A stretch of DNA of 64,000 nt from Porphyrobacter sp. ULC335 (GTDB taxonomy: Bacteria > Pseudomonadota > Alphaproteobacteria > Sphingomonadales > Sphingomonadaceae): positions 1,240,001 to 1,304,000 of the forward strand of contig NZ_CP078091.1 in assembly GCF_025917005.1 (NCBI RefSeq), in the 5' to 3' direction. Numbering within the stretch: position 1 is the first letter of the stretch; every line of letters starts with the position of its first letter. A program made the translations under genes and the position numbers. The notes beneath the pieces were generated by a model. The model did no database searches. It was not told where the DNA came from and saw only the letters and a program-made list of their open reading frames with translations. Shown piece by piece: positions 1 to 64,000 of the stretch.

Positions 1-1362
1 CAGGACGGCACGGCTGTGAGCCGCGGGATGATCCCCGGCGGCGAGAATTATGGCGGCCCCGCAACGGTGCAGGTTCCCGCGCCGACGCCCGCTCCGGCCC
101 CCAAGTCCACCGACGCCTTTGCGCAGGCTTTCCCACAGACGGTGTCAGAGCCTGTGGTGCAGGGCGGCCTCCGCATCGCCGCGCCGCTGGTGCAGAACTG
201 GACCGTCGGGCAGGCCGCGCAGCTGGTCGCGCTGATCGAAGGCATCGGGGCCGAAGGGCTCGATCCCAAGGACTATGACCTCGCGCCGCTCAAGGTCGCG
301 CTGGCCTCCGGCCCGTCGAAGGAACTGAACGAGCTTGCCTCGCAAAGCTTCATCTGGCTGGTCGAGGATCTGCGCGACGGGCGCACCCCGATGGAAGCGC
401 GCGAGCAGTGGTTCGTCGTCGATCCCGACCGTGACCTGAACCCCGCCGGCAACGTGCTGGCCGAAGCGATCAGCACTGGCGACATCCGCGGCACGCTGAT
501 GAAGCTCAATCCGACCCACCCGGATTACGCCAAGCTCAAGGCCGAGCTGGCGAACACGCCTGCCAGCGCCACCTCGAAGCGCAAGCTGATCCGCGCCAAT
601 ATGGACCGCTGGCGCTGGCTGGCGCGCGACCTCGGCTCGCAATACCTCATCACCAATGTGCCGGAATTCCAGCTGCGGCTGACGGTCAAGAACCGGATCA
701 TCAGCACCTATCGCACGATCGTCGGCAAGCCGGGGCGCACCGCGACCCCGCAGCTGGCCGAAGTGGTCGAAGGCGTGGTGTTCAACCCGACCTGGACGGT
801 GCCGCAGTCGATCGTCAAGGGTGAAGGGCTGGGCGCGAAAGTGCTCGCCAACCCCGCCTGGGGCAAGCGCAACGGCTATGTCGCGACCAAAGGCGCGAAT
901 GGCTACATCACTGTGGTGCAGCAGCCCGGTCCGGGCAATTCGCTGGGCATGATGAAGCTCGAAATGCCCAATGCGCACGCAATCTTCTTCCACGACACGC
1001 CGTCACGCCATCTGTTCGCATCGGACTTCCGTGCGCTGTCGCACGGCTGCGTGCGCACCGAGCGGGCGCTGGAACTGGCGATGACGATGGCGATCCTCGG
1101 CAAGGGCGCGACCAAGGACGAGGCCGTGGCGATCTCGACCTCGGGCAAATACACCAAGGTGATGCTCGAAAAGCAGTGGCCCGCCTACATCACCTATTTC
1201 ACGATGGCCTCCGACATCAACGGCCAGATGGCGACCTTCAAGGACATCTACGGCCGCGATACGCCGGTGCTCGCCAGCCTCGACAAGCCGCGCGTGCGCA
1301 ACCGCAGCAATGTGGTGGATGACGAGGTGATCGTGATCGAGGACGATCTGCAGGATAGCTAG
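1..1362 (+). CDS. L,D-transpeptidase (YcbB-like), 5' end outside window
   Basis: Periplasmic enzyme expected to form 3-3 cross-links in peptidoglycan or attach proteins to it. The reading frame is open from base 1, so the N-terminus lies outside the window and the GTG at 16 is probably internal. Visible order is a Pro/Ala-rich linker, a helical scaffold region and a C-terminal YkuD catalytic domain. The domain contains the signature SHGCVR with the catalytic Cys, and an upstream His in NAHAIFFHDTP. The arrangement (scaffold, then YkuD, then a long tail) fits the YcbB/LdtD class rather than the short ErfK class. A second, unrelated-looking L,D-transpeptidase follows on the opposite strand. A short G/C hairpin after the stop lacks a T-run. 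Confidence 0.88.
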   Translation, partial: QDGTAVSRGMIPGGENYGGPATVQVPAPTPAPAPKSTDAFAQAFPQTVSEPVVQGGLRIAAPLVQNWTVGQAAQLVALIEGIGAEGLDPKDYDLAPLKVALASGPSKELNELASQSFIWLVEDLRDGRTPMEAREQWFVVDPDRDLNPAGNVLAEAISTGDIRGTLMKLNPTHPDYAKLKAELANTPASATSKRKLIRANMDRWRWLARDLGSQYLITNVPEFQLRLTVKNRIISTYRTIVGKPGRTATPQLAEVVEGVVFNPTWTVPQSIVKGEGLGAKVLANPAWGKRNGYVATKGANGYITVVQQPGPGNSLGMMKLEMPNAHAIFFHDTPSRHLFASDFRALSHGCVRTERALELAMTMAILGKGATKDEAVAISTSGKYTKVMLEKQWPAYITYFTMASDINGQMATFKDIYGRDTPVLASLDKPRVRNRSNVVDDEVIVIEDDLQDS

Positions 1363-1435
1363 GCAGAGGGGGCTTCCGGCCCTCTCTCCTGACTAAACAC
1401 TTAAATCCGGATTGTTGTCGGGGCGGCGAAGCGCC

Positions 1436-2137
1436 TCAGAACGCGCTGGCGGCGGCGCTGGGGCCGAAGTCGAGCGGCTGGCGGTCAATCATTGCCAGTT
1501 CGGGTAGCGGCTGAATGCTGCCGTCTTCCTCCAGTCCGAGGCTGTCTGCGAACAGCAGCCGCCCGCCGGACAGGTGCATCAGTGCCTCGCGGAACTGTGT
1601 GGTGCCCATCGCAAAGCACCCGTTCGAGCGCCCGAGCCGTCCAAACCTTTCGAGATGCGAATTCTCGGCATAGTCTGCGTGGTGCATCACAATGTAGCGT
1701 TGCAGCGCTGCATTGTTGCTCTCGTCGAGCCCGCCAAGCCGCACCGACGTACCATACCGGCCCTTGTACCATTCCCAGGTGACATAGGCCCCGCGGCTGG
1801 TCGCGTTCGAGCCTTCGGTGTTGGAGAACTGCTTCAGCCAGCCATCATGCTGCGGGTCGGAGCCCTGTCCGTGGCTGACGTGATAGGACTGCACCTCGCC
1901 GCGTTCGAAATTGACGAAGTGGAAGCGCGGCTTGGCCGAATGCAGACCGAAATCGGCGATACCGACAATGTCGTGCTTCCAGATCGCATTGCCCGCACGC
2001 AGCAATTCGCGTTTGGCGATATCGAACAGGATACGGTCGCGCGGTGTGCCGGACGCAACAGAGGCGAACAGGCGCGATGGCAGCGCCAACGCCGCTCCCG
2101 CTGCCAAAGTGCCTTTCAGAATGTCCCGACGTTTCAT
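1436..2137 (-). CDS. Murein L,D-transpeptidase catalytic domain protein (YkuD_2 type)
   Basis: Predicted exported cell-wall enzyme of 233 aa. The N-terminus starts MKRRDILKGTLAAG, a twin-arginine type signal followed by a hydrophobic stretch ending near Ala-Ser-Val-Ala. The catalytic region contains GRSNGCFAMG, the Cys motif of the YkuD_2 subfamily, preceded by a conserved His in MHHADYAENS. It converges on the YcbB-like gene with a 73-base gap. The family is known from fold and motif; the actual substrate cannot be read from sequence. Confidence 0.8.
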   Translation of the reverse strand: MKRRDILKGTLAAGAALALPSRLFASVASGTPRDRILFDIAKRELLRAGNAIWKHDIVGIADFGLHSAKPRFHFVNFERGEVQSYHVSHGQGSDPQHDGWLKQFSNTEGSNATSRGAYVTWEWYKGRYGTSVRLGGLDESNNAALQRYIVMHHADYAENSHLERFGRLGRSNGCFAMGTTQFREALMHLSGGRLLFADSLGLEEDGSIQPLPELAMIDRQPLDFGPSAAASAF

Positions 2138-2206
2138 TAGGACCTAACGTAACCCGCGCGCGTCAGGTTCCCAATAAGGGCGTCAACGGTTCATCGCAGC
2201 TATGGC

Positions 2207-3130
2207 TCAATTCGTGGGGGAAGGTGCCGGAAATGCGCTGTTCGCCGCCGCCATTGTTAACATCGAGGCCGCATGGCGCGCGGCAACAAGGCGCGGATCG
2301 TCGCCATAACCGCCCCCCAAGGCGCTGGCGACCGGCAGCCCAAGCCGACGGGATTCTCCGATGACGAAGCGATCGCGCAGTGCCAGTCCTTCGTCCGTCA
2401 GCGCCAGCCGCCCGAGCTTGTCGTCGACATGCGGATCGACCCCTGCCTGATACAGCACGAAATCCGGCGCGAAGTCGGCCATGACCTGCGGCAGGTGGCG
2501 GGTGAGCGTCTCCATATAGCCATCATCATCCAGCCCATCGGGCAGGGCGATGTCGAGGCTGGAGCGCGCTTTCCTGACCGGGAAGTTCTTTTCGGCGTGG
2601 AGCGACAGAGTGAAGATGTCCTCACGCCCCGCGGTGAGGCTGGCGGTGCCATCGCCCTGATGCACGTCGCAGTCGACGATCAGCACGCGGGCGGCATGGC
2701 GCTCGGCGATCAGGCGGTTTGCGGTGACGGCAAGGTCGTTGAACACGCAATAGCCTGCGCCGGTGTCGTGCAGCGCATGGTGGCTCCCGGCGGCGGAGTT
2801 GGCGGCATAGCCATGCGCGCGGGCCAGCTGTGCGGCGAGCCACGTGCCGCCATTGGTGTGCCGCACGCGGGAGGTGATCGCGGGCGTCACCGGAAAGCCG
2901 ATGCGCCGTTCCTTGGCGCGGGGGACTTCGGCGCGGAACACCTCGTCGACGTAATCGGGGCAATGCACCGCTTCGAGCCATTCGCGCGGCATCGGTTCGG
3001 GCGCGTGTTCGGTGATGGGCGCGCCGCTTTCGCGCAGTTGCTCCATCACGAGGTAGTATTTGTCGAAGCGGAAGGTGCCGCGTTCGGGGCGCGGGGCCAT
3101 ATAGTCGGCGTGGTGGACGACGTGGAGCAC
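2207..3130 (-). CDS. Histone deacetylase family protein
   Basis: Zinc amidohydrolase of the acetoin-utilisation/HDAC-like superfamily (307 aa), which in bacteria deacetylates acetylated lysines, polyamines or related small amides. The family signatures are present: paired His in GSHHALHD, the metal site in [10 protein letters not shown], the second metal Asp in [10 protein letters not shown], and the Tyr-bearing GGGYGDD loop near the C-terminus. It is the last gene of a minus-strand run ispG, thioredoxin-like, mntP, deacetylase. Only seven bases separate it from mntP. The substrate is not inferable. Confidence 0.88.
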
Positions 3131-3137
3131 GGCCCGC

Positions 3138-3683
3138 TCAGAGCCAGCCCGAATGCTCGGCGAGGATCTTGCAGCCCAGCCCGATCAGGATCACGCCCCC
3201 GACGCGCTCGGCCCATTGGCCCCAGCGATCACCCGCTATGCGGCCCAGCCACACGCCCGCCCCGCTCATGGCGAACGTCACGATCCCGATCAGCGCGGCA
3301 GCTACGGGGGGTGCGATGCTGAGCGTGGGCAAGGTGATCCCGGCGGCGAGCGCGTCGATGCTGGTCGCCACACCCGCCAGCAGCAGCGCGCGGCCGGTCA
3401 GCGCATGGGCGGCTTCATCCTCGCCGACATGCCCGCCAAGCATCCTGACGCCGAGGAAGGTCAGCAATCCGAAGGCGATCCAGTGGTCGAATGCCTCGAC
3501 ATAGATCAGCGCCACGGCACCGATCACCCAGCCTGCGAGCGGCATCAGCGCCTGGAACACCCCGAAGGTGAGCGCGATAGCGAACCCGCCGCGTGCCGAG
3601 GGACGAAATTTCGCGCCCTGCGTCAGCGCGACCGCAAAGGCGTCCATCGCCAGGGCGAGGGCGAGCAGCAGGGCGGCGATCAT
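3138..3683 (-). CDS. mntP: Manganese efflux pump MntP
   Basis: Six-helix inner-membrane exporter of Mn2+ (181 aa, the usual family length). Two pseudo-repeats each carry a helix with an acidic residue: [10 protein letters not shown] at the N-terminus and SIDALAAG in the second half, both typical of MntP. Its start ATG overlaps the stop of the thioredoxin-like gene (ATGA), showing translational coupling. In many bacteria mntP sits under an Mn riboswitch or MntR. Here it is buried in an operon and no such leader is visible. Confidence 0.85.
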
Positions 3684-4183
3684 GCCGCAGGGCGGTCGGA
3701 CAGCGCGAGGAGCTCGGCGAAGATCGCATCCTCGCTGCGGCTGGCTGCATTGCGCCAGCTAGCGGCGGTGTCGAGGTTTACGGGTTTACCCTCGGCAGTG
3801 AGCACGACCAGCGCGGGCGTTCCCGTCATCTCCGCAAGGCCGAAGCGCCGCGCCACATCGAGGTTATGCCCGTCGCCGGACTGCGGCAGGCCGACATTGA
3901 CGAAGACCAGTTCGTAACGCTCGGCCAGCAGCGCAGTGAAGCGCGGGGTTTCGAGCCATCCGGCGAGCGCGGTGCTGTCGTGGCACCAGTTCGCGCCGAA
4001 CACCACCAGCACGCGCTTGCCACTGGCGGCGGCGCGGGTGAGTGCGGCATCGACATCGCCCATCGCATTGGCGCTGACGGCATAGGACTTGGCATCGGGC
4101 CGCGCCGGGGCTGCCACTTCGGGCGTCGTCGCGCAGGCGGTGAGCGCCAGCGCCAGACTTGCGGCAATGGCGGCGCGGATCAC
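3680..4183 (-). CDS. Thioredoxin-fold lipoprotein
   Basis: 167-aa exported protein. The N-terminus is a short hydrophobic signal with a lipobox-like LTACA, so it is probably a lipoprotein anchored in the envelope. The core [10 protein letters not shown] resembles the thioredoxin active-site region, but the second Cys of CxxC is replaced (C-H-D-S). It is therefore more likely a thiol-binding or reductase-like protein than a classical oxidoreductase. It begins with GTG overlapping the ispG stop (GTGA) and ends overlapping mntP (ATGA). The function is unknown beyond the fold. Confidence 0.7.
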
Positions 4184-5337
4184 TCTGCGGCTTCGGCGGC
4201 TTGTGCAGGCGCGGCGTGCGGATCGAAGGCGGTTGCCTCGCCCGCTTCGATGGCAGCGGCCTTCTCCTCGACCAGCCGGACGATGTGATCAAGCATCGCT
4301 TCGTCATCGATCGCATGGGCCTTCATGCCCGAAAGATAGACCATGTGCTTGCCATTGCCGCCGCCGGTCAGGCCGATATCGGTCTCGCGCGCTTCGCCGG
4401 GGCCGTTGACGACGCAGCCGAGCACCGAAAGGCTCATCGGGGTCTTGATGTGTTCGAGCCGCTTTTCCAGCGTTTCTACCGTGCGGATCACATCGAAGCC
4501 CTGCCGCGAGCACGAGGGGCACGACACCACCCGCACGCCGCGGGTACGCAGGCCCAAGGCCTTGAGCATGTGGTAGCCGACCTTGATCTCTTCTTCCGGT
4601 TCGGCCGATAGCGACACGCGGATGGTGTCGCCGATACCGGCCCACAGCAGCGAGCCCATGCCGATGCTGGACTTCACCGTGCCGCCGATCAAGCCGCCCG
4701 CCTCGGTGATGCCCAGGTGCAGCGGGCAATCGACCGTTTCGGCCAGCCCGTGATACGCGGCGACCGCGAGGAACACGTCGGAGGCTTTCACCGCCACCTT
4801 GAATTCGTGGAAATCGTGGTCCTGCAACAGCTTGATGTGATCGAGCGCGCTTTCGATCAGCGCTTCGGGGCAGGGCTCACCGTATTTTTCGAGCAGGTCT
4901 TTCTCGAGGCTGCCCGCGTTCACGCCGATGCGGATCGCGCAGCCATTGGCCTTGGCGGCGCGCACCACTTCGGCGACGCGGCTCGCCGAGCCGATATTGC
5001 CCGGGTTGATGCGCAGGCACGCCGCGCCCGCGTCAGCCGCTTCCAGCGCGCGCTTGTAGTGGAAGTGAATGTCGGCAACGATCGGGATGCGCGCGCCGCG
5101 GGTGATCTTCTTGAAATCGCGGGTCGATTCCTCGGTCGGGCAGGAGACGCGGATAATATCCGCACCCACTTCCTCGCAGCGCCGGATCTGGTCCAGCGTG
5201 GCGCGCACGTCCTCTGTAGGGGTGTTGGTCATGGTCTGCACGGTGATAGGGGCATCACCGCCAACGGGGACATTCCCCACCATGATCTGGCGACATTTGC
5301 GCCGTTCGATCGTGCGCCACGGACGGATGGAAGACAT
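4180..5337 (-). CDS. ispG: 4-hydroxy-3-methylbut-2-enyl-diphosphate synthase
   Basis: Penultimate enzyme of the MEP (non-mevalonate) isoprenoid pathway, converting MEcPP to HMBPP with a [4Fe-4S] cluster. The start chosen gives MSSIRPWRT (385 aa); the frame is open far upstream but that part shows no homology-like content. Cluster ligands are visible as Cys273 and Cys276 in SCPSCSRQG and Cys308 in [10 protein letters not shown], with Glu315. The TIM-barrel part includes INPGNIGS. It leads an operon with three following genes linked by 4-base overlaps. Isoprenoids feed quinones, carotenoids and, in phototrophs, the phytyl tail of bacteriochlorophyll. Confidence 0.96.
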
Positions 5338-5439
5338 GGCACACCATATAGGCGGCAAAGCGTTGCGGGGCAATGACCAGTCGGCGCGCTTGACTTGGCC
5401 TTGCGGCGAGGCACTCTGTCGCACCAAAGGGGAATTAGC

Positions 5440-6378
5440 ATGTTGACCCAAAGTGCCATCGCGCTGCGCAGTGCCACGCCGAGCCTGCTGATGCGGGCGA
5501 TCAAGTTCATCGTGGCGCGGGGCAAGCCGGTCTTCCCGCATGACGCGGAAGGCTTTCACCGTGCGATGGCAGGCAGGCGGCTGCCGCCGGATGCGCCGAT
5601 GCCCGCCAGCTTCCACAGGCGCTTCATCGTCGAGGAGCGGGAGGTGCTGGGCAGCCCGGTGGTGACGTTGCACCCCAAATCGGGGCCGGGTGCCTGGCAC
5701 ATGCTCTATTTCCACGGCGGCGGGTTCGTGCAGCCGATGTTCAAGGTGCACTGGCCGCTGGTCGCCGAAATGGTGAAGGCCTGCGGGATCAGTGTCACCG
5801 TGCCGCTTTATCCGATGGTGCCCGAGGCGCCATATACCGCCCAGGACGACCTCGCCGACGCGGTCTATGCCGAGCTTGCCGCCAGGCACGATCCGGCGCG
5901 GATCATCCTCAATGGCGATAGCGCGGGCGGGCATATGGCGCTGGCACTGGCCTTGCGGCTGGTGAAAGCGGGCGGGGCGCTGCCCGGCAAGCTCGCTCTG
6001 TTCGCGCCGTGGCTTGATCTCGGGCTGGCCGACCCGGCGATTGCCGCGGTGGAGCCGCATGACATCATGCTCAAGATTGGCACGCTGCGCGCCTGCGGAG
6101 GCCTTGTGGCGGCAGGCCGGGCGATCGATGATCCGGCAGTCAGCCCGCTCTACGCCGCGCCCGAAGACCTCGCCGCCCTCCCGCCGACCCGCATCTGGAC
6201 CGGGCGGCATGACATCTTCATCGTCGATTCGCGCAGCTTCCTCGGCAAGCTGCGGGCCGCCGGGGTGGACGCGAAACTCTACGAATACGAGGCCGCGCCG
6301 CATGTCTTCATGGCGATCCTCCCGACCCGCGAGGCGAAGGATGTGATCGGGTTGATGCGGGAGTTTATCGCGAGCTAG
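5440..6378 (+). CDS. Alpha/beta hydrolase, hormone-sensitive-lipase type
   Basis: Cytoplasmic esterase/lipase-like protein (312 aa). It has the oxyanion motif HGGGF, the nucleophile elbow GDSAGGH, and C-terminal Asp (RHDIF) and His (APHVF) completing the triad. This set defines the bacterial HSL family. The ATG at 5440 is preferred because AAAGGGGA lies about eight bases upstream; an earlier in-frame start has no such site. Its last four bases overlap the convergent SDR gene. The substrate is unknown, probably a short-chain acyl ester. Confidence 0.87.
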
Positions 6379-7325
6379 CTCGGATACTTCACCCCGGTCA
6401 GCTCCTCGCTCAGCTTCCAGAGCTGGTCGGCGAAGCTGGGGTTGAGCGCATAGCTGCGCACCCCGCCGGTCGAGGATTCTTCGTCCACCTCGGCGACGTG
6501 GCAGTCCTCGCAATAGACCCCACCCTTACCTTCCAGTTCGGGCGCGGTTGCCGCCCAGCAGCTGGTCGCCGCGCCTTGCGGGATGGTCTTCCATGCGAAG
6601 CCCGTGTCGCTCTTGGAGATGCGCGCCATCAGGCCATCGCGCATTCCCTGCGTCATGTGGCGGCCGAGGTTGGTTTCGATTCCGCCCGGGTGGACGGCGT
6701 AGGCATGGATGCCCAGCACCGCAAAGCGCTGTTCCAGCCCCACGCTGAACAGCACGTTGGCGGTTTTGGACTGGCCGTAACTGGACCAGGGATCATAGGG
6801 ACGATGCGTGAAATTGGGGTCGTCGAAATGGACTGGCCCCATATGGTGCCCACGGCTCGACAGGTTGACGATGCGCTTGGCCGTCCCGCGCTCGATCAGC
6901 GGGAACAGCTCACCCGTCAGCGCGAAGTGGCCCAAGTGATTGGTGCCGAACTGCATCTCGAACCCATCGGCGGTGTGGGTGAAGGGCGTGGCCATCACGC
7001 CGGCATTGTTGATGAGGATGTCGATTTTGGCGAACCGCTGGCGCGCCCGCGACGTCGATGCGCGGATGCTGTCGAGCGAGCCGAGGTCGACGGTGATGGT
7101 GTCGAGCTGCGCATCGGGCGCCGCGGCGCGGATCGCGGCCTCCGCCTCGTCAAGCTTGCCCTGATCGCGCCCTGCCATGATCACGTGAGCGCCCCTGGCT
7201 GCCATCGCGCGGGCGGTTTCCTGCCCCAGACCGGAATTGGCGCCGGTGATGAACACAGTCATTCCCGACAGGTCGATGGCTCCGAGCACCTCGTCCGTGG
7301 TGCTTGCCCAACCGAATCCGCTCAT
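6375..7325 (-). CDS. SDR family oxidoreductase (retinol-dehydrogenase-like)
   Basis: NAD(P)-dependent short-chain dehydrogenase of 316 aa, longer than classical SDRs and like the WWOX/retinol dehydrogenase group. The nucleotide motif [12 protein letters not shown], the catalytic Ser in NLSSRGH and the YGQSK (YxxxK) motif are all intact. It is convergent with the upstream hydrolase, sharing four bases, and is followed upstream by a GNAT gene 16 bases away on the same strand. The substrate cannot be assigned. Confidence 0.87.
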
Positions 7326-7341
7326 CGCTTGTCTCCCGTGA

Positions 7342-7854
7342 TTAAAGCTTCAGTTCGTATAGGAATTCCGGATCGATATGTTCCCCCACCCGGAAGGTGA
7401 TGTCCGCAATCTTGCCGAAGCCATGCCGCTGGTAGAAGCGCTGGGCGCCGAAATTCTCGGCATAGACCGAAAGCAGGATGGCATCATGGCCCGCGTCCCG
7501 CGCGACCTCAAGCGCCCAGTCCATCAGCTGTGCGCCAATTCCGGTGCCGGTGTATCCGGGCAGGGCATAGAGCTGGCCGAGCTCGATCGGATCGCGCGCG
7601 TCCGAATATTCCACGAACTTGGTCGGGTAACGCAGCTTGCAGAAGGCGACGAGCGCGCCGTCATCCTCGACCAGGCGGTGGGTGCAGCTGTCGCCCGCGA
7701 TCTCTTCGCCAACCGCTTCCGGATTGTGGACTTCGGCCAGAAAGGCTTCGAGGTCTTGCGGGGTGTAGAGATGGCCGAAGGCGGCGACGAAGGTCTCTGC
7801 GCCAAGCTTGGCAAGCTCCGGGGCATCGGCGAGGGTGGCGGGGCGCAAAATCAT
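7342..7854 (-). CDS. GNAT family N-acetyltransferase
   Basis: 170-aa acetyl-CoA-dependent acyltransferase. The fold starts MILRPATLADAPELAK, and the acetyl-CoA pyrophosphate loop is seen as YTGTGIGAQLMDWA (Q/RxxGxG/A type). A C-terminal FYQRHGF helix-strand is typical of the family. It sits immediately upstream of the SDR gene on the same strand, a probable two-gene operon. The substrate is unknown. Confidence 0.82.
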   Translation of the reverse strand: MILRPATLADAPELAKLGAETFVAAFGHLYTPQDLEAFLAEVHNPEAVGEEIAGDSCTHRLVEDDGALVAFCKLRYPTKFVEYSDARDPIELGQLYALPGYTGTGIGAQLMDWALEVARDAGHDAILLSVYAENFGAQRFYQRHGFGKIADITFRVGEHIDPEFLYELKL

Positions 7855-7929
7855 GGCGCGGGCCTTAGCGTGCGGGACGCGTGCTGTTAAGCTGGCGAAA
7901 CGGCGAGGGCCGCGTTACACCTTCCGGCC

Positions 7930-9021
7930 ATGAAGAAACTCATCGCGCTGCTCGCTCTCGCCCTCTTGTCCCAACCTGCCTCCGCTCAAGACGCGCCCAA
8001 ATGGTCGCTGGCGATCCACGGCGGGGCAGGGACGCTCGATCCCAAGGCGATGACGCCCGAAAAGCGCGCGGCTTACGAGGCGGATTTGCAGCGGGCGCTG
8101 GATGCCGGATCAAAGATCCTCGCCGAGGGCGGCGCCGCGATGGACGCGATCAAGGCCGCGATCATCATCATGGAGGATTCGCCGCTGTTCAACGCCGGCA
8201 AGGGCGCGGTGTTCACATGGGACGGGACGAACGAGCTTGATGCCTCGATCATGGACGGACGTGACCGCTCGGCCGGGGCGATTGCCGGGGTCAAGACGGT
8301 GAAGAACCCGATCCTGCTGGCCGATACCGTGCGCACGCAGAGCGAACACGTGATGCTGATGGGCGCTGGCGCGGAAGCTTTTGCGGTGGAGAAGGGCTTT
8401 GCGGTCACCCCGCCCGAATATTTCGCCACCCCCGCGCGGCGAGAGGCGCTGGAGCGGCTGAAGGCGGAGAAGCTTTCGGCGCTGGATGTCGACCACAAGT
8501 TCGGCACGGTCGGCGCGGTGGCGCTCGACCAACAGGGGAACCTCGCTGCGGGCACCTCGACCGGCGGGATGACCGGCAAGCGGTGGGGCCGTGTTGGCGA
8601 TGCGCCGGTGATCGGTGCGGGGACCTATGCGGATAACCGCGCCTGTGCTGTGTCGGCAACGGGGTGGGGGGAGTATTTCATCCGCGTCGGGGTGGCGCAT
8701 GAGATTTGTGCGCGGCTGCGGGTTCAGCGCGAGCTGCTGCCCCGGCAGATGGGCATCGGGGATCCTCATCGTTCACCGACGCCGATGAGCCACTATTACC
8801 AAGTGCTCGCCAGATCGGATCAAGGTGCTGCCGATGCAGTGATGGCCGACGTTGCCTCGCTCGGCGGTGACGGCGGGGTAATCCTCGTCACGCCCGAGGG
8901 CGAGGCGATCTTCAGCTTCAACACCACCGGCATGTATCGCGGCCGCGCGACCAGTGCAGGCGTCAACGAAGTGGCGATCTTCGGCGGCGAGGAGAAGGCG
9001 TCGGCGACGCCGGATCATTGA
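7930..9021 (+). CDS. iaaA: Isoaspartyl peptidase/L-asparaginase (type 2, Ntn hydrolase)
   Basis: Exported N-terminal-nucleophile hydrolase (363 aa) that removes isoaspartyl dipeptides and hydrolyses asparagine. A Sec signal peptide (MKKLIALLALALLSQPASA) precedes the mature part. The alpha subunit contains HGGAGTLDP. Autocleavage is expected before Thr193 in HKFGTVGAV, which becomes the catalytic nucleophile, and the beta subunit has GTSTGGMTGKRWGRVGD. Full length and intact motifs suggest an active enzyme. A palindromic repeat follows the stop and separates it from the convergent beta-lactamase. Confidence 0.92.
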   Translation: MKKLIALLALALLSQPASAQDAPKWSLAIHGGAGTLDPKAMTPEKRAAYEADLQRALDAGSKILAEGGAAMDAIKAAIIIMEDSPLFNAGKGAVFTWDGTNELDASIMDGRDRSAGAIAGVKTVKNPILLADTVRTQSEHVMLMGAGAEAFAVEKGFAVTPPEYFATPARREALERLKAEKLSALDVDHKFGTVGAVALDQQGNLAAGTSTGGMTGKRWGRVGDAPVIGAGTYADNRACAVSATGWGEYFIRVGVAHEICARLRVQRELLPRQMGIGDPHRSPTPMSHYYQVLARSDQGAADAVMADVASLGGDGGVILVTPEGEAIFSFNTTGMYRGRATSAGVNEVAIFGGEEKASATPDH

Positions 9022-9029
9022 GCCAACCT

Positions 9030-9094
9030 CCGTTCGCCTCGAGCGTAGTCGAGAGGCCCGTCAAAGGTGTCTCGACTTCGCTCGACACGAACGG
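9030..9094. repeat. REP-like palindromic repeat between convergent genes
   Basis: A large imperfect inverted repeat. The left arm begins CCGTTCG and contains CTCGAGCG.AGTCGAGAG. The right arm contains TCTCGACT.CGCTCGA and ends CGAACGG. Each arm is itself palindromic, giving a REP-doublet organisation. Such elements are dispersed in Sphingomonadales intergenic spaces (family knowledge). Here it lies between the stops of iaaA and the beta-lactamase gene and could act as a bidirectional terminator or mRNA stabiliser. Confidence 0.75.
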
Positions 9095-9103
9095 GGTCTG
9101 GTA

Positions 9104-10036
9104 TCAGTAAATCTTCCCCACCAGCGGCAAACCGCGCTCCGGCTCGGCGAATTCCTTGATGATCCGGCCCACGCGTGACAGCGCAAGTTCGGCGCGGGCC
9201 TGCATGTCCTCGACCGGGCCGCGCGCGCGGAAGTAGCAGGCGAAGGTGATCGGCGGCTGGCCCTTCGGCCCTTCGGCGAAACCGATGTCGATGTAGTTGT
9301 ATTCGGTGCCGATCAGCCCGCTGCTGCCGGTCTTGTCGCCCGCCACCCAGCCTTCGGGCAGACCCGCGCGCACGCGGCGAAGGCCGGTCTCGGTCTCGAC
9401 CATCCAGCTTTTCAATTCTGCTCGCTCGGCCTCGGGCAGCACGTCGCCGTAGACGATCTTTGCCACGGTGCGCGCCATTGCGGCGGGCGTGGTGGTGTCG
9501 CGGAATTCGGCGGGCGGAACGTTGTTCATTTCCGGCTCGTAACGGTCCACCCGGCTGACATCGTCGCCAATCGAACGCCAGAACGCGGTGATCCCCGCCG
9601 GGCCGCCCAGATTGCGCAGCAGGATATTGGCCGCCGGATTGTCCGAAGTGGTCTGCGTTGCCCGCGCCAATTCGCGCAAGGTCGCGCCCGCCGCGATCCG
9701 TTCACGCGTGAAGGGCGCCCATTCCAGCATGTCCGCCTCGGTCCACGTGACCCGCTTGTCGGCGTCGATCATGCCAGCCGCATGGCGTTGCAGCAGCAGC
9801 GCGGCGAGCGAGAACTTGAACGAGGAGGCGTGCCCGAAGCGCCGGTCGCTGTTCAGCCCCACCGATGCGCCGGTGGCGGTGTTGTAAAGCTCGACGCCGA
9901 GTGTCCCGTTGCCCGCCGCCTCGATGATCCGCAGTTCCGCCGCCAGTCTGCCGGCCGGGCTTTGATCGGGCGGGATGCACGCGCTCGCCCCCAGTGCCAG
10001 CGAGCCGCCGATGAAGAACCGCCGATCGATCATCAT
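9104..10036 (-). CDS. bla: Class A beta-lactamase
   Basis: Serine beta-lactamase of 310 aa. All four signatures are intact: SSFK (Ser71-x-x-Lys74), SDN (131-133), the omega-loop Glu167 in EPEMN, and KTG (235-237). The N-terminus MMIDRRFFIGG followed by LGASAC looks like a twin-arginine signal with a lipobox Cys20, suggesting a membrane-anchored periplasmic enzyme. The start is placed at the ATG overlapping the RDD gene stop (ATGA); the frame stays open upstream but only as a shadow of that gene. It is coupled to an apparently core operon and shows no mobile element nearby, so it is probably intrinsic. The spectrum cannot be predicted. Confidence 0.92.
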   Translation of the reverse strand: MMIDRRFFIGGSLALGASACIPPDQSPAGRLAAELRIIEAAGNGTLGVELYNTATGASVGLNSDRRFGHASSFKFSLAALLLQRHAAGMIDADKRVTWTEADMLEWAPFTRERIAAGATLRELARATQTTSDNPAANILLRNLGGPAGITAFWRSIGDDVSRVDRYEPEMNNVPPAEFRDTTTPAAMARTVAKIVYGDVLPEAERAELKSWMVETETGLRRVRAGLPEGWVAGDKTGSSGLIGTEYNYIDIGFAEGPKGQPPITFACYFRARGPVEDMQARAELALSRVGRIIKEFAEPERGLPLVGKIY

Positions 10037-10978
10037 GAGAACTTGTCCGCCTTGCGCTTGCCGAACCGCATGTCGGCCTCCAGCCGCTCGCGCAATTGCG
10101 CATAGAAGGCCTCGAGAAAAGCCCTTTCGTCGCCCGCGCCCGGATCCCAGCCGATCTTCCGGCAGATCGTGGCGTGGACGGTGGCGAGCGCCTCGGGCGG
10201 GGAGTCGCGCAGCATCCGCTCCAGCGTTTGCAGTTCCTTCTCGCCATAGATCGACAGCTCGGCCTCGCCGAAATCGTAACGCACGCCGGTGACCTCGCTC
10301 GCCCCTTCGGCGGTGGCTGCGCCCTGGGTGGAAAGCACCGCTGCCAGCTTGCCGCGTGGCCGCTCGACCACCCAGGTGCCGGCGACGATATCGCCCGCGC
10401 GCAGGGCATCGCGGTTGAAGAACGGGAATAGCAGGAACAGCAGAAACCAGCCGGTCAGCACCCAGCCGAGGCTGCCGATATCCTGCCCCGTATCGGCCAG
10501 CACGGCCAGCACCGACAGCGTCACCAGGGGATAGAAAATCTCGATATCGCGCAGCAGGTTGCGTGCGATCACCGCTTCGGGCGTAAGCCGCGCGCCGCCC
10601 CGGGCGGCGATGCGGATGCCGGTGATGCGCTTGCCGAGCGTCGCCCCGCGCGGGCCCAGTTCCTGCACCAGAAAATAACCGTACCACCAGGCAAAGATGA
10701 ACAGCACCATGATGATCCCGAGGAACTCCAGCGCGCCTCTCGACAGCTGCTCGGGGTCGAGCGCGCTGCCAGCCAGCAGCCCTTCGGCGATCCACACCAG
10801 CAGCAAGGCTACGGCGATCAGGGAGACGACGATGATCATCACATCGATGATCAGCGCGCCTGCGCGGCTGGCGCGCGGGGCGATGGTGATCGGCAGCGTA
10901 AGCCCTTCAGGCGTGATCAGCGTACGTGCGCGCCGGTCGTCGCGAACGGCGGCGCGGGGGGGGCTTGTGCGCGGTCAT
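10033..10978 (-). CDS. RDD family membrane protein, apparently frameshifted
   Basis: Integral membrane protein of the RDD family, of unknown role though some members are linked to ion transport. The natural start is the ATG at 10978, overlapping the stop of the SpoIIM-like gene as ATGA. That frame does not join the main body. After a run of eight C residues (minus strand; G at 10956-10963) the family-like sequence LPITIAPRASRAGALIID continues in another frame down to the stop at 10033. Removing one C restores one frame of about 315 codons. An in-frame GTG at 10842 would give 269 aa but drop the conserved Arg/Asp helix. Either a sequence error, a true frameshift or slippage is possible. Confidence 0.72.
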
Positions 10979-12048
10979 CCGGCCTCCTGCGCAGCGGCAT
11001 CACCGGCGGGGCGGTAGAGAATGAAATAGCTCAGCCAGAAGGTCAGCATCGTACCGCCGATCACGAAGCGGCTGCCGGTGTCCTCGACCAATTGGCGCGG
11101 GTAGGCTTCGAGTATCGCGGCCACCACCATCATGATGACCACGCCCACCATCACCACCGCCGAGCGGCGCCCGGCGGCAGCAGCAGCATCGAGCACCGGA
11201 AGCTTGCCGGGAAAGGCCATCGCCCGCCCGATATGCAGCCCTGCCGCGCCCGACAGCAGAATGCCGAACAGTTCGGTTGTGCCGTGCACGCTGAGCCACG
11301 CGGCCAGTTCCACCACCAGCCCCTGCCCGTTGAACAGCCACAGCATCGCGCCAAGCAAGGCCATGTTCTGCACCAGCAGCATCAGCGAAGGGATGCCGAA
11401 AGCAAAGCCCAGCGCGAAGGCGAGGATGCAGACGCCCGAATTGTTGCTGAACAGCTGCGCGGCGAACCCGGCGAGGCCCGCTGCCCCTTCATCATGCCCG
11501 AGGCTTTTCAGCAGTTGTTCGCGGCTTGCCCCCGGCACGCGCGTCTCTCCGGCCCCTGCGGGGAAGAGGCGGTAATACCATGCCTCGTCCTGCGCCACGA
11601 GCAGCCAGCCGACGATGGTGCCAGTGACCATGACGAACAGCGCGATGCAGATATCGAGCCACAGCGCGCGGACGGCGCGGCTCCATCCGCCCAGCAGGAA
11701 CCCGCGCAGCCAGCGAATGAAGCCCTGTCGAGGGCCATAGACCTGGAACCACGCGCGCTGCACCAGCGCCTCGAGATAGGCGAGGGTCGCCGCGTCCAGC
11801 GATGTCTCGCGCGCCACCGACAGGCTGGATGCGGCGGTGCGGTACAGCGCGGGCAGCGCAATCAGATCGTCATCGGCGATCCGTCGCAATCCGCCGCGTT
11901 CCATGCGGGCGAGAATATCCTCGAGCCTGCGCCAGTCGCCCTCGCGCTCCAGCCGGAAGCGGTCGGAACGCAGCGCGGCGCTTTCGATGTCGGGCGGCGC
12001 GGCAACCGCACCCCGTCCGAACCACGATGAGATGATCGGTGCCTTCAT
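10975..12048 (-). CDS. Stage II sporulation protein M (DUF95) family membrane protein
   Basis: Multi-helix inner-membrane protein (357 aa) of the SpoIIM/DUF95 family, which occurs widely outside spore formers next to MoxR, DUF58 and RDD genes. A soluble, Arg-rich N-terminal third is followed by hydrophobic segments such as ICIALFVMVTGTIVGWLL, LAFALGFAFGIPSLMLLV and VVMVGVVIMMVVAAIL. The start ATG at 12048 (MKAPIISSWFG) overlaps the DUF58 stop; the frame is open 22 codons further but only within that gene. The role is unknown; the neighbourhood suggests envelope quality control or stress. Confidence 0.82.
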   Translation of the reverse strand: MKAPIISSWFGRGAVAAPPDIESAALRSDRFRLEREGDWRRLEDILARMERGGLRRIADDDLIALPALYRTAASSLSVARETSLDAATLAYLEALVQRAWFQVYGPRQGFIRWLRGFLLGGWSRAVRALWLDICIALFVMVTGTIVGWLLVAQDEAWYYRLFPAGAGETRVPGASREQLLKSLGHDEGAAGLAGFAAQLFSNNSGVCILAFALGFAFGIPSLMLLVQNMALLGAMLWLFNGQGLVVELAAWLSVHGTTELFGILLSGAAGLHIGRAMAFPGKLPVLDAAAAAGRRSAVVMVGVVIMMVVAAILEAYPRQLVEDTGSRFVIGGTMLTFWLSYFILYRPAGDAAAQEAG

Positions 12049-13421
12049 CCTATCGCCTCGCTGCTTCGGATCGCCAGATAGCGGTCGATCAGGCGCGGGC
12101 CGATGGTTTCCCACGGTGCTTCGAGCACGTCGATGCCGAGCCGCCGCAGCCGGGTCAGCACCAGCTTGCGCTGCTGGGCAAGGCTGTCGGCGGTGACCGA
12201 CCGGGCGAGCGTCGCGATGTCACCCGGCGGTGCGGCGACAAGGTCTTCAACCTCGCTGTCGGTCATGGTGACGAACAGCACCAGATGCTTGTTCACCAGC
12301 CGCCCGAGGCTCTCGACCATCAGCTCTGCGGCGGTCGGATCGGTGAAGTCGGAGAATATTACCACCAGCGAGCGGCGCTTGAGCTTGGTGGTGAGCGTGG
12401 CGAGGGCGAGCGTGAAGTTCGGCTCCACCGGCTCGTAATCGAGGCCCGCCGCCGCGCTCTGCAAGCGGTGGAAGGCGCGGGCGTCGCCGATGAAGGGCGT
12501 CATGATCTGGGGCCGCCGGGCAAAGCCAAACAGCGCGACCTTGTCGCCGCCCTTCAGCGCAACATAGCCGCAGGTCAGCGCGGCGGAAACCGCGCGGTCG
12601 ATGCGGGGGAGCCCGTCCACCGGCTCGCACATCGCCTGTCCGCAATCGAAGGCGAAAACGATCTGGTTGTTGCGCTCGCTCTCGTTCTCGCGGGCGAACA
12701 GGCGGGTGTGACGCGCGCTCGCCTTCCAGTCGATCCGGCGCCGGTCCATGCCGGGCTCGTACTCGCTCAATGCCTCGAACTGCGTGCCTTCGCCCCGGAT
12801 GCGGCGGGCGATCAGGCCGATCTGGGCGTTGCGCAGGAAGGCCTGCAAATCGGGCGAACGCACCGGCGACAGGTCGGGCCAGATGCGGATGGTCTTGTCC
12901 AGCGGATAGTCGACATGCCGCGCACCGAGCCGCAGCGGGCCTTCCCAGCGCATCCAGGCGCGTGCGACCGTGGCCGTGCCGCGCCGGGCGGGGGTAAGCG
13001 TGGTCTCGCCGCGCCAGCCCGGTGCGAGCGGATCGGGGGCAAGCGCGAAGGTCACACGGCCATCGGGTGCAAGGCGCGGGTCGCATTCGAGCGCTGCCTC
13101 GGCGCGCGAAGGCGCACGGCCGGCAAAGCGCGCGGTGATCGCCAGCACGCTCGGCTGACCGACTTCGATATCCTCGGCCGTGCGGATTTCCCAGCCATCG
13201 AGCTTGCCCGTCATCACCGCGTCGAGCGCGATCAGCAGCAGCAGCGCGCCCCCCATCAGCGGCGCGGCCACCCATGCGCCGGGCGCGGTGGCGGCGATCA
13301 GCACGGCCACCGGGGCGAGCGCGGCCGCGATCCACGCCGCGCGCTCGGTCGGCGCGACGATCAGCAGCGGCCGCAAGGGCAGCAGCAGGATATTGAGGAC
13401 AAGGCGAAGGACGCGGATCAC
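12045..13421 (-). CDS. DUF58 domain-containing protein
   Basis: 458-aa membrane-anchored protein with two N-terminal hydrophobic segments and a C-terminal DUF58/VWA-like region. In the family-typical part RIDWKASARHTRLFARENE precedes a segment resembling a von Willebrand fold (VVIFSDFTDPTAAEL). DUF58 proteins are almost always encoded beside a MoxR AAA+ ATPase and are thought to be its partners in assembling metal-dependent complexes. The start is GTG, 12 bases after the moxR stop. It overlaps the downstream SpoIIM-like gene by four bases. Confidence 0.87.
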   Translation of the reverse strand: MIRVLRLVLNILLLPLRPLLIVAPTERAAWIAAALAPVAVLIAATAPGAWVAAPLMGGALLLLIALDAVMTGKLDGWEIRTAEDIEVGQPSVLAITARFAGRAPSRAEAALECDPRLAPDGRVTFALAPDPLAPGWRGETTLTPARRGTATVARAWMRWEGPLRLGARHVDYPLDKTIRIWPDLSPVRSPDLQAFLRNAQIGLIARRIRGEGTQFEALSEYEPGMDRRRIDWKASARHTRLFARENESERNNQIVFAFDCGQAMCEPVDGLPRIDRAVSAALTCGYVALKGGDKVALFGFARRPQIMTPFIGDARAFHRLQSAAAGLDYEPVEPNFTLALATLTTKLKRRSLVVIFSDFTDPTAAELMVESLGRLVNKHLVLFVTMTDSEVEDLVAAPPGDIATLARSVTADSLAQQRKLVLTRLRRLGIDVLEAPWETIGPRLIDRYLAIRSSEAIG

Positions 13422-13433
13422 GTCAGCGCCCGA

Positions 13434-14392
<959 letters not shown>

Positions 14393-14396
<4 letters not shown>

Positions 14397-15724
14397 CGGG
14401 TGGTCTGTCCCTGTTGCAATTTGGCGTTGAGATCGTCGAGGCTTTGTGCGGCGGCGAGAATGTCGGCGGGCTTTGTCGCCGCTTCCATCCGCGCGGCGCG
14501 GCGGGTGAAGGGTTCTTCCATCGGCAGACGGCGGGCGAGGGCGTCGTCGATCGCCTCGGGCTCGGCGCGTGACAGGCCAAGCCGCTCCGCCAGACGCCGC
14601 GCGGACAGCGCCGCGTAGGGCTTGGCCAGCAGCCTAAAGCGGCGCGCGCGGATGATCAGCCCCGCGCCATTGGCGATCAGCTGGCGCTTGCCGAAGGCGA
14701 TGTCGGGACCAGCCGGGGAGGCAGCCGGGCCAAAGCGCATGAAGGCGCGCCAGCCGACGATCAGCAGCGCGACCAGCAGGCTCAGCGTTGCGGCGAGGAA
14801 GGGCGGGCGGAACGCGAGCGTCAGCAGGTTCTCCGCCGCGCCGAAGCCGTTCAGCGTCATATCGAAAGTGATGTAATCGATCTCGCCATCATAGGTCAGC
14901 TCGTCCACCAGCGCGATAGCGGCGGCCGCGCGCGCGGGATCGGCGAGGCCGTAATTGTTCACCAGATCGGGCTCGGCGATGAACATGACGGGATAGGCCT
15001 CCTCGTCCGGTTCACCGTTGGCATAGGGAACGACGGTGTAGGCCAGCACCCGCCCCGCGCTGTCGGTAATCAGCGCGTCATGCGGTGCGATGGGCTCTGC
15101 ATAGAGCGTCGGGGAAGCGGGCAACGCGCCAGCTTGACCCATGCCGCTCCAGCGACCGGGGGGTGTCGGCTTGGCGGGTTTGGCGGGTCCGACACCCATC
15201 GCAACATCGGGAACCGTGATCTTGGTTTCCGGGAAGACCTTGTGCTTGAAGCTGTACTGGCCGGGCAGCTCTTCGGGCCAATCGGACGGGTTTGCCGGGC
15301 CGAGCATGACCCAACCGGGCTTGAACTTGTCGCGGGCTTCGGAGGGCAGCAGCGGCGGGGGCGGTATGGCAGACCACTTGGGCATGATGACCAGCGTCGG
15401 CCCCAGATAAGCGCGCTTTTCGAGGATTTCGGCGATGGCCTCGGCTTCGGTATTGGGGGTAGGGGCGATGATCAGCAGCCCATCGGTCTCCAGCCCCTCC
15501 GGGCTGCGCGAGCGATCAACCGAATAGTCCTTCGCCTCGGCCAGCCGAACGAGACCGACATAGCCGTTGAGGCCCGTTGCCGCGGCATGGGCCTGCCCGT
15601 TCCCGCGCTGGTCGGCAAATTCCTCGCCCGCGCCAATTAGATAGAGCGCCGCCAGAAACAGCGCGAATCCGCCCGCCACAAGGGCAAAGACGCCTGCCTT
15701 TGAGAATGCGCCGCCGCCCTTCAC
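14393..15724 (-). CDS. DUF4350 domain-containing membrane protein
   Basis: 443-aa protein with an N-terminal transmembrane helix ([21 protein letters not shown]), a large extracytoplasmic DUF4350-like domain, a second membrane segment near residue 330 ([17 protein letters not shown]) and a cytoplasmic tail. The GTG start at 15724 is chosen because it overlaps the DUF4129 stop (GTGA); longer starts only extend into that gene. The DUF4350 domain resembles a glutamine-amidotransferase-like fold without known catalysis. Position between DUF4129 and moxR is conserved in this operon type. Confidence 0.78.
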
Positions 15725-16416
15725 GCGGTTTTTCCCGGCTGATCGAGCCGCGCCAGAGCGAATTGCGCATAGGCGCCGCGCGCAGCTTCCCAATCGGCGC
15801 GGTCGAGCGCGCTGAGCGCGAACAATGATCGTTCCACCCGCGCGGCGATCACGCCGAAGGCGGTGCGCGCGGCTTCGGGCAAGGCAGGTAGCACGGCGAG
15901 CTCGCGCGCGGTGCTCGACGGTTCGACCCAGTCCGGCCGCACCGCCGCGATCTGGCCTACGCTGCGCTGGAGCAACAGGTGCGTCGCCTCGTCAAAGCGG
16001 CCCTCGGCGGCGAGCCTGTCGGCATCCTCGAGCAGCGCGAGGCTCGCCGCTTCGTCGGGCCGCCACTCCTCCTCAGCGCCGTCAGTGCTGGGCCCCTTGC
16101 GGCCGAACCCGGGGGCGATCAGCCGCACCAGCAGCACTACCGCCAGCAAAACCACTGCGCCGAGCAGCACCCATTGCAGCCACCACCAGTTGCCGCCGAG
16201 CGCACGGCCCAGCGGGGCAAGCAGATCGCCGAGGAATGACAACAGGTCCACGAGCATCTTCTCGAACCAGCCGGGTTGGCGGGGCGGGATTTCGGGGATC
16301 GTGACGGGTGCGAACTGCACATCGCCATCGGCACGCAGCGCTTCCCACCCGGCGGGGGGTGATCCGCCTGAATTGGCTGTTGATTCGGAAGGCGTTGTTG
16401 CGGCCGTTGCGGTCAT
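15721..16416 (-). CDS. DUF4129 domain-containing protein
   Basis: 231-aa membrane protein and first gene of the MoxR operon. The start is placed at MTATAATTPSEST (16416); upstream codons are very Arg-rich and look non-coding. One transmembrane helix (WWWLQWVLLGAVVLLAVVLL) precedes the C-terminal DUF4129 region, with helical motifs such as LLEDADRLAAEGRFDEA. It is separated by 73 bases from pheA on the same strand, so the operon promoter may lie in that gap or upstream of pheA. Confidence 0.75.
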   Translation of the reverse strand: MTATAATTPSESTANSGGSPPAGWEALRADGDVQFAPVTIPEIPPRQPGWFEKMLVDLLSFLGDLLAPLGRALGGNWWWLQWVLLGAVVLLAVVLLVRLIAPGFGRKGPSTDGAEEEWRPDEAASLALLEDADRLAAEGRFDEATHLLLQRSVGQIAAVRPDWVEPSSTARELAVLPALPEAARTAFGVIAARVERSLFALSALDRADWEAARGAYAQFALARLDQPGKTA

Positions 16417-16489
16417 CCCGTCACGATTGGTGGCACGCCGTCCGCGCAGGCGCAACGGGAAACCGCGCGTGCGCCCCCTTAGCCGTGCT

Positions 16490-17383
16490 TCAACCCCTGG
16501 CGCGGGCCTGTTCGTAACTGCCGAGAATGCGCAATTCCTTGGAATGGAACGCGCATTCCTCCAGCGCCCGGTCGACCGCCGGATCGCCCGGCGCGCCGAT
16601 GATGTCGGCGTAGAAAGTCGTCGCGGCAAAGCTGGTGCCCTGCTGGTAGCTTTCCAGCTTGGTCATGTTGACCCCGTTGGTGGCGAACCCGCCGAGCGAC
16701 TTGTAGAGCGCGGCGGGGATGTTCTTCACTTCGAAGATGAAGGTGGTCATCACCGGCTTGTCCGCCAGCGCGCCCGCGGGCAGCGGATCGCGCGCAAGGA
16801 TCACGAAGCGGGTCATGTTGTCCGCGCTGTCCTCGACATTATGCTCGATGATGGTGAGCCCGTAGAGCTCCGCCGCCAGCGCCGGGGCGATGGCCGCTAC
16901 AGAAAGATCGCCGCGCTCCGCCACGTAAGCGGCCGCGCCCGCCGTGTCCGCATGGCTCAGCGGCACGATTCCCCGCGCGCGCAGATAATGGCGCGACTGG
17001 CCGAGCGCCTGCGGGTGCGAATAGGCGGCTTCGAACGGGCCGGAACCCAGCGCCATCAGCGCGTGGTGGATCGGCATGAAATATTCGCCGACAATGTGCA
17101 GGCCGCTTTCGGGCAGCAGGAAGTGAATGTCGGCCACGCGCCCGTGCTGCGAATTCTCGATCGGAATGATGGCCTGCGCCGCGCGGCCATCTTTCACCGC
17201 TTCCAGCGCGTCTTCGAAGCTGAAACACGGGAGCGGGAGCATGTCGCCCCGCGCTTCGGTGGCGGCGCGGTGCGAATTGGCGCCCGGCGATCCCTGGAAG
17301 GCTATCGCGCGCGCAGGCTCTGCGGCGGCGGCGGCGCGCATCCGGTCAACAATGGCTAGGGCAGGGCCGGGGAAGGATCGCAT
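16490..17383 (-). CDS. pheA: Prephenate dehydratase
   Basis: Converts prephenate to phenylpyruvate in phenylalanine synthesis (297 aa, monofunctional form). The catalytic part runs from IAFQGSPGANSHRAA through PIENSQHGRV to the conserved DNMTRFVI (Thr-Arg-Phe). The C-terminal ACT domain (about residues 205-290) has GGFATNGVNMTKLES, the region that binds Phe for feedback control. No chorismate mutase domain is fused. It faces away from the cytochrome gene, giving a 118-base divergent promoter region. Confidence 0.94.
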   Translation of the reverse strand: MRSFPGPALAIVDRMRAAAAAEPARAIAFQGSPGANSHRAATEARGDMLPLPCFSFEDALEAVKDGRAAQAIIPIENSQHGRVADIHFLLPESGLHIVGEYFMPIHHALMALGSGPFEAAYSHPQALGQSRHYLRARGIVPLSHADTAGAAAYVAERGDLSVAAIAPALAAELYGLTIIEHNVEDSADNMTRFVILARDPLPAGALADKPVMTTFIFEVKNIPAALYKSLGGFATNGVNMTKLESYQQGTSFAATTFYADIIGAPGDPAVDRALEECAFHSKELRILGSYEQARARG

Positions 17384-17501
17384 GGTGCCATGCGCCTAGA
17401 GCCGCGCGACCCCTGCGGCAAGCCCGCTTGCAAAAGGTGCAAGAATTCGTGCCACGATCAGTCTTGCGCGTATGGGAAGCCGACATTAAGGAGCGCGCGG
17501 G

Positions 17502-18194
17502 ATGACACAGGACAACTCTTCGCAAGATAACGCGGCTGGCCAGAATGGCGGCGGCGATCTGTTCAACACTGCGGCCGGCTGGGTGCTGTTCGCGGCTGGC
17601 CTCGGGCTGGGTCTTTCGATCCTGTCGAGCAAGTATTTCCACGGCGACAAGCCGGAGCGTCCGGAAAAGCTCGGCTACGTGATCGAAGGCGTGGTCGAGG
17701 ACACTGCCGGCCCGGCGGAAATCTCGATTGGCGAGGCGCTCAACGCAGTGCCCGCAGCCGATCTGATCGCAGCAGGCGAAAAGGCGTTCTCCAAGTGCCA
17801 GAGCTGCCACACGGTTGCTGCGGGCGGTGCCAACGGCATCGGCCCGAATCTGGCTGGCGTGATGGGCGGCCCCGTCGCAGCCAAGGGCGGCTTCGCCTAC
17901 AGCGCGGAACTGAAAGCGCTGGGCGGCACGTGGGACTGGGACAAGATGGATGCCTGGCTCAAGAACCCCAAGGGCTATGTCGCTGGCACCAAGATGAGCT
18001 TCGCCGGCCTTTCCAAGGTCGAGGATCGCGCCGCGATTGCCGCCTATCTCAACTCCATTGGTGGCAACATCGCGATCCCGGCGGCGGCTGCTCCGGCTGC
18101 CGCACCTGCGGAAGGCGAAGCGGCTGCGGCCGAAGCAGAAGCTGAAGGCGTCGCCGCAGCTGAGGCGGGCACCGATCCGAAGGCAGCCGAGTAA
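17502..18194 (+). CDS. Membrane-anchored cytochrome c (CycM/c552-like)
   Basis: 230-aa c-type cytochrome. A short N-terminal tail precedes one transmembrane anchor (AAGWVLFAAGLGLGLSIL), then a class I cytochrome domain with the heme motif KCQSCH and an axial Met in GTKMSFAG. A C-terminal Ala/Glu-rich tail of about 50 residues follows the domain and is typical of this subfamily in sphingomonads. It probably carries electrons between the bc1 complex and the terminal oxidase. AAGGAG lies upstream of the ATG. Confidence 0.92.
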   Translation: MTQDNSSQDNAAGQNGGGDLFNTAAGWVLFAAGLGLGLSILSSKYFHGDKPERPEKLGYVIEGVVEDTAGPAEISIGEALNAVPAADLIAAGEKAFSKCQSCHTVAAGGANGIGPNLAGVMGGPVAAKGGFAYSAELKALGGTWDWDKMDAWLKNPKGYVAGTKMSFAGLSKVEDRAAIAAYLNSIGGNIAIPAAAAPAAAPAEGEAAAAEAEAEGVAAAEAGTDPKAAE

Positions 18195-18211
18195 GCCTGC
18201 GCGGGGCAAGG

Positions 18212-18246
18212 CGCGGGCGAATGGCCCGCGTCTGCCTGTCCCTTTT
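18212..18246 (+). terminator. Probable rho-independent terminator of the cytochrome gene
   Basis: A seven-base-pair G/C stem, CGCGGGC (18212-18218) pairing with GCCCGCG (18224-18230), lies 17 bases after the cytochrome stop. A pyrimidine-rich stretch ending CCCTTTT follows. It sits between convergent genes, so it may also slow transcription from rlmE. Confidence 0.45.
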
Positions 18247-18904
18247 ACCCCTTGAAGCCTTGTGCGATCACATACCACTCCGACGAGCCCTTGCGGCTCG
18301 CCGGGGGTTTGGCGTGCTTGACTGTCGTGAAGTGCTTCTTGAGCAGCGCCAGCAGATCGGCATCGGTCCCGCCCGCCAGCACTTTCGCCACGAAGGCGCC
18401 GCCGGGCGCAAGGTTTTCCGTCGCGAACCACGCTGCCGCTTCGACCAGGCCCATGGTGCGCAGATGGTCTGTCTGCTTGTGGCCGACGGTATTGGCCGCC
18501 ATGTCCGAAATCACCAGATCGGGCGGCCCGCCCAGTGCCTCGGCGAGTGCGGCGGGGGCGTGATCGGCCATGAAATCCATCTGGAAAATCGTGACGCCAT
18601 CAAGCGGCTCGACTTCAAGAAGGTCGATTCCCACCACTTCGGCCTTGGGTGATTTGGCGCGCACCACCTGCGCCCAGCCGCCCGGCGCGATGCCGAGATC
18701 GACCACTCGCTTCGCGCCCTTTAGCAGGCCGAACTTTTCATCAAGCTCGATCAGCTTGTAAGCGGCGCGGCTGCGGTAGCCATCGGCCTTGGCCTGTTTG
18801 ACGTAAGGATCATTGAGCTGGCGTTCGAGCCAGCGGACCTGGGAAGCGGTACGGCCCTTGGCGGTCTTGACCCGCTTGTCCTGCGTTTTGGAGCCGCGCG
18901 TCAT
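18245..18904 (-). CDS. rlmE: 23S rRNA 2'-O-ribose methyltransferase (FtsJ/RrmJ)
   Basis: Methylates U2552 of 23S rRNA during late 50S assembly (219 aa). The SAM site is VVDLGIAPGGWAQV. The K-D-K-E tetrad can be placed: Lys in the N-terminal YRSRAAYKL region, Asp in ISDMAANT, Lys in FVAKVLAGG and Glu in SSEWYVIAQGFKG. The start ATG at 18904 overlaps the Ppx/GppA stop (ATGA). The frame is open further upstream but inside that gene. Confidence 0.95.
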   Translation of the reverse strand: MTRGSKTQDKRVKTAKGRTASQVRWLERQLNDPYVKQAKADGYRSRAAYKLIELDEKFGLLKGAKRVVDLGIAPGGWAQVVRAKSPKAEVVGIDLLEVEPLDGVTIFQMDFMADHAPAALAEALGGPPDLVISDMAANTVGHKQTDHLRTMGLVEAAAWFATENLAPGGAFVAKVLAGGTDADLLALLKKHFTTVKHAKPPASRKGSSEWYVIAQGFKG

Positions 18905-20163
18905 CGCGCCGGCCGCCCTGAACCATTGCCGCCGCGCTGCCGGTGCAGGGCCTTGAGCGTACGTTCCGACTGACGTTCTGCGGCCATGATACTCCTTAAG
19001 ATTCCTTCGCGGATGCCGCGATCGGCCACGCCCAGTCGCCGCGCGGGCCACAGGTCGAGAATTGCCTCAAGAATGGCGCAACCTGCCACTACCAGATCGG
19101 CGCGGTCCTGTCCGATGCAGGGCAGGGTGGATCGTTCGTAGGGGGTCATCACGCTCAGCCGCGCGCTGATCTCGCGCATCTCCGCAGCGGGCACGATCAG
19201 CCCGTCCACCGCCTTGCGGTCATAACTCGGCAGTTCGAGGTAAAGGCTGGCGAGGGTCGTCACCGTGCCGCTGGTGCCGAGCAGGCGAATATCGGGGTGC
19301 TTTGCTGCCCCGGCGACGCGCGCGGTGAAGGGTGCGAAACTGTCCGCCACCATTTGCCGCATCTGGGCGAATCGGGCGATACGTGCAGTCTCACTGTCCT
19401 CGCTGCGGCCGACGGTGTCGGTCAGCGAGACCACGCCCCACGGCACGCTCTGCCAATCGAGGATGCGCGGCACGCGACTGCCTTCGCCGCCCGCCTCAAC
19501 CAACACCAACTCGGTCGAACCGCCGCCGATATCGAAGATCACTGCCGGACCATCGCCGGATTCGAGCAGGATGTGGCAGCCCAGCACGGCAAGGCGCGCT
19601 TCTTCCTCGGCGCTGATAATGTCGAGCGCGATGCCGGTTTCCTGCCGCACCCGCTCGATGAATTCGATACCGTTCTCGGCGCGGCGGCATGCTTCGGTCG
19701 CGACCGATCGGGCGAGACGGACGTTGCGGCGCTGGAGCTTGTCCGCGCAGATCGTCAGCGCGGCGAGCGTCCGTTCCATCGCCGCATCCGACAATCGCCC
19801 GCTGGTGGCCAGACCCTCGCCCAGCTTCACCACCCGGCTGAAGGCATCGATCACAGTGAAATCCCGGCCCGAAGGGCGCGCGATCAGCAGGCGGCAATTA
19901 TTGGTGCCAAGATCAAGCGCAGCATAGGCCTCACCATGGGCGGCGGGCTTCATCGCGCCGATGGCGGCGAGATCCTGTTCGGCGCGGGGCGCACTGCCGC
20001 GGCGGCCGTGACCGTTTGCGGCCGGAGAGCGGCCATCGCGGCCGCCTGCTCTGGCATCGGGCTGAGGGGGGCGCTTGTAGCGGAAATCGGCTACCTTGCC
20101 GGACTTGCCGCCCCGGTTTTTCCCAGCACTTCTATTCCTGTCCGGCGGGAGAGTTTCCGCCAT
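18901..20163 (-). CDS. Ppx/GppA family phosphatase
   Basis: ASKHA-fold phosphatase that hydrolyses inorganic polyphosphate and/or pppGpp (420 aa). The N-terminal 65 residues are basic and low-complexity. The core begins at YAALDLGTNNCRLL (phosphate-1 loop) and includes IFDIGGGSTELV (phosphate-2) and LLGTSGTVTTLAS. Coupling to rlmE by a four-base overlap links ribosome maturation with the stringent/polyphosphate pathway, as in related genomes. The real start may lie near the MKPAAHG Met if the basic extension is not translated. Confidence 0.88.
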   Translation of the reverse strand: MAETLPPDRNRSAGKNRGGKSGKVADFRYKRPPQPDARAGGRDGRSPAANGHGRRGSAPRAEQDLAAIGAMKPAAHGEAYAALDLGTNNCRLLIARPSGRDFTVIDAFSRVVKLGEGLATSGRLSDAAMERTLAALTICADKLQRRNVRLARSVATEACRRAENGIEFIERVRQETGIALDIISAEEEARLAVLGCHILLESGDGPAVIFDIGGGSTELVLVEAGGEGSRVPRILDWQSVPWGVVSLTDTVGRSEDSETARIARFAQMRQMVADSFAPFTARVAGAAKHPDIRLLGTSGTVTTLASLYLELPSYDRKAVDGLIVPAAEMREISARLSVMTPYERSTLPCIGQDRADLVVAGCAILEAILDLWPARRLGVADRGIREGILRSIMAAERQSERTLKALHRQRGGNGSGRPAR

Positions 20164-20347
20164 GATCGTAACGCTTTCATTTCCACCCTGCGCGAGACCT
20201 CGCCGCGCACGGCACTTGGGGCCAAGCTAACGCAAGCACCCGGCAAGAGCAAGCAGGGCGGCGCAACGCCGCGCTTGACCTGAGCAGCGCACGAAACTAG
20301 GGAGCGCGCTCGCTGACACCGCCGGACGATGTCCGGGGGAAGGCCAA

Positions 20348-20421
20348 TGCCCCGTCCTCTAATGGTAAGAGAGCGGACTCTGACTCCGTCAATCAAGGTT
20401 CGAATCCTTGCGGGGCATCCA
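20348..20421 (+). tRNA. tRNA-Gln (CTG anticodon)
   Basis: A full cloverleaf can be folded: acceptor TGCCCCG/CGGGGCA, D-arm CTCT/AGAG, anticodon stem GCGGA/TCCGT with loop CTCTGAC (anticodon CTG), T-arm CAAGG-TTCGAAT-CCTTG, and encoded CCA. The first base is T, as usual for tRNA-Gln. The discriminator base is T rather than the usual G. Confidence 0.95.
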
Positions 20422-20506
20422 GCCACACCCATCCGATGTTCCACGCGAAACATCCCGCAAGCCTAGGCTATTGCGGGTCTGGGGCACCCCTACTAGGGGT
20501 CTAGGC

Positions 20507-21382
20507 ATGACTGACAAAGACCTGACCGACCGCAAGTTCTACCGCGCGGGCGAAGAAACCCGCTTTGCCGAGGGTGGCCCCGAGCGCACCCCGCAGACCG
20601 CGCACCCTGCTTACAAGCTCGCTTTCCGCGACACCGATTTCCTGCTGCGCGACGAGCTTCGCCCGGTGCGCTTCCAGCTGGAATTGCTGAAGCCCGAAAT
20701 GCTGCTCGACGAAGCCCGCGTCGGTTCCACGCTGGTGATGTACGGATCGGCGCGCATCCCCTCGCCCGCGCAGGCCGAGGCGCGGATCGCGGCTGCCAAG
20801 AACGGCGATGAATACGACCAGAAGGTCGCCGCCCGCCTTGCCGAGAAGGCCAAGTATTACGACGAGGCCTACAAGCTGGCCCGCCTCGTCAGTGAAAAGG
20901 GCCTGATCGAAAACGGCCTCAGGCAGTTCGTCGTCACCACCGGCGGCGGGCCTTCGATCATGGAGGCGGGCAACCGCGGCGCGTCGGATGCGGGCAGCGA
21001 ATCGATCGGGCTCAATATCGTGCTGCCCCACGAACAGGCGCCCAATCCCTATGTGACGCCCTATCTCAGCTTCCAGTTCCACTACTTCGCGCTGCGCAAG
21101 ATGCACTTCCTGCTGCGCGCCCGCGCAGTGGCGGTGTTCCCCGGCGGGTTCGGGACGTTCGACGAGTTCTTCGAGCTTGTGACCCTGATCCAGACCGGCA
21201 AGATGAAGCCGATGCCGATCATCCTGTTCGGCAAGGATTTCTGGACCCGCGTGATCGATTTCGAAGCGCTGGCCGAGGAAGGCGTGATTTCAAAGAGCGA
21301 TCTCGACCTGTTTACCTGGGTTGAGACTGCCGAGGCGGCCTGGGACTGCATCTGCGATTTCTATGACCTCCCCCGCGACTGA
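20507..21382 (+). CDS. LOG family protein (TIGR00730-like Rossmann fold)
   Basis: 291-aa protein of the LOG/lysine-decarboxylase-like family, whose members are cytokinin-riboside-monophosphate or AMP phosphoribohydrolases. The two signatures are present: TGGGPSIMEAGNRGA and PGGFGTFDEFFE. An N-terminal extension of about 90 residues makes it longer than the simple LOG type. The ATG at 20507 excludes the tRNA-Gln just upstream. Its 3' end overlaps a GNAT gene by 20 bases. The actual nucleotide substrate is unknown. Confidence 0.88.
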   Translation: MTDKDLTDRKFYRAGEETRFAEGGPERTPQTAHPAYKLAFRDTDFLLRDELRPVRFQLELLKPEMLLDEARVGSTLVMYGSARIPSPAQAEARIAAAKNGDEYDQKVAARLAEKAKYYDEAYKLARLVSEKGLIENGLRQFVVTTGGGPSIMEAGNRGASDAGSESIGLNIVLPHEQAPNPYVTPYLSFQFHYFALRKMHFLLRARAVAVFPGGFGTFDEFFELVTLIQTGKMKPMPIILFGKDFWTRVIDFEALAEEGVISKSDLDLFTWVETAEAAWDCICDFYDLPRD

Positions 21383-21902
21383 CACGGTGATCCGCACGGC
21401 CCGGCTGGTGTTGCGACGGGTGCGGCCGGAAGAGGACTTCGCCGCAATCCACGCGGTGCTCACTGACCCCGAGGCGATGGCCTATTGGGCAACCCCGCCG
21501 CACGCCAGCGAGGAGGAAACCCGCGATTGGCTCGCCGCGATGGCGCAGACCACCGATGACGAAGGTGATGACTTCATCCTCGAATATCAGGGGCGCGCAA
21601 TCGGCAAGGCGGGGTTCTACCGGTTCCCGACCCTTGGCTACATCATCGCGCCCGAGTTCTGGGGACAGGGACTGGTGATGGAGGCACTGGTGCCCATCAT
21701 CACGCGGGCCTTCGCGGGCGGTGCGGTGACGCGCGTCATCACCGAAGTCGATCCCCGCAACCCGGCGTCCATCAGGGTGCTCGAAAAGCTCGGCTTCACC
21801 GAAACGCACCGGGCCGAAAAGACCACGCTGATCGGGGGCGTGTGGTGCGATTCGGTCTATTTCGCGCTGACGCCGGAAGACTGGGCGGCGCGCACCGCCT
21901 GA
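21363..21902 (+). CDS. GNAT family N-acetyltransferase (RimJ-like)
   Basis: 179-aa acyltransferase of the RimJ/RimL-type GNAT group. The N-terminus TVIRTARLVLRRVRPEEDF is the usual first strand, APEFWGQGLVMEAL is the acetyl-CoA loop, and NPASIRVLEKLGF closes the fold. Translation likely starts at MTSPATDTV inside the LOG gene. The 3' end overlaps the convergent thiD by about 46 bases. The substrate is unknown. Confidence 0.84.
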   Translation: MTSPATDTVIRTARLVLRRVRPEEDFAAIHAVLTDPEAMAYWATPPHASEEETRDWLAAMAQTTDDEGDDFILEYQGRAIGKAGFYRFPTLGYIIAPEFWGQGLVMEALVPIITRAFAGGAVTRVITEVDPRNPASIRVLEKLGFTETHRAEKTTLIGGVWCDSVYFALTPEDWAARTA

Positions 21903-22696
21903 TGGCCCAAGGGGCCGTGGCCAGCGCCGTAACCGGGCGCGGACGCAATCGCCTGAACAACGAACTGCCGGGCAAGCCTGACCGCGTGTTCCAAGGGCTG
22001 GCCGTGGCCGAGCAACGTGGCGATTGCTGACGACAGCGTGCAGCCGGTGCCGTGGGTGTGCACCGTGTCGATCCGCGCGTGATCGAAGGCCATCGCACGC
22101 GCGCCGGGGACGATCAGCACATCGGTGATGCGGTCGCCTTCTCCATGCCCGCCCTTGGCCAGCACCGCCGCCCCCGTGGCTTCGGACAGTTCCTCTGCCG
22201 CGTCGATCATGTCCTGTGTGGTGGCAAGCGGGCGGCCAGCAAGATGCGCCAGTTCGGGCAGGTTGGGGGTGAGCAGTGTCGCCAACGGGAACAGCCGCTC
22301 GCGCAAGGCGATAACCGCATCCGGTCCCACCAGCACCGCGCCCGATGTTGCGATCATCACCGGATCGAGCACGATCGGCACCGCCACGCCGCCGTGTGCC
22401 TTGGCCAGCGCCCCGGCGACAGCGGCGATCACCGCCGTGTCGTGGAGCATCCCGATCTTGATCGCATCCACGCCGATATCGTCGACACAGGATGCGATCT
22501 GCTGCGCGACCATATCGGGGACGATGGGGGCAATGCCCTGCACGCCCACCGTGTTCTGCGCGGTAATCGCGGTCACCGCGGTCATGGCATAGCCGCCGAG
22601 CATGGTGATGGTCTTGATATCCGCCTGAATGCCCGCGCCGCCGGACGAGTCCGAACCGGCGATGCTGAGGATGCGAGGGGGGAGGGGCGTGGTCAT
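21857..22696 (-). CDS. thiD: Hydroxymethylpyrimidine/phosphomethylpyrimidine kinase
   Basis: Phosphorylates HMP and HMP-P in thiamine biosynthesis (279 aa). The ribokinase-like fold shows AGSDSSGGAGIQADIK at the substrate site, DPVMIATSGA in the middle and the catalytic THGTGCTLSSAIA anion-hole motif. The start at MTTPLPPRI is preferred over an upstream in-frame Met. No other thiamine gene or TPP riboswitch is visible upstream, so it is a stand-alone gene. Confidence 0.95.
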   Translation of the reverse strand: MTTPLPPRILSIAGSDSSGGAGIQADIKTITMLGGYAMTAVTAITAQNTVGVQGIAPIVPDMVAQQIASCVDDIGVDAIKIGMLHDTAVIAAVAGALAKAHGGVAVPIVLDPVMIATSGAVLVGPDAVIALRERLFPLATLLTPNLPELAHLAGRPLATTQDMIDAAEELSEATGAAVLAKGGHGEGDRITDVLIVPGARAMAFDHARIDTVHTHGTGCTLSSAIATLLGHGQPLEHAVRLARQFVVQAIASAPGYGAGHGPLGHQAVRAAQSSGVSAK

Positions 22697-22889
22697 GGCA
22701 ATGCCATAGCAAGCGTGCGCGAAAGGCGGCATGCAAATTGCGCGTGATCGTCCCGGGCGGCGGCTTTGCGGGATGCACCGCGGCGGACGGAGCGGCTGGC
22801 ATTGGGTGGTTTGCGGAATGACCCCTTACAGGTCGCTTTGGCGCAAAAGCTGCTGGGCGATTGCAATACTGCAGTCCCCCCGAAGTTGA

Positions 22890-23315
22890 TCATTTCAGTT
22901 CGGGGAGGCATTCCTTAAGGCGCGCCTGCAGATCGGGAACCGCATTTTCTTCGCCCAAAAACTCATCGAAGCTCATCATTCTCCAACGCTGGCCCTCTTC
23001 GCCGAACACGATTTGTCCGATTTCTGCCGCTTGAAGTGGAGCGGCTAGAAAAAAACTACACCGTCCGCCTCGAGTCCTGCTTTCATATCTTCGGTTCAGA
23101 ACAATTCTATCGATGGCGATGGTTAGGCCGAATTCTTCCTCGACTTCCCGCACTGCGCACTGCGCTGGCGTCTCGTCGAGTTCACGGCCCCCTCCCGGTA
23201 GGTCCCATAAACCTGGGAAAGGGATATTCGGTTTATCGTCGCGGAGGTAGGCGATCAGGTGACTGCCGGAATAAAGGACAATCTTTGCTCCAGAAAATGG
23301 TCTGTCATCAATCAT
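22890..23315 (-). CDS. NUDIX hydrolase
   Basis: 141-aa nucleoside-diphosphate-linked hydrolase. The Nudix box is intact, GGGRELDETPAQCAVREV followed by EEEFGL (about residues 41-65). The surrounding DNA (about 22.7-23.9 kb) is noticeably less GC-biased than its neighbours, hinting at transfer. It is flanked by 193 and 269 bases without a supported gene. The substrate is unknown. Confidence 0.87.
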   Translation of the reverse strand: MIDDRPFSGAKIVLYSGSHLIAYLRDDKPNIPFPGLWDLPGGGRELDETPAQCAVREVEEEFGLTIAIDRIVLNRRYESRTRGGRCSFFLAAPLQAAEIGQIVFGEEGQRWRMMSFDEFLGEENAVPDLQARLKECLPELK

Positions 23316-23584
23316 AACATTGCATTCTCAGATCTGATCGCCCTGTGTGCGACATGGATGTCAGCTTTCAAGTGCCGCTGCAATCGGAAGAAAGTTCGGC
23401 TCAGGGGTCGCTTTCTGCATGTCGGCAATTTTCCGGAAGACAGGCAAAGCCGACGTGCCGCGTCCGGGATCGCGCACCGACCCAGCGCCTGACCGGAATT
23501 GGGTGGGAACGCGAATGGCGATTTTTTCTACCCTATCGCAGCTTGTTGCCAACCTTTGCGCGCAGTTCGATCAGATCCGCATCC

Positions 23585-23896
23585 TCAACCGCCCTTCCCC
23601 GAAGCTGGATCGCCTGCGGCAGTCAGGGTCTTCACGGCAGCTTCGGCGCTCGCTTGCGCTTGCCGGATGCACCCGCGCTCGCGGCGGATGTTGTGCGGCA
23701 GGCTTTCCAGCGCTTGGCTTTTGCACATCGTCCGCGCCGCGCGCTGAATGCGCAGCGCCAAGATGCGTTGCCCTTTGTCCGATCCAAGATCGAGGTCGCC
23801 AGTCGCGACTGGAATGCTCTGCGGAACTGGGGTGGCGGTTGCGGTGGCTGAAGCCGCGATGGCGGCGACGGCGAGCAGGGCGTGAACAAGCTTCAT
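23585..23896 (-). CDS. UrcA family protein
   Basis: Small exported protein (103 aa) with a Sec signal peptide (MKLVHALLAVAAIAASATATA) and the UrcA-like pattern of a short conserved Cys-containing core: RILALRIQRAARTMCKS and a later RGCIRQA. UrcA proteins are of unknown function and common in Sphingomonadales and Caulobacterales. The start is set at the second of two close Met codons because AAGGA is correctly spaced for it. Confidence 0.7.
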   Translation of the reverse strand: MKLVHALLAVAAIAASATATATPVPQSIPVATGDLDLGSDKGQRILALRIQRAARTMCKSQALESLPHNIRRERGCIRQAQASAEAAVKTLTAAGDPASGKGG

Positions 23897-23974
23897 GAGC
23901 ATTTCCTTCGATATTTGGCCGCCCACCAATTTGAACGGCAAGGCAGCAGAATTTGCAGCTCGGCACGCCTGAGG

Positions 23975-24060
23975 CTGTCCGGTTTCGAAATTGGGCTGGT
24001 CGTTTTCGCATCACGCAATGCTGATGGAATCCGGACAGGCTGGGTGATTCCGAAATCGGC
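23975..24060. promoter_or_regulatory. Repeat-containing control region of the AraC-type gene
   Basis: Two similar direct motifs precede the regulator: TTTCGAAATTGGGCTGGT at 23983-24000 and TTCCGAAATCGGC at 24048-24060. An inverted pair, CTGTCCGG (23975-23982) and CCGGACAG (24031-24038), frames part of the region. A third near-identical copy lies at 25142-25156, ahead of the sterol-desaturase gene. The layout suggests operators, probably for the AraC-type protein itself; this is inference. Confidence 0.45.
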
Positions 24061-24096
24061 TTGTCGCTCCGCCCGCGCTCTGGCAGCCAAGCGCCC

Positions 24097-25158
24097 ATGA
24101 CAGCGTGGGAACAGGTCGATCAGATGGCGCGTGGCGGATCGATCGCGCTGCTCGCCTTGTGGAGCTGGATCCTGATCCGCGACCACTGGCGCGATATGCC
24201 CGCCCGGCTTGCGGTGGCGATGAATGCGGCGATCGGCTGCTATCTGCTGGTCACGGCGGGCTGGAATGCCGAACGCAACCTCCTGGGCCTTGTGCTGGCG
24301 CTGGGAGCGGGGACGACGCCGGGGCTGTTCTGGCTGTTCGCACGGGCCTGGTTCAATGACGAACGGCAGGTCACACCGCTGGGCGCGCTGCTGGTCGGCC
24401 TGTCGGTGCTCAACACGCTGGTGGTCCAGCTGACCTTCCCCAGCGGCGGGATCGTCAACACGATTGCCGCCGGGCTGTTCCGGACCGCTATGCTGGGCTT
24501 TGCCGCCGCGGCGCTGTGGGAGGTGTGGCGCAGCCGGGAAGGCGATCTGGTCGAGCGGCGGCGGCGCATCCGTCCGGTGCTGGTGTGCGTGGTCGCGCTC
24601 TATGTGATCGTGATCGCCTTCGTCGAGTTCTCCGGCCCGCCCGGCGTGCCGCGCGGTTCGCTGAAGCAGCTGGTGGGGAGCCTCTCCGTCTTGGCGGTCT
24701 TCGGCTTCTGCGCCGTGCTGCTGCGGATGCGTCAGGCCGACATGTTCGGCCCGGCAGAGGCCACGGGCGCGCCCGTGAAACCTTCACAGAACCCGGGCGA
24801 AGATCCACTCGCTGCGCGCTTGCTGCAGTTTATGGCAGCGCAAATGCCCTACCGCGACGAGACCCTGTCCATCGCGAAGCTTGCATCGCTGCTGGGGGAG
24901 CAGGAATATCGTCTGCGCCGCACGATCAACGGCCAGCTGGGCCACCGCAATTTTTCGGCCTTTCTCAATGGCTATCGTCTCGCCGAGGTGAAGTCCGCAC
25001 TCGCCGATCCTGCGCAGCGCGAGGTGCCGATCATCACCATCGCGCTGGATGCAGGCTTTGGTTCGCTCGGCCCCTTCAACCGCGCCTTCCGCGAGGCAGA
25101 GGGCATGACACCGAGCGAATTCCGCGCCGGCACGCTGGCCGTTTCCGAAATCGGCTAG
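24097..25158 (+). CDS. Membrane-bound AraC family transcriptional regulator
   Basis: 353-aa regulator. The N-terminal two thirds consist of six to seven hydrophobic segments (for example IALLALWSWILIR, LLGLVLALGAGTTPGLFW, VLVCVVALYVIVIAFVEF). The C-terminal 100 residues form an AraC/XylS double helix-turn-helix: LSIAKLASLLGEQEYRLRR, IITIALDAGFGSLGPFNRAFRE and the closing MTPSEFR. The protein probably senses a membrane or lipid signal and binds DNA from the membrane. A sterol-desaturase-family gene lies 76 bases downstream, a likely target. The ATG start is preferred over an upstream TTG. Confidence 0.86.
   Translation: MTAWEQVDQMARGGSIALLALWSWILIRDHWRDMPARLAVAMNAAIGCYLLVTAGWNAERNLLGLVLALGAGTTPGLFWLFARAWFNDERQVTPLGALLVGLSVLNTLVVQLTFPSGGIVNTIAAGLFRTAMLGFAAAALWEVWRSREGDLVERRRRIRPVLVCVVALYVIVIAFVEFSGPPGVPRGSLKQLVGSLSVLAVFGFCAVLLRMRQADMFGPAEATGAPVKPSQNPGEDPLAARLLQFMAAQMPYRDETLSIAKLASLLGEQEYRLRRTINGQLGHRNFSAFLNGYRLAEVKSALADPAQREVPIITIALDAGFGSLGPFNRAFREAEGMTPSEFRAGTLAVSEIG
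25142..25156. promoter_or_regulatory. Third copy of the TTCCGAAATCGGC motif
   Basis: TTTCCGAAATCGGCT spans the last codons of the AraC-type gene and lies about 80 bases before the sterol-desaturase start. It matches the copy at 24048-24060 over 13 bases. As part of a stop-adjacent coding sequence it could be coincidental, but its position suits an operator for the next gene. Confidence 0.35.
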
Positions 25159-25234
25159 CCGTTATCGGATACGGCAGCGCACAGATCGATGAACGGGTGC
25201 AGCCAGCGGCGAGCATCGGCAAAAGGACGTGACA

Positions 25235-26053
25235 ATGCCCACCGGAATTCCGCCTCTCGATATCCTGCTTGAACGGGGGCATTTTGTCTTCGCCATCGAT
25301 TTCACCCGCTATCTGATCGCCGCCTCGATTATCTTCGCGCTGGTCTGGGTTCTGCGGCGCACGGCCCTCAGGCAGCGCAAGATCCAGCCGCGTGAGGCCA
25401 CCGGCGCCGATATGCGGCGCGAATTTGTGCAGTCGCTGCAATCGGTGTTCGTCTACGTGATCGGGGCCTGCTTCCTGATCTGGGGCCGCGAGGTCGGGGT
25501 GTTCTATGACGTCTTCGGCGTCAGCTTTGGCCTGGGCGTGGACCTGCTGATCCTCGCCGCAATCATCATCGCACATGACGCCTATTTCTACTGGGCGCAC
25601 CGCATGATGCACCATCCCCGGCTGTTCCGGCATTTCCACCGCGCGCACCACCGCTCGATCACCCCGACGCCATGGGCAGCTTACAGCTTTGCCATGCCCG
25701 AAGCGGCGGTGATGTTCCTGTTCGTGCCCCTGTGGCTGTTTTTCGTGCCGACGCCGGGATGGGTGATGGTGGCATGGCTGAATTTCCAGATCATCCGTAA
25801 CGCCATGGGCCATGCTGGGTTCGAGTTCTTCCCGCGCTGGTGGCTGGATTCGCCGCTCACCCGCTGGATCAACACCACGGTGCACCACGACCTGCACCAT
25901 AATGGCGGCTTCAACTCCAATTTCGGGCTCTATTTCACCTGGTGGGACAAGTGGATGGGCACCGAGCACCCGAGATATCACGAGAAGTTTCGCGAAGTGA
26001 CGGGGCACACGCAGCCAATTGCGGCGCAGGCCAGCAGCAAAGTGACCGCCTGA
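25235..26053 (+). CDS. Sterol desaturase/fatty acid hydroxylase family protein
   Basis: Membrane di-iron oxygenase of 272 aa. Several transmembrane helices surround the His clusters HDAYFYWAHRMMHH, HRAHHRS and HHDLHHNGG, the full eight-histidine pattern of the fatty acid hydroxylase superfamily. It probably hydroxylates or desaturates a lipid or isoprenoid. AAAGGA about seven bases before the ATG at 25235 decides the start over an earlier GTG. It follows the AraC-type regulator and may be controlled by it. Confidence 0.88.
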   Translation: MPTGIPPLDILLERGHFVFAIDFTRYLIAASIIFALVWVLRRTALRQRKIQPREATGADMRREFVQSLQSVFVYVIGACFLIWGREVGVFYDVFGVSFGLGVDLLILAAIIIAHDAYFYWAHRMMHHPRLFRHFHRAHHRSITPTPWAAYSFAMPEAAVMFLFVPLWLFFVPTPGWVMVAWLNFQIIRNAMGHAGFEFFPRWWLDSPLTRWINTTVHHDLHHNGGFNSNFGLYFTWWDKWMGTEHPRYHEKFREVTGHTQPIAAQASSKVTA

Positions 26054-26174
26054 CCAACCCGCGCCTCAGACAATCGAGCGATAGAATCAGGCCTGCGAAA
26101 AGACCGCTCCGGGCGAGCTTCCCGAACGACAGCTTTTTCCAGCGCCGCGCCAAAGCAGACGCGGCCTCTCCCGC

Positions 26175-26399
26175 TTACCCCTTGTGCTTGCGCTCGGTGC
26201 TCGGCGGGTATTTCGCGTGGAGCGCTTTTGCCCGAGTCGGGCGGTCCACCAGCTCGCCGCCGCAATTGGGGCAGCGGTCGTCGAGATCCTCGGCGCATTC
26301 GGCGCAGAAGGTGCATTCGAACGAGCAGATGAAAGCACCCGGCGCCTCGGCGGGAAGGCCGACGCCGCACATTTCGCAATCGGGGCGCATTTCGAGCAT
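26175..26399 (-). CDS. DUF1272 domain-containing zinc-ribbon protein
   Basis: 74-aa small protein with four Cys pairs or knuckles (MRPDCEMCG, CSFECTFCAECAE, RCPNCGGEL), the DUF1272 pattern, so probably a zinc-binding protein. The tail is basic (PPSTERKHKG). It starts 12 bases after glmM on the same strand and is likely cotranscribed with it. The function is unknown. Confidence 0.86.
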   Translation of the reverse strand: MLEMRPDCEMCGVGLPAEAPGAFICSFECTFCAECAEDLDDRCPNCGGELVDRPTRAKALHAKYPPSTERKHKG

Positions 26400-26411
26400 C
26401 GCGTGAGTCTC

Positions 26412-27749
26412 CTAAACCGCCGCGCGCACAGCTTCGCAGATCGCGTCGACCACCTGTTCGACCTGGCCCTGGTCATCGCCTTCCGCCATCACGCGGATCA
26501 CGGGTTCCGTGCCGGAGGGGCGGATCACGAGGCGGCCCTTGCCGGCCAGCGCAGCCTCTGCCTCGGCGATCACGGCTTTGACCTGTGCATTTTCCAGCGG
26601 CTGGCCGCCCTCGTATCGCACGTTCTTGAGAAGCTGCGGCACCGGATCGAAGACGTGCAGCAATTCGCTGGCCGGCCTGCCCGATCGCACGAGGCTCGCC
26701 AGCACCCGCAGCGCTGCAACCGTGCCGTCGCCCGTGGTGGCATAATCGAGCAGGATCATGTGGCCCGATTGCTCGCCGCCGACATTGTACCCGCCCGCCT
26801 TCATCGCCTCGAGCACATAGCGGTCACCCACCTTGGCGCGCACCAGATCGAGGCCCCGGCCCGCCAGATAGCGTTCGAGCCCGAGGTTGCTCATCACCGT
26901 CGCCACGATCCCGCCGCCGCGCAAGGAACCGCGCTCCTGCATCCGGCCCGCGATGAGCGCCATGATCTGGTCGCCATCGACCGCGCGGCCTTTCTCGTCG
27001 ACCACGATCAGCCGGTCCGCGTCACCATCCAGCGCAATGCCGATATCCGCGCCTTCCTCGACCACCTTGGCTTGCAGGGCGGCAATCGCGGTAGAGCCGA
27101 CGCCATCGTTGATGTTGATGCCATTGGGCGTGACGCCGAGCGCAACCACATCCGCGCCCAGTTCCCAGATCGCCGAAGGGGCGACCTGATAGGCCGCACC
27201 ATTGGCGCAATCGACCACGACCTTCAGCCCGTCAAAGCGGATCTCCGAGGACACCGAATCCTTGACCGCGTGGATATAGCGCCCGCGCGCATCCTCGATC
27301 CGCCGCGCGCGGCCGATCTTTTCGGCGGGGGCGAGCGGGATATCGGTCTCCATCAGCCGCTCGATCTCGATCTCGGCTGCGTCAGACAGCTTGAATCCGT
27401 CCGGGCCGAACAGCTTGATGCCGTTATCGGCGTAAAGGTTATGGCTGGCCGAGATCATCACGCCGAGGTCCGCGCGCATTTCGCGGGTCAGCAGCGCGAT
27501 AGCCGGGGTGGGGAGCGGCCCGGTCATGATCACGTCGATCCCGACGCTCGTGAAACCCGCGACCAGCGCGCTTTCCATCATGTAGCCGGACAGGCGCGTG
27601 TCCTTGCCGATCACCACCCGGTGGCGATGCCCGCCGCGCACGAAATGGCGTCCGGCGGCCTGACCAACCTTCATCGCGGTGGCCGCGGTCATGGCGCCCG
27701 CATTGGTGCGGCCCCTGATTCCGTCAGTTCCGAACAGCTTGCGTCCCAT
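26412..27749 (-). CDS. glmM: Phosphoglucosamine mutase
   Basis: Interconverts glucosamine-6-phosphate and glucosamine-1-phosphate on the route to UDP-GlcNAc for peptidoglycan and LPS (445 aa). The phosphoserine loop is MISASHN with Ser102. The metal-binding loop DGDADR is present, as are GEQSGH for sugar binding and the C-terminal [12 protein letters not shown] phosphate loop. Standard length with all domains. DUF1272 follows directly. Confidence 0.96.
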
Positions 27750-27844
27750 GAAAATTCCGTCCCCGCTTCAGCAAGATTGTCTGGCGCTTCTGGCGCGGTT
27801 ATCGCGCAAAGGGAAGGGCACTGCGCCCGCATAAGGACAGGCCA

Positions 27845-29155
27845 TTGCTGGAAAGTGAAAACACGGACGCCGGTGCAGAAGGCACCGGTCAAGGGAAGTT
27901 CGCGCTGGTTTCGATCCGCCTGCCGGTGGCGCTGACCTTTGCCGCGCTCGTAGGCGGGCTTGTCGCCGGGATTGCCGGAGCCGCAGCGGGCGCGCCGCAA
28001 GCCGTGTCCGACATTGCCGCGCTGATCGGCGGGCTGTGGCTGCGCGCCTTGCAGATGACGATCATCCCGCTGGTCGCGGCACTGCTGGTGCTGGGGCTGG
28101 TGCAGATGATCCTGGCCGCGCGCGTTGGCACGGTGGCGCGGCGGATGATCGCGCTGATGGTGGTTATCCAGCTGGCGGGCGGGGCCTTCACCTCGATCGC
28201 CATGCCCGCATTGCTGCGCGCCTTCCCGGTGCCGCAGGGCGCGAGTGCATTCCTCGCCCAGACCCCGGCTGACGTGGGCGAGGTGCCGCAGGTGCTCGAT
28301 TTCCTCGCCTCGCTGGTCTCGCCCAACATCGTTGCCGCCGCGGCCGAAACCGCGATGCTGCCGCTGACGCTGTTCTTCGTGATGTTCGCGGTCGCCATCA
28401 CCCGCCTGCCGGGCGACCAAGGCGAGCGGCTGCTCGGCTTCTTCCACGCATTGGGCAATGCGATGCTGCTGATTATCGGCTGGGTGCTCGCTGCTGCGCC
28501 CGTCGGCGTGCTGGCGCTGGCTTACGGCGTGGGCGTGCAGAGCGGGGGCGGGGCCTTTGCCGCGCTCGGCCATTATGTGCTGACCGTGACCGCGATGGGC
28601 ACCTTCATCTTCCTCCTCGCCTATGTCGTGGCCATCGCAATGGGCCGCACCGGTGGGCGCTTTGCCAGTGCAGTGCTGCCGGCGCAGGCGGTGGCGCTCT
28701 CGACGCAAAGTTCGCTCGCCAGCCTGCCCGCGATGCTCGATTCTGCGGGGCGGCTGGGGCTCAAGGCCTCGACCGCCGAATTCGTCCTGCCGCTCGCCGT
28801 GGTGATCTTCCGCGCGACCAGTGCGGCAATGAACCTCGCGGTGGTCTATTATATCGCCGCGCTGGCCGGGGTCGAAGTTTCGCCCACGGTCGCCATCGCG
28901 GGCATTCTGATCGCCAGCGTCATCAGCCTTTCCGCCGTCAGCCTGCCGGGCTCGATCAGCTTCGTCGTCTCGATCGGGCCGATTGCGCTGGCGATGGGCG
29001 TGCCGGTCGAGCCGCTGGCGCTGCTGGTGGCGGTGGAGATGCTGCCCGATTTGATGCGCACGCTCGGCAATGTCACCATGAACGTCGCTGTCACAAGCGC
29101 AGTTGACCGCGCGGCAGGCTCGGACGAGACGCCAAAGGAGGCAACCGCGACTTGA
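27845..29155 (+). CDS. Dicarboxylate/amino acid:cation symporter (DAACS family)
   Basis: 436-aa secondary transporter with about eight membrane helices and two re-entrant loops. The family-typical serine-rich loop is seen as ALSTQSSLASLPAML, and a C-terminal segment as VSLPGSISFVVSIGPIAL. It likely imports C4-dicarboxylates or acidic amino acids with Na+ or H+. Translation appears to begin at TTG, with AAGGACAGG correctly spaced upstream. It is divergent from glmM with a 95-base gap. Confidence 0.87.
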   Translation: MLESENTDAGAEGTGQGKFALVSIRLPVALTFAALVGGLVAGIAGAAAGAPQAVSDIAALIGGLWLRALQMTIIPLVAALLVLGLVQMILAARVGTVARRMIALMVVIQLAGGAFTSIAMPALLRAFPVPQGASAFLAQTPADVGEVPQVLDFLASLVSPNIVAAAAETAMLPLTLFFVMFAVAITRLPGDQGERLLGFFHALGNAMLLIIGWVLAAAPVGVLALAYGVGVQSGGGAFAALGHYVLTVTAMGTFIFLLAYVVAIAMGRTGGRFASAVLPAQAVALSTQSSLASLPAMLDSAGRLGLKASTAEFVLPLAVVIFRATSAAMNLAVVYYIAALAGVEVSPTVAIAGILIASVISLSAVSLPGSISFVVSIGPIALAMGVPVEPLALLVAVEMLPDLMRTLGNVTMNVAVTSAVDRAAGSDETPKEATAT

Positions 29156-29227
29156 AGCTGCAACCCTTAGCCCACATCTGCGTTACCAATACTGACTGAT
29201 TTCAACCCAGCCTTCCGGAGGACACCC

Positions 29228-29836
29228 ATGGCTTTCGCACTTGCCCCGCTTCCCTATGCCGACACCGCGCTCGAACCTGCCGTCTCGGCCGAGACGCTGT
29301 CGTTCCATTACGGCAAGCATCACCAGACCTATCTCGACAAGATGAACGCCGCGATCGAAGGCACCCCGCACGCCGATGCCTCGCTCGAAGCGATCGTCGC
29401 CGCGTCGCGCGGGACCAACCAGGGCCTGTTCAACAACTCGGCCCAGACCTGGAACCACGCGTTCTATTGGAACTCGATGGCTCCGGCGACCACCGCGCCT
29501 TCGGATGATCTGGTCGCCAAGATCAACGACGCTTTCGGTTCGGTCGATGCGCTCAAGCAGCAGCTCAAGGACCGCGGCGTCGGCCACTTCGCGTCCGGCT
29601 GGGTGTGGCTCGCCGAAAAGGGCGGGAAGCTGAGCATCGAGGAAACCCACGATGCCGACACGCTCGCCGATAGCGACTTCAACCCGCTGCTGGTGCTCGA
29701 CGTGTGGGAGCACGCCTACTACCTCGATCACCAGAACAAGCGTCCGAGCTATCTCGACGCGGTGGTCGAGAACAAGCTCAACTGGGCCTTCGCCAGCGAA
29801 AACCTCGCGCGCGGCACGGTGTGGACTTACGCCTGA
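29228..29836 (+). CDS. sodB: Superoxide dismutase, Fe type
   Basis: Cytoplasmic SOD (202 aa). The metal ligands are His in HYGKHHQTY, His in QTWNHAFYW, and Asp and His in DVWEHAYYLD. The Ala-Gln context AQTWNHAFYW is characteristic of iron rather than manganese enzymes. GGAGGA precedes the ATG, and a strong terminator follows 22 bases after the stop, so it is monocistronic. It adjoins the general stress locus. Confidence 0.95.
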   Translation: MAFALAPLPYADTALEPAVSAETLSFHYGKHHQTYLDKMNAAIEGTPHADASLEAIVAASRGTNQGLFNNSAQTWNHAFYWNSMAPATTAPSDDLVAKINDAFGSVDALKQQLKDRGVGHFASGWVWLAEKGGKLSIEETHDADTLADSDFNPLLVLDVWEHAYYLDHQNKRPSYLDAVVENKLNWAFASENLARGTVWTYA

Positions 29837-29858
29837 TTTAGCGGGTTTGGTTTAAGGG

Positions 29859-29895
29859 AAGGCCCGGGGCGGAGACGCTTCCGGGCCTTTCTCTT
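29859..29895 (+). terminator. Rho-independent terminator after sodB
   Basis: AAGGCCCGG (29859-29867) pairs perfectly with CCGGGCCTT (29881-29889) around a 13-base loop, followed by TCTCTT. It lies between convergent sodB and ecfG and may stop both. Confidence 0.8.
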
Positions 29896-29900
29896 GCTCG

Positions 29901-30524
29901 TCACCCCCGCGAGCTGACCCCGTTGCCCGCCGCCACCGTATCAAGCTCTTCCAGAATCGCGCGGTGGGCGATGGCGTCATCGGTGGAGCGGCGCGGGATG
30001 CTGCCATTGGCGAGCATCTCGGTCAGCGCGGCGCGGGCGCGGCCCACGCGGCTCTTGATCGTGCCGACCGCGCAGCCGCAGATCGCGGCGGCTTCCTCGT
30101 AGGAAAAGCCCCCTGCACCCACCAGCAGCAGCGCTTCGCGCCGTTCGGCAGGCAGGGTGAGCAGCGCGCGGTGCAGATCGGATAGGTGGATCGGTTCTTC
30201 CTGTCCGGCGGGTGCGGTCAGGATGCGCTCGGCCACGCCCTCGTCATACTCGCCGCGAAAGCGGTTGCGGCGCATGTCGGTGAGGTAGGCGTTGCGCAAG
30301 ATCACGAAGGTCCAGGCGCGCATCGAGGTGCCCGGTTCGAACCGGTCCTGCGCCGCCCACGCCTTCAGCAGCGTTTCCTGTACCAGATCATCGGCCAGAT
30401 CGGGCCGCCCGCACAGGCCGCGCGCGAAGGCGCGCAGGTGCGGGACGACCTGGGTCAGATCACGTTTGAAGTCGGATTTTTCCGATGGGGTCCGGGTGCC
30501 GCCGATCGACGGGTCGCCGCTCAT
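29901..30524 (-). CDS. ecfG: EcfG-type RNA polymerase sigma factor
   Basis: Alternative sigma factor of the alphaproteobacterial general stress response (207 aa). Region 2 shows DLADDLVQETLLKAWAAQD and MRAWTFVILRNAYLTDMRR. Region 4 shows LPAERREALLLVGAGGFSYEEAA with VGTIKSRVGRAR. Its start overlaps the nepR stop (ATGA), so sigma and anti-sigma are translationally coupled. In unstressed cells NepR is expected to hold it. A GGAAC-N16-CGTT promoter upstream of nepR indicates autoregulation. Confidence 0.93.
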   Translation of the reverse strand: MSGDPSIGGTRTPSEKSDFKRDLTQVVPHLRAFARGLCGRPDLADDLVQETLLKAWAAQDRFEPGTSMRAWTFVILRNAYLTDMRRNRFRGEYDEGVAERILTAPAGQEEPIHLSDLHRALLTLPAERREALLLVGAGGFSYEEAAAICGCAVGTIKSRVGRARAALTEMLANGSIPRRSTDDAIAHRAILEELDTVAAGNGVSSRG

Positions 30525-30739
30525 TGGCTGGTGTCCCGGCTATTCTGCGATCCGCCCCCGCCGCGGGCGGGAGGGGTCGCGTCGAGCCGGTCGAGCAAGT
30601 CCTTGAAGCTGTCTGGCAGGGCTTCCTCGACCACCGAATCATAGAGCTGCTTCAGCCCGTCGGCCCATTCGGGCGGGCGTTGCAGGGCGCCATCCTTGCC
30701 CCCGCTGCCATTGCCACCCTGTCTGTGATTCGAGGCCAT
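30521..30739 (-). CDS. nepR: Anti-sigma factor NepR
   Basis: 72-aa anti-sigma factor. The conserved core LKQLYDSVVEEALPDSF..LLDRLD (residues about 29-53) is the two-helix NepR signature that clamps EcfG, or phosphorylated PhyR on stress. The glycine-rich N- and C-terminal tails are disordered, as in the family. It lies directly upstream of, and overlaps, ecfG. Its promoter lies within the start region of the divergent kinase gene. Confidence 0.93.
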   Translation of the reverse strand: MASNHRQGGNGSGGKDGALQRPPEWADGLKQLYDSVVEEALPDSFKDLLDRLDATPPARGGGGSQNSRDTSQ

Positions 30740-30862
30740 GATGTTAGGTTTCGTCCCTGATCCCGTGTCCCGGCCCCGCGATGGAGCCGATTTCGCCGCT
30801 GCAAGGGCCGAACCATCACGCTCCGGTCGATACCCTTGAGAGCCGAGTTTGGACGATTCGGG

Positions 30863-30887
30863 AACGATGCGCTACCAGTTTGGTTCC
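30863..30887 (-). promoter_or_regulatory. EcfG-type promoter for nepR-ecfG
   Basis: On the minus strand GGAAC (30887-30883) is followed after exactly 16 bases by CGTT (30866-30863), a perfect match to the known EcfG consensus GGAAC-N16/17-CGTT. Transcription would start near 30856, giving nepR a leader of about 115 bases. The element overlaps the proposed ATG (30867) of the divergent histidine kinase. Confidence 0.75.
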
Positions 30888-32684
30888 GCCACCGGCCCCA
30901 GCGTTCCGCTTTGCGCCGATGCCCGCACAGGATTGCGCATTATCGACCCGCTCGCATTCAACCCCGATGACGATGCGGCCGCGCTGCCGCCGCCGACCTC
31001 CTCGGGGCGGGCGCGGCGCTGGCTGGTGCTGTATCCGCGCGCGATCCCGCTGGTGATTTTCCTCGCGCTGGCCGCGATCACCGCGCTCAGCGTCTTCGCC
31101 ATCGAGAGTAATGCCCGCGCCCGCGAACGCGCGGTGATGCGCGAATATGCGCAAGGCGTGTCCGCCGCGCTCGACCGCAGCGGCAGCGGCTTCACCTCAT
31201 ACCTGCGCGCAGGCGCGGCGCTGTTCGCCAGTGTCGAGGAAGTGAGCCCCGACACCTTCGACAGCTTCGTGCGCGCGCTGAAGCTCAATACCGAATATTC
31301 GGGCGCCGAGGGGATCGGCTGGATTCCGGTGATCGAGGCGCGCGATCTGCCCGCCTTCCTTGCCCGCACCCGCGCCAGCCAGCCGGCCTATCCCGACATC
31401 TATCCCAGCCCGTCCAGCACCACCGGCCGGATCGCGCCCGTCGCCATGTTCGCGCCTGCCACTGCGACCAACCGCCGCGCGCTGGGCTATGACATGTATT
31501 CCGACGCCGCCCGCGCCGCCGCCATGGCCGAGGCGGAACTGACGCTTCGCCCCGCCGCATCGGGCCGGATCGTGCTGGTGCAGGAAACCAGCGGCACTGC
31601 GCCCGCCTTTGCCATTTACATGCCGGTGTTCCGGCTGGCCGGGGCGGGTGAGGCATCCGGCGACCGGCGGCTGGCAGGCTTTGTCTACACGCCGTTCCGC
31701 GCGCGCGAATTCCTCGATTCCGCGATCGACCGGCAGGGGCAGGGCCGGTTTGGCGTGCGGCTTTACGATGGCGAGGTTTCGACCGGGCACCTGCTGGTTT
31801 CCCACACCATCGCGGATTCCGCCAAGGAAACGGTCGAGCAGGAAGTCACCATCGCCGACCGCAAGCTGATGCTGGTGATCGAAAGTGCCAATGTGCAGGT
31901 GCTCTCCCCGCTGTCGATGGTGACGCTGATCTTCGGCCTCGCGCTGGCGAGCCTGCTGATGCTGCTGGCGCGGTTGCTGACGCAGCAGGCGTTCGAGGAT
32001 CAGGCGCGGCTCGCCTTCTTTGAAGAACAGCATTCGATCCGCAACTCGCTGACGCGGGAACTCAACCACCGGGTCAAGAACACGCTGGCCAACGTGCTGT
32101 CGATCCTGTCGCTGACCCGCCGCCGGGCGAGCGGGCTGGATGACTTCGCCGACAGTCTGGAAGGCCGGATCCGGGCGCTATCGGCGACGCATGATCTGCT
32201 CACTGTGACGGACTGGGGCACAACCCCGATCCGCGCGGTGATCGAGGCGGAGTTGCAGCACTTCCGCGTGGCGCTGGGGGATGCGATCCTGCTTGACGGG
32301 CCGGAGCTGGAACTGGCGCCCAATGATGCGCTGTCCTTCGGTCTTGCGATCCACGAACTTGCCACCAACGCCGCCAAGTATGGCGCGTTGAGCGTGGCAG
32401 GCGGGACCATCACGATCCGCTGGCAGCGCGGCGAGGACCCGGCGGCCGAGACCGAATGGGCGGAAGTCGAATGGCAGGAGACCGGTGGGCCGCCCGTCCC
32501 CACCCAGCGCCGCCGCGGGTTCGGGACCGAGCTGATCGAGAAGGTCGTCGCCCACGAATTGCGCCAGCCGGTGACGCTCGACTTCGCCCCGACCGGCGTG
32601 CGCTGCGTGCTGCGTGTGCCGGTGCGGCGTCCCGCAGACTTCCGCATCCGCGAGAAAGACGCGGATCGGCGGGGGAAAGTCTAG
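30867..32684 (+). CDS. CHASE-domain HWE sensor histidine kinase
   Basis: 605-aa membrane sensor kinase. TM1 spans about residues 58-79, an extracytoplasmic CHASE-like domain about 95-335 (NTEYSGAEGIGWIPVIE, RRALGYDMYSD) and TM2 about 350-371. The kinase core follows, with phosphoacceptor His401 in ELNHRVKNTL, an N-box HELATNAAKYG (496-506) and W536-x-E538 in VEWQETGGP, the HWE-family hallmarks. Located between nepR-ecfG and phyR, it is the probable PhyR kinase or phosphatase of the general stress response. An upstream TTG (30849) is an alternative start. Confidence 0.88.
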   Translation: MRYQFGSATGPSVPLCADARTGLRIIDPLAFNPDDDAAALPPPTSSGRARRWLVLYPRAIPLVIFLALAAITALSVFAIESNARARERAVMREYAQGVSAALDRSGSGFTSYLRAGAALFASVEEVSPDTFDSFVRALKLNTEYSGAEGIGWIPVIEARDLPAFLARTRASQPAYPDIYPSPSSTTGRIAPVAMFAPATATNRRALGYDMYSDAARAAAMAEAELTLRPAASGRIVLVQETSGTAPAFAIYMPVFRLAGAGEASGDRRLAGFVYTPFRAREFLDSAIDRQGQGRFGVRLYDGEVSTGHLLVSHTIADSAKETVEQEVTIADRKLMLVIESANVQVLSPLSMVTLIFGLALASLLMLLARLLTQQAFEDQARLAFFEEQHSIRNSLTRELNHRVKNTLANVLSILSLTRRRASGLDDFADSLEGRIRALSATHDLLTVTDWGTTPIRAVIEAELQHFRVALGDAILLDGPELELAPNDALSFGLAIHELATNAAKYGALSVAGGTITIRWQRGEDPAAETEWAEVEWQETGGPPVPTQRRRGFGTELIEKVVAHELRQPVTLDFAPTGVRCVLRVPVRRPADFRIREKDADRRGKV

Positions 32685-32712
32685 GTCTGCATCGCGCGTC
32701 GGCGCGATCGCA

Positions 32713-33501
32713 TCACAAAGGCCGTGTCGACCCGAAAAACAGCGCCTGGCTGATCGCCGCGCGCACGGTCGCTTCCTGGAACGGCTTGGTGACCAGATAG
32801 GTCGGCTCGGGCCGGTCGCCGGTCAGCAGACGCTCGGGATAGGCCGTGATGAAGATCACCGGCATCGCGCCAACGCTCAGGATGTCGTCGACTGCGTCGA
32901 GCCCCGATGATCCGTCGGCGAGCTGGATATCGGCCAGCACCAGCCCCGGCATCGCTTCTGCAACGGCAGCGCGCGCCTGCGTGCGCGTGGCTGCGGTGCC
33001 GCTGACCGTGTGACCGAGGCCCGTGACGAGGTCTTCGAGCTGCATGGCGATCAGCGGCTCATCCTCGATGATCAGCACGCTGGTGGTCTGCCCGCGCTCG
33101 ATATCGGCGATGGCCTCGGCGACGAGCGCTTCGATCTCCGCAGGCGTGCGGTCGAGAATTGCTGCGGCTTCCGAGGTGGTGAAATCTTCCAGCGTGGTGA
33201 GCAGCAGCGCCTGCCGCGCCGGGGGTGTGATTGCACCCAGGCGGGCCTGCGCGCCGGCCTCATGCTCGCTGGCGGCGGTGCCGGCTGCGGCGCTGCCCGA
33301 GGCGCTCGCCCAAACCTTGCCGAAGGCGCGGTAAAGCGGCACGCGCCCGCCTGCGAGGCTGGCCTTGAGGTCCTCGTCAGCCAACACCGCTTCCAGCATC
33401 TCTCGCACAAAGGCGTCCCCGCTCGCCTGCGATCCGGTCAAAGCGCGGGCATAGCGGCGCAGAAACGGCAGGTTGGCGGCGATCTGGTTTCCGAGAGACA
33501 T
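32713..33501 (-). CDS. phyR: Anti-anti-sigma response regulator PhyR
   Basis: 262-aa master switch of the general stress response. Residues 1-130 form a sigma-factor-like domain (LPFLRRYARALTGSQ, ITPPARQALLLTTLEDFTTSEAA) that mimics EcfG and binds NepR. Residues 141-262 form a receiver with acidic EDEP (146-149), phosphoacceptor Asp191 (LADIQLADG), FITAYPE with Thr, and TKPF with Lys. Phosphorylation releases EcfG. The start MSLGNQIAANL is chosen because AAAGGTG lies upstream; a longer frame has no support. Confidence 0.94.
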   Translation of the reverse strand: MSLGNQIAANLPFLRRYARALTGSQASGDAFVREMLEAVLADEDLKASLAGGRVPLYRAFGKVWASASGSAAAGTAASEHEAGAQARLGAITPPARQALLLTTLEDFTTSEAAAILDRTPAEIEALVAEAIADIERGQTTSVLIIEDEPLIAMQLEDLVTGLGHTVSGTAATRTQARAAVAEAMPGLVLADIQLADGSSGLDAVDDILSVGAMPVIFITAYPERLLTGDRPEPTYLVTKPFQEATVRAAISQALFFGSTRPL

Positions 33502-33547
33502 GAGGCACCTTTCGCAGGGTCGAGGCGATGACACGATTTGCCAACCC

Positions 33548-33573
33548 AACCGATTCGAGGCCATAGCGGTTCC
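33548..33573 (-). promoter_or_regulatory. EcfG-like promoter for phyR
   Basis: On the minus strand GGAAC (33573-33569) is followed after 17 bases by GGTT (33551-33548), one mismatch from the EcfG consensus CGTT. It is positioned about 47 bases before the phyR start codon, a plausible leader. PhyR genes are commonly under EcfG control, so this fits family knowledge. Confidence 0.5.
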
Positions 33574-33693
33574 CCACCGCGTCGTCGCGGTTATCCCGCA
33601 ACCCTCTGGTTTTTGGCAGTATTGCCCAGGTTTCCGTTACGTCGAAAAAAATTTCGGCGATGCCGGGAACTGGTCTTCGGGACGATCATTATG

Positions 33694-33787
33694 CAATTGT
33701 CACCGCCGAGACCCCCCTCCCGTCCAAGCGGCTGGTGATACGATCCCGAAAGGCCTCTGCTCGTTCGCGAGTAGAGGCCTTTTTTGT
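33694..33787 (+). ncRNA. Candidate GsrN-like small RNA with C-rich loop
   Basis: The 333-base gap between phyR and the next gene holds a compact RNA-like unit. A 5' hairpin pairs CACCGCCG (33701-33708) with CGGC-T-GGTG (33729-33737) and exposes a 20-base loop containing CCCCCCTCCC. It ends in a long perfect terminator: stem 33749-33763 with 33768-33782 (one G-T pair), UUCG loop, then six T. Upstream GGAAC (33666-33670) with CATT 16 bases later resembles an EcfG promoter with one mismatch. Position by phyR, a C-rich loop and stress-type promoter all recall Caulobacter GsrN. No protein of useful size is encoded. Start is estimated. Confidence 0.65.
33749..33786 (+). terminator. Strong rho-independent terminator of the small RNA
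   Basis: AAAGGCCTCT (33749-33758) pairs perfectly with AGAGGCCTTT (33773-33782); inside, CTCG and CGAG close a UUCG loop, and a run of T (33780-33785) follows. No gene on the + strand precedes it, which is what points to a small RNA upstream. Confidence 0.88.
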
Positions 33788-33834
33788 TGGCGGCCATCTG
33801 TGGTGGCGCACACAGTTCTGCGCCAGCGCGATCC

Positions 33835-35010
33835 CTAACCCAACTTCCGCTCGTAGATCACGTACTCGCGGTTGACCTTGCTCTTGATCGTATCGGCAAT
33901 CGCCAGCATGCCCTGATTGTCTTCCAGCACCCAGCCAAGCTCGCCGCGGGTGGATTCGAACTTGCCGATCGCTTCCAGCCGGATCGCCTCGATCATCATG
34001 AAGGCCAGCTGCCCGGCGAGCCGGGTGTTGTGCAGTTCTTTCAGCACGCCCATCAACGGCACCCGCATCCCTGCTCCGCGCGGGCGACGCAGCCAGCGCA
34101 GCATGTGAATCCAGCCGAACGGGAACAGCTTGCCCCTGATCTTCGCCAGCGCATCATTCACATCGGGGAAGGTCAGCATGAAGGCCACAGGCCGACCATC
34201 AAACTCGACGATCACGTTCAGTTCTTCGTGGATGATCGCGCGCAGTTTCTTGCCCGCATAGGCGACCTCGGCGGGGGTGAAGGGGACAAAGCCCCAATTG
34301 TCCGACCAGGCATCATTGAGGATCGCCAGAATGATCGCGACCTCTTCGTCCCAGCGATCCTTCCGGACCCGGCGCAGATTGATCCGTGCGTTGCGCTTGC
34401 CCGTCTGGACAAGCCGGTCGACCAGCGGGCCAAATCCGTGCGTGATGTCCAGATCATAGGTGTAGAGCGTCTTGGCGCGGGCATATCCTGCCGCCTCGAT
34501 CCACGCAGCGTAATGCGCGGGGTGGTGGCCCATCAGCACCATCGGGGCATGATCCTGCCCCTGCACCAGCAGGCCGGGTTCTTCCCAGATCGACAGCGAA
34601 ATCGGGCCGAGCACGCGCTTCATGCCCTCTCTCGCCAGCCATGCCTCGGCCGTGGCCAGCAAAGCGCGGGCGATGTCCTCGTCCTCGGCATCGAAATAGC
34701 CGAAGAAACCGGTGCCGGGGCCAAAGCCCTGTTCCGCCGGCATGGCGAGCGCGAGTTCGTCAATATGTGCCGAGATGCGCCCCACTGGCTTGCCAGCGCG
34801 GTGCGCGATGAACAATTGCACCCGCGCGTGGCCGAAAAAGGGGTTCTTGCCCGGATCGACCAGTTCCAGCTGTTCGGAACGGATTTGCGGGACGAAGTGG
34901 GGCAGACGGTCGGAGAACGCCCGCCCAAGATCGACGAAGTCTGCTCGCCCGCGCTTGTCGCTGACCGGCTCGATCCTTATCTCTGCAGCATTGGCCGTCA
35001 CATCCGTCAC
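33835..35010 (-). CDS. GNAT-like acyltransferase of unknown substrate
   Basis: About 391-aa protein seen commonly in sphingomonads and usually labelled N-acetyltransferase. Recognisable segments are FFGYFDAEDEDIARALLATA, the conserved GPISLSIWEEPGLL and a C-terminal GNAT-like half with LNVIVEFDGRPVAFML and QLAFMMIEAIRLEAIG. The GTG at 35010 has GAGGACG eight bases upstream and is preferred; the frame is open to 35073 (TTG). It could act on an amino acid or lipid head group; nothing in the context decides. Confidence 0.68.
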   Translation of the reverse strand: MTDVTANAAEIRIEPVSDKRGRADFVDLGRAFSDRLPHFVPQIRSEQLELVDPGKNPFFGHARVQLFIAHRAGKPVGRISAHIDELALAMPAEQGFGPGTGFFGYFDAEDEDIARALLATAEAWLAREGMKRVLGPISLSIWEEPGLLVQGQDHAPMVLMGHHPAHYAAWIEAAGYARAKTLYTYDLDITHGFGPLVDRLVQTGKRNARINLRRVRKDRWDEEVAIILAILNDAWSDNWGFVPFTPAEVAYAGKKLRAIIHEELNVIVEFDGRPVAFMLTFPDVNDALAKIRGKLFPFGWIHMLRWLRRPRGAGMRVPLMGVLKELHNTRLAGQLAFMMIEAIRLEAIGKFESTRGELGWVLEDNQGMLAIADTIKSKVNREYVIYERKLG

Positions 35011-35155
35011 GCACCCGTCCTCGTATTTGCGATCAATCAAGGTGTCTGTGTCGCGCCTGCGCCAATCACGCAAGGCTGTCGATCACTGTCACCAACAACC
35101 CGCGTTTGGCTCGGTCCCCGTTTTCGGGTAGGGCGAGCCTCAGGAAATTGCCGAA

Positions 35156-36256
35156 ATGAACATGCAACAGACCATCGATCCCAAGCGCGCCGAAGCGACC
35201 GCGCCGCCTGCCAAGGCCACCCGCGTCCAGTTCATGGCCGAGGATGACAAGGCGATGCTGCGCGCCGCGCGCGACCTGACCAAGGGTCTGGGCGAGGCGA
35301 AGCCGGGGATCTACTGGCCGGACATGCTGCTGTCCGCAGGCATCGGCTATGCGGGAATCGCGGTGGCGATCCTGTCGCAGAGCCTTGCGGTGCAGATCGC
35401 CGCAGGGCTGGTCGCCGCGCTGGCGATGTACCGCGCGCTGATGTTCATTCACGAGCTGACCCACATCCACCGCGATGCCCTGCCGGGTTTTCGCACGGCG
35501 TGGAACCTGCTCGTCGGCATTCCGCTGCTGACGCCGAGCTTCATGTATGAAGGCGTCCACACCATCCACCACAAGCGCACGCAATATGGCACGGTGGAGG
35601 ACCCCGAATATCTGCCGCTCGCGCTGATGAAGCCGTGGAGCCTGCCGCTGTTCGTGGTGGTGGCAATGCTGTTGCCGGTGGCGCTGCTGGTGCGGTTTGG
35701 CGTGCTCTACCCGCTCGGTCTGATTGTCCCGCCGCTGCGCAAGTTCACGTGGGAGCGCTTCTCGTCGCTGTCGATCAATCCCGAGTTCCGCCGCAAGGCG
35801 CCCGAGGGTGATTTCGTGGGCCGTGTGCGCTGGCAGGAAGCGGGCGCGAGCCTGTGGGCGATCGCGCTGATCGCCAGTGCCTTCCTGATCGGCTGGCAGC
35901 CGCTCGCCATCGCGATGGGCGTGCTGTCGCTGACCGCGGTGCTTAACCAGCTGCGCACGCTGGTCGCGCACCTGTGGGAGAACGAGGGCGAGGCGATGAC
36001 CGTGACCGCGCAGTTCCTCGACTCTGTCAACGTGCCCCCGCCCGGGCTGGCGGCTGAAATCTGGGCGCCGGTGGGCCTGCGTTATCACGCGCTGCACCAC
36101 CTGATGCCGTCGATGCCCTATCACGACCTGCCCGAAGCGCACCGCCGTCTCGCGCGTGAGCTGGGCACGGGTTCGACCTATGAAGGCGCGAACCATCCCG
36201 GGATGCTGGTGCTGGTGGGCCGGATCGCCAAGAGCACGATGGGCAAGCGGGCCTAA
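35156..36256 (+). CDS. Fatty acid desaturase family protein
   Basis: Membrane di-iron desaturase (366 aa). Three His boxes are present: HELTH (I), HTIHHKR (II) and YHALHHLMP (III), with several hydrophobic spans between. It probably introduces double bonds into acyl chains or acts on a carotenoid-like substrate. AGGAAAT precedes the ATG. The 145-base gap to the divergent acyltransferase gene must hold both promoters. Confidence 0.88.
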   Translation: MNMQQTIDPKRAEATAPPAKATRVQFMAEDDKAMLRAARDLTKGLGEAKPGIYWPDMLLSAGIGYAGIAVAILSQSLAVQIAAGLVAALAMYRALMFIHELTHIHRDALPGFRTAWNLLVGIPLLTPSFMYEGVHTIHHKRTQYGTVEDPEYLPLALMKPWSLPLFVVVAMLLPVALLVRFGVLYPLGLIVPPLRKFTWERFSSLSINPEFRRKAPEGDFVGRVRWQEAGASLWAIALIASAFLIGWQPLAIAMGVLSLTAVLNQLRTLVAHLWENEGEAMTVTAQFLDSVNVPPPGLAAEIWAPVGLRYHALHHLMPSMPYHDLPEAHRRLARELGTGSTYEGANHPGMLVLVGRIAKSTMGKRA

Positions 36257-36263
36257 GCCCTCA

Positions 36264-36773
36264 TCAATCCAGAAAGCAGATCATTGCACAGCGCCGGTCG
36301 GCAGGCAGGCCATCGTCGACCTCGTTCGCCAGCTCCCCCGCCAGCCGAAGGTGCGCGTCGAGCGCGGTGACTTCCTCGAACCCGAGGCGGGTGTAGAACG
36401 GGCCGTTCCACGCGAGATCGCGGAAGGTGGTCAGCGTCAGCGCCTTGAAGCCGGTGTTGCGCGCGTCGATCTGGGCCGCCCGCACCAGCCCCGCACCGAT
36501 CCCGCGCCGCTGGAAGGCGGGGGCGACGTCCATCTCCCAGATATGGAGTTCCCGCCGGAAGGGCTCGGCCACGAGGAAACCCGCCATCGCCTCGCCGACA
36601 TGGACGACAAGGCTGTGACCCTTGCGGATCAGGCGGGCATAATCGGCTTCGGAGCGGGTGTGATCGGGGTCGATGGCCGGTTCCCCCGCAAAGGCGACAG
36701 CCGCCGCCCGCTCAATCCCCGGCATCGCCTCGGCATCCGTCGGCCGCGCGAGCCTGAGCGACCAGCCGCTCAT
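36264..36773 (-). CDS. GNAT family N-acetyltransferase
   Basis: 169-aa acetyltransferase. The acetyl-CoA binding loop is seen in MDVAPAFQRRGIGAGLVRAA (QRRGIG), and the fold ends with a FYTRLGFEEV helix-strand. Its start overlaps the lptG stop by four bases, so it is the last gene of the lptF-lptG operon. The substrate is unknown; operon context does not imply a role in LPS export. Confidence 0.84.
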   Translation of the reverse strand: MSGWSLRLARPTDAEAMPGIERAAAVAFAGEPAIDPDHTRSEADYARLIRKGHSLVVHVGEAMAGFLVAEPFRRELHIWEMDVAPAFQRRGIGAGLVRAAQIDARNTGFKALTLTTFRDLAWNGPFYTRLGFEEVTALDAHLRLAGELANEVDDGLPADRRCAMICFLD

Positions 36774-37879
36774 TCCTCGGTCCGGATCAGGACAGTCTCA
36801 CCCAGCAGCAGGAACAGGAAGAATGGCGCCCATGCGGCGAGCAGCGGCGGATATCCGCCGAAGCTGCCCATCGCCAGTGCGGCATTGTCGACCACGAAAT
36901 AGGCAAAGCCGAGCGCCATGCCGATGATCGCCCGCACGAATAGCTGCCCCGACCGCGCCAGCCCGAAGGCGGCGATCGAGCCGAGCAGCGGCATCAGCAG
37001 CGCGGACAGCGGCCCGGACAAGCGGTGCCACCACTTGGCGCGCATCTCGTCGGTGTTGCGCCCCGCCGCCTCATAGGCGTCGATGCTGTGCGACAATTCC
37101 CAGAAGCTTTGCGCATCGGCATCCACCGATTGCAGCATGATCCGTTCGGGCGAGAGGCTCTGCCCCACCACCAGCGCTGCCGGGCGTTCGGTGATGGCGC
37201 CTGCCACATCGAACTTCACCGGCTTTTCCAGCCGCCAGCCGGGCGCGGCGAAGGTCGCGCGGGAGGCGCGGACCTGTTCCCGGATGATCCCGCCCGGCGC
37301 ACGCGCATACCAGGTCACGCCGGTCAGCACGGTGGCATTGCCCGAGCCCGTCAGCGTCGCAGCGGTGAGGATGTTGTCGCCGTCGGTCAGATAGATGTTC
37401 GACCGCGGCGTACCCGCGCCGCCGGTCGCTGCGGGGATCGGGCCGTAATCCGCCGCTTGCCATGCCTTGATCGTGGCATTGGCGCGGGTCACGATCCGCT
37501 CGTTGAAGCCAAAGCTCACCAGCGAGACCACCGCCGCCGTCAACAGCAGCGGGGAGAGCACCTGATGCGCGCTGAGGCCCGCCGCCTTCATCGCCACGAC
37601 CTCGCTGTTCTGGTTCAACGTCACCAGTGTGATCAGCGTCGCCAGTAGCACCGAATAAGGCAGGAAGCGCGACAGGAGCTGCGGCACCCTGAGGCTGGCA
37701 TATTGCAGGATCTCGGCCTGACCATTGCCCGGTGCGGCAAGGATCTCTCCGGTCTCGGCGAGAAGATCGAGCGCCAGCAGCACCAGGACCAGCATGATGA
37801 GCACCGCGAAGATGCGCACCACAAACAGCTTCGCCAGATACAGCGTCAAGGTGCGCGAGGGGAAGAAATCGAGCTGCAT
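36770..37879 (-). CDS. lptG: LPS export ABC transporter permease LptG
   Basis: Inner-membrane permease of the Lpt bridge that extracts LPS from the inner membrane (369 aa). Three N-terminal helices (first LAKLFVVRIFAVLIMLVLVLLALDLL), a periplasmic beta-jellyroll and three C-terminal helices follow the family plan. The segment TLYLAKLFVVRIF marks it as LptG rather than LptF. It is seven bases downstream of lptF. Confidence 0.9.
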   Translation of the reverse strand: MQLDFFPSRTLTLYLAKLFVVRIFAVLIMLVLVLLALDLLAETGEILAAPGNGQAEILQYASLRVPQLLSRFLPYSVLLATLITLVTLNQNSEVVAMKAAGLSAHQVLSPLLLTAAVVSLVSFGFNERIVTRANATIKAWQAADYGPIPAATGGAGTPRSNIYLTDGDNILTAATLTGSGNATVLTGVTWYARAPGGIIREQVRASRATFAAPGWRLEKPVKFDVAGAITERPAALVVGQSLSPERIMLQSVDADAQSFWELSHSIDAYEAAGRNTDEMRAKWWHRLSGPLSALLMPLLGSIAAFGLARSGQLFVRAIIGMALGFAYFVVDNAALAMGSFGGYPPLLAAWAPFFLFLLLGETVLIRTEE

Positions 37880-37886
37880 CGCCAGT

Positions 37887-39119
37887 CTACTCCGCCGCAG
37901 CGGCTTCTACCGGCTGATAGGCCCGCGGTGCGCGGCGCTTGAACAGTTTGCCAATCCGCTTGCCCAGCTTGGCGAAGGCCATTTCCAGCGCGCCGATCGC
38001 CTGTCCGCCGGGGACATAGGCCACGCGGTAATACATCCACACGATCAGCCCCGCGAACAGCACGAAGGGCACCCAGAAGGCGAGGATCGGATCGAGCCGC
38101 CCCAGCGAGGCCACGTCCTCACCATACTGGTTCACCTTGTGATAGGCGACCACCATCACGATCGACACGAACACGCCCAGCGCGCTGGTTGACCGTTTGG
38201 GCGGGATCGCCAGCGCCACCGCGAGCAGCGGCATCAGGAACATCATCACGATCTCGACTAGGCGGAAATTGAAGCTCGCCACGCTCGCCTCGCGCTGGTC
38301 GGGCGCGCTGTCGCCGCTCCAGCCGATCCTGAGCAGCTCCGGCAGGATGTACTCGCGCGTGGCATCGCCGCGCGCGCGGAATTTCTCGATGGCGGGCAGA
38401 TCGATCGGCAGATCGTGGCGGCTGAAACTGAGCACACGCGGGGTGGCGTTCCCCGTGTCCTGAATGATCGTGCCTTCGGTCAGGCGCAGGATGATCGTAT
38501 CGGGATTGTCGCGCGTGGCGAGGAATGCACCTTCCCGCGCCGAAATCGAGAGCACCTGCCCCTTGCTGTTGGCGACACGGGCAAAGATGCCGATCAACCG
38601 GCGGCCATCATCCTCGCTCTCTTCGATCCGCAGTGCCATGCGGTCGGCCAGCGTGGTGAATTCGCCGACCTTGATCGACGCGCCAAGCGCGCCCGAGCGC
38701 AGCTCGTATTCCATCTGCTCGTAATAATAGCGGCTGATCGGCTGGATGTAGAACACCAGCGCGATATTGACCGCCACCAGCGCCGCCGTGATGATATAAG
38801 GCATGCGCAGCAGGCGGTTATAGGACAGGCCGACAGCGCGCATCGTATCCAGTTCGGATGACGTCGCGAGCTTCCTGAAGGCCAGCAACACGCCCAGCAG
38901 CAGGCCGAGGGGGATCGCCAGGCTCGCATATTCCGGGATCAGCGCGCCCAGCATCTTGAACACCACGCCAACCGGCCCGCCTTCGACCGCGACGAAATCG
39001 AAGAGGCGCAGCATCTTGTCGAGCATCAGCAGGCTCGCCGCCAGCGCGAACACGCCCAGCATCGGCACCACGGTCAGCCGCAGGATATAGCGATCGATGC
39101 TGGGGATCAGGTTGGACAA
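37887..39119 (-). CDS. lptF: LPS export ABC transporter permease LptF
   Basis: Partner permease of LptG (410 aa). The start SNLIPSIDRYILRLT and the coupling-helix region ASSELDTMRAVGLSYNRLL, which contacts LptB, are typical of LptF. Six transmembrane helices flank the periplasmic jellyroll. The C-terminus is basic and extended. First gene of the operon lptF-lptG-GNAT. Confidence 0.9.
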   Translation of the reverse strand: MSNLIPSIDRYILRLTVVPMLGVFALAASLLMLDKMLRLFDFVAVEGGPVGVVFKMLGALIPEYASLAIPLGLLLGVLLAFRKLATSSELDTMRAVGLSYNRLLRMPYIITAALVAVNIALVFYIQPISRYYYEQMEYELRSGALGASIKVGEFTTLADRMALRIEESEDDGRRLIGIFARVANSKGQVLSISAREGAFLATRDNPDTIILRLTEGTIIQDTGNATPRVLSFSRHDLPIDLPAIEKFRARGDATREYILPELLRIGWSGDSAPDQREASVASFNFRLVEIVMMFLMPLLAVALAIPPKRSTSALGVFVSIVMVVAYHKVNQYGEDVASLGRLDPILAFWVPFVLFAGLIVWMYYRVAYVPGGQAIGALEMAFAKLGKRIGKLFKRRAPRAYQPVEAAAAE

Positions 39120-39223
39120 ATGAGGCTTTCCATCGAAGGCACGAAGGCCAAGCCGCCCTAGCGCGTCTGACCTTGCACGTCATGCCCCCAATTGCTGTGC
39201 CGCACACAAGCTTGCCCGGCAAT

Positions 39224-39730
39224 TTACCAGAAGCGGCTGCCGGGAATGCCTTTGAACGGCCCGGCCTCGCGCGAGGTGATCCACCCGCCATAAAAGCCGC
39301 CGGGCTGGGGTGTGACCTGCTCGCCGTCCACTTCGACATGATCGAAGGGCGCGGCATAGAAGGCGATGTGGCCCGAGATTCCGGCGAAGGCGGGGGTGGG
39401 CGAGGGGTAGCTCCAGCCAGCCTGAGCGATGCGTTCGCCCGCGATCAGCACGTCCCAATAGGCGGCTTGCCCCTTCCACTCGCAGATCGACCGCGCCGGA
39501 TTGGGCAACAGTTGCGCCATCGCGATGTCGGCTTGCGGGATGTAATAGGTCGGCGGGTGCGAGGTTTCGAGCGTGCGCCACGCGGCGCGGGTGTCGGCCA
39601 GCACGATGCCCTTGTGGGTGATGCGGATATGCCGCGACACCGGTTCGGCAATGGCGGGGCGGGGGTAATCCCAGACGCTTTCCTGCCCCGGTGCGAGCGG
39701 ATCGGGCTCAGGATGATGGGGCTGGCGCAT
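39224..39730 (-). CDS. DUF427 domain-containing protein
   Basis: 168-aa soluble protein of the DUF427 family. Conserved segments are VLADTRAAWRTLETSHPPTYY, CEWKGQAAYWDV and a C-terminal HIAFYAAPFDHVEVDGE. The family is of unknown function. It follows clpS by ten bases on the same strand and ends convergent to nothing, 104 bases before lptF. The ATG at 39730 avoids overlap with clpS. Confidence 0.82.
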   Translation of the reverse strand: MRQPHHPEPDPLAPGQESVWDYPRPAIAEPVSRHIRITHKGIVLADTRAAWRTLETSHPPTYYIPQADIAMAQLLPNPARSICEWKGQAAYWDVLIAGERIAQAGWSYPSPTPAFAGISGHIAFYAAPFDHVEVDGEQVTPQPGGFYGGWITSREAGPFKGIPGSRFW

Positions 39731-39740
39731 GGCCGCCCGG

Positions 39741-40151
39741 TCAAGCCTTCTCAAGCGTGCATTGCAGCGGGTGCTGGTTCTGGCGCGCGAAGTCCATCAC
39801 CTGATTGACCTTGGTTTCGGCCACTTCGTAGGTGAAGATCCCGCATACGCCGACGCCGCGCTGGTGAACGTGGAGCATGACGCGGGTGGCCTGTTCCAGA
39901 TCCATGCTGAAGAAGCGCTTCAGGACGAGCACCACGAATTCCATCGGGGTGTAGTCATCGTTGAGCATCAGCACCTTGTACTGGCTGGGCTTCTTGGCCT
40001 TGGCGCGGGTCTTGGTGGCGACGCCGATCTGGCTGCCGCCAGAGCCGCCTTCATCCTTGCCGCCATCCTCATCTTCCCCGCGCACAGGGGCTGCGTGCGG
40101 CAAAGGCAGCGCGGCGCTCGAAGCGGGATCGAAGTCGGACAGGTTCGGCAT
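39741..40151 (-). CDS. clpS: ATP-dependent Clp protease adaptor ClpS
   Basis: N-end-rule adaptor that hands substrates with bulky N-terminal residues to ClpAP (136 aa). The N-terminal 55 residues are a low-complexity, Gly/Asp/Lys tail. The core starts at [17 protein letters not shown], the substrate pocket, and includes [20 protein letters not shown]. ClpA is not adjacent here. Confidence 0.95.
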
Positions 40152-40231
40152 GAGCCTCCATTATGGGATTTGGCTGCGCGGGTGCAAGCGATAGGTGCGA
40201 TTTGTTTGGCCTTGCACGATCCTGCAGGGCC

Positions 40232-40269
40232 AAAAGAAAAGGCCGACCAGACTTGCGTCTGGCCGGCCT
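40232..40269 (-). terminator. Rho-independent terminator of the phasin gene
   Basis: On the minus strand AGGCCGGCCAGAC pairs with GTCTGGTCGGCCTT (one mismatch) around a GCAA loop, followed by TTTTCTTTT. It lies 75 bases after the phasin stop and is a strong terminator for that highly expressed gene. Confidence 0.85.
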
Positions 40270-40343
40270 GCGCTTTTCAGCGCGCTCTCGTGAACCGGGT
40301 TGGGAGAGAGAGGAGAGAGGCCCGGTCCAGAAACTTGTGGTGC

Positions 40344-41138
40344 TTACGCAGCCTTCTTGATCTTTTCGGCCGCGACGCTGACGCGGTTCGAGATCGGGGC
40401 GAAAGCTTCGTTGTAGAGCTTCACCCAGGCTTCGGTGCGCTTCGAGCCGTAGGACACCAGCGCATCGAAGTTGCGACGGGCGATTTCGCCCTGAAGCTGC
40501 ATCAGCTCGGTCGGCGACTTGACGGCGGCAACCTTCTTGGCGTCAGCGGTAACGGTTTCGATCACGGTCTTGCCGGTTTCGACGTTGTCCTTGAGCAGTT
40601 CCTGCGCGCCGCTGAAGAAGATCTTGCCGCTCTCGACGACAGCTTCAACGTTCGCCTTGGTGAACTCGGTCGCTTCCGAAGCGAGCACGGTGGTCTGGGC
40701 GTAGGCGGTCTGCGCACGGGTCTGGACGTCGGCGAGGACTTCCTTGGCGGTGGCGGTGATGTCGGTGTTCTTGGCAGTGGCCATGATGGTATCCTTGAGC
40801 TTGATGACGGGGTTGGTCTTCGGCGCGGCAGCCTTGGGTGCGGCAGGCTTCACAGCCTTCTTGGCCAGCACCGGCTTCTTGACCGGAGCAGTCTTCTTGG
40901 CGGCCGTCTTCTTGACGGTCTTGGCAGCGGCCTTCTTGACCGGGGTCGCCTTCTTGGCGGCCGGGGCCTTCTTGGTCGCAGCAGCCGGAGCAGCCTTCAC
41001 CACCTTGGCAGCGGCGGGCGCTTCAACAGCCTTGGCCGATGCTTCGGCATAGGCCTTCTCGGCAGCAGCATCGATCTTGGCGACCGGAGCGGCGGCGGCG
41101 GGCTTCACTTCGGTAGCATTCTTTTCAACTTCGGACAT
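40344..41138 (-). CDS. Phasin family protein with Lys/Ala/Pro-rich (PhaF-like) domain
   Basis: 264-aa protein expected to coat PHA granules. The C-terminal 150 residues form an amphipathic helical phasin_2 region (AKEVLADVQTRAQTAYAQT, LMQLQGEIARRNFDALVS). The N-terminal 110 residues are a histone H1-like run of AAKK/PVKK repeats that should bind DNA. In Pseudomonas PhaF the same two parts occur in the opposite order. It could tie granules to the nucleoid so they partition at division. The start is preceded by GAGGT. Its promoter carries an inverted pair of TGC-rich operators. Confidence 0.88.
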   Translation of the reverse strand: MSEVEKNATEVKPAAAAPVAKIDAAAEKAYAEASAKAVEAPAAAKVVKAAPAAATKKAPAAKKATPVKKAAAKTVKKTAAKKTAPVKKPVLAKKAVKPAAPKAAAPKTNPVIKLKDTIMATAKNTDITATAKEVLADVQTRAQTAYAQTTVLASEATEFTKANVEAVVESGKIFFSGAQELLKDNVETGKTVIETVTADAKKVAAVKSPTELMQLQGEIARRNFDALVSYGSKRTEAWVKLYNEAFAPISNRVSVAAEKIKKAA

Positions 41139-41156
41139 GACGACCTCGCTTCATGT

Positions 41157-41212
41157 TGCACTGCACAAAATAGCGAGTGCCGATGCGAAGTCAAGTGTTT
41201 TTGTGCAGTGCA
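41157..41212 (-). promoter_or_regulatory. Phasin promoter framed by inverted PhaR-type operators
   Basis: TGCACTGCACAAAA (41157-41170) and its exact reverse complement TTTTGTGCAGTGCA (41199-41212) lie either side of a minus-strand promoter, TTGACT (41194-41189), 16 bases, TATTTT (41172-41167). One operator covers the -10 and the other sits just above the -35. TGC-repeat motifs of this kind are bound by the PHA-responsive repressor PhaR in other Proteobacteria. No phaR gene is in the window. Confidence 0.75.
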
Positions 41213-41264
41213 CAAAAATGTAGGAATGTTAGCAGATTCAGGACGTTGATGCGGGGATGCTCCG

Positions 41265-43172
41265 CTACCGCGTCTTCACGTAGCGGCCCGGCGCATCCTC
41301 GATCACCTTGTCGCCCTTGCCGCCGGGCACCCGTTTGCCCGTCGCGGGAACGCGCGCATCGGACTGGCGGTGCAGCCATTCGAGCCAGTGCGGCCACCAG
41401 CTGCCCGGGTGCTCGGTCGCGCTCTCGACAAAGGCCTTGAGCGAGGGCGCGGTGCTGTCTCCGACCCAGTACTGGTACTTGCCCGCAGCAGGTGGATTGA
41501 CCACGCCTGCGATATGGCCTGAGCCCGCCAGCAGGAACTCCATCGGCCCGGTAAAGTGCTTGGTGATGCGCCACACGCTTTCGGCAGGGGCAATGTGATC
41601 CTCGCGCCCTGCCTGCACGAAGCTGGGAGTGGCAACACGGGTCAGATCGATCGGCGTGCCGTCGGCCTCCAGCGCGTCCGGAAGCACCAGCTTGTTGTCG
41701 CGGTAAAGGTCGCGCAGATAGGCATTGTGCCACTTGGAGGGCAGGTTGGTGACATCGCCATTCCAGTGCAGCAGGTCGAACGCGGGGTAGTCCTCGCCCA
41801 GCAGGTAATTGTTGACGACGTAGTTCCAGATCAGATCCCGGCCACGCAGCGCATTGAAAGCCGCTGCCAGATAGCGCCCGTCGAGATAACCCTGCGGCGA
41901 CAATTGCCCGATCATCTCCAGCTGGCCTTCGTCGATGAAGTTCTTCAGATCGCCGCTCTTCTCGAAATCGACCTGCGCGGTGAAGAAGGTCGCGCTCTTG
42001 ACCTTGTCCGCCTCGCCCCGGCGTGACTGGATCGCCAGCGTTGCCGCCAGCGTCGTGCCGGCCACGCAATAGCCGATGGTGTGCACCGCAGGCACATCGA
42101 GCCGCGCGCGGACGTGATCGATCGCGTCCATCTGGGCGCGGATGTAATCATCCCACACCACATCGCCCATTGTCTCGTCCGCCGATTTCCAGCTGACCAC
42201 GAAGACTGACAGGCCCTGATCGACCGCCCATTTGATGAAGCTCTTCTTGGGCGTCAGGTCGAGAATATAGAAGCGGTTGATCCACGGCGGGAAGATCACC
42301 AGCGGCACTTCCAGCACCTCGCTGGTCGAAGGCGAATAGTGGATCAACTGGTAGAGCGGGGTCTCATGCACCACCTTGCCCGGCGTCGCGGCGAGGTTTT
42401 CGCCCAGCCGGAAGGCCTGCGGGTCGGTATGGGTCAGCTGCCCGCGCTTCATGTCGTTGATGAGGTGCTGCATCCCGCGCACCAGATTGGCACCCTTGGT
42501 GTCGATCGTGCGTTTCAGGACCACCGGATTGAGCGTGAGGAAATTGTCCGGGCTCATCGCTTCGGCAAGCGCCGTCACCGCGAATTCGAGCTGCTGGCGC
42601 TTGGCGCGGTCCAGCCCGTCAACATTCCGCACAGCCTGCCGGAAGTAATCGGCCAGCATCAGATAGGTCTGGTGGAGCAGCAGGAAGGCGGGGTGTGCGC
42701 GCCAGGCCGGATCGGCAAAGCGCCGGTCACTCTTCGGCAGGGCCGCCGCCTCGGGTGCTTCGGTCATCTTGCCGCCAGTTGCCCCGGCGACGAAGCTCTG
42801 CATCACGCCCGACCATAACTGCATCTGGTCTTGCGCCAGTTTGGCCGATGCTTCGAACATCCCCTTGGGCATCTGGCCGAGCATCGATTGCGAGATCACC
42901 AGCCACTGCGCCGGATCGAGCAGGCCCGCGCCTTGCTTGCCCGCTTTCTCGGCAGCAGACTGTGCCTGATGGGTCGCGAAATCGAGCCAGAGCTGCTGGA
43001 GCTGCGCGCCGGTGGCTGTCCATTCGGTCAGCTCGCCAGCGTCCATTCCCTTCGCCATCAGCGATTCGAGTCCGTTGCCGGACATCATCTCGCGCATCGC
43101 CTCGCCCTGCATGTCGAAGAAGCCTTTGAGGCCTTCGCCCGCTGCCGCCATCAGGTCCGTATCCTGTGCCAT
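41265..43172 (-). CDS. phaC: Class I poly(3-hydroxyalkanoate) synthase
   Basis: Polymerises 3-hydroxyacyl-CoA into storage polyester (635 aa). The lipase-like box GYCVAG carries catalytic Cys369; Asp525 in REDHIAP and His553 in GSGHIAG complete the triad. Other markers are PPWINRFYILDLTPKKSF and VVSWKSADETMGDV. The N-terminal 150 residues are the variable helical domain. The length is a little above the usual class I size. The phasin gene lies downstream on the same strand with its own regulated promoter. Confidence 0.96.
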   Translation of the reverse strand: MAQDTDLMAAAGEGLKGFFDMQGEAMREMMSGNGLESLMAKGMDAGELTEWTATGAQLQQLWLDFATHQAQSAAEKAGKQGAGLLDPAQWLVISQSMLGQMPKGMFEASAKLAQDQMQLWSGVMQSFVAGATGGKMTEAPEAAALPKSDRRFADPAWRAHPAFLLLHQTYLMLADYFRQAVRNVDGLDRAKRQQLEFAVTALAEAMSPDNFLTLNPVVLKRTIDTKGANLVRGMQHLINDMKRGQLTHTDPQAFRLGENLAATPGKVVHETPLYQLIHYSPSTSEVLEVPLVIFPPWINRFYILDLTPKKSFIKWAVDQGLSVFVVSWKSADETMGDVVWDDYIRAQMDAIDHVRARLDVPAVHTIGYCVAGTTLAATLAIQSRRGEADKVKSATFFTAQVDFEKSGDLKNFIDEGQLEMIGQLSPQGYLDGRYLAAAFNALRGRDLIWNYVVNNYLLGEDYPAFDLLHWNGDVTNLPSKWHNAYLRDLYRDNKLVLPDALEADGTPIDLTRVATPSFVQAGREDHIAPAESVWRITKHFTGPMEFLLAGSGHIAGVVNPPAAGKYQYWVGDSTAPSLKAFVESATEHPGSWWPHWLEWLHRQSDARVPATGKRVPGGKGDKVIEDAPGRYVKTR

Positions 43173-43332
43173 TGCCTGAAATCGTCCCTTGTTTGCCGCG
43201 CTTGTGCGATAGTGCCGTCAATCGGGCCCAGTCGCAACTCGCCGAAAACGCCTTCCCACGATCCGCGGGTTTGGCCTAGGGAGAGAGTGCGATGGCCGGA
43301 CCAGCCTCGTGCAAGAAAAGGTGATAACGGCC

Positions 43333-44532
43333 ATGAATGACCAGTTCTATCGCATGAAGCGGATGCCCCCGTACGTGATCGCGGAGGTCAACGCCATGCG
43401 TCATGCGGCGCGGCTGGAAGGACAGGACATTATCGACCTTGGCATGGGCAACCCTGACCAGCCCCCGCCGCAGCACGTGATCGACAAGCTGTGCGAGGTG
43501 GCTGCCAAGCCCGATGCGCATGGCTATTCGCAGTCCAAGGGCATCCCCGGGCTGCGCCGCGCACAGGCTGGCTACTACGCGCGCCGCTTCGGGGTCGATC
43601 TCGATCCCGATAGCGAAGTGGTGGTGACGATGGGGTCGAAGGAGGGGCTGTCCAGCCTCGCCACGGCGATCATCGCGCCGGGCGATGTGGTGCTCGCGCC
43701 CAACCCGTCTTACCCGATCCACACCTTCGGCTTCATCATTGCCGGTGCGACGATCCGTTCGGTGCCGGCGACTCCCGACGAATTTTATTGGGAATCGCTC
43801 GAACGGGCCATGAATTACACTGTGCCGCGGCCGAGCGTGCTGGTCGTGAGCTACCCCTCCAACCCCACCGCAGAGACAGTCGAGCTGTCGTTCTACGAGC
43901 GGCTGGTGGCTTGGGCGAAGGAGAATCAGGTCTGGATTGTCTCCGATCTGGCCTATTCCGAGCTTTATTTCGACGGCAAGCCGACCCCTTCGATCATGCA
44001 GGTGCCTGGCGCGAAGGATGTCGCGATCGAGTTCACCTCGATGTCCAAGACCTATTCTATGGCCGGCTGGCGCATGGGCTTTGCGGTGGGCAACAAGCAG
44101 CTGATCGCGGCGCTGACGCGCGTGAAGTCCTATCTCGATTACGGGGCCTTCACGCCGATTCAGGCGGCCGCCTGCGCGGCGTTGAACGGTCCGCAGGATA
44201 TCATCGACACCAACCGCGAGCTTTACCACAAGCGCCGCGACGTGATGGTCGAGGCCTTCGGGCGCGCCGGGTGGGATATTCCCCCGCCGCCAGCCTCAAT
44301 GTTCGCCTGGGCCCCGCTGCCCCCGGCGCTCAAGTCGATGGGCAGTCTCGAGTTCTCGAAGCAGCTGCTCACCCAGGCGCAGGTCGCCGTCGCACCGGGC
44401 GTGGGATACGGCGAAAATGGCGAAGGCTATGTCCGGATCGCCATGGTGGAGAACGAACAACGCCTCCGCCAGGCCGCGCGCAACATCAAGCGCTACCTCC
44501 AATCCGTGGGGGTCAACAGCTCGGCGGCCTAG
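43333..44532 (+). CDS. Class I/II aminotransferase (AlaC/LL-DAP aminotransferase-like)
   Basis: PLP-dependent fold-type I aminotransferase (399 aa). The PLP-binding Lys is in SMSKTYSMAGWRMGF. The segments DLGMGNPDQPPP, HGYSQSKGIPGLRRA and YPSNPTAETVE fit the alanine transaminase AlaC group. The ATG at 43333 is chosen; an in-frame GTG 24 bases earlier is possible. Likely role is glutamate-pyruvate transamination. Confidence 0.9.
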   Translation: MNDQFYRMKRMPPYVIAEVNAMRHAARLEGQDIIDLGMGNPDQPPPQHVIDKLCEVAAKPDAHGYSQSKGIPGLRRAQAGYYARRFGVDLDPDSEVVVTMGSKEGLSSLATAIIAPGDVVLAPNPSYPIHTFGFIIAGATIRSVPATPDEFYWESLERAMNYTVPRPSVLVVSYPSNPTAETVELSFYERLVAWAKENQVWIVSDLAYSELYFDGKPTPSIMQVPGAKDVAIEFTSMSKTYSMAGWRMGFAVGNKQLIAALTRVKSYLDYGAFTPIQAAACAALNGPQDIIDTNRELYHKRRDVMVEAFGRAGWDIPPPPASMFAWAPLPPALKSMGSLEFSKQLLTQAQVAVAPGVGYGENGEGYVRIAMVENEQRLRQAARNIKRYLQSVGVNSSAA

Positions 44533-44638
44533 ACCGTTTCCCTTGTTCAGGCGCGTCATCATCCAAAACGGGAGAATTCCTGTGCGATTCGGGTTAGTTT
44601 GCGCGTAAGGTGGGGCGAATAGCTGAAGGGAGAAGAAG

Positions 44639-45289
44639 ATGGTGTCCGGAGCCGCACGGCGGCTGACCGACAGACAACGTGCCGTAATGGAACGCATCGA
44701 TAGACGCGTCCCGATCAAGGTGATCGCGGCGGAACTTGGTGTGTCCGAAACGCGGATCAACCAGCATATCCGCGCGCTTAAGGACTTCTATGAAGCCGGA
44801 AGCCTGGGCGAACTGGTTGAAAACTATCGCGCCACATTAGCTCCAGAAGTGGCCGAGGCCGCTGCGGAGAATGACTTAAGCAAGCCTGCGGATGCAGAAT
44901 TGCTCAACCCCTTCAGCGAAGATGCATACATAAATTCTCAGATTAACCTGGCGACTGATCTGACTGATTTCGGCGGTCGGGACGATCCGGGCCAGCTTGT
45001 GCTCAGCGACGCGATGCCTCTGATAGAGCAGGCACCGTGGCTGAGACCGGGCGAGCCGAGGGTGGTCCCCGGAGTGCTCGATGGTGAGCATGCCGTACTG
45101 TTTCGACTGGGGGCGATCATTGGTATCGCCACGGGCATTCTGGCTTCGGTGATCCTCGCGATCACCGCGGCAAAGACGCTCAGCGACGCGACAGACGGCA
45201 AGGCCACCTACTCCGAGGAAACAGGCATCGTTGCGGGAAGGGCACCCGCTACGCTGGAGATCACCAATGGAAAATCGTATCGTCGCTGA
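44639..45289 (+). CDS. LuxR-type helix-turn-helix protein with C-terminal membrane anchor
   Basis: 216-aa protein. The N-terminal 70 residues are a GerE/LuxR helix-turn-helix: LTDRQRAVMERIDRRVPIK, AAELGVSETRINQHI. There is no autoinducer or receiver domain. A mid-region of low complexity leads to one C-terminal hydrophobic helix (LGAIIGIATGILASVILAI), so the DNA-binding part is apparently tethered to the membrane. AAGGGAG lies upstream of the ATG. First gene of a close-set five-gene cluster ending in RadC-like and winged-helix proteins. Confidence 0.75.
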   Translation: MVSGAARRLTDRQRAVMERIDRRVPIKVIAAELGVSETRINQHIRALKDFYEAGSLGELVENYRATLAPEVAEAAAENDLSKPADAELLNPFSEDAYINSQINLATDLTDFGGRDDPGQLVLSDAMPLIEQAPWLRPGEPRVVPGVLDGEHAVLFRLGAIIGIATGILASVILAITAAKTLSDATDGKATYSEETGIVAGRAPATLEITNGKSYRR

Positions 45290-45611
45290 CGCGCACAATC
45301 TGAAGAAGCTGATCCGCGAAGCCGAAGCCCTTGCCGATGAATCGATCATCGCCATGGCACGGCTCAAGCAGGCGATGCTCTCCGCCCGGCAGAACCCGGA
45401 AATCGAAGTCAACACCGGCCAGCGTGCGCTCGTCCGTCTGACCGAGGCCGAAAGCCAGGCGCTCGCCATGTCGACCAGCCTGCTGCGCGTGCATGACGAG
45501 TTGAGCAAGGTTGCGCGCATCCATGCCGGCCCTGACAGCGGCGAGCCGACCAAGCTTCCGCCGTCCGACCTGATGCCGACGCCGGCCGAACGGGAGCGGG
45601 CCCTGGCCTGA
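45267..45611 (+). CDS. Hypothetical helical protein
   Basis: 114-aa soluble protein with no family I recognise. It is predominantly helical (NLKKLIREAEALADESIIA, LTEAESQALAMSTSLLR) and ends with a Pro-rich tail. It starts inside the 3' end of the LuxR-type gene (23-base overlap) and stops four bases before the next gene, so it is part of the same transcription unit. A partner or adaptor role in the cluster is inference. Confidence 0.6.
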   Translation: MENRIVADAHNLKKLIREAEALADESIIAMARLKQAMLSARQNPEIEVNTGQRALVRLTEAESQALAMSTSLLRVHDELSKVARIHAGPDSGEPTKLPPSDLMPTPAERERALA

Positions 45612-45615
45612 ACTG

Positions 45616-46122
45616 ATGGGCGATCTGCTCGACTTCTTTAACGCGTACCGGGTTCCCGCCCTGCATCTGACCAGCTTTCTCCTTCTCGGGGGAACCTGGC
45701 GGTGGGGTGGGGCCCCGGAGCGTTGGCTGATAGGCATCTTCATCGCTATAATGGTGCTGCCGACCTATGTGATATGGTGGTTCGAGCTGGGGGCCGCCGA
45801 AGTCGGCCCTTATGCGCCTGCCGTTATGCTGCTCGACATGTTGGCGGCAGCCCTGTTCATCGGCGTCGCGCTCAAGGCGAACCGCAATTACCCTTTGTGG
45901 ATTGCCGGCTTCCAGCTTGTGGCGGTCGGGGCGCATCTGGTGCGGTCAATCATCGACACGATCTCCCCCCTGGCCGTAGCGATTCTCGTTATCGGCCCGG
46001 CCTATTGCCAGCTGCTGCTGCTGCTCGGAGGGTTTATCCGCCACGCCCTGCGCGAGCGACGCTTCGGTCCCTATCGCGAATGGCGGCAGGTCACGCCTTC
46101 CGCGCGTGGGCTGCAACTCTGA
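45616..46122 (+). CDS. Hypothetical four-helix membrane protein
   Basis: 168-aa inner-membrane protein with about four to five hydrophobic segments: LTSFLLLGGTW, GIFIAIMVLPTYVIWW, LLDMLAAALFIGVAL, FQLVAVGAHLV and AILVIGPAYCQLLLLLGGF. A basic C-terminus (RHALRERRFGPYREWRQ) is probably cytoplasmic. No known domain. Four bases from the preceding gene. Confidence 0.68.
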   Translation: MGDLLDFFNAYRVPALHLTSFLLLGGTWRWGGAPERWLIGIFIAIMVLPTYVIWWFELGAAEVGPYAPAVMLLDMLAAALFIGVALKANRNYPLWIAGFQLVAVGAHLVRSIIDTISPLAVAILVIGPAYCQLLLLLGGFIRHALRERRFGPYREWRQVTPSARGLQL

Positions 46123-46184
46123 CGGTTGGGAGAGCGCCAGATGCCTGACCTAGCCCCCGCTACTCTTGGCCCCGGAACGCGCGC

Positions 46185-46607
46185 ATGCTGATGGCCGCCC
46201 TAGCCCGCGGGCGCGACGAGCCTGTCTCGCAAGAGCAGCGCACCACGACGATGATCGCCTATCTGCGCAGCGTTGTGCTCGCCCCGCCGGCAACGCACGA
46301 ACGCGGCCATGCGATCTTTGTCGACCGGCAGAGCGCCTGGCTGGGCGATGCACCCTGCGGAATCGGCACGATGGGCACGCTGGGCTTGCGAATGCGCGCC
46401 TTGCTGGGCGACGCGCTGCGCTTTGATGCGGCGGGGATCATTCTGGCGCACAGCCACCCATCGGGACATTGCCGGCCGAGCGGCTGCGACATTGCCGCCA
46501 CCCGTCGTCTGGGCGAAGTCGCCAGCGCGCTCGATATCAAGCTCATCGATCACCTGATCTTCACCACCGACGCGGTCTATTCGATGCGGGCGGGGGGCCT
46601 GCTTTGA
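46185..46607 (+). CDS. RadC-like JAB/JAMM domain protein
   Basis: 140-aa protein matching only the C-terminal JAMM part of RadC. The metal site is complete: His89 and His91 in AHSHPSG, Ser99 and Asp102 in RPSGCD. The N-terminal helix-hairpin-helix of true RadC is absent. JAMM proteins are metal-dependent hydrolases or deubiquitinase-like, but RadC has no proven activity. It is coupled to the next gene by a TTGA overlap. Lies 62 bases after the membrane-protein gene. Confidence 0.8.
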   Translation: MLMAALARGRDEPVSQEQRTTTMIAYLRSVVLAPPATHERGHAIFVDRQSAWLGDAPCGIGTMGTLGLRMRALLGDALRFDAAGIILAHSHPSGHCRPSGCDIAATRRLGEVASALDIKLIDHLIFTTDAVYSMRAGGLL

Positions 46608-46954
46608 ACGCCCCGCTGCCGACCGGGCATTTCCCCGATCCTGACGGCAGCGTGCCGCGCTTTCGCGAGGCGGGGGATCTGACGCTGGATCTGACCCACC
46701 AGGACGGGAGGGTCGATGATTGCTGGCTCGGCCTTCATCCGCGCGAATTCGCGCTGCTATGGCGCCTTGCGGAGCAGCCGGGCGAAAGGATCACAGTCGC
46801 GCCGGACAGTGACGGGGGCGCGGCGCTTCTCGCACGGATGCAGGCGAAGCTGGCGCGCGTGGGGCTCGCGCAGTTGATCGCCATGGCGGATGACGGCATT
46901 TACTTCCTTGACGCCCCGCCAGCCTCCTCGCTTTCGCGCATCGCCGGGCGCTAG
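46604..46954 (+). CDS. Winged-helix (OmpR/PhoB C-terminal-like) protein
   Basis: 116-aa protein beginning with TTG that overlaps the stop of the RadC-like gene. DLTLDLTHQDGRVDD followed by LHPREFALLWRLAEQPGE resembles the first half of an OmpR-type winged helix, and LLARMQAKLARVG followed by DDGIYFLD the recognition helix and wing. No receiver domain is attached. Possibly the DNA-binding output of this cluster. Moderate certainty, because the match is by pattern only. Confidence 0.62.
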   Translation: MNAPLPTGHFPDPDGSVPRFREAGDLTLDLTHQDGRVDDCWLGLHPREFALLWRLAEQPGERITVAPDSDGGAALLARMQAKLARVGLAQLIAMADDGIYFLDAPPASSLSRIAGR

Positions 46955-47026
46955 CACGGCTCTGGACAGAGGGCGGCTGTTCGGTCAATCTTGCCCAGTC
47001 ACAGAGAACACAGGGATCATACCACC

Positions 47027-47845
47027 ATGTCGGCCACCGCCACCACGATCGCCAATGATCGCGTCGCCATCACCCTTGGCGAAGACGGCGTCGCCGAAGT
47101 CCGCTTCGTGCGGGGCGACAAGATGAATGCGCTCGATCCCGAGATGTTTCAGCGGATCATCGAGGCGGGCAGCGTGCTCCAGCGGATGAAGGGCCTGCGC
47201 GCGGTCGTGCTGTCGGGTGAGGGCCGCGCCTTTTGCGCCGGGCTCGATCTGTCGAACTTCTCGCGCAAGGTGCCCGAGGATGAGCCGAGCCTGACCGAAC
47301 GCACCTATGGCAACGCCAACCGTCCGCAGCAGGTGGCAATGCAGTGGCGCAAGCTGCCCGTGCCCGTCATCGCCGCCATCCACGGCGTGTGCTTTGGCGG
47401 GGGCCTCCAGATCGCCAGCGGCGCGGATATACGCATCGTCCACCCTGCCACGCGCATGGCGATCATGGAAATGAAGTGGGGCCTCGTCCCCGACATGGGC
47501 GGCTATGTGCTGTGGCGCGGGCTGGTGCGCGATGATGTGCTGCGCGAACTGATCTACACCAACCGCGAGTTCTCGGGCGACGAGGCGCAGGCTCTCGGTC
47601 TTGCGACCCATGTCGACGAGAACCCGCGCGAGCGCGCGCTCGCCATTGCCCGCCAGATCGCGCTCAAGAACCCCCATGCGATCCGCGCCGCCAAGCGGCT
47701 CCAGGCCGGGATGTGGGAGCGCGAGACCGATGCAATCCTGCTGGAAGAAAGCATCGAACAGCACGGCATCATGCGCAGCCGCAATCAGGTCGAAGCGGTG
47801 ATGGCCGAAATGGAGCGCCGCAAGCCGAACTTCGAAGACCTGTGA
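47027..47845 (+). CDS. Crotonase/enoyl-CoA hydratase family protein
   Basis: 272-aa CoA-ester enzyme. The oxyanion-hole segments are seen as GEGRAFCAGLDLSNF and HGVCFGGGLQIASGADIRI; the region MAIMEMKWGLVPDMGG carries the acidic residue expected for hydratase or isomerase chemistry. The start MSATATT is preferred. Substrate unknown; a beta-oxidation role is plausible. Confidence 0.87.
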   Translation: MSATATTIANDRVAITLGEDGVAEVRFVRGDKMNALDPEMFQRIIEAGSVLQRMKGLRAVVLSGEGRAFCAGLDLSNFSRKVPEDEPSLTERTYGNANRPQQVAMQWRKLPVPVIAAIHGVCFGGGLQIASGADIRIVHPATRMAIMEMKWGLVPDMGGYVLWRGLVRDDVLRELIYTNREFSGDEAQALGLATHVDENPRERALAIARQIALKNPHAIRAAKRLQAGMWERETDAILLEESIEQHGIMRSRNQVEAVMAEMERRKPNFEDL

Positions 47846-48001
47846 ACCCTGGGCCGCTTGTTCCTTCCGGGAATCCTCCACCCGCCCTAGGGTGAAGCCA
47901 TCCGGGCTATGGCTTCCTTGGCCCAGGCGTCATCAGAGGCGATCACCGTCAGCAATCGGGCCGCAAGCTTAAGAGCCGGCGGCGGTACGAATGTCCCCGC
48001 G

Positions 48002-48715
48002 CTACTTGGCCGAGGCAGCCGCGCTTTGCTCGGCTTCGTATTGCGCCTGCCGGGCATGGGCGCCGATGTAGCCGGGATCGAAGGTGCCGAGGATGACGTA
48101 CTGGCCATCCTCCTGCCGTTGCAACACGGCAAACTCGCCCTCGCTGAGGCGCTGGCCTGTCGCGAAATAGATGTTGCCGATGTGGCTGACCATCACCGTG
48201 TTGTCCTTTGCTCCCCGCGGGATGTCGGCCAGCAGGGCATTCAGCTCCTGGCCGGAGACCGTCACGGTCCGTTCGGCGGTGTTGTCATGGTGCATCAGTC
48301 GCGGTTCGATCTCGTAGCGGTCAAACATGAACCGCGCGGTCTCGGTCGCGCGGCACATCTCGCTGGAAAGAACGCGGCCAATCGGCCAGCCGAGCGCGCG
48401 GATCGCCACGCCGGTTTCCGCCGCTCCCGCTACCCCCGCAGGCGAAAGGTTGCGCTGCGCGCTGCAATCATTGGCCGGACGATCATAGTCATCCCCGCGC
48501 GAGGGCACATTGGTGCGTTCATGCCGCATCAGGATCACGAGGCCACCGGCGCGCAGCTGATCGCTCAGATCCTTGGTGGACATTGCGCGGTTCTCAAGCG
48601 TCGCCACCGGTTGCGGGCGTTCGGCCGCTGGCGGTGCGGGAGCCTGTGCCGACTGGGCCAGCAACGGCGCGGAAAGAGCGAGTGCGAGGCCCGCGAAGGC
48701 AAGAGCGATGCGCAT
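48002..48715 (-). CDS. Exported histidine phosphatase family protein
   Basis: 237-aa phosphatase with a Sec signal (MRIALAFAGLALALSAPLLA). The phosphohistidine motif is LMRHERTN, i.e. RHE instead of the usual RHG. The second His is in MVSHIGNIY, and the Arg-containing SSEMCRATETARF matches the branch 1 motif. Probably periplasmic. Substrate unknown. Confidence 0.83.
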   Translation of the reverse strand: MRIALAFAGLALALSAPLLAQSAQAPAPPAAERPQPVATLENRAMSTKDLSDQLRAGGLVILMRHERTNVPSRGDDYDRPANDCSAQRNLSPAGVAGAAETGVAIRALGWPIGRVLSSEMCRATETARFMFDRYEIEPRLMHHDNTAERTVTVSGQELNALLADIPRGAKDNTVMVSHIGNIYFATGQRLSEGEFAVLQRQEDGQYVILGTFDPGYIGAHARQAQYEAEQSAAASAK

Positions 48716-48833
48716 GAGATACTGTCTCCCGATTGTTTGCGCAGGGTTTGCCGTGCTTTATTGCCGCTTACAAGAGCGACTGCGCGGAAAGCTTCCCGCG
48801 CACCTCATGCGGACAGTCACTCTCGCTGTGCCG

Positions 48834-49625
48834 CTACCCGAACACTGCCACGCATTGCAGCCCGTCAAGCACCTGACGGCCCTCCGCATCCCACAAGCGC
48901 AGCCGTTCCGAAGAATAGCCGGCGTCCGCATGCTGGCTGGCATTTTCGGCCAGATACCAGCCATCCTTCGACCGGCTCTCCGGGTCGAGCACGTTGAATG
49001 ACCAGTTGATCGAGCTGATCGGCCCCTGCCGCACCATCGCCCGCATCGCGCCGGGTGGCATAACGTCGCCCATCAGCACCAGCTTGGACACCGGGTCGAG
49101 TTCATGCGCCTCGGTCAACCGCGCCCAGCGCCGCACGGTCGCGCCGCGATCGGTGCCTTTGGTCTGGCCGTGGCGCAGTTCGAAGTTCTTGGCGACGAAG
49201 CTGGGCGCGAAGCTGTGAGTGACTGCCTCATTATCCTCGGGCGGGCCGGGCCAGTCCTCTGGCAGGGCGGAAGGATGCACGGCATTGGCCTCGCGCCCTT
49301 CGCCGAATAGCCAGAAGGCGGTCAGGGCCACCTTGCCGTCGCAGACGATCTCGCTGCGCAGCTGGGTGACGTTGCGGCCCTGACGGATGATCTGGGCGGA
49401 AAGCTCGATCTCCTCGCCCACCGGCGCGACGAAGGCGACCTGACCGGCACGCAGCGGCGGCAGGCCGGGGAAGGCGCGCACCGCCATGGTATAGGCCACC
49501 AGCGCCGAGGCTCCGCCATAGAGCGTGCGGCCCTGCATCCAGTCGGCGGCATAGGTCAGGCGAGCGGGGCCGGGCTGGCCGGTGACAGGTGCGAGCAGGC
49601 TGGCGATGGTCATGCCGCCAGACAT
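48834..49625 (-). CDS. Acyl-CoA thioesterase family protein (double hotdog, TesB-like)
   Basis: 263-aa protein with two hotdog-fold halves: TYAADWMQGRTLYGGASAL begins the first, and DPVSKLVLMGDVMPPGAM followed by NWSFNVLDPESRSKDGWYL the second. The pattern fits the acyl-CoA thioesterase II superfamily (4HBT_3). It probably hydrolyses medium-chain acyl-CoA. Stand-alone gene; 118 bases separate it from the histidine phosphatase. Confidence 0.83.
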   Translation of the reverse strand: MSGGMTIASLLAPVTGQPGPARLTYAADWMQGRTLYGGASALVAYTMAVRAFPGLPPLRAGQVAFVAPVGEEIELSAQIIRQGRNVTQLRSEIVCDGKVALTAFWLFGEGREANAVHPSALPEDWPGPPEDNEAVTHSFAPSFVAKNFELRHGQTKGTDRGATVRRWARLTEAHELDPVSKLVLMGDVMPPGAMRAMVRQGPISSINWSFNVLDPESRSKDGWYLAENASQHADAGYSSERLRLWDAEGRQVLDGLQCVAVFG

Positions 49626-49751
49626 GGCGCGGCCCGCGCGTTCCGTCCAGACTGACGTTGCGTAAGGTCGCCCAGCAATCTCGCATTGCCTTTGCCCCGC
49701 CGAATCGCTAGTGCGCCGCTTCCCTTCGAGGCCCCGTGCCCCGGAAGGCTC

Positions 49752-49825
49752 GGCCCGATGGCGGAGTGGTTACGCAGAGGACTGCAAATCCTTGCACGCC
49801 GGTTCGATTCCGGCTCGGGCCTCCA
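49752..49825 (+). tRNA. tRNA-Cys (GCA anticodon)
   Basis: Folds as a complete tRNA: acceptor GGCCCGA/TCGGGCC, anticodon stem-loop GAGGA-CTGCAAA-TCCTT with anticodon GCA, T-arm GCCGG-TTCGATT-CCGGC, discriminator T (expected for Cys) and encoded CCA. Confidence 0.96.
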
Positions 49826-50012
49826 CCTTTCATGCATATAGCCCCGAAGTCGCCCACTCTCTTGCAGAGGGCGCGGCGCGATAGCCGGCTGGACGGTGCG
49901 GCAGGTTCTGTCCGACACCTTGTCTCGAACACCTACGGAACAGTGCGTGGGTGGCGCAGGCCAACCCAAGCAGATAGCTTTTGCCCCTTAGGTTGCAGCC
50001 CGAGGGTCGATC

Positions 50013-50879
50013 ATGACGGTTGCGGTAAACTGTAATGCCAGAATCATCGGCGGCATCCCCCGCTTTGGCGATCTCGACAATTATTCGGGAAGCTTCGGTT
50101 TCCAGTGGAACAAGTTTGATCGGACCCAGCTGCACCGGCACAGCTCCGAGATGTTCTGGCACTTGACTGGCTGGACGCCCGCGGAACTGGTCGGCATCGA
50201 CCTGCTTGAGGCGGGGGCAGGCGCTGGACGGCTCAGCCGGGTGATCCTGCAAGAGACCGAGGCCAATCTCTACGCGCTCGACTATTCGTCCGCTGTCGAA
50301 GCGAACATGCGATCCAATGGCAGCATCGCGCCGGAACGCTTCCACCTGTGCCAGGCCAGCATCTACGACATGCCCTATCCCGACGAATCCTTCGACAAGG
50401 TGCTCTGCCGCGGGGTGCTGCAACACACGCCGGACTTTGCCCAATCGGTGCGCGCGCTGGTCTCCAAGGCGAAGCACGGCGGGCAGATCGTTGTCGATTT
50501 CTACGAGATCCGCGGCTGGTGGACCAAGGTGAACGCCAAATACATGCTGCGGCCTTTCACCAGGCGCATGTCCAACGACCGGCTGCTAGGGCTCATTGAT
50601 CGCAATCTCGACTGGATGATGGCCGTGCACGACACGTTGGTGAAAACGCCGCTGCGCCATCTCACCCGCTTTTTGCCACTGGTCGACATCGCAGGAACCT
50701 TTCCGCCGGACCTGACACCGGCGGAGCGTCGCGAGTGGGCGCTTCTGGACACCTTCGATATGTTCTCGCCCGAATTCGACAATCCGCAGAGGACCAGGAG
50801 CGTCGTAAGGATGTTCGAACAGGCCGGGTGCGAGGTTACCTTCTCGGCCCCCGGGATCGTCCGGGCCTTCAGGCGATAG
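50013..50879 (+). CDS. Class I SAM-dependent methyltransferase
   Basis: 288-aa methyltransferase. The SAM loop is LLEAGAGAGRLSRVI, the acidic strand-2 end is ALDYSSAVEANM, and motif IV is VLCRGVLQHTPDF. The C-terminal 120 residues are substrate-specific and include a Trp/Arg-rich region. It lies alone between tRNA-Cys and tRNA-Thr, a typical spot for acquired genes. Substrate unknown; possibly a lipid or sugar modification. Confidence 0.84.
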   Translation: MTVAVNCNARIIGGIPRFGDLDNYSGSFGFQWNKFDRTQLHRHSSEMFWHLTGWTPAELVGIDLLEAGAGAGRLSRVILQETEANLYALDYSSAVEANMRSNGSIAPERFHLCQASIYDMPYPDESFDKVLCRGVLQHTPDFAQSVRALVSKAKHGGQIVVDFYEIRGWWTKVNAKYMLRPFTRRMSNDRLLGLIDRNLDWMMAVHDTLVKTPLRHLTRFLPLVDIAGTFPPDLTPAERREWALLDTFDMFSPEFDNPQRTRSVVRMFEQAGCEVTFSAPGIVRAFRR

Positions 50880-50965
50880 CGCAGTCCTGGCCGTTCAGCC
50901 TGTGCGCAGAATGGAAACTTTGCATTGCACGCGCGCCAAACGCGAATTAGGGCGCACCCAAGAGT

Positions 50966-51041
50966 GCCGCTTTAGCTCAGTCGGTAGAGCACATCATTCG
51001 TAATGATGGGGTCACGTGTTCGAGTCACGTAAGCGGCACCA
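50966..51041 (+). tRNA. tRNA-Thr (CGT anticodon)
   Basis: Acceptor GCCGCTT/AAGCGGC, D-arm GCTC/GAGC, anticodon stem CATCA/TGATG with loop TTCGTAA (anticodon CGT), T-arm CACGTG-region closing on TTCGAGT, discriminator A and encoded CCA. Confidence 0.95.
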
Positions 51042-51145
51042 CCTTCCTGTTCCCCCACATCGCTGAGACGGAAATCATCGCCAACGTCTATGCGCTGTTC
51101 GACCTCACCCTGGCCGACATTGAATTGCTGGAGGCCAATATATGA
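51042..51145 (+). pseudogene. Coding remnant directly after tRNA-Thr
   Basis: From the tRNA end a frame without start reads a plausible protein C-terminus, with HIAETEIIANVYALFDL and TLADIELLEANI before a TGA at 51143-51145. This resembles the tail of large DNA methylase/restriction enzymes of the Eco57I type, though only weakly. It would be a gene truncated by the tRNA end, as left by loss of an integrated element. Short, so uncertain. Confidence 0.35.
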
Positions 51146-51170
51146 GCGGTGCGCTGGGTACGGGCGACAC

Positions 51171-51845
51171 GTGAGGCGTTCGATGGCGGCGTCGGCGTTG
51201 CTCGCCATACTGGGCGTGGGGGTGTCCATTGCCAACGCCGCAACCGGCCCCCTGTGTGGCACGGGCAAGAATTCGGCCATCTGCTTTGCGTCGGTTGACC
51301 GGGGCGGCAAGCTTTCGACCGATGAACGGGAAAAGCTCGCTGCCGCCGCGCCGGTTGCGATCGACATCGTCAGCTCGCGCCAATTCGCCGCAGAACTTGC
51401 CGCGTTTCACGCCGCACTGCCGCTGCGCTGGGTGAAGGAGAACCGTTACTGGCGCGGCTTTGATCCGGTCGAAGCCCCCAAAGCGATCCGGGCGGCGTTC
51501 GCAGGATTGCATATTGATACAAGGGGGGGCTTGCGGGCGCGCAGAAGCGCCGCGTTCGGCGGCAATCTCGCCTATGAAGGCAGCACCGACAGGCGCACCG
51601 GCGAGCGGTTCATTATGCTCAATCGCTATCGGCTGGACAGGCCATTGGGTGGGCTGGTGAGCACTTATGTGCACGAAGCGGCGCACAAGGGCGGCTATTC
51701 GCATCGCGGTGGCCAGACCCCGGACCAGAAATGCGAGCCGCCCTATGTCATGGCGCAACTTGCCCGGAAACTGGCCGAGCCAGACAAATGGGCAAGCTTT
51801 GTCATGGGCAAGAATGCGTGCCGTTTCTGGCGGGAGGCGCGCTGA
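51171..51845 (+). CDS. Exported protein with HExxH zinc-protease-like motif
   Basis: 224-aa protein with an N-terminal signal (MRRSMAASALLAILGVGVSIANA from a GTG start). Near the C-terminus VHEAAHKGGYSH (HExxH at 168-172, a further His at 178) resembles a gluzincin/metzincin-like metal site. Four Cys in the mature part (CGTG, CFA, KCEPP, ACRFW) could form disulfides. No family recognised. It sits alone between a tRNA-associated remnant and a convergent TonB receptor, and could be a secreted peptidase; inference only. Confidence 0.6.
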   Translation: MRRSMAASALLAILGVGVSIANAATGPLCGTGKNSAICFASVDRGGKLSTDEREKLAAAAPVAIDIVSSRQFAAELAAFHAALPLRWVKENRYWRGFDPVEAPKAIRAAFAGLHIDTRGGLRARRSAAFGGNLAYEGSTDRRTGERFIMLNRYRLDRPLGGLVSTYVHEAAHKGGYSHRGGQTPDQKCEPPYVMAQLARKLAEPDKWASFVMGKNACRFWREAR

Positions 51846-51965
51846 TCTTTGGCTGGTCCTTGCGGGTCGCTGGAAGGCGTGCGCGGTAGTTTCTCTTCGC
51901 AGGATCTGGCGGCAGCAGACGGTATACCCCGCTTGCCGCCGCCTTGATCGCCCGCCGCCAGAGCC

Positions 51966-54743
51966 TCAGAACGCGAAGCTGATCCTGCCGTAAAGGAACC
52001 GTCCGTTGAAGCCGAAAGGCGAGAAGGACGAGAAGGGCAGGAAGTAGTTATTGACCGACAGGTTGCCCGGCTGGTTCGTGACCGGATCGGTGGCGCGGCC
52101 GACCGGGTTGGTGGTCGGATAGACGTCGAACAAGTTGTTCGCGCCGAAGGCCAGCTCGACACCATCGGCAAAGGTGCCTTCGGGGCGAATCCGGAATTCG
52201 AGATCGGTGACCCAGCGCGGCGCGAGCAGCACGTCGTTGATCGGCGTGGCACCGGCGGAGAACACCTCGCCGAAGCGGTTGGTGCGCAGGGTCGTGCTCA
52301 GCCAGCCCCACTCCCAGTCCGCGCCGAGGTTGATGCGATCCTTGGGCTGGCCGCGCTCGATGCGCAGGGATTCGAGTCGCCCGAACAGATCGATCCCGGG
52401 CACCTGCGCCAGATCCCCCGGGGTGCTGCGCCGCCCGGTGATGTCGATATCGTTCCGGTTGTACCCTGCGGTCAGCGACAGCGTGCCGAGATCGCCAAGG
52501 CCGGTGCGATAGGTTGCGATGGCATCGAAACCGCGGGTGCGGGTGTCGATCCCGTTGAAGAAGAACCGCGCCGCCGAAATGCTGGTGAAGCCCGCATCAT
52601 TGAGAATCTGCGCGATCCCGCGGCCCGGATTGGTGCCGGTGGGCGCGCCCGCCGCATCGCGGTTGGCGGTGAGGTTGTCGGTCAGCACGATCCGGTCGTC
52701 GATATCGATCTGGTAGTAATCGAAGGTGATATTGAGCCCGTCGATCCGGTCGAACACTGCGCCCGCCGACCACGAGAACGATTTCTCGGCCTTGAGCGGG
52801 CTTGCGCCGAGTGCGACCGCCACCGGGTTGTTGACCGGCAGTGTCACGGCATCGACCAGCACGCCGCCGATGTTGTTGGTGGCCGCGGCAGCGAAGAACT
52901 GCTGCTGGAGCGAAGGTGCGCGGAAGCCGGTCGACAGCGCGCCGCGCAGGGCGAAGCCATCAACCAGTTCAAGCCGGCTCGCCAGCTTGCCGTTCAAGGT
53001 CGAACCGAAATCGGAGTAATCTTCGAAGCGGCCTGCGACCTGGACGTTCCAGCCCGAGGTCAGATCGGCATCAAGTTCGGCATAGAGCGAGACGTTCTCG
53101 CGCGAGTTCGGCGTGGTGACGTTCACGCCGCCGATCACCGGCTGGAAGCCCGGGAACACCTGTGCGCCCGGCGCGGCAAAGGCGGTTGCGCCCGAGCCGG
53201 TGATGAACGAGTTGTTCGTACCCACGCGCACCGGACCGGCGCGGTAGCTGTCCGGCTCGCCGGCGGTGAGCTGGTATTCCTCGCGCCGCCATTCGGTCCC
53301 GAATGACAGGGTCAGTTCCTCGATCCCGCTCACTTCGATGTCGCGGCTGATGCCAAGGTTGGCGATCAGCTGGCTATAGGCGATGGCGCCGGCATCGAAT
53401 TCGGTCGGGCTCGCTGCGCCGAGCGAAGCGTTGAGCGTGTCGGTGATGAAGAACTCGGTCTCGTTCTCGCCGTAGGACATCGAAAGGTCCCAGTTCCAGC
53501 CGCCGAAGTCGCCCTCAAGCCCGCCGACGATGGCGAGATCCTTGGTGTCGGTGTTGATCAGCGGCAGGAAACCGTCGGGATAGATCGCCAGCACGTTGCG
53601 GTTGTCGGCAGCGCGGCGATAGAAGCCAGCCGACTCCGCTTCGCGCGTGCCGTAGGTGCCGAAGGCATAGAACGACACCTGATCGTCAAGCGGCATCCCC
53701 ATGTTGACGACGATGTTGAGATCCTCGGTCTTGGGATCGCCATAGCGGTGATAGCGCCGGTCAAGCGTCAGCTCGCGCGGGTCGAGCGCGCCGGATTGGG
53801 AATAATTGCGCCGCGGATCGTAACCGGCGCGGTTGGTGTCGTTACGGTCGCGGTATTCGGCGGTGATGTTGACGAAGCCTTCAGCGCCGAGCGGAAGGCC
53901 GATATTGCCCGAGACGGTGAGAACCTCGCCATCGGTGACCTTGAGGTCGCGCCCGGTGCCCGTCAGCTGCAACTGGCCGTCGGGCGTCAGGGTCGGCGTT
54001 TGCCCTGCGGTACCGTTGACGCCGGTGATTTCCTGCACTCCGTCGATGCGGGTGTTGAAGCCGCCGTAATTGACGAAGAAACGACCGCCTTCGTGCGAAT
54101 CATTGAGCTGGAAGTTGATCACACCGGCAATCGCGTCCGAGCCATATTGCGCTGCCGCGCCATCGCGCAGCACTTCCACGCGGCCGATCGAGGAGGCGGG
54201 AATCTGATTGAGGTCAACCGCGGTGCTGCCGCGCCCGACCGAGCCATTGAGGTTGAGCAGAGCAGCGACGTGACGGCGCTTGCCGTTGATCAGCACCAGC
54301 GTCTGGTCAGGTCCGAGCCCGCGCAGGGTTGCAGGGCGGATCGCGTCCGTGCCATCGGTGATCGAAGGCTGGGGGAAGTTCAGCGAAGGCACCAGGTCAC
54401 GCAGCACGCGCGCGGTTTCGGTCAGGCCCGACTGGCGAATCTGTTCGTCCGAAATGACGTCGATGGGCACCGGGCTTTCCGAGACGGTGCGGTTCGAGCG
54501 CCGCGTGCCGGTGACGATCAGCACATTGCCGCTGTCCTCCACCTCGTCCACGACCTCGGTGGCTGCCTGCTGTGCAATGCCCAACAAGGCTTGCGAGGTG
54601 ACACTCACATCAATGACCGGATCGGATGCTTCAGCGTCGCTATTGCCAGCGGCATGGGCGGAAGTGGCGCCCATCGCGGCCAACAGGGCCCCGCCAAGAG
54701 CGATCGACGAGCCGGACTGAAGAATATTCTGGATCTTACGCAT
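51966..54743 (-). CDS. TonB-dependent receptor
   Basis: Outer-membrane transporter of 925 aa. Signal peptide (IALGGALLAAMGATSAHA), an N-terminal plug (VLIVTGTRRSNRTVSESPV as a TonB box-like region, then RDGAAAQYGSDAIAGVINF), and a C-terminal 22-strand barrel ending in RISFAF with the terminal Phe typical of outer-membrane proteins. The start MRKIQNIL follows AAGGGG. Substrate unknown; a 557-base upstream region carries a palindrome. Confidence 0.93.
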   Translation of the reverse strand: MRKIQNILQSGSSIALGGALLAAMGATSAHAAGNSDAEASDPVIDVSVTSQALLGIAQQAATEVVDEVEDSGNVLIVTGTRRSNRTVSESPVPIDVISDEQIRQSGLTETARVLRDLVPSLNFPQPSITDGTDAIRPATLRGLGPDQTLVLINGKRRHVAALLNLNGSVGRGSTAVDLNQIPASSIGRVEVLRDGAAAQYGSDAIAGVINFQLNDSHEGGRFFVNYGGFNTRIDGVQEITGVNGTAGQTPTLTPDGQLQLTGTGRDLKVTDGEVLTVSGNIGLPLGAEGFVNITAEYRDRNDTNRAGYDPRRNYSQSGALDPRELTLDRRYHRYGDPKTEDLNIVVNMGMPLDDQVSFYAFGTYGTREAESAGFYRRAADNRNVLAIYPDGFLPLINTDTKDLAIVGGLEGDFGGWNWDLSMSYGENETEFFITDTLNASLGAASPTEFDAGAIAYSQLIANLGISRDIEVSGIEELTLSFGTEWRREEYQLTAGEPDSYRAGPVRVGTNNSFITGSGATAFAAPGAQVFPGFQPVIGGVNVTTPNSRENVSLYAELDADLTSGWNVQVAGRFEDYSDFGSTLNGKLASRLELVDGFALRGALSTGFRAPSLQQQFFAAAATNNIGGVLVDAVTLPVNNPVAVALGASPLKAEKSFSWSAGAVFDRIDGLNITFDYYQIDIDDRIVLTDNLTANRDAAGAPTGTNPGRGIAQILNDAGFTSISAARFFFNGIDTRTRGFDAIATYRTGLGDLGTLSLTAGYNRNDIDITGRRSTPGDLAQVPGIDLFGRLESLRIERGQPKDRINLGADWEWGWLSTTLRTNRFGEVFSAGATPINDVLLAPRWVTDLEFRIRPEGTFADGVELAFGANNLFDVYPTTNPVGRATDPVTNQPGNLSVNNYFLPFSSFSPFGFNGRFLYGRISFAF

Positions 54744-55300
54744 TGCTACCCCTTGTTGTGTTTTCTGGCATCTTGATGCGGACGAGCGTGTGTCCGCGAG
54801 AAAAGAAGTCATCGGCCACACGGCGGCGAGCGCTTTGCAGCCCGACCTTGAGTGGCATCCCTTGGTTTTCTTCTGCGCAATGGTGCGACTGCTCATGCGC
54901 GCCGCCCATCCTCGCAATCGGTATCCAGCCGGGCGTGACCCCCATGCACCTTGCTGACATTGCAAAGGTTGCGTGGATCACAGTGAAGGGTCAACGAAAA
55001 ACAGCCTCCAACCCGCCATAAGTTATCAAAGCTTGCGTCATGTCATGCTTTTGCCACAGTGCCATAAGGCAACGGTGTTGTTGCAATGCAGCACAGGAGG
55101 CGACCTCAGGCCTTGAAATTCGCGGGGCCATGCTGGATATAGCCCCGCCAGCCGTGGTGGCTCGCTGATGTCCGGGCGGTCTGGGCATCAGGTCAGCGCC
55201 GCAATGGCCGGATCGGCAAGGGCACATCGGGGCAGGGGGCCCAAAGCTCCAGACCACCATTCTCGCTTGCCGCAAACATCGCTTCAGGAGGACCGGGAAC
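54744..55300. other. Intergenic region upstream of TonB receptor, with palindrome
   Basis: 557 bases between the divergent TonB receptor and glycosyltransferase genes, with no gene I can support. The most regular element is TTGCC-N12-GGCAA at 55051-55072, a symmetric motif of the kind bound by dimeric regulators. It lies about 310 bases from the receptor start and about 230 from the glycosyltransferase. The rest shows nothing recognisable. Confidence 0.5.
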
Positions 55301-56335
55301 TTGCACGTTCCGCACACATTCTCAGGCTCCTGCGAGCTGTCTGTCGTCATCCCGGTCTATAACGAAGAGGCCGGTCTCGATGCGCTGATCGAGCGCGTGA
55401 CCAAAGCAGCGCAGGCGATCTTTGCCAACCGTTACGAACTGATCCTCGTCAACGACGGGTCGAAGGACGGCAGCTGGGCGTCAATCTGCGCTCATGCCGA
55501 CCGCGATTCGCGCATTGTCGCGATCAACCTGTCGCGCAATCATGGCCACCAGCTGGCGCTGACTGCCGGGCTCAACCATGTGCGCGGTGATCTGATCTTC
55601 GTGCTCGATGCCGACCTGCAGGATCCGCCCGAACTGCTCGGCCCGATGCTGGAGCAGGTGCGCCAGGGCTATGACGTCGTTTACGGCCAGCGCATCAAGC
55701 GCCACGGCGAGACCGCCTTCAAGCGCGGCACTGCATCGCTGTTCTACCGTATGCTCGGTTCGATGGTCGATACCTATATCCCGCGCGACACCGGCGATTT
55801 CCGCCTGATGACGCGCCGCGTGGTCGACCAGCTCAACGCGATGCCGGAACGGTACCGCTTTATCCGCGGACTGGTCAGCTACATCGGCTTCAACCAGACC
55901 GCCTTCCCCTATGACCGCGATGCGCGTTACGCGGGCGAGACCAATTATCCGCTGCGCAAGATGGTCGCGCTGGCGGTGGACGCGGTTACCAGCTTCTCGG
56001 TGGTACCGCTGCGCTTTGCCTCGCATCTCGGGATGCTTTTCGGCCTTGCGGGCCTCGTCTCGCTGCTCGGGATTGTCTGGGTGTGGATGCGCGGCGGCAC
56101 GGTCGAAGGGTGGGCGAGCCTGGCCGCGCTGATCCTCATCATGGGCAGCGTGCAGCTGATGGTGCTTGGCGTGTTCGGCGAATATCTCGGCCGGATGTAC
56201 ATGGAGGGCAAGCAGCGTCCGCTGTTCATCATCTCTGAGGTGCGCCGCCATCCGTTGGCCGCCAATGCTGCCGCCGATGGAGAGGCACCGGTGATCGAAC
56301 CTGACCTGCGCGAGGGTATCCGTGTCGCAAGCTGA
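55301..56335 (+). CDS. Family 2 glycosyltransferase, GtrB/DPM1-like
   Basis: 344-aa polyprenyl-phosphate glycosyltransferase. The GT2 domain has VVIPVYNEEAGLDALIERV, VNDGSKDGSW and the DXD-like DADLQDPPEL. Two C-terminal helices (GMLFGLAGLVSLLGIVWVW and a second) anchor it in the membrane. It begins with TTG preceded by AGGAGG. With GtrA and a GT-C-like protein downstream it forms a GtrABC-type surface glycan modification set. Confidence 0.9.
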   Translation: MHVPHTFSGSCELSVVIPVYNEEAGLDALIERVTKAAQAIFANRYELILVNDGSKDGSWASICAHADRDSRIVAINLSRNHGHQLALTAGLNHVRGDLIFVLDADLQDPPELLGPMLEQVRQGYDVVYGQRIKRHGETAFKRGTASLFYRMLGSMVDTYIPRDTGDFRLMTRRVVDQLNAMPERYRFIRGLVSYIGFNQTAFPYDRDARYAGETNYPLRKMVALAVDAVTSFSVVPLRFASHLGMLFGLAGLVSLLGIVWVWMRGGTVEGWASLAALILIMGSVQLMVLGVFGEYLGRMYMEGKQRPLFIISEVRRHPLAANAAADGEAPVIEPDLREGIRVAS

Positions 56336-57011
56336 ATTCGACGCCTATGTCGATGAATATGACGCGCAGCACGCCGCCTCGGTCAAGCTGAGCGGTGAGG
56401 ACCCGGAGTTCTTCGCCGAGTACAAGGCCAAGGAAGCGGCGCGGGTTATGGCGGCGGCGGGCGTGGCCCCGGCGCGGATCATGGATTTCGGCGCAGGGCG
56501 GGGCAATTGTGTCGCCCACCTCCAGCGCGAATTCCCCGATGCCGCGCTGACCGCGCTCGACGTTTCGGCCCGCTCGCTCACCCATTGCGAAGCGCGGGCG
56601 ATCCGTCCGCTGGAAACGGTATGTTACGACGGGCAGACCCTGCCTTTCGGTGCAGGCACCTTCGACCTCGTCTTCACCGCCTGCGTGTTCCACCACATCC
56701 CGGCCGAAGACCACATCCGCCTGCTCGCCGAGATCCGCCGCACGCTGAGCGCGCAAGGGCGCTTCATCCTGTTCGAGCACAACCCCTGGAACCCGCTCAC
56801 CCAGCACGCGGTGCGCACCTGCCCGTTCGATGCAAACGCGGTGCTGATCAGCGCGCCCGAGATGCGCCGCCGCTTCAAGGCTGCGGGCTTCAAGGATGTG
56901 AGCCTGCGCTGGACGCTGTTCTTCCCGGGCTTCCTCGCGGCCCTGCGCCCGCTCGAGCCTGCGCTCGGCTGGCTGCCGCTGGGCGCGCAATACTGCCTCG
57001 TCGCCCGCTGA
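56322..57011 (+). CDS. Class I SAM-dependent methyltransferase
   Basis: 229-aa methyltransferase. The SAM loop is IMDFGAGRGNCVAHL, with strand-2 ALDVSARS and DLVFTACVFHHIP. Its GTG start lies inside the end of the glycosyltransferase gene (14-base overlap), so it belongs to the same operon. Could methylate a sugar or lipid-linked intermediate of the glycan. Confidence 0.87.
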   Translation: MSQAEFDAYVDEYDAQHAASVKLSGEDPEFFAEYKAKEAARVMAAAGVAPARIMDFGAGRGNCVAHLQREFPDAALTALDVSARSLTHCEARAIRPLETVCYDGQTLPFGAGTFDLVFTACVFHHIPAEDHIRLLAEIRRTLSAQGRFILFEHNPWNPLTQHAVRTCPFDANAVLISAPEMRRRFKAAGFKDVSLRWTLFFPGFLAALRPLEPALGWLPLGAQYCLVAR

Positions 57012-57015
57012 GACG

Positions 57016-57399
57016 ATGATCGCCCGCCTGTTCCGTTTCGTGCTGACCGGCCTTGCTAATTCCGCTGTCGGCTGGGCGGTGATCTTTGGCGGGCTGTGGG
57101 CGGGAATGAGCGGGCTTGGGGCCAACGCGGCAGGCTATGCGGTGGGGCTGGCGCTGTCCTTCACCCTCAACCGCCGGTTTGTCTTCGGGATGACGGGCGC
57201 GGTGTCGGGGCGCGAAGTGGCGAAGTTCCTTGCGGCCTTCGCGGTCGCATACGGAGCCAATGTCGCGGTGCTGCTGGCCGCGCAGAGCGTGCTCGGCGCC
57301 GATAGCGCCTTGGCGCAACTGCCCGCGATTGGCGCCTATATCGTGATCTTCTTCGTCCTCTCGCAATTCTTCGTCTTCAAGCCCGCAGTCTCCGAATGA
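57016..57399 (+). CDS. GtrA family membrane protein
   Basis: 127-aa four-helix protein of the GtrA family, proposed to flip undecaprenyl-phosphate-glucose across the inner membrane. Helices include LTGLANSAVGWAVIFGGLW and AIGAYIVIFFVLSQFFVF; the basic LNRRFVF between helices is a family feature. It overlaps the next gene by four bases. Confidence 0.87.
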   Translation: MIARLFRFVLTGLANSAVGWAVIFGGLWAGMSGLGANAAGYAVGLALSFTLNRRFVFGMTGAVSGREVAKFLAAFAVAYGANVAVLLAAQSVLGADSALAQLPAIGAYIVIFFVLSQFFVFKPAVSE

Positions 57400-58958
57400 A
57401 CCTTTCCGTTTCGACCCCCGGCGTGCCCTTGGGCGGCACGCCGCAGCCGCTTGGGCTGCTTGACCGCTGGCCGGTGGTGGTGCTGGTGTGCCTTGCCGCC
57501 ATCGCGCCGCTGCTGGTGGTGGGCATCGCCCCGCTGACTGACCTTTACGGCCACCTCGGTCGCTATGCGGTGCAGACCGAGCTGGCCCAGCGCCCCGCGC
57601 TCCAGCCTTTCTTCACCTACGAGTGGAAGCTGATCGGGAACCTTGGCGGCGACATTCTGGTGCAGGTGCTGCATCCGTTGCTCGGACTCGAAGGCGCGGT
57701 GCGTGCGGCGGTGATCGTGACCCAGCTTCTGGGCGCCGTGGGGCTTTTGCTGGTCAGCCGCGAAGTTCACGGACGGATCACGCCCTTCGCTCTGGCGGCG
57801 ATCCCGATGTTGTACGGCTTTCCCTTCAACTACGGCTTCATCAACTACGCGCTGAGCATGGCGCTGGCGATGCTGGCCTATGTCGTGTGGCTGCGCCTTC
57901 ACCAGCAGGAGCGCGCGCTGGCTGCGGGGCTGTGGCTGGCGGCAGCGGGCGCGGCGATCTGGGTGAGCCACACCTATGGCTGGGCGTTCCTTGGCCTGAT
58001 GTGCGGATCGACCATGCTGGCCGAAGTGATCGCGGCGCGGATGCATCCTGTCAAAGCCGTGCAGCGCATCCTTGCGGCGTGCTGGCCACTGCTTTTGCCG
58101 GTGGTGCCGATGGTGATCTGGCGCGCGGAATCCTCGGGCGCGGCAATGTCGGGCTGGGCCTACCAGTTCAAGATCAACTGGCTGTTGTCTCCGCTCAGGA
58201 CCTATTGGCGCGATTTCGATCTGGGGTCGCTAGCGGCAGTGGGCGCGCTGCTACTCTGGGCGCTGTTCAGCAAGACCGTGCGCTTTGATCGCGGCATAGG
58301 CATCACGGCGCTGCTGTGCTTCGTGTTCTTCTTCATCCTGCCCTTCCGCGTGTTCGGCTCGGCCTTTGCCGACATGCGGCTGCTGCCCTATGCCTTTGCG
58401 ATGGCGCTGCTGGCGATTGGCCCGGTGCGCTTCGGTTCGAAGGTGCTGCTGGTGGCGAGCGGACTGGCGCTGGCCTTCTTCGGGGTGCGAATGGCGACCA
58501 CCGCCGCCGCCTATGTGGCGCAGGACCGGACGGTGCAGGCCGCGCTCCCGGCACTGGACAAGATGCCGCAGGGCGCGCGAGTTGCCTTCTTCTCGGTCAA
58601 GCCATGCCGGACGCTTTGGGCGCTGGCCGCGCTCGATCACCTTGCGGGTGCAGCGATGGCGCGGCGCGATGCTTTTGTGAATGACCAGTGGCAGCAGCCG
58701 GGCGTCAATCCGCTGAAGGTGCGTTATCCCGCGGCCGAGCCTTTCGTGCGCGATCCCTCGCACCTCGTCCAGCGCGAGGATTGCCAGGGGAAGACACGGC
58801 CCAAGCTGTCGAGCGCGCTCGCCAAGCTGCCGCGCGGCGCGTTCACCCACATCTGGATCGTCGGCGATTTTCCCAAGGACATGGCCGCGCCCGAGGGTTT
58901 CGTACCTGTCCCCGATGCAGGACGCGGTCTGCTGTTCGTCGCCAAGCCGCAGGGCTGA
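57396..58958 (+). CDS. Polytopic membrane protein, probable GT-C glycosyltransferase
   Basis: 520-aa protein with about ten transmembrane helices in the first 390 residues and a soluble C-terminal domain of about 130. The first periplasmic loop has an acidic residue motif (PLTDLYGHLGRY) as in GT-C folds. Operon position after GtrB and GtrA makes it the candidate GtrC, the type-specific transferase. Starts within GtrA (ATGA). No closer family recognised. Confidence 0.72.
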   Translation: MNLSVSTPGVPLGGTPQPLGLLDRWPVVVLVCLAAIAPLLVVGIAPLTDLYGHLGRYAVQTELAQRPALQPFFTYEWKLIGNLGGDILVQVLHPLLGLEGAVRAAVIVTQLLGAVGLLLVSREVHGRITPFALAAIPMLYGFPFNYGFINYALSMALAMLAYVVWLRLHQQERALAAGLWLAAAGAAIWVSHTYGWAFLGLMCGSTMLAEVIAARMHPVKAVQRILAACWPLLLPVVPMVIWRAESSGAAMSGWAYQFKINWLLSPLRTYWRDFDLGSLAAVGALLLWALFSKTVRFDRGIGITALLCFVFFFILPFRVFGSAFADMRLLPYAFAMALLAIGPVRFGSKVLLVASGLALAFFGVRMATTAAAYVAQDRTVQAALPALDKMPQGARVAFFSVKPCRTLWALAALDHLAGAAMARRDAFVNDQWQQPGVNPLKVRYPAAEPFVRDPSHLVQREDCQGKTRPKLSSALAKLPRGAFTHIWIVGDFPKDMAAPEGFVPVPDAGRGLLFVAKPQG

Positions 58959-59038
58959 CCCGCCAGCAAGTTCGCCAGTTTACGCTAGCCCCGCGCCCGC
59001 GCCACAAGGGCGGCTCGCAACGCGAAGGGGATGCGGCG

Positions 59039-59827
59039 ATGGATCTGGGAATTGCGGGGCGCCGGGCGCTGGTCAACGGCGGAAGTGCAGGCATGGGGCG
59101 CGGCGCTGCGCTGGCCTTGGCGTGCGAGGGATGCGAGGTGTTCATCTCCGCGCGCGGGGCCGAACGGCTCGAGGCGACCTGCCGCGCCATCGCCGCCGAG
59201 ACCGGTGCCACAGTTCACCCGCTGGTCGCCGACCACGCCTCGGACGAAGGGCGCAAGGCAATCCTCGCTGTGATCCCTGATCCCGATATCCTCGTCGCCA
59301 CCTGCGCTCCGCCGCCTTTCACCGGCGATTTCCGCGAAGTCTCGCGCGAGGATTTCGAGACTTCCGTGGCGACCGCGCTGCTCAGCCCGATCGAATACAT
59401 CAAGGCGGTGACCGGCCCGATGGTCACACGGCGCTGGGGCCGGATCATCAATATCAGCACGGGGGCGGCCAAGTATCCCGCCGCCATGCGCGTGCTTTCG
59501 GGCCCGCCGAGGGCAGCACTGGCGAATTATTGCCACGCGATCTCCAAGGAGTTGGCGAAGCACAATGTCACGATCAACTCGGTGCTGCCGGGGATGCACC
59601 ACACGCCGGGGATCGAGGAGGTGCTGGCCCCGCGCGCGGCGGCAAACGGGCGCAGCTATGACGAGGAGGTCGCCGCCTTCGTGAATGCGGTGCGCCTGCC
59701 CGCCGGTCGCTTCGGCGATGCCGAGGATCTGGGCGCAATGGTGGCGATGTTCTGCTCGGCGCAGGCGAGTTACGTCACGGGCCAGTCGCTGGTGGTCGAT
59801 GGCGGGATCGGCACCTCTACGTTCTAG
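59039..59827 (+). CDS. SDR-fold protein with degenerate catalytic residues
   Basis: 262-aa Rossmann protein. The dinucleotide motif is GGSAGMG and the C-terminus TGQSLVVDGG is classical. The active site is altered: Ser is kept in ISTG, but the YxxxK position reads SGPPR, and NNAG is replaced by CAPPP. It may bind NAD(P) without reducing in the usual way, or use other residues. GAAGGGG precedes the ATG. It converges with the amidohydrolase gene, four bases shared. Confidence 0.83.
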   Translation: MDLGIAGRRALVNGGSAGMGRGAALALACEGCEVFISARGAERLEATCRAIAAETGATVHPLVADHASDEGRKAILAVIPDPDILVATCAPPPFTGDFREVSREDFETSVATALLSPIEYIKAVTGPMVTRRWGRIINISTGAAKYPAAMRVLSGPPRAALANYCHAISKELAKHNVTINSVLPGMHHTPGIEEVLAPRAAANGRSYDEEVAAFVNAVRLPAGRFGDAEDLGAMVAMFCSAQASYVTGQSLVVDGGIGTSTF

Positions 59828-61545
59828 GCCGCCGCGCGATACCCCGCCCCGCGCACCAGCTTGCCTGGCCGCGCACCGGTCGACTGGTCGAAGCGGCGGA
59901 TCACCTCGCCTGCGACGATGGTCGCCTCGTAACCGGTCGCGCGCTGGTGCAACCGGCGGCCGCCTGCGGGAAGATCACGCACGACTTCGGGGAGGTGCAG
60001 GGTGAGGCCGTCGAGGTCGATCACATTGAGATCGGCCCGTCCGCCCACGTGCAGCGTGCCCCGGTCCGTGAAGCCCACCGCGCGCGCCGCCTTCTGGCCG
60101 AGCATGTGCACCGCTTCGGCCAGACCCAGCTTGAGCGGGCCGTCCTTCTGCACGAACTGCGTCAGCAGATACGTCGAATAGCTCGCATCGCAGATTGCCC
60201 CGTAATGCGCGCCGCCATCGCCCAAACCGGGGACGCAGTGCGGGTGGCGGAGCATCTCGTGCGCGCTCTCCAGCGAGGCGTTCTCGTAATTGCCCAGTGC
60301 AGCAAGGAACAGCCCGCGCCCTTCGGTTTCGAGCAGCCGGTCGTAAGCGATCTCCTGCGGCGTGCGCCCACGCGCAGCGGCTTGGCCGGTCATGCTCATG
60401 TGCGCCGGCGGGGCGTAGTCGGGGGGATTGTCCAGCGGGAACAACCAGCGCCAGTTGCGCGCCAGTTCGTTGAACGGGTGGCCGGGGGTGAAATCCTCGG
60501 TGATGAGCGCGGCGCGCAGGGCAGGGTCGCGCATCGCGGCGACCTGTTCGGGGATAGAGAGGTGCGCGATCTTGGCCCAGCTCGGGCAGAGCACGAAGGG
60601 GTGCACTGTCAGTTCCAGCCCGGCGATCAGCCCGATCGGGCGCGGCATCACCTGTGCGTTGGCGACGCCGCCTGCGGCATTGGTGGCCTCCAGCATTTCC
60701 AGCACCCGCCGCCAGCGCGGCGGGGCGTCATTGCCCGAAGCGAGAGTGAAAGTCGCAGGGCGGCCCGAAGCCGCGATCATCCGCTCGATCACCCGGTACT
60801 CCTTGTCCCACCCGACAAAGGCATCGAGCACCACCTGGAAGGTCCCCGCACCGGCATCTGCCATGCCGCGGCCAATCGCCTCAAGCTCGGCGATATCGGT
60901 GTCGAAGGTCGGGATCGCCGCGCCATCGGCGGTCTTGTGGATGGAGAGCCGCGACGTCGCAAAGCCGATTGCGCCCGCGTGCATCGCTTCGGCGGTGAGG
61001 CGGCGCATCATCGCAAGGTCATCCTCTGTGGCGATATCGCGCGCCGCGCCGCGCTCGCCCATCGCATAGACCCGCAAAGGCGAGTGCGGCAGGTAGGCGG
61101 CAATGTCGATGTCGCGCTTTCCGGCGGCGACCTTGTCGAGATATTCGGGGAAGGTTTCCCAGTCCCAATCGAGTCCCTCGGTCATGACCACGCCGGGGAT
61201 GTCCTCGACCCCTTCCATGACGTTGATGAGCATTTCGTGATCGGTCTTGCGGCAGGGGGCGAAGCCGACGCCGCAATTGCCCATCACCGCTGTCGTGACC
61301 CCGTGCGAGGACGAAGGCGAAAGCTCTTCGGCCCAGATGCATTGGCCGTCGTAATGGGTGTGGACGTCGATGAAGCCGGGGGTGACGATCCTGCCCTTGG
61401 CGTCGATCTCCTCCGCGCCGCTCCCGCTGACCTGCCCGATCGCGGCGATCCGCCCGCCGCTGATGGCAACATCGCCCTCGATCAGATCTCCGCCTGTCCC
61501 GTCGGCAATTGTACCGCCGCGGATCACAAGGTCGTAATCGGCCAT
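59824..61545 (-). CDS. N-acyl-D-amino-acid deacylase family amidohydrolase
   Basis: 573-aa metal-dependent amidohydrolase. The first metal motif is DVHTHYDGQ, Cys and later metal residues are seen in GNCGVGFAPC, and the C-terminal HVGGRADLNVIDLDGL closes the beta-sandwich. LGDGGAHYGAICD carries the catalytic Asp region. The family includes D-aminoacylases and dihydroorotase-like enzymes. A MAPEG gene lies just upstream on the same strand, three bases away. Confidence 0.88.
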   Translation of the reverse strand: MADYDLVIRGGTIADGTGGDLIEGDVAISGGRIAAIGQVSGSGAEEIDAKGRIVTPGFIDVHTHYDGQCIWAEELSPSSSHGVTTAVMGNCGVGFAPCRKTDHEMLINVMEGVEDIPGVVMTEGLDWDWETFPEYLDKVAAGKRDIDIAAYLPHSPLRVYAMGERGAARDIATEDDLAMMRRLTAEAMHAGAIGFATSRLSIHKTADGAAIPTFDTDIAELEAIGRGMADAGAGTFQVVLDAFVGWDKEYRVIERMIAASGRPATFTLASGNDAPPRWRRVLEMLEATNAAGGVANAQVMPRPIGLIAGLELTVHPFVLCPSWAKIAHLSIPEQVAAMRDPALRAALITEDFTPGHPFNELARNWRWLFPLDNPPDYAPPAHMSMTGQAAARGRTPQEIAYDRLLETEGRGLFLAALGNYENASLESAHEMLRHPHCVPGLGDGGAHYGAICDASYSTYLLTQFVQKDGPLKLGLAEAVHMLGQKAARAVGFTDRGTLHVGGRADLNVIDLDGLTLHLPEVVRDLPAGGRRLHQRATGYEATIVAGEVIRRFDQSTGARPGKLVRGAGYRAAA

Positions 61546-61548
61546 TCC

Positions 61549-61953
61549 TCAAGCTCCCTCAACCAGCTTCACGATCCCGCCGATCAGCGAGCCGAGAACG
61601 AAGATATAGATCGGCGGCATCGAGATGTAGAGCGGCAGTCGCCGCTTGTCGGCGGCCTTGTGATAGCCGATCGCATAGAGCACACGCATCGGCGGCCAGA
61701 TTGCCCCGATCCCCGCCGCCCAGATCGGGCTCACCACATAGGCGAACAGCCACAAGCCCGGGAGAAAAAGCACGAGATGTTCCAATGTGTTGAGATGCGC
61801 GCGCACGTGGCGGACATATTCCTCCGGCCCTTCATGCGAGGGCGCAGGCACCTTGAACTTGACCCGCGCAATCCCGGCCATGAGCAGCGTGAAGTAATAG
61901 GCGAGTAGCGCCAGAGCGCTGACGATCGCGACGTAGATATACGGGTCCTGCAT
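61549..61953 (-). CDS. MAPEG family membrane protein
   Basis: 134-aa four-helix protein of the eicosanoid/glutathione family. HVRAHLNTLEHLVLFLPGLW is the typical ARxNxxE-like segment, and helices include YIFVLGSLIGGIV. Many bacterial MAPEG proteins act as membrane glutathione transferases, but this is not certain here. The Met at 61953 is the natural start. Confidence 0.83.
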   Translation of the reverse strand: MQDPYIYVAIVSALALLAYYFTLLMAGIARVKFKVPAPSHEGPEEYVRHVRAHLNTLEHLVLFLPGLWLFAYVVSPIWAAGIGAIWPPMRVLYAIGYHKAADKRRLPLYISMPPIYIFVLGSLIGGIVKLVEGA

Positions 61954-62054
61954 GTCCGGCGCCTCTCCCCAAGCGCAGCGGCGAAGCTGGGCGTGTGGAG
62001 GGCTTGCGGCAACTCGCACTTTTGCGGCTGGGTTTGGCGCGCTAGGGAGCGGGG

Positions 62055-62951
62055 ATGACCGCAACCACCCCGACGCCGCGCCGCATTGCCCTTGCCGGGG
62101 CGAGCGGGACGATAGGCGCAGCGGTGCTGCGGCGGCTTGAGGCGGACGGGCACTATGTTGCGGCCCTTCCACGCGGCGCGATCGCCGAGGTTGATGCGCT
62201 TGCGGAAGGGTTGGCGGATGATCGAATCGATGTGGTGATTTCCTGCATCGCCTCGCGCTCGGGCGCGCCGCATGATGCGCTGGCCGTTGATTATGGTGCC
62301 AATTCCGACCTGCTCGCAGCAGCACAGGCGGCGGGAGCTGAGCACTTCATCTTGCTTTCGGCGATCTGCGTGCAGAAGCCCTTGCTCGCCTTCCAGCACG
62401 CCAAACTCGCCTTCGAGGCGGAGTTGGCGGCGAGCGGGATCGGTTACACCATCGTCCGCCCCACCGCCTTCTTCAAGTCACTGTCCGGACAGGCAAAAAG
62501 GGTGAAAGCGGGTAAGCCTTTCCTGATCTTTGGCGACGGCAATCTGACCCGCTGCAAGCCGATCAGCGATGATGATCTGGCGCGGTTTATCGCCGGGTGC
62601 ATCGACAACCCTGAAATGTCAGGCAAAATTCTTCCCATCGGCGGTCCCGGCCCGGCGCTTTCCCTGCGCGATGCGGGGGAGATGCTGTTCGAGGCAACGG
62701 GAAAAACGCCGAAATTCAAGTCCGTATCGCCGAAGATGTTCACCTGGGCCGGTCGCGTTCTGGGACTTGGCGCGCCGTTTTCTGCCTGGTTCGCCGAGAA
62801 GGCCGAATATGCCCGGATCGCCCATTACTACGCCACCGAATCGATGCTGGTGATCGATCCGGCGACCGGCGAGTATTCCGCCGACCTCACCCCCGAATTC
62901 GGACAGGAAACGCTGGAATCGCATTACCGGCGGCTTTTGGCGGGGGTCTAG
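62055..62951 (+). CDS. bciA: Divinyl chlorophyllide a 8-vinyl-reductase, BciA type
   Basis: 298-aa NADPH-dependent reductase of the extended/atypical SDR class. The nucleotide loop is GASGTIG. A strip of residues closely matches BciA/plant DVR: SAICVQKPLLAFQHAK, VRPTAFFKSLSGQ, KILPIGGPGPALS and YYATESMLVIDP. Reduces the 8-vinyl group of divinyl (proto)chlorophyllide in bacteriochlorophyll synthesis. No other photosynthesis genes are in the window; bciA is often outside the main cluster. A G-rich repeat follows its stop. Confidence 0.88.
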   Translation: MTATTPTPRRIALAGASGTIGAAVLRRLEADGHYVAALPRGAIAEVDALAEGLADDRIDVVISCIASRSGAPHDALAVDYGANSDLLAAAQAAGAEHFILLSAICVQKPLLAFQHAKLAFEAELAASGIGYTIVRPTAFFKSLSGQAKRVKAGKPFLIFGDGNLTRCKPISDDDLARFIAGCIDNPEMSGKILPIGGPGPALSLRDAGEMLFEATGKTPKFKSVSPKMFTWAGRVLGLGAPFSAWFAEKAEYARIAHYYATESMLVIDPATGEYSADLTPEFGQETLESHYRRLLAGV

Positions 62952-62995
62952 GAGGGGTCTGGAGGGGGTCTAAACGGGGCTAGCGGGGGTCTAGG
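62941..62995. repeat. G-rich tandem repeat after bciA
   Basis: Five imperfect units of about 11 bases share GGGGTCTA (variants GGGGTCTG and GGGGCTA). The first unit includes the bciA stop codon. Five runs of four or five G within 50 bases could form a G-quadruplex. It lies at the joint of convergent bciA and beta-galactosidase genes. Confidence 0.7.
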
Positions 62996-64000
62996 TGCCA
63001 GCTGGCGGGGGGCAAAGTGGCCTCTAGATGGGGCACAAAAACCGGTGTGGCCGCGTAATTGAACGTAAAAACATGGGCTTGCGTGCGCCGCACCCGGATT
63101 CCGTCGGGCAAAGCGAGCAATTCCACACCGGCTTCGCCCGCCATGCGTTCCACCAGCAGCTTCAGCAAGGCGCGGTCGGGCCAGACCGTGCAATATCGCA
63201 CGCCGTCCTTGTAGTAAACGACGCCCCGCCCCCCGGAATCCGCGAGTTCGGGAGCGAGGTCGCTCGCCACATCCTCGCGCCAGCGGGTGACGGCAAAGCC
63301 TTCTGCGGGTTCAGCCACACCGTCACGCAGGCTCTCGACGCGGGTGATGGTGAGGGGGATCAGATCGCGCAACGCGCCGGGCGCAAGGCCTTCGGGAATG
63401 CAGAAGCTTGCCGTCTTGCTGCCCGAACGCGGGCCGATCAGCACAGGGCAATCCAGCGCCGCCAGCTTCTCGGCGAAGCCTTCGGGGATGATCGGCAAGG
63501 TCGGCACCAGCACCATGCGGTAGCCTGACAGATCGGCCCCCGGCGCGACGATATCGACGTCGAGCCCCTGCTGCCGCAGCGCCGAATACCATTCGAAGAC
63601 CAGTTCGAGATAGCGGAAGCTCTGCCCCTGGGGCTGGATGCCGATGGTCCACGCCGCCTCATAGGAGAAAACCAGCGCGACCGGAGCCTTGGCGCAGGTC
63701 TGCGGGCCGATCTCCGCCAGCACCGCCGCCGCCGCGCGCACTTCGTCCGCCGCCTCGGCCTCGCTGCTGTCAGGGCGCAAGAGCCCCGCGTGCATCTGTT
63801 CCTGCGCGAACGGCGCCTGCCGCCAGCGGAAATAGCTCGTCAGCTCTGCCCCATGCGCGCAGGCCTCCAGCGTCCACAGAGCGACCATGCCCGGCAGCGG
63901 TGCAGGGTTGAAGCGCGCCCAGTTTACCGGCCCCGGCTGCTGTTCCATCACCCCCCAGCGACCGTTCGAACACCCCCGGTAAAGGTCATGGTGGAAGGCG
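62980..64000 (-). CDS. GH42 beta-galactosidase, C-terminal part
   Basis: The frame is open to the right edge, so the N-terminal half lies outside the window. The visible 340 residues contain FHHDLYRGC, then MEQQPGPVNWARFNP where the Glu is the GH42 nucleophile, the trimerisation (GATase-like) domain (ALVFSYEAAW, VLVPTLPII) and a C-terminal beta domain. It cleaves beta-galactosides in the cytoplasm. The Met before EQQP is internal, not a start. Confidence 0.9.
   Translation of the reverse strand, partial: AFHHDLYRGCSNGRWGVMEQQPGPVNWARFNPAPLPGMVALWTLEACAHGAELTSYFRWRQAPFAQEQMHAGLLRPDSSEAEAADEVRAAAAVLAEIGPQTCAKAPVALVFSYEAAWTIGIQPQGQSFRYLELVFEWYSALRQQGLDVDIVAPGADLSGYRMVLVPTLPIIPEGFAEKLAALDCPVLIGPRSGSKTASFCIPEGLAPGALRDLIPLTITRVESLRDGVAEPAEGFAVTRWREDVASDLAPELADSGGRGVVYYKDGVRYCTVWPDRALLKLLVERMAGEAGVELLALPDGIRVRRTQAHVFTFNYAATPVFVPHLEATLPPASWHLDPR

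Follow-up and report, generated by a model that had tools for sequence, protein, structure and literature searches.

A predicted small RNA with a conserved C-rich loop beside phyR in the general stress locus of Porphyrobacter sp. ULC335 and its relatives

The general stress response (GSR) is the main stress programme of Alphaproteobacteria, and the question raised by the corresponding locus of Porphyrobacter sp. ULC335 is what is encoded by an apparently gene-free stretch next to phyR. The locus lies within the window (the whole stretch of DNA that was analysed, 64,000 nucleotides in length), and an earlier note on this DNA had read the gene-free stretch as a stress small RNA (sRNA) resembling GsrN of Caulobacter, which is the characterised general-stress sRNA found in the open-licence literature. 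The assignment to the general stress locus was confirmed by family models for PhyR, NepR, an ECF-type sigma factor and a CHASE-HWE histidine kinase (Table 1). The same note had labelled the gene on the far side of the stretch an acyltransferase, for which no support was obtained (no matches in Pfam, NCBIfam or PDB sequences). EcfG-type motifs such as the one ahead of phyR (GGAAC-N17-GGTT) occur five times in the window against 1.71 expected; overlapping EcfG-type motifs on both strands were seen at 30861-30887, between nepR and the kinase gene.

Table 1. Features of the sRNA gene and its neighbours, in window positions
Feature	Position	Strand	Basis or remark
ECF-type sigma factor, EcfG by context	29901-30524	-	family models
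nepR	30521-30739	-	PF18557
CHASE-HWE histidine kinase	30849-32684	+	family models
phyR, divergent from sRNA gene	32713-33501	-	PF22029, PF22233; NF006623
EcfG-type motif ahead of phyR, GGAAC-N17-GGTT	33548-33573	-	motif scan
-35 element GGAAC of EcfG-type promoter	33666-33670	+	in register in 179/179 distinct loci
-10 element CATT	33687-33690	+	exactly 16 bases after GGAAC; CATT in 169/179 distinct loci
Predicted sRNA, about 90 nt	33696-33786	+	ends inferred from promoter and T run; model R1 match 33695-33785 (G000:C1:1273695-1273785)
5' hairpin presenting the C-rich loop	33698-33740	+	fold; double changes in 3/11 pairs
Near-invariant C-rich loop AGACCCCCCTCCCGTCCAAG, proposed target-pairing region	33709-33728	+	conservation; C-run length 5-8
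Conserved single-stranded linker	33741-33747	+	fold and alignment
Intrinsic terminator: covarying stem, UUCG loop, six T	33748-33785	+	fold; double changes in 9/11 pairs
412-aa ORF without family match, convergent with sRNA gene	33835-35073	-	Pfam, NCBIfam, PDB sequence searches

The GGAAC element followed 16 bases later by CATT, with which the earlier reading began, is present on the plus strand as described. Taken in isolation this pattern is weak: it was matched twice in the window against 0.35 expected, and two matches were reached in 6 of 100 shuffles. The C-rich 10-mer CCCCCCTCCC (33712-33721) has its sole occurrence in the window here and turned up in 20 of 100 shuffles. A simple promoter and terminator scan of positions 30000-38000 returned no terminators anywhere and no promoter at the sRNA locus (the terminator stem continues into the T run). 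Evidence beyond chance comes from conservation and not from pattern counts in a single sequence.

Regarding conservation, 203 loci were collected (87 by model, 110 by an exact 24-base loop pattern and 6 more) and reduced to 179 distinct ones; L242-L244, which the core pattern did not fit, were dropped. The promoter is part of neither the model nor the loop pattern, and only 30 loci of the genus were first found by way of a stretch that included it. GGAAC stands in register in every distinct locus, the spacer measures 16 bases in 176 of the 179, and the -10 element, where it is not CATT, is CGTT in five loci and another sequence in five. The mean major-base frequency was 0.54 in the promoter spacer, close to the 0.47 of the 40 bases upstream (173 of the 179 loci fitting the counting pattern, which presupposes GGAAC and C[AG]TT and leaves only the spacer and upstream values meaningful). 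A near-consensus EcfG site is thus found upstream of the sRNA; two of the putative promoters listed for EcfG-dependent genes of Sphingomonas melonis Fr1 likewise end in CATT, in the section of that study cited here (PMC6599016). In loci of the window's kind of RNA, referred to below as type A, the -35 element is preceded at a distance of about 15 bases by an AT-rich block (about 33643-33655 in the window), possibly an UP element.

Folding of 33693-33787 gave an energy of -43.6 kcal/mol, unequalled in 200 shuffles (z -6.5), and returned the predicted hairpin with its C-rich loop, followed by a terminator in which 33748-33763 pairs with 33768-33783 around UUCG and six T occupy 33780-33785. The terminator had been described as long and perfect with a UUCG loop; terminator and loop stand, while 'perfect' is slightly generous for a stem containing G-U pairs. 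The accompanying remark that no upstream gene needs this terminator is accurate, the nearest upstream plus-strand gene being that of the histidine kinase, which ends at 32684 with phyR convergent between. The linker separating the two hairpins might be a cleavage site or a second pairing region.

In an alignment of 30 loci the loop and the promoter elements are almost fixed and the sequence around them drifts, and RNAalifold applied to the structure-unfitted alignment A1 (30 loci) yielded two helices with double changes in 8 of 22 pairs. In the model-aligned set of 87 RNAs, an alignment fitted to the structure, 98.3% of 1889 cells pair and 12 of 22 pairs have changed on both sides; none of 500 shuffles was as high on any measure, and slid structures reached at most 53.9% paired. 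These 87 were taken from 94 strong loci, with L008, L013, L017, L043, L051, L054 and L075 left out. Covariation resides mostly in the terminator (nine pairs, against three in the 5' hairpin). Conservation of both hairpins in relatives, which had been proposed as a check, was also evident in single folds, all 87 of which gave the two hairpins with the C core open, that is, with an exposed C-rich 5' loop. The C-run comprises 5, 6, 7 and 8 bases in 6, 141, 31 and 1 of the 179 loci, respectively, and because of this variation there is no conserved reading frame.

The placement beside phyR holds well beyond the window. A divergent phyR adjoins the sRNA in 170 of the 179 loci and lies elsewhere in none; it was unmatched in nine, six of which have less than 400 nt of sequence. 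The fixed partner of the sRNA is phyR with its own EcfG-type motif.

A blastn search of 61 genomes recovered the sRNA stretch from 33 of the 37 that belong to the genus and from none of the 24 that belong to other families. A wider search covered 298 genomes, an even draw from a larger group, of the family, which we take to be Sphingomonadaceae in the GTDB sense. Model R1 matched 137 of them at E 0.01, 118 at E of 2e-10 or lower (57-112 bits) and the rest at 39 bits or lower, and phyR was found in 256 of the 298 at 1e-60. A phyR match of at least 314 bits, a cut set after the data had been seen (the next phyR below scores 312 bits, in a genome lacking the sRNA), occurs in 121 of the 298 genomes; all 118 genomes with a strong sRNA match are among them, and the other 177 contain no strong match. 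Regarding the three remaining genomes above the cut, the copies in G328 and G321 are cut by a contig end, and G346 carries a divergent copy (L085/L102) beside phyR with GGAAC-N16-CGTT and two C-runs in the loop, which could be an intermediate form. The G346 copy is flanked by phyR on one side and by a second EcfG-type motif on the other.

Four genomes of the genus (G007, G014, G033 and G281) have neither a phyR match nor the sRNA. A fifth genome of the genus, G030 (L101), keeps phyR and the 412-aa ORF and has no sRNA copy above 26 bits in the gap or elsewhere in the genome; the sRNA is dispensable there because phyR is kept without any copy of it. The 110 stretches with the exact loop core belong to Erythrobacter, Porphyrobacter, Qipengyuania, Aurantiacibacter, Altererythrobacter, Croceicoccus, Novosphingobium, Citromicrobium and their kin, or to unassigned bins, and Erythrobacter litoralis by name is absent among these stretches, for which an exact 24-base match was required. 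Among 289 genomes of the class, model R2 matched three family members strongly and, under stricter filters, gave only five matches outside the family (27-33 bits), which were taken as noise. Strong matches do not extend beyond a single phyR clade within the family, that of Erythrobacter, Novosphingobium and kin. Among the weak R1 matches, L082 (which is a second site in G069), L084, L086 and L087 were rejected, as by eye they resemble terminators behind genes, and so were opposite-strand R1 matches over type A loci (three of them read), which are explained by the near-palindromic terminator.

The earlier note had called the RNA the sphingomonad counterpart of GsrN, which proved too broad, since at least two RNA families exist: type A in one phyR clade and a second family, type B, in other genera. 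Type B is a C-loop RNA with an EcfG-type motif near phyR, found in 10 of 20 phyR loci from members of the family that lack a strong type A match (L334, L335, L337, L338, L340-L344 and L346, at 8846-9119 on the plus strand or 2972-3943 on the minus strand). Its 5' hairpin, GGATAGCGACC...GCTATCC, encloses a run of six to ten C, and its 3' part is a GC-rich hairpin with a second C-run in the loop; double changes affect 13 of 22 pairs. In nine of the loci phyR is 2.1-2.2 kb away, and in the tenth 2.9 kb. GGAAC-N16-NGTT is present in all ten, where it is not independent evidence as such a motif was required by the search. In eight of the ten loci the RNA follows, after 40-90 nt, the end of an ORF of about 480-555 aa on the same strand, and the three such ORFs that were tested are HWE/HisKA_2 kinases. 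Several of the copies among L334-L346 are preceded by A/T runs similar to the block seen upstream of type A.

No Rfam match was obtained for type B, and its own model, R3, found no further copies in the remaining 10 of the 20 loci. Model R2 gave nothing above 18.9 bits on the type B loci, and R3 gave only two matches (20.5 and 18.2 bits) on 38 type A sources, both on the type A RNA itself, which is a weak hint that the two types may share a layout. The types are alike in the EcfG-type motif, the general stress locus and the C-run in the 5' hairpin, and differ in sequence, in the second C-run and in the distance to phyR. Together they raise the question of whether a C-loop RNA is needed across the whole class. 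The tentative idea that such an RNA is a permanent component of the PhyR-NepR-EcfG switch, replaced again and again, is given less than even odds.

The locus is best read, with a probability of roughly 0.85, as encoding a small RNA that belongs to the general stress regulon, is transcribed by EcfG and acts in trans by loop pairing with mRNAs. This reading is carried by the conservation of the promoter architecture, by covariation in both hairpins, by a loop that is nearly invariant, and by the linkage to and co-occurrence with phyR; transcription, EcfG dependence, pairing, the part of Hfq, the direction of regulation and the targets are what we infer. PhyR would free EcfG from NepR, and EcfG would then transcribe the sRNA gene from GGAAC-N16-CATT. 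The transcript is predicted to fold into the 5' hairpin and the terminator hairpin, and the exposed CCCCCCUCCCGUCC loop could pair with G-rich segments in its target mRNAs (GGGAGG-type ribosome-binding sites, most likely) and would alter the translation or stability of these mRNAs, probably with Hfq. The sRNA thus probably controls target messages under stress through its C-rich loop.

The genome itself shows no enrichment of sites complementary to the loop core, with 31 found (one of them the sRNA gene) against 49 for the reversed pattern. Inspection by eye of 29 such places left two in front of a plausible start, those of a DcaP-like porin and a 141-aa ORF, and several others near ORF starts were judged less likely. 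It was also observed that two near-identical ORF starts (MRLCLPARMGGGGK...; L278 and L303, G000:C1:204017 and 3523211) bear the loop-complementary GGATGGGAGGGG in what is repeated genome sequence. The DcaP-like porin (PF19577; L290/L304, G000:C1:1613352-1614803) has a ribosome-binding site complementary to the sRNA loop. Regarding its orthologues, which are mutually related, GGGAGG lies in the Shine-Dalgarno region of 14 of the 21 from genomes with the sRNA (13 by script, L331 by eye) and of two of the seven from genomes without it (G033 among those keeping it), against a background of 1/53, 3/65 and 11/486 in heuristic genes (2-5%). The porin of the own genome, chosen for its complementarity, reads GGGAGC and was counted as a miss. 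The porin is thus a lead suggested by sequence complementarity and not a target, and it cannot explain the conservation of the sRNA because a search at E 1e-60 recovered it from no more than 21 of the 71 genomes that carry the sRNA.

Another reading is that the RNA is GsrN itself, an orthologue diverged past sequence recognition that keeps the same targets including katG. This appears rather unlikely, even though the sigma-factor class, the similar length, the six-C 5' loop, the intrinsic terminator and the position in the general stress locus agree with GsrN as described in the cited sections of its study, and the linker, at about nt 46-52, lies near the GsrN cleavage site by C53, in position only (PMC5869019). 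BLASTn hits of GsrN end at the Caulobacteraceae according to the same sections (PMC5869019), and R2 matches outside the family stay at 27-33 bits in the 289 class genomes. GsrN pairs with a G-tract in the katG leader, is cut endonucleolytically to a stable 5' isoform and is stabilised by Hfq. The katG gene was found in 19 of 20 genomes, and 13 of 20 leaders were usable, a wrong frame or start having been picked in seven. G-runs stand at differing places in six of the 13 usable leaders: GGGG at -26 to -42 in four (L254, L263, L264 and L273) and G-runs further off in L255 and L261, where in the latter the site at -132 is a strong one (-26.8 kcal/mol, z -2.7). A G-run is missing from the other seven, the window's own genome included. 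The katG gene of this genome lies at G000:C1:1224006-1226129, about 47 kb from the sRNA gene and just outside the window. Within one family, moreover, types A and B barely recognise each other, which argues that C-loop RNAs may arise repeatedly.

It is improbable that the C-rich loop serves to bind or titrate a protein instead of pairing with mRNAs. The loop is almost invariant across genera and its complementary sites are without enrichment, as might suit such a role, but no protein is indicated by any result here, and C-loop pairing is the demonstrated mode of action of GsrN in the cited part of its study (PMC5869019). Still less probable is that the locus is only a bidirectional terminator serving the minus-strand 412-aa gene, with the upstream hairpin incidental. 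The hairpin does lie about 50 nt past the stop codon of that gene, and folding of the minus strand likewise gives a stable structure (z -3.3); the T run, however, is on the plus strand, the minus strand having just CCTTT after the stem, and conservation extends over the 5' hairpin and promoter, which a terminator does not need. The 412-aa ORF is convergent downstream in 146 of 151 loci, at distances of between 1 and 2395 nt (the median being 547), a spread that also speaks against this explanation. A short stress peptide is hardly credible, for the plus-strand ORFs that span the region meet a C-run whose length shifts by single bases and substitutions that track base pairing.

Taken as a small RNA of the general stress regulon, the gene is one for which no description was found in the open-licence literature or in Rfam, and it is almost unchanged across the Erythrobacter–Novosphingobium group. 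Present in each of the 121 genomes that have the matching phyR, in three of them as a cut or divergent copy, this near-invariant, phyR-linked sRNA fills, in the relatives of E. litoralis, the gap that this species exemplified in the GsrN study, and it provides a ready deletion target in Erythrobacter and Novosphingobium.

Regarding known RNAs, Rfam at gathering score identified three tRNAs in the window and nothing at the sRNA site; at E up to 10, six sub-threshold matches fell in 33500-33840. The best of these was the Caulobacter sRNA CC1840 (RF01521), which matched over its full length with the same two-hairpin layout (21.6 bits, E 0.78). Identity with CC1840 was rejected at 21.6 bits against a gathering score of 50, and the match was treated as chance, CC1840 having been found in one of 14 control genomes (Caulobacter vibrioides) and in none of 190 class genomes. 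The CcsR or cuckoo RNAs of Rhodobacter have CCUCC-rich loops and are induced by stress, and they are RpoH-controlled tandem copies. By this general description alone, the window sRNA is comparable to them in its C-rich loop and presumed stress induction and differs from them in RpoH control and tandem arrangement.

Further parallels are offered by the GsrN study, in the sections cited here (PMC5869019). GsrN-like RNAs were sought there by a near-consensus EcfG site, proximity to phyR or ecfG and evidence of intergenic transcription, of which the first two also hold for the window sRNA; those predicted in Rhizobiaceae, Rhodopseudomonas and Bradyrhizobium were named by EcfG site and position in the GSR locus, some with expression data, and the Rhizobiaceae members have a C-rich 5' loop according to the text (G-rich according to the legend), resembling the window sRNA by description (PMC5869019). 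The BLASTn hits of GsrN were restricted to Caulobacteraceae, and no gsrN-like gene was apparent in Erythrobacter litoralis in these sections (PMC5869019). As for the match with GsrN that the earlier note had claimed, an sRNA gene with an EcfG-type promoter, a C-rich loop of the target-pairing kind, a site in the stress locus and a GsrN-like layout is borne out, whereas identity with GsrN is not established by sequence: R2 matches outside the family stay at 27-33 bits in the 289 class genomes, and a katG G-run is present in six of 13 usable leaders and lacking in that of the window's own genome. The view that the RNA would work like GsrN is partly supported, by analogy of layout, homology being a separate claim. 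GsrN of Caulobacter crescentus has a sigma-T (EcfG-type) promoter, a length of about 100 nt, a 5' loop with six tandem C and an intrinsic terminator, and its homologues usually lie near GSR genes, as does the window sRNA (PMC5869019).
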